Assembly (NCBI GenBank): GCA_021161545.1
Contig: JAGHAJ010000116.1
Span: 1-11,951, forward strand
Direction: 5' to 3'
Source: Synergistota bacterium
GTDB lineage: Bacteria > Synergistota > JAGHAJ01
Length of the DNA: 11,951 bases
Part shown: piece by piece, positions 1-11,951 of the stretch
Layout of the letters: each line of letters opens with the position of its first letter
Position numbering within the stretch: the first letter of the stretch is position 1
Program-made: the position numbers and the translations under genes
The notes under the pieces: model-generated
The model's input: the letters and a program-made list of their open reading frames with translations, nothing else
What the model was told of the DNA's origin: nothing
Databases searched by the model: none

Positions 1-606
1 GAAATATCTACTAGGATGGGCTATCCTATGAGTTACACTTCTACCTCTGAAATAATGGAAGAAATAGCCTCCGTCACGCCGATATATGCAGGCATATATC
101 ATAGAAGGTTAGAGAATGGTGGTATCCCTTGGCCATGTACCTCGGAAGAGCATCCTGGCACACCGATACTCTATACTGAAAGGTTTAATCATCCAGATGG
201 GAAAGCAAGAATAATACCAGTTGAATATAAAGAGCCCCCGGAGTTACCAGATGAAGAGTACCCCTATTTGCTTTCTACAGGGAGATGGCTACAGCATTTT
301 CATACTGGTACTATGACGAGAAGGTCTGAACCGATAAATGCGTATAAGCCGGAGGTATTGTTTGAAATCAATCCCAATGATGGTGAGAGATTGGGGGTAA
401 AAGATGGGGAAATGGTAAGAGTAAGTTCGAGGAGAGGAAGTATAAAAGGTAAAGTCAAGCTTACAGATAGATCTATGCCTGGAATGGTTTTTATACCTTT
501 TCACTTTTCCGAGGCAGCAGTGAATCTGCTTACAAGCTCTGAGTTTGATCCTGTCGCCAAGATACCGGAATTCAAAGTAAGCGCGGTTAAGATTGAAAAG
601 GTGTAG
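1..606 (+). CDS. fdhA: Formate dehydrogenase catalytic (molybdopterin) subunit, C-terminal part
   Basis: This is the C-terminal 201 residues of a molybdopterin oxidoreductase. The frame is open to the left edge, so the gene begins outside the window and the ATG at 16 is internal. Visible family landmarks are IMEEIASVTPIYAGI and the HPGTPILYTERF region that precedes the C-terminal domain. Next come LLSTGRWLQHFHTGTMTRRS and INPNDGERLGVKDGEMVRVSS, typical of the molybdopterin-dinucleotide-binding domain. GMVFIPFHFSEAAVNLLT and DPVAKIPEFK near the end are characteristic of formate dehydrogenase alpha subunits rather than nitrate reductases. The enzyme oxidises formate to CO2, or runs in reverse, at a Mo or W bis-pterin site. 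The catalytic Cys/Sec and iron-sulfur motifs lie upstream and cannot be seen, nor can the electron partner. mobA follows after 5 bases, fitting a shared transcript. A related molybdopterin oxidoreductase is possible but less likely. Confidence 0.88.
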   Translation, partial: EISTRMGYPMSYTSTSEIMEEIASVTPIYAGIYHRRLENGGIPWPCTSEEHPGTPILYTERFNHPDGKARIIPVEYKEPPELPDEEYPYLLSTGRWLQHFHTGTMTRRSEPINAYKPEVLFEINPNDGERLGVKDGEMVRVSSRRGSIKGKVKLTDRSMPGMVFIPFHFSEAAVNLLTSSEFDPVAKIPEFKVSAVKIEKV

Positions 607-611
607 ATAGA

Positions 612-1199
612 ATGTATCCCGTTTCTCTAATAGTGCTTGCGGGTGGTAAGTCTCGGAGGATGGGAGTACCGAAGTCTGTTTTGAGGATAAGTGGGAAGAT
701 GCTAATAGAATATATAATTGAGTCTATTGGAGGGCTCTTTGAAGAGATAGTAATGGTTGTAAAGGCACCGCCGTATCCTGTTAGCACATATTATAGAATT
801 GTATTTGATAGATATGAAAATTCTGCACCTCTTATTGGTATATTTACAGGCTTGAAAGAGGTGCAGAATTGTTATGCCTTTGTGATTGGTGTAGACATGC
901 CATTTGTTGTGCCGGGATTAGTTGAGTATCTTATTTCTATTATTGAAAATGAGGATGTTGTTGTTCCCGTGGTAAGGGGCTTTTATGAGCCATTATTGGC
1001 AGTCTACAGCAAGAGTATCCTGAATGTGATTGAGGAGCGTATAAGAACAAACGACTTAAAGGTATCTTCGTTATACGACAGCATTCATGTCTGTGAAGTT
1101 CCAGAGAGCCGAATAAGGGAGAAAGATCCGCAGCTTCTTTCCTTCCTGAATTTAAATACACCCAGAGATGTCAGTTTTCATTATTCATCTTTTCCCTGA
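612..1199 (+). CDS. mobA: Molybdenum cofactor guanylyltransferase MobA
   Basis: The 195-residue product belongs to the MobA-like nucleotidyltransferase family, which attaches GMP (or CMP in the MocA branch) to molybdopterin to give the dinucleotide cofactor. The N-terminal nucleotide-binding loop reads LAGGKSRRMG (residues 9-18), with the following lysine at 21. The usual aspartate two residues before that lysine is proline here. SAPLIGIFTGL (71-81) matches the conserved PLxGI motif. GVDMPFV (93-99) holds the metal-binding aspartate 95. GFYEPLLAVY (123-132) and NLNTPRD (180-186) complete the family pattern, and the length is normal. AAGGTG lies about 8 bases before the ATG, overlapping the end of the formate dehydrogenase gene, so the two are probably co-transcribed and functionally coupled. 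The 3' end overlaps the convergent PH-domain gene by 29 bases. The choice of GTP over CTP is not decided by the visible motifs. Confidence 0.92.
   Translation: MYPVSLIVLAGGKSRRMGVPKSVLRISGKMLIEYIIESIGGLFEEIVMVVKAPPYPVSTYYRIVFDRYENSAPLIGIFTGLKEVQNCYAFVIGVDMPFVVPGLVEYLISIIENEDVVVPVVRGFYEPLLAVYSKSILNVIEERIRTNDLKVSSLYDSIHVCEVPESRIREKDPQLLSFLNLNTPRDVSFHYSSFP
819..870. repeat. Perfect 15-bp inverted repeat inside mobA
   Basis: AATTCTGCACCTCTT at 819-833 is the exact reverse complement of AAGAGGTGCAGAATT at 856-870, with 22 bases between. The mRNA could form a 15-base-pair stem. It encodes the conserved region around residues 70-87 of MobA, so the sequence also has to satisfy protein constraints. 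No T-run follows, so it does not look like an intrinsic terminator. Its role, if any, is unknown. Confidence 0.85.
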
Positions 1200-1632
1200 A
1201 TTCCAGGATTTTTTCCCGTATTTTGTCAGGAGCTGGCAATCCCTTTGCGTGCATTTCATATTCAGATGTACCAGATGATGCAATCATTATATCTCCTATA
1301 TTTATAATCCTTTGTATCAGGTTTTGTTTTATGTCGATTGTCCTTATATCTCTAATGAATATCTCTTTGATATCCTTGGAAAGCACACCCCTTCTTAAAA
1401 CTACCCTGTCATCATATACTATGAACTTCAGGGATAGCTTTTCCCACAGTATTACGAGTAATGTAACTATAATGCATCCTAACATTAAGTACAGCGATAC
1501 CTTCCAATACATATAATTCACATGTGTGAAGAAGCCTTTGTATTTCAGATACATGATCCCGATGGGTATGAGTATCCAGCATACCAATATATGCCAGAAA
1601 AAGTTCCACCATGACGGTCTTGCACTTATCAA
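1171..1632 (-). CDS. Membrane protein with bacterial PH domain (DUF304/YdbS-like)
   Basis: The 153-residue product starts with RPSWWNFFWHI and has two hydrophobic segments, at about residues 9-29 and 43-63. A cytoplasmic-type bacterial PH (bPH2) domain follows at about 65-145. Recognisable parts are FIVYDDRVVLRRGVLS, EIFIRDIRTIDIKQNLIQRI and NIGDIMIASSGTSEYEM, which are typical of the family. The biochemical role of these proteins is generally unknown; relatives are small membrane proteins sometimes linked to envelope stress. The start is TTG at 1630-1632, supported by AGGAGGG six bases upstream (1639-1645). The gene lies 16 bases after the hydrolase gene at 1649-2455, so both probably share a transcript. 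Its last 29 bases overlap the end of mobA on the other strand. Family assignment is firm; function is open. Confidence 0.85.
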   Translation of the reverse strand: MISARPSWWNFFWHILVCWILIPIGIMYLKYKGFFTHVNYMYWKVSLYLMLGCIIVTLLVILWEKLSLKFIVYDDRVVLRRGVLSKDIKEIFIRDIRTIDIKQNLIQRIINIGDIMIASSGTSEYEMHAKGLPAPDKIREKILEFREKMNNEN

Positions 1633-1638
1633 GACAAT

Positions 1639-1645
1639 CCCTCCT
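1639..1645 (-). promoter_or_regulatory. Ribosome binding site of the PH-domain gene
   Basis: On the minus strand AGGAGGG stands six bases before TTG at 1632. It lies in the 16-base gap after the hydrolase stop codon, and it is the main reason for choosing TTG as the start. Confidence 0.75.
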
Positions 1646-1648
1646 CAC

Positions 1649-2455
1649 TTAATTTCTCAGCGTTAACGAACTACCTACATGTAATTCTATGTATTCTGAT
1701 TTGTATCTTTCTTTGAGAAATCTCCTTGTAAAATCCCCACTACAATGAATTGCAGCAATCCTTTTGGTTCCTAAACTTATTAGGTTCTCAATGACACGTT
1801 CTATCTTTCTGTGACTACTATTGAGTAGATGGAAACCACCTATTACAGCATATATAGAAGTGTTAAGTCCTTTAAGAGCAAATCTTGCCATCTTGTCTAC
1901 TCCTGGATGGCTACATCCTACAAGCAATAGTAATCCTTTCTCTTTAAGGTTTATTGCTAATGCTTCTTCATATGGTGGACCATATAGTTCTCCTACTATA
2001 TAAACACCCTCTGCTACTTCTTTTGTGTGTGATATTTTTACGGGATTGAGTCCCATGTGCTTTATCCACTCGAATGAGTTGGAGCTTAGCTTCTCTGGGA
2101 CGTAAACTTTTAGTTTTTTCCCTGTAATGGTAGCTATGGCTGGTAGCCCTCCTATGTGATCGTAGTGCTCATGTGATATAGCAACGAATGCTATGTCCTT
2201 GAGATTTACTCCAAGTTTTTTTGCATTGTATATAAGGTCATCAGGATCTGGACCGGTATCCCATAAGAACTTTGTATTTTGGGTTTCAACAAATATACTC
2301 AAACCCCATGGGTGACGCAATTCACCATACGGATGGTTGTCAACTAAGATGGTGAGTTTTACCCAATCTACAGCTTTTATTTCGTGGTTACCGTGTGAAA
2401 AAGCAGTTGTAGGTAAAAGACAAATTGCCATTGTCAAAAGTGTAAAAACTTTCAT
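1649..2455 (-). CDS. Exported metallo-beta-lactamase-fold hydrolase (COG1237-like)
   Basis: The 268-residue product begins with a signal peptide: MKVF, a hydrophobic core to about residue 16, and a likely cut after AFS (18-20). The metal site HxHxDH is intact as SHEHYDHIGG (H95, H97, D99, H100). Further ligand-type histidines are in VGCSHPG (H183) and IGGFHLL (H209), with IAAIHCSG (H237) near the end. TILVDN (35-40) and the WDTGPDPDDL stretch resemble the subgroup annotated as dihydropterin ribofuranosyl aminobenzene phosphate synthase-like, COG1237. That name comes from an archaeal enzyme and should not be read as the function here, since this protein appears to be exported. The substrate is unknown. 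A strong site, GGGGAGGTG, precedes the ATG. The gene is first in a unit with the PH-domain gene and lies just after the hcp terminator. Confidence 0.85.
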   Translation of the reverse strand: MKVFTLLTMAICLLPTTAFSHGNHEIKAVDWVKLTILVDNHPYGELRHPWGLSIFVETQNTKFLWDTGPDPDDLIYNAKKLGVNLKDIAFVAISHEHYDHIGGLPAIATITGKKLKVYVPEKLSSNSFEWIKHMGLNPVKISHTKEVAEGVYIVGELYGPPYEEALAINLKEKGLLLLVGCSHPGVDKMARFALKGLNTSIYAVIGGFHLLNSSHRKIERVIENLISLGTKRIAAIHCSGDFTRRFLKERYKSEYIELHVGSSLTLRN

Positions 2456-2473
2456 TCTCTCACCTCCCCCTTA

Positions 2474-2482
2474 ATTTTACCA
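2474..2482 (-). promoter_or_regulatory. Possible extended -10 promoter for the hydrolase gene
   Basis: On the minus strand TGGTAAAAT fits the extended -10 pattern TGnTATAAT with one mismatch. It lies directly after the hcp terminator and about 19 bases before the ATG. No good -35 hexamer is visible, because that stretch is occupied by the terminator. Read-through from hcp is the alternative source of transcription. Confidence 0.3.
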
Positions 2483-2486
2483 CAAT

Positions 2487-2515
2487 AAAAAAGGGCAGAG
2501 CTGATGCCCTGCCCT
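2487..2515 (-). terminator. Intrinsic terminator of hcp
   Basis: On the minus strand, 24 bases after the hcp stop codon, AGGGCAG pairs with CTGCCCT around a 10-base loop. A second register, AGGGCA with TGCCCT around a 7-base loop, uses the same 3' arm. Six T follow directly. On the plus strand no T-run follows, so it acts for the minus strand only. Confidence 0.85.
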
Positions 2516-2538
2516 GATAATTATTTGGTCCACCTTGC

Positions 2539-4203
2539 TTAATTGCCACTTAACATATCTTGCATATCTTTCTCAACTGTTGTTATGCTTCTTATATCAA
2601 ATTTTTCAGCGAGGATTTTCAACACGTTAGGAGATACAAATGCAGGTAAGGTTGGTCCGAGCCGTATATTTTTTATACCTGAATACAGTAAAGCAAGCAA
2701 TACTGCTACTGCTTTTTGTTCATACCATGCGATATTATAGGATATTGGGAGGTCATTTATGTCGTTAAGCCCAAGGGCACTTTTTAACTTTAGGGCTGTA
2801 ACTATTAAAGAGTACGAATCGTTACACTGTCCTGCATCAAGTACTCTGGGTATGCCATCAATGTCTCCTAAGTCAAGCATGTTGTATCTGTACTTTGCAC
2901 ATCCTGCAGTAAGTATTACGGTGTCTTTGGGGAGCTTTTTTGCAAATTCGGTATAATACTCGCGTTCCTTGTGCCTTCCATCACACCCAGCCATGACAAA
3001 AAATCTCTTTATTTTCCCTGATTTTACTGCAGTAAGCACCTTGTCGAGGACACTTTCAACCGTGTTGTGTGCAAAGCCTATGGGAATCCTTTTTCCCGCT
3101 TTCTCTTTAAGGTTACCTAATTCAAGGGCCTTTCTAATTACTGGCGAAAAATCCTTTGGTCTTCCGTCGACTCTGTTTGGTATGTGTTTAACTCCAGGCC
3201 ATGCCACAAGTCCTGTTGTAAATATTCTGTCTTTGTAGCTATTGAGTGGTTTTTGAATGCAATTGGTCGTCATGACAATTGGTCCATTGAATTCTGCAAA
3301 TTCCTTCTGTTGTCTGTGCCATGACGATCCATAATTTCCTGCCAGGTGCTTATATTTCTTTAAGCCTGGGTATGCATTAGCTGGAAGCATTTCTCCATGT
3401 GTATAGACCTTTATACCTGTTCCTTCTGTTTGCTTTAGAATTTCTTCCAAGTCGAGTAGGTCATGTCCACTTACCAATATGCCTGGTGCAGGGTATGTAC
3501 CTGTGTACACTTCTGTAGGTTCGGGGTGCCCATATGTAGATGTATTTGCCTTGTCAAGTAATGTCATTGCTTTTACTGCAAATTCTCCGGCTTTCATTAC
3601 AGTGGAAATCAGTTCCTGAATGGTGACTCTGTCATTTGTTGTTATAATGAGAGCATCCTCAATAAAATGAAGTATCTCATCATTGAGGTGCTTTAATATG
3701 TATGCGTGGTCCGTATAAGCCGCTATACCTTTTAATCCGTAAATTAGGAGTTCTCTTAGCGAACGTATATCCTCGTCTGGAGTTGAAAGTACACCCACTT
3801 CTTTTCCCTTATTTAGCATGGCCTCTAAACCGTCAGAAGGTTTCCACGTGGCAGCATCATACAACTCCTCTGTGAATTTTCTTCCGTATCTTTCTTTGTA
3901 TGCTCTTTCAAACTCGTTTCTTGTTTCATCTCTGATCTCTAAGGCCCTTTCTATTAATTCTATTAACCTGTTAGAATCGAAATTTACATTAGTTATGGTA
4001 GAAAATAGACCTTCAGCAATAAATAGCCCTGCTTTATTGGCTTTTAAACCAAGCTCTCTTAATTTTTTTGCCCATATGGAGATACCTTTGAGGGTGTATA
4101 TTAGAAGGTCTTGCAGTGTTGCTACTTCATCTGTTTTACCACATACCCCTCGTACTGTGCATCCCTTGTTATTTAACGTCTCTTGGCATTGGAAACAAAA
4201 CAT
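2539..4203 (-). CDS. hcp: Hybrid cluster protein, class I (hydroxylamine reductase / NO detoxification)
   Basis: The 554-residue product is a cytoplasmic iron-sulfur protein of the Hcp family. Members reduce hydroxylamine in vitro, and nitric oxide reductase and S-nitrosylase activities are proposed. The N-terminus [21 protein letters not shown] carries four cysteines at 3, 6, 15 and 21 in the Cx2Cx8Cx5C spacing of class I proteins from strict anaerobes. Hybrid-cluster ligands are all present: H247 in SGHDLL, E271 in THGEMLPA, C315 in TTNCIQ, C407 in MAGCDGR, C435 in [11 protein letters not shown]460 in DAGQCND and E495 in WYEQKAV. These positions sit within a few residues of those I recall for Desulfovibrio vulgaris Hcp. 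The ATG at 4203 is preferred over the in-frame GTG at 4212, because AGGAGG overlaps that GTG and lies 8 bases from the ATG. It is transcribed divergently from hcpR and ends at a clear terminator. Confidence 0.97.
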
Positions 4204-4211
4204 AAGTTGCA

Positions 4212-4217
4212 CCTCCT
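4212..4217 (-). promoter_or_regulatory. Ribosome binding site fixing the hcp start
   Basis: AGGAGG on the minus strand ends 8 bases before ATG at 4203. The upstream in-frame GTG (4210-4212) shares its last G, so it cannot use this site. The ATG also gives the class I N-terminus MFCFQCQ. Confidence 0.85.
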
Positions 4218-4230
4218 ACTTTACAGATTG

Positions 4231-4259
4231 TTGATCTAATTATATTATAGTGCTGTAGT
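4231..4259 (+). promoter_or_regulatory. Weak candidate promoter for hcpR
   Basis: TTGATC at 4231-4236 and TGTAGT at 4254-4259 are separated by 17 bases; each matches four of six consensus positions. A start near 4266 would put the palindrome at 4272-4285 just inside the transcript. Other choices are possible. Confidence 0.3.
4244..4249 (-). promoter_or_regulatory. hcp promoter -10 element
   Basis: On the minus strand this is a perfect TATAAT. The hexamer 17 bases upstream is CATACA, a poor -35. The predicted transcript start is about 4237, giving a leader of about 33 bases. Lack of a -35, together with the operator centred near -41.5, suggests a promoter that needs an activator. Confidence 0.65.
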
Positions 4260-4271
4260 TGTCCTTTGTAT

Positions 4272-4285
4272 GTAACAATTGTTAC
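4272..4285. promoter_or_regulatory. HcpR-type operator palindrome
   Basis: GTAACAATTGTTAC is a perfect 14-base palindrome between hcp and hcpR. It fits GTAACnnnnGTTAC, which I recall as the site reported by comparative genomics for one branch of HcpR regulators; this is from memory and unchecked. Its centre lies 41.5 bases upstream of the predicted hcp transcript start, the classical class II activation position for Crp/Fnr proteins. It also lies 13 bases before the hcpR start codon. Confidence 0.8.
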
Positions 4286-4286
4286 G

Positions 4287-4291
4287 AGGAG
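4287..4291 (+). promoter_or_regulatory. Ribosome binding site fixing the hcpR start
   Basis: AGGAG stands 7 bases before TTG at 4299. The longer in-frame TTG at 4266 has no such site and would place the operator palindrome inside the coding sequence. Confidence 0.6.
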
Positions 4292-4298
4292 AGGAAAG

Positions 4299-4976
4299 TT
4301 GGATATTATTGATACTCTTTTAAAGCATCCAATATTTAGGGGCCTTGCCTTGGAGGAAGCCAATAGGCTGATATTGGATAGTAGAAATCATAAGGAAGTT
4401 TTTAGCAAGGATGAGTTTGTAAGGTATAGAGGTGATGAGTGTTCAAGTCTGTTTTTTGTGGTTAGTGGTAAGGTAAGGGCAGAAATGCAGGACCCAAAAG
4501 GTATAGTTTTGCTGTTGGAGATTATGGGCTTTCCTGCGCTTCTTGCACCTAACTTTATGTTTGCACAAAATGGCAAATTTCCAGTTAATGTTGTTGCTGT
4601 TGAGGATACTGCGGTGTGGATCATGCACAGAGATGTTGTGGTATCTGGATTCTATGAGTACCCAGCTTTTTTGATGAATTTTCTAAGAATTGTAGGAGAT
4701 AAGACGGATTTTCTCACGCAGAAGCTATGGATATCAACAATGAATACCCTGAAGGAGAAGGTTATCGCTTACTTGTATAATCTAACAGAATATGGTAAAA
4801 AGAGCGCTTTCGAGCTTCCTATTATGAGGGAAGAGATGGCTAACCTATTTGGTGTGGAAAGACCTTCGCTTTCGAGAGTCGTTTCAGAGTTAAATAAAGA
4901 AGGACTGATAGAGATTAAAGGTAGAAAGGCAAGGATTATAGACTTTGAGCGTATCAAAACACTGCTGGAAATGTGA
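4299..4976 (+). CDS. hcpR: Crp/Fnr-family regulator, probable HcpR
   Basis: The 225-residue product has the Crp/Fnr architecture. An N-terminal cyclic-nucleotide-binding-fold sensor (about 5-120) contains LFFVVSGKVRAEM. A dimerisation helix follows, then a winged helix-turn-helix (about 174-212) with MREEMANLFGVERPSLSRVVSEL and the wing GLIEIKGRKARI. The sensor lacks the Arg-Ser pair that binds cAMP in Crp, and the protein has a single cysteine. A cAMP or Fnr-type iron-sulfur sensor is therefore unlikely. HcpR proteins are known to control hcp in response to nitrosative stress, probably through heme; that sensing is inferred here. TTG at 4299 is chosen as start because AGGAG lies 7 bases upstream; an in-frame TTG at 4266 is the longer alternative. 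It is divergent from hcp with a shared palindrome between them. I see no terminator after it. Confidence 0.88.
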   Translation: MDIIDTLLKHPIFRGLALEEANRLILDSRNHKEVFSKDEFVRYRGDECSSLFFVVSGKVRAEMQDPKGIVLLLEIMGFPALLAPNFMFAQNGKFPVNVVAVEDTAVWIMHRDVVVSGFYEYPAFLMNFLRIVGDKTDFLTQKLWISTMNTLKEKVIAYLYNLTEYGKKSAFELPIMREEMANLFGVERPSLSRVVSELNKEGLIEIKGRKARIIDFERIKTLLEM

Positions 4977-5038
4977 TTTGAAAGGTAAGGTGAAAATATA
5001 GGTTTTGACTTTATTTTTAATTAACTTTGGTATAACCC

Positions 5039-5067
5039 TTGAAAATCGGATAAGGTTGAGTTATTAT
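5039..5067 (+). promoter_or_regulatory. Promoter of the sugar transporter operon
   Basis: TTGAAA (5039-5044) and TATTAT (5062-5067) are separated by 17 bases, each with five of six consensus positions. The predicted start is near 5074, leaving a leader of about 47 bases. A second candidate upstream is TGGTATAAC at 5028-5036, an extended -10 with TTGACT too far away (20-base spacer). Confidence 0.6.
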
Positions 5068-5086
5068 ATAGACAGCTTCGGTATCG

Positions 5087-5096
5087 TTAACGTTAA
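5087..5096. promoter_or_regulatory. LacI-type operator candidate upstream of the sugar transporter
   Basis: TTAACGTTAA is a perfect 10-base palindrome with a central CG, the usual centre of LacI-family operators. It lies just downstream of the predicted transcript start, where a repressor would block. The symmetry does not extend further, and palindromes this short occur by chance several times per window. No LacI-family gene is present here. Confidence 0.35.
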
Positions 5097-5120
5097 ATCT
5101 ATTTTAAGGGGAGGGATGGT

Positions 5121-6398
5121 GTGGTGAAAAAGTGGCTGGTGGTCTTGTTGGTTGCGGTGGTTAGTGTAGGTATTCTGGGCCTCTTCGTTGCCGGTTCATT
5201 TGCTGGTACCAAGAATGAACTTGAGATATTTAGTTGGTGGACTGGTGGTGGAGAAGAAGAAGGGCTTAATGCATTGATAAAGCTCTTCCATCAGTTATAT
5301 CCGGATGTTAAGGTTATCAATGCTACTGTTGCTGGTGGTGCAGGTACAAATGCGAAGGCTGTTTTGAAGACGAGGATGCTGGGTGGTAATCCTCCAGATT
5401 CCTTCCAGGTACACGCTGGTATGGAGCTGATTGATACTTATGTTATTCCTGGGATGATGAGGCCCATCACCAAGTATATGAAGGAGTGGGGTGCGTACAA
5501 TAAGTTCCCTAAAGCGATACTTGATATGTGTAGCTACAAGAGAAATGTGTATTCTGTCCCTGTCAATGTTCACAGAGGCAATGTTGTCTTTTACAACAAG
5601 AAGATCGCTGCAGAAATAGGTATGACAAAACCACCAAAGACATGGAAGGAGTTTATAAAGTATCTAAAACTGGCGAAAAAACATGGCTACATAGGACTGG
5701 CACTTGGGGACAAAAATAAATGGACGGCGCTTCATCTGTTTGAGGATATAATGCTTGGCAAACTTGGTCCTAAGAAATATAATGGCTTGTGGAAAAACAA
5801 GGTTTCGTTTAATGACCCTGCAATTAAAGCAGCACTTGAAACGATGAAGGAGGTTCTTCCTTATATAAATACGGATCACTCTGCAATGACATGGCAGGAT
5901 GCTACAAGACTTGTATTTAGTGGCAAAGCACTTGCTAATGTGATGGGTGACTGGGCTGAAGGCTATCTAAAGACATTAGGATGGAAACCGGGTAAACAGT
6001 TTGGGTGGTTTGCAGTTCCAGAGACAAGCAATGCCTTCATGGTGGTCTCAGATACGTTTGGACTTCCAAAGAAGGCGCCTCATCCTAAGAATGCTTTGAG
6101 ATGGTTGAAGCTTCTGGCTTCTGTGAAAGCACAAGATGTCTTTAACCCTATAAAGGGGTCTATTCCTGCAAGACTTGATGCTGATAAGAGTAAGTATGAT
6201 GTGTACCTGAGATGGTCTATGCATGACTTTGCAACGGTTGCCCTTTGTCCATCTATAATACATGGTTCTGCTGCACCTGAGGGTTTTGTCACAGCGCTTA
6301 ATGATGTTATAAATAGGTTTGTTACAAAGAAAAATGTGGCTCAGGCAATGAAAGGAATCCTTCAGGATGCTGAGGATAACGGTTATCTTGTAAAGTAG
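5121..6398 (+). CDS. Sugar ABC transporter substrate-binding protein
   Basis: The 425-residue product is an extracytoplasmic solute-binding protein of the carbohydrate group (family 1, COG1653). The signal peptide covers residues 1-28: MVKKW, a long hydrophobic core and SFA before a likely signal peptidase I cut. There is no lipobox cysteine, so it is probably a free periplasmic protein. The mature part opens with ELEIFSWWTGGGEEEGL. It continues with NATVAGGAGTNAKAVLKTRM and GGNPPDSFQVHAG, a pattern I associate with glucose/mannose-binding proteins of Thermus and relatives. VPVNVHRGNVVFYNKK and PPKTWKEFIKYL follow the usual family order. Glucose or a glucose-like sugar is a reasonable guess, but the substrate is not proven. 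The start is GTG at 5121 (or the next GTG, 5124) after AAGGGGAGGG. Two permease genes follow, separated by a strong hairpin. Confidence 0.93.
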   Translation: MVKKWLVVLLVAVVSVGILGLFVAGSFAGTKNELEIFSWWTGGGEEEGLNALIKLFHQLYPDVKVINATVAGGAGTNAKAVLKTRMLGGNPPDSFQVHAGMELIDTYVIPGMMRPITKYMKEWGAYNKFPKAILDMCSYKRNVYSVPVNVHRGNVVFYNKKIAAEIGMTKPPKTWKEFIKYLKLAKKHGYIGLALGDKNKWTALHLFEDIMLGKLGPKKYNGLWKNKVSFNDPAIKAALETMKEVLPYINTDHSAMTWQDATRLVFSGKALANVMGDWAEGYLKTLGWKPGKQFGWFAVPETSNAFMVVSDTFGLPKKAPHPKNALRWLKLLASVKAQDVFNPIKGSIPARLDADKSKYDVYLRWSMHDFATVALCPSIIHGSAAPEGFVTALNDVINRFVTKKNVAQAMKGILQDAEDNGYLVK

Positions 6399-6405
6399 AA
6401 TTTTT

Positions 6406-6447
6406 GAGGCTACCCCACTGTAATCGGTGGGGTAGCCTCTTTGTTTA
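6406..6447 (+). terminator. Intercistronic hairpin after the binding-protein gene
   Basis: GAGGCTACCCCAC (6406-6418) pairs perfectly with GTGGGGTAGCCTC (6427-6439), giving a 13-base-pair GC-rich stem with an 8-base loop. TTTGTTT follows. It begins 7 bases after the stop codon and ends before the ribosome site of the first permease. In binding-protein operons such hairpins stop part of the transcripts or protect the upstream mRNA, which raises binding protein over permease. Confidence 0.88.
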
Positions 6448-6465
6448 TGGAGGAGTGATACTATC

Positions 6466-7392
6466 TTGAGGAGAAATCGTGGAGTTGGGCTCTTGGTTGT
6501 TCTACCTTCAATAGTGGCGATTGCAATATTTGTGTATGGTTTTATATCTTGGACTGTGCGAGTGTCTTTATCTAACTATAATAGTTTTTCTTCCCTGCTG
6601 CGGGGTGTGTATCGCTTTGTTGGGTTGAGAAACTATTATAGGATATTCTCTGACTGGAGGTTCCAGACAGATTTGTGGAATACGCTATTTTTTACGCTCT
6701 TTTTTATACTTGGGACAATAGCTGTTGGTATAGTTTTAGCGTTACTTATAGATAGTAGAATAAGGGGAGTGAAAGTATTTCAAAACATATTTCTATTTCC
6801 AATGGCGTTGGCATTTGTTGTAACTGGCACTACTTGGGGGTGGATATTCAATCCGGGTGATTTTCCCAAGGATCCTATGGGTGTAAACTTGCTTTTCAAG
6901 CAACTCGGATTATCCCACTTGCAATGGGGATGGTATACAACTACAGGGCATATAGGTCCATTTAATATTGCACTTATACCTATTATTATTGCTGCTGTCT
7001 GGCAGCTTTCTGGTTACGCGATGGCAATGTATCTTGCAGGACTAAGAGGAATCCCGAATTCGATAATTGAGGCTGCCAAGGTCGACGGTGCCACCCCTTG
7101 GCAGCTTTTCTGGAAAGTAAAATTCCCTCTCTTAAAGCCAATTACACTGAGTGCTATGATAATACTTGGTCATATATCATTAAAGATATTTGATCTCGTA
7201 TATGCTATGACTGGCAGTGGACCTAATAATGTTACTGATGTTCCTGCTGTTTATATGTTTGAACTTACATTCAGAGCCAATAGATATGCGCTTGGTTCAA
7301 GTATATCCATAATAATGCTTGTGATGGTCGCGGTAGTTGTGATTCCTTATTTATTCTATTCTATGAGACAACAAAAGGAGGTAAGGCTGTGA
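6466..7392 (+). CDS. Sugar ABC transporter permease, MalF/UgpA type
   Basis: The 308-residue product is an inner-membrane permease of the binding-protein-dependent transport family. It has about six hydrophobic segments, the first at about residues 8-29 and the last at about 278-299. The EAA loop that docks on the ATPase is clear at about 202-221 (EAAKVDGATPWQLFWKVKFP). The insert between segments around residues 125-165 is polar and probably faces the periplasm. TTG at 6466 is used as start, with GGAGGAG about 10 bases upstream. The stop overlaps the next gene by four bases, which implies translational coupling. It forms a heterodimer with the product of 7389-8213. The ATPase is not encoded in the window. 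Confidence 0.93.
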   Translation: MRRNRGVGLLVVLPSIVAIAIFVYGFISWTVRVSLSNYNSFSSLLRGVYRFVGLRNYYRIFSDWRFQTDLWNTLFFTLFFILGTIAVGIVLALLIDSRIRGVKVFQNIFLFPMALAFVVTGTTWGWIFNPGDFPKDPMGVNLLFKQLGLSHLQWGWYTTTGHIGPFNIALIPIIIAAVWQLSGYAMAMYLAGLRGIPNSIIEAAKVDGATPWQLFWKVKFPLLKPITLSAMIILGHISLKIFDLVYAMTGSGPNNVTDVPAVYMFELTFRANRYALGSSISIIMLVMVAVVVIPYLFYSMRQQKEVRL

Positions 7393-8213
7393 ATCAGTTT
7401 GATTATAGGAAGTTATGGCTGTATATGCTTTTAGTTGGATTCGCTGTATTTTACCTGATGCCGGTTTATGTACTTCTTGCTACTGGCCTAAAATCGCTAA
7501 AAGACGTTAGCGTTTCCACTATGTGGCTCCTCCCCACGCATCCATCATTTGAAGGGTTTGAGGGTGCCGTGAAAAAACTGGGACCCAATCTAAAGAACAG
7601 CTTTATGCTTGTTATACCGGCAACACTCATATCTGCATTTCTTGGTTCTATAAATGGGTATGTATTTTCTAAAGTAAGATTTAAAGGTGATAATGTAGTT
7701 TTTGCATTGATATTGTTTGGCATGTTTATACCTTACCAAAGCATACTCTTTCCACTTATAAGGTTCCTGCAATGGGTTGGGCTTTATAACACGATAGGTG
7801 GACTTATTCTCACACATGTAGTTTATGGTATTCCTATAACCACACTCATATTTAGAAACTATTACATGGAGGTTCCAGACGAGCTTGTTGAAGCTGCACA
7901 TATAGATGGAGCAGGTTTATTTGGCGTTTACTGGAGAGTTCTTATGCCACTTTCTATACCTGCATTTGTTGTCGTTGTAATATGGCAGTTCACGAATATA
8001 TGGAATGAGTTTTTGTTTGCGGTTACGGTGACGAGTTCTCCTGTAAAGCAGCCAATTACAGTTGCTTTGGTTAACCTTGCGGGTAGTCAAGTGGTGCAAT
8101 GGAATATGCAGATGGCAGGAGCCTTGCTTACGGCTTTACCGCCATTGCTCATATATATATTCCTTGGAAAATACTTTATAAGGGGGTTACTTGCTGGTTC
8201 TGTGAAGGGATAA
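7389..8213 (+). CDS. Sugar ABC transporter permease, MalG/UgpE type
   Basis: The 274-residue product is the second permease of the carbohydrate uptake system. Hydrophobic segments lie at about residues 9-32, 72-94, 103-128, 137-157, 189-210 and 243-265. The EAA loop is at about 168-187 (EAAHIDGAGLFGVYWRVLMP). The N-terminal LMPVYVLLATGLKS and the IWQFTNIWNEFLFA region are typical of MalG-like members. GTG at 7389 overlaps the stop of the first permease as GTGA, and AAAGGAGG lies just upstream. The length is normal for the family. The threonine aldolase gene follows after a short gap. Confidence 0.93.
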   Translation: MNQFDYRKLWLYMLLVGFAVFYLMPVYVLLATGLKSLKDVSVSTMWLLPTHPSFEGFEGAVKKLGPNLKNSFMLVIPATLISAFLGSINGYVFSKVRFKGDNVVFALILFGMFIPYQSILFPLIRFLQWVGLYNTIGGLILTHVVYGIPITTLIFRNYYMEVPDELVEAAHIDGAGLFGVYWRVLMPLSIPAFVVVVIWQFTNIWNEFLFAVTVTSSPVKQPITVALVNLAGSQVVQWNMQMAGALLTALPPLLIYIFLGKYFIRGLLAGSVKG

Positions 8214-8216
8214 ATC

Positions 8217-8223
8217 AGGGGGG
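8217..8223 (+). promoter_or_regulatory. Ribosome binding site deciding the ltaE start
   Basis: AGGGGGG lies 8 bases before ATG at 8232. It is only 2 bases from the in-frame GTG at 8226, which is too close. Confidence 0.65.
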
Positions 8224-8231
8224 ACGTGGAT

Positions 8232-9251
8232 ATGAAGAGTCTTGCCAGTGATAACTTTTCGGGTGTTCATCCGGATATTTTACAGGCAGTAATAGATGCC
8301 AATGTGGGGCATGAGTTTGCATATGGGTATGATAGGTATACCGAAAAAGCGGTAGAAATGTTTAGGGAGAGACTTGGGGATGTGGATGTTTTTTTCGTTT
8401 CTACTGGGACAGGTGCAAATGTGCTTGGACTGAAAGCTATAATGAGGAGCTATGATGCAGTATTGTGCCCCGAGACGGCTCATATAAATACAAATGAATG
8501 TGGGGCAGTAGAATCTATTGTGGGTTGCCACATTATAGCTATACCAACAAAGGATGGTAAGATATCTGTAGATGATATAAGACGTTACTTGCATCTGTTG
8601 GGAGATGAGCATCACGCCCAGCCTAAGGTCATATCTATCTCTCAGCCCACAGAGTTGGGAACTCTTTATACAACTAAGGAGATAAAATCCCTTTCAGAGT
8701 TTGCACATAAACATGGCATGTACCTTCATATGGATGGTGCAAGGATATCCAACGCAGCAGCTACTATGGGTATGAGTTTCAAAGAATTTACAACAGATGC
8801 AGGAGTAGATGTTCTCTCATTCGGTGGTACCAAAAATGGCATGATGATGGGGGAAGCGGTTATATTTTTTGATAGGGCTTTGTCTCGGAACTTTAAGTAT
8901 ATTAGAAAACAGGGAACCCAGCTTGCTTCTAAGATGAGGTTTATATCTGCTCAGTTTATAGCGTTCTTGAAAGATGACCTTTACTTGAAGAATGCAGCTC
9001 ATGCTAACAAGATGGCAAAGATGCTTGCGGAGGGAATCAAAGACATACCGAGAATAAAGATAGTGCAAGAGGTGCAAACTAATGCTGTGTTTGCGATTGT
9101 GCCATCAGAATATATACCTGAGTTACAAGAAAACTATTTCTTCTGTGTAGTGGATGAGAATATCTCTTTGGTAAGGTGGATGTGCTCGTTTGACACAACA
9201 GAAGAGGACGTGAAAGGTTTTGTGTCACTTTTGAAGGGTGTGGTGGTTTAG
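8232..9251 (+). CDS. ltaE: Low-specificity L-threonine aldolase
   Basis: The 339-residue product is a pyridoxal-phosphate fold-type I enzyme that splits L-threonine or L-allo-threonine to glycine and acetaldehyde. The N-terminal SLASDNFSGVHPDIL is the family signature. FFVSTGTGANVLGL (about 54-67) binds the cofactor phosphate. The stacking histidine is in ETAHINTNE (H84). HMDGAR (166-171) supplies the aspartate and arginine around the pyridine ring. The Schiff-base lysine is K201 in FGGTKNGMMMGEAV. Length and motifs are complete, so it should be active. ATG at 8232 is preferred over GTG at 8226 on ribosome-site spacing. It follows the permease gene by 18 bases without a visible terminator, so it is probably the last gene of the transporter operon. 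Its stop overlaps the convergent transporter gene by three bases. Related beta-eliminating lyases are a less likely identity. Confidence 0.93.
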   Translation: MKSLASDNFSGVHPDILQAVIDANVGHEFAYGYDRYTEKAVEMFRERLGDVDVFFVSTGTGANVLGLKAIMRSYDAVLCPETAHINTNECGAVESIVGCHIIAIPTKDGKISVDDIRRYLHLLGDEHHAQPKVISISQPTELGTLYTTKEIKSLSEFAHKHGMYLHMDGARISNAAATMGMSFKEFTTDAGVDVLSFGGTKNGMMMGEAVIFFDRALSRNFKYIRKQGTQLASKMRFISAQFIAFLKDDLYLKNAAHANKMAKMLAEGIKDIPRIKIVQEVQTNAVFAIVPSEYIPELQENYFFCVVDENISLVRWMCSFDTTEEDVKGFVSLLKGVVV

Positions 9252-10396
9252 GTTAAAATTTTTTCTTTTTTGGGGAGCCTCAGTGCCATTGCTGATCCTA
9301 TGGGTAGAAAAAGTGCAGATATAACCATTATTTCATATAGTCCAACTGAGTTTATAAGTGTGCTTAAGATTGTAAATAGAATACTTGCTATTCCCCAAGA
9401 GATACCCATACCAAGACTTGATGCTATGCCTCTGTTGTGAGGAAGCATACTTTGTATGTAAGATATATTTGAACCCATGGTAGCGTATGAAAAGAACGAT
9501 AATGCAATGTAGGAAAACAACAAAATATACAGGTTTGTGCTGGCTAATAGCAAAAGTGCAAATCCACCTGCTATGCCGAGTGAAGCTATGTTAACAAGTT
9601 TAGGGCCGATTCTATCGCACATAACCGCACCAAGATAGTTACCTAAGGCACCTGATAGTGTTCCGAGGGTGAGGAAGTATCCTACCCATACTATCCTGTA
9701 TCCAAGGCTATTCAGGTAAAGCACTATGAGTGTTGAAAGTGAAAGTGTAGAAGCGGTTCTTAGCACTATGATTAGCATAAGCTCCTTTACACCCTTTGTT
9801 TTAAGTGAAGAAAACAAGTTTCCGGACATTCTTATTTTTTCTTCTTTTTCTCCTATATCTTCCCTTATGAAAATTGCACAAAATACTGCAATTACTATAC
9901 CAAAGATGCTGAGGTATAGTAGGCTCTTCATGTCAAAATGTTCTACATACCACACAACCATTAGGGGTGATAGTGCAGCACCTATAGTTCCTCCTATAGA
10001 GAATGTGGTCATTGCGGTGTGTTCTTTTGAAAAGCGTAATTTTCCAACAAATGTGGCGGCTACTGGATGGAAAAATGCGTTTCCCAACCTTCCAAGCACC
10101 AAGAACACAATAAGCATTAAAACGCTACTTGCGATGCCTATTAAAGACATGAATACGGATGTGAGAAAGATGCTTGCTACCAGCAGCCTCTTTTCACCGA
10201 ATTTTCCTGCAAGTACAGCACCAAATGGTTGTATAAAAGACATAACCGTGCCTAATATTGCAGGAATTAGGGCAGTTCCACCTTCGGTTAATGAGAAGTT
10301 TGCCATTATTAAGGGTAGGAGCGGCCTGAGTATGCCAGCATACCAATCTACTGTAAAGTGTCCCAGCATAGATAGTAACAACTGTCTCCTTCTCAT
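9248..10396 (-). CDS. Major facilitator superfamily transporter, fosmidomycin-resistance-like
   Basis: The 382-residue product (ATG at 10396) has about twelve hydrophobic segments of a major facilitator transporter. Near the start GHFTVDWYAGILRPLLPLI resembles the H-x2-D-x-Y-x-G pattern of the Fsr (fosmidomycin resistance) group. LGRLGNAFFHPVAATFVG and FSIGGTIGAALSPL match the same group. A charged cytoplasmic loop around residues 178-200 (REDIGEKEEKIR) separates the two halves. The substrate is unknown; drug or metabolite efflux is an inference. The upstream in-frame TTG at 10441 is rejected because a perfect extended -10 element lies between it and the ATG. TTG at 10381, with AAGGAG four bases upstream, and ATG at 10369 are shorter options. 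It is convergent with ltaE and divergent from the permease at 10520. Confidence 0.87.
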   Translation of the reverse strand: MRRRQLLLSMLGHFTVDWYAGILRPLLPLIMANFSLTEGGTALIPAILGTVMSFIQPFGAVLAGKFGEKRLLVASIFLTSVFMSLIGIASSVLMLIVFLVLGRLGNAFFHPVAATFVGKLRFSKEHTAMTTFSIGGTIGAALSPLMVVWYVEHFDMKSLLYLSIFGIVIAVFCAIFIREDIGEKEEKIRMSGNLFSSLKTKGVKELMLIIVLRTASTLSLSTLIVLYLNSLGYRIVWVGYFLTLGTLSGALGNYLGAVMCDRIGPKLVNIASLGIAGGFALLLLASTNLYILLFSYIALSFFSYATMGSNISYIQSMLPHNRGIASSLGMGISWGIASILFTILSTLINSVGLYEIMVISALFLPIGSAMALRLPKKEKILT

Positions 10397-10403
10397 GCAA
10401 GAT

Positions 10404-10412
10404 ATTATAACA
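10404..10412 (-). promoter_or_regulatory. Extended -10 promoter of the MFS gene
   Basis: On the minus strand TGTTATAAT is a perfect TGnTATAAT. Only seven bases separate it from ATG at 10396, so transcription would start at or next to the start codon. No good -35 is seen at normal spacing. Confidence 0.6.
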
Positions 10413-10473
10413 CATGCTAAAAGAGTGTGGTATCGCTTCAATGTACCATACTATTACAGAATGGTTATGAATC

Positions 10474-10503
10474 TTGACATGAAGCTGATATATTTGATAT
10501 GCT
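10474..10503 (+). promoter_or_regulatory. Promoter candidates for the ArsB/NhaD-like permease
   Basis: TTGACA at 10474-10479 is a perfect -35; TATGCT at 10498-10503, 18 bases on, is a fair -10. TGATATATT at 10486-10494 is an alternative extended -10. Either gives a short leader before ATG at 10520. Confidence 0.4.
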
Positions 10504-10519
10504 TAGTAAAGGGGGTTTT

Positions 10520-11951
10520 ATGCACAGAAAGGCAATAGTTAGATGGTTGCTTGCATCAGGTATTGGAGCGTTGGTAGCTGCATTATTAGTATACCTGTTT
10601 ATTTCTGAAGGTCTATTAACATTTTTGAATGTCCAGCAAATAGTTTCTCTAAGTGTACTAATCTCCATAATATTTGGTACTATAACGGTCTGGGAGCTTA
10701 GAACACCCATTGCAATGGGTGGGATAGTTCTACTCGTGCTATTTAAGATTCTTACAGTTGAAGCAATGATAGAGCACATGGATTTGAATCTGATAATTTT
10801 CCTTATAGGTATGATGGTAGTTGTTGAGTATGTAGATAGGAGTGGTTTTTTCTCGTGGCTAACTGTAAAGATTTTAAACCTCTCAGGGTTTAAGCCTTGC
10901 CACTTCCTCTCTATGTTCATAATATTCACCGTATTCATGGGGGCAATAGTTGATGAGGTTACAACGATACTCTTCATGATGGCAGTTGTCTTAACAGTTT
11001 GTAAGGAGTTTGATGAAGACCCCGTTTTTTATGCAATTGTGATGATATTTGCAGTTAATATAGGAAGTTCTATGACTGCTGTTGGTAATCCTATAGGTGT
11101 GTTTATTGCCTTAAATGCTCACCCAAGGTTAACATTTATGGATTTTATAAGGAATGCTGCACCTCTTAGATTGGTAAATGCTGCTATACTCGTATTCGCT
11201 GCTATATTTTTGTTTAGGCGTAGGTTATCTGCGTTCAGGGAAAAGATTGTTAGGAGTTTTCGTAGTAAAATGGGGCAGGAGAGAATTAGAACGGAAATGG
11301 AATTGACGGAGGCAGAGCTTGAAGAGGCACACTGGGATGAGTGGAAAAAGGTTAGAAATAGAAAGCATTTTTATATAGCGGTATGGGTGCTTGCACTTTT
11401 GATGCTTACACTTTCACTTCACTCTTACATAGAGCATATGTTTGGGTTTTCTTCAGATACAATACTTATAGTTGCCCCCATATTTTTTGCTGGTGTAGTG
11501 CTTTTCTCTGCAGGAGGGGAAGAAGCAAGGGAGATTCTGGAAAAGGGTGTGGATTGGTGGACTTTGCTGTATTTTTTGTTTTTATTACCTGCTATAGCCT
11601 CACTTGAGTATACAGGTATAACGCACAGACTCTCTGTCTATATAAGTGGCATATTAAAGTACGGTGCATTTGCAACTATACTTTTTATGTTGGTATTTTC
11701 TGCTATAATGAGTGGATGGGTGGATAATTTTCCTGTAATAGCTGCTATAACTCCTATTGTTCAATATATGATAAAAACTGGTATGCCTAATGGAGAGCTA
11801 CTATGGTGGAGTCTCTTATTTGGTGGGTGCTACGGTGGAAACTGGACGATGATTGGTTCTACAGCAAATATAGTTGCACTTGGGGTGCTTGAGCGTGAAA
11901 AGGGAATAAAAATAACATTTTTTGAGTGGTTTAAAAAAGGGAGTATTATCC
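10520..11951 (+). CDS. ArsB/NhaD-like ion transporter family permease, 3' truncated by window
   Basis: An uninterrupted frame runs from ATG at 10520 to the right edge, giving 477 residues without a stop. The visible part is already near the length of full family members. It is a multi-spanning membrane protein in two halves. The first has GMMVVVEYVDRSGFF (97-111), VDEVTTILFM (144-153) and NIGSSMTAVGNPIGVFIA (180-197). The second has SGWVDNFPVIAAITPIV (398-414) and GGNWTMIGSTANIV (439-452). These repeated Asp and Gly-Asn motifs are those of the ion transporter (ArsB/NhaD/CitMHS) superfamily, which moves anions or exchanges sodium for protons. A highly charged loop of about 50 residues (233-282) joins the halves and probably lies in the cytoplasm. 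GGGGG lies 4 bases before the ATG. The substrate cannot be read from the sequence, and no arsenic genes are nearby. Confidence 0.82.
   Translation, partial: MHRKAIVRWLLASGIGALVAALLVYLFISEGLLTFLNVQQIVSLSVLISIIFGTITVWELRTPIAMGGIVLLVLFKILTVEAMIEHMDLNLIIFLIGMMVVVEYVDRSGFFSWLTVKILNLSGFKPCHFLSMFIIFTVFMGAIVDEVTTILFMMAVVLTVCKEFDEDPVFYAIVMIFAVNIGSSMTAVGNPIGVFIALNAHPRLTFMDFIRNAAPLRLVNAAILVFAAIFLFRRRLSAFREKIVRSFRSKMGQERIRTEMELTEAELEEAHWDEWKKVRNRKHFYIAVWVLALLMLTLSLHSYIEHMFGFSSDTILIVAPIFFAGVVLFSAGGEEAREILEKGVDWWTLLYFLFLLPAIASLEYTGITHRLSVYISGILKYGAFATILFMLVFSAIMSGWVDNFPVIAAITPIVQYMIKTGMPNGELLWWSLLFGGCYGGNWTMIGSTANIVALGVLEREKGIKITFFEWFKKGSII

Follow-up and report, generated by a model that had tools for sequence, protein, structure and literature searches.

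A predicted HcpR2-type operator between divergent hcp and hcpR-like genes in a Synergistota bacterium

Described HcpR systems and the hcp-hcpR locus

Rodionov et al. (2005, PMC1274295) defined HcpR2 as a branch of the Crp/Fnr family, found in Clostridium, Bacteroides, Thermotogales, and Treponema, whose genes co-localize with that for Hcp. HcpR2 proteins are devoid of the FNR cysteines, their predicted motif, GTAACnnnnGTTAC, has been explained by a proline that replaces Glu-181 in the recognition helix, and hcp is the sole predicted target in most nonclostridial genomes (PMC1274295). In C. difficile, genetic evidence indicates that hcpR activates frdX-hcp (PMC12915319), and in B. thetaiotaomicron, hcp is no longer transcribed once hcpR is deleted (PMC13370916). 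Met68 of P. gingivalis HcpR, which also controls hcp, is needed for activation and has been assigned to heme coordination, and His149 is dispensable (PMC12750200).

We analyzed a stretch of 11,951 nucleotides from a Synergistota bacterium (the window), in which hcp, a gene for defense against nitric oxide, and a gene for an hcpR-like regulator are transcribed divergently. The hcp product scores far above the cutoff for both TIGR01703 and NF003658, and the regulator scores over the gathering thresholds for PF00027 (cNMP-binding) and PF13545 (Crp HTH). The gap of 95 bp between the two start codons (ATG 4203 and TTG 4299) holds the palindrome GTAACAATTGTTAC (Table 1). The names HcpR1 and HcpR2 have reportedly also been given to D. 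desulfuricans proteins by Cadby in 2016, which is a different use of the name.

Table 1. Positions of features at the hcp-hcpR locus, numbered from the first letter of the window
Feature	Position	Strand	Basis
Intrinsic terminator after hcp, 10-bp stem plus T tail	2492-2515	-	Sequence
hcp, hybrid cluster protein, 554 aa, ATG 4203	2539-4203	-	TIGR01703 (752.8 bits), NF003658 (833.8 bits)
hcp Shine-Dalgarno AGGAGGT	4211-4217	-	Sequence
Predicted hcpR promoter TTTACA-17-TATTAT (10/12)	4220-4248	+	Consensus match only
Predicted hcp transcription start	4237	-	Inferred, 7 nt past -10
Alternative TATAAT, operator then at -46.5	4239-4244	-	Sequence; spacing disfavored by relatives
Predicted hcp -10 TATAAT, 22 bp from operator	4244-4249	-	Sequence; counterpart hexamers in G002/G004
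GTAACAATTGTTAC, predicted HcpR2 operator	4272-4285	.	Sequence, published consensus, box in L004/L005
Regulator Shine-Dalgarno GAGGAGAGG, directly beside operator	4286-4294	+	Sequence
hcpR-like Crp/Fnr regulator, 225 aa, TTG start	4299-4976	+	PF00027, PF13545
Met63, aligned with heme-pocket Met68 of P. gingivalis HcpR	4485-4487	+	Alignment
Recognition-helix codons RPSLSR (R188-R193; P189 = CRP position 181)	4860-4877	+	Sequence comparison

The locus has the features of the HcpR2 regulon as published, i.e., a regulator with Crp/Fnr domains that keeps Arg180 and has proline at position 181, a divergent hcp 95 bp away, a box of the form GTAACnnnnGTTAC upstream of hcp, and probably control of hcp only (PMC1274295). 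The regulator has a single cysteine (C48) in 225 aa and thus no iron-sulfur cysteine set of the FNR type. In these respects the first-pass annotation held up well: it had described the regulator as being without iron-sulfur cysteines and the palindrome as perfect, and the consensus that it gave for one HcpR branch is literally the HcpR2 motif (PMC1274295). Two differences from the described regulon were found, namely, that the lineage has no relative closer than phylum among the genomes compared, and that the box is common to divergent, overlapping predicted promoters and abuts the hcpR Shine-Dalgarno sequence. An HcpR box between hcp and the regulator is an arrangement predicted in 2005 for other anaerobes, and the lineage is new; the bioinformatic prediction of that year, comprising HcpR2, its motif, and Pro181, is thereby extended to a lineage for which no close relatives have been sequenced.

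The best solved relatives of the regulator are 1o5l and P. gingivalis HcpR (9day). The former, a T. maritima Crp-family protein that we take to be TM1171, an HcpR2, is the top sequence match among solved structures (31% identity) and has an RPALSR helix, but it has His at the position of Met63. TM1171 and TM1172 are not mentioned in the main text of the T. maritima promoter-data paper. P. gingivalis HcpR, about the closest solved relative, shares the heme-pocket methionine (Met68, aligned with Met63) but differs in the position of His149, which is Trp in our regulator (PMC12750200), and in having Gln at helix position 181 and another DNA motif (PMC1274295). Met63 was not conserved in two relatives from the phylum, which have Y and K there. 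In a tree with long branches and no outgroup families, for which a risk of artifact was flagged, the regulator was placed together with 1o5l, P. gingivalis HcpR, and Bacteroidales regulators in a starred clade (96/90). As an HcpR, the regulator would be expected to bind heme and to respond to NO/nitrite.

B. thetaiotaomicron HcpR resembles the regulator in its Pro/Ser/Arg helix contacts and in its positive control of hcp (PMC13370916). In that species, however, the SnoA RNA locus lies between hcpR and hcp, whereas the genes are divergent in the window and the 95-bp gap is too small for such a locus. A search for Rfam RNA families in the window found none.

Divergent promoters around the palindrome

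On the minus strand, the first-pass annotation had noted a perfect TATAAT (4249 to 4244) with no usable -35, and had placed the palindrome center 41.5 bases upstream of the start predicted from it. Both observations were confirmed, the best -35-like hexamer at spacings of 16 to 18 bp matching TTGACA at 3/6 positions. The distance of 41.5 applies to this TATAAT, which two other genomes favor (center, 4278.5; predicted start, 4237), but a second TATAAT shares one base with the first (TATAATATAAT), leaving the hcp -10 ambiguous by 5 bp and giving -46.5 as the other possible position. Counted from the predicted start, the geometry would be that of class II, with the site at -41.5, a -10 present, and a weak -35.

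Three hcp promoters of this kind were compared, that of the window and those of G002 and G004/GBS-1, which belong to the same phylum; none of the genomes searched is closer to the source than this. In G002, where hcp is divergent from the gene for an RPALSR regulator, the identical 14-mer separates the two, and G004/GBS-1 has GTAACCTATGTTAC between hcp and an RPSLSR regulator. A -10-like hexamer was located 22 bp from the box in the window, 21 or 23 bp in G002 (TATAAA/TAAAAT), and 22 bp in G004, where the hexamer is weak (TAAGAT, 4/6). The upstream regions of hcp in G002 and G004 thus keep both the box and a near-constant spacing to the -10, with a P value of 0.017 when calculated from these two genomes only, the window being left out as the source of the spacing.

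These comparisons bear on the possibility, which we consider unlikely, that hcp starts from the second TATAAT (4244 to 4239), so that the box would lie at -46.5 and would either activate in a way other than classical class II or repress. This hexamer is as perfect as the one that it overlaps, but in the relatives a good -10 is found at 21 to 23 bp and none at 26 to 28 bp (best matches, 3/6 and 4/6), and the alternative 27-bp spacing is unsupported by G002/G004 (P = 0.27).

On the plus strand, the predicted hcpR -10 overlaps the hcp -10, and the operator center is at approximately +23.5 of hcpR, counted from a predicted start near 4255. The box stops 14 bp short of the hcpR start codon, flush with the Shine-Dalgarno sequence, and hcpR is thus probably autoregulated through it. 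Neither this adjacency nor the 5-bp ambiguity of the hcp -10 had been noted in the first-pass annotation. The effect would probably be repression, since the box closely follows the predicted hcpR start and adjoins the Shine-Dalgarno sequence, and since the -10 boxes overlap.

We also give little weight to an explanation in which the palindrome is mainly the regulator's own autoregulatory operator, with hcp being constitutive or otherwise controlled. Such a role would fit the closeness of the box to the regulator start codon, and boxes in Bacteroidales and in G144 do precede RPxLSR regulators away from hcp, which was undetected in 5 of 6 such Bacteroidales genomes searched. It accounts poorly, however, for an hcp promoter that has no -35 and for a spacing between the box and the hcp -10 that is kept in three genomes, and hcpR activates hcp in characterized species.

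We thus favor, with a probability of roughly 0.85, the reading that the palindrome is an HcpR2-type operator from which hcp is activated in a class II manner at -41.5, with probable repression of hcpR. It draws on the sequence elements, the consensus match, the helix-box association (see below), and the conserved place and spacing observed here. According to this proposal, the regulator would be activated, presumably by NO on its bound heme, and the activated dimer would bind to the palindrome, which is centered at -41.5 relative to the predicted hcp start. RNA polymerase would then be recruited by class II contacts to a promoter with a perfect -10 and no usable -35, switching hcp on, and the same binding would probably repress hcpR in a negative feedback.

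A more specific version, which we put forward tentatively as rather less probable than not, is that the single HcpR box switches two interlocked divergent promoters in opposite directions, activating hcp from -41.5 and blocking hcpR from approximately +23. Because the -10 boxes overlap, only one promoter would be occupied at a time. If true, this would be a built-in negative-feedback NO switch within 95 bp. Besides, class II activation by HcpR and autoregulation are both testable in one place at this compact promoter.

Recognition helix and box sequence

We gathered HcpR-like regulators by protein similarity only and obtained 43 distinct proteins. GTAACn4GTTAC was present within approximately 100 bp upstream of 11/11 regulators with an RPxLSR helix and of 0/32 with other helices (Fisher P = 1.7e-10, a value inflated by kinship, since seven of the 11 are closely related Bacteroidales regulators and approximately five lineages are independent). 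RPxLSR regulators occur in two separate parts of the tree, which implies that the helix, and not ancestry alone, goes with the box. The box was absent upstream of three RPxLCR/RPxLHR regulators. Thus, the helix-to-box rule is supported on an independent set. The exact box was not found at the other hcp loci searched in relatives, i.e., 30 loci (L053 to L082; 0/30 with an RPxLSR regulator), G006, in which hcp follows a flavodiiron-like gene, and G144.

The earlier claim that the palindrome is unlikely by chance stands for the 95-bp gap, in which a perfect 14-bp palindrome is expected with a P value of ~0.007 (20,000 simulated gaps) and GTAACn4GTTAC with one that ranges from ~5e-4 under the composition of the gap to 5e-5 under that of the window. 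It does not extend to the genome, where the pattern alone is uninformative, with 2 exact matches in 1.58 Mb versus 1 for the reversed control. In the window, there is no second copy of GTAACAATTGTTAC, even with 2 mismatches allowed. That the palindrome arose by chance, or serves some unrelated regulator, would agree with the lack of enrichment in the genome but is highly improbable, as the same sequence occupies the same place in other genomes whose regulators share this helix class, and chance occurrence in the gap is ≤5e-4. Judging from these sequence comparisons, GTAACAATTGTTAC is almost certainly where the neighboring HcpR regulator binds.

Several other combinations of helix and upstream sequence were observed. 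RPSLSR regulators of Bacteroidales (L013 to L019 and L022) have GTAACn4GTTAC upstream, and in G144 (L027, 2183 to 2260) the gene opposite an RPSLSR regulator and its box is not hcp but a small cupin-like gene. Where the helix of an HcpR-like regulator reads RSxxSx (or RCxxSx), GTTGn6CAAC (e.g., GTTGTAATTACAAC) stands immediately ahead of the start codon in 14/16 cases (L006, L007, L028, L029, L031, L032, L037 to L041, L045, L047 to L049, and L051), possibly representing an undescribed helix-box class in the phylum. PETLSR regulators near hcp are accompanied by TTGAYn4RTCAA in 6/6 cases (L008, L010, L011, L035, L046, and L052), a predicted site that is FNR-like and resembles the published HcpR1 motif, TTGACn4GTCAA. 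Two RTSLSR regulators (L021 and L026) have GTTACCTTGGTAAC and GTTACCAAGGAAAC upstream, as if the change from Pro to Thr at 181 had swapped A/T in the half-site in these two cases.

Candidate regulon

An intrinsic terminator follows hcp, which is therefore probably transcribed alone. Beyond this terminator, on the same strand downstream of hcp, the window encodes an MBL-fold hydrolase (1649 to 2455) that probably carries a signal peptide. In the genome, which is 82% complete, the only other exact match to GTAACn4GTTAC was in coding DNA, in a chemoreceptor-like frame downstream of lipA, and with one mismatch allowed the pattern showed no clear excess over the reversed control (39 versus 55). Given the terminator and the coding position of that match, the regulon probably consists of hcp and hcpR, and we claim no further targets. 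The longest perfect palindrome in the window, CACCCATTGCAATGGGTG (18 bp), is located at 10704 to 10721.
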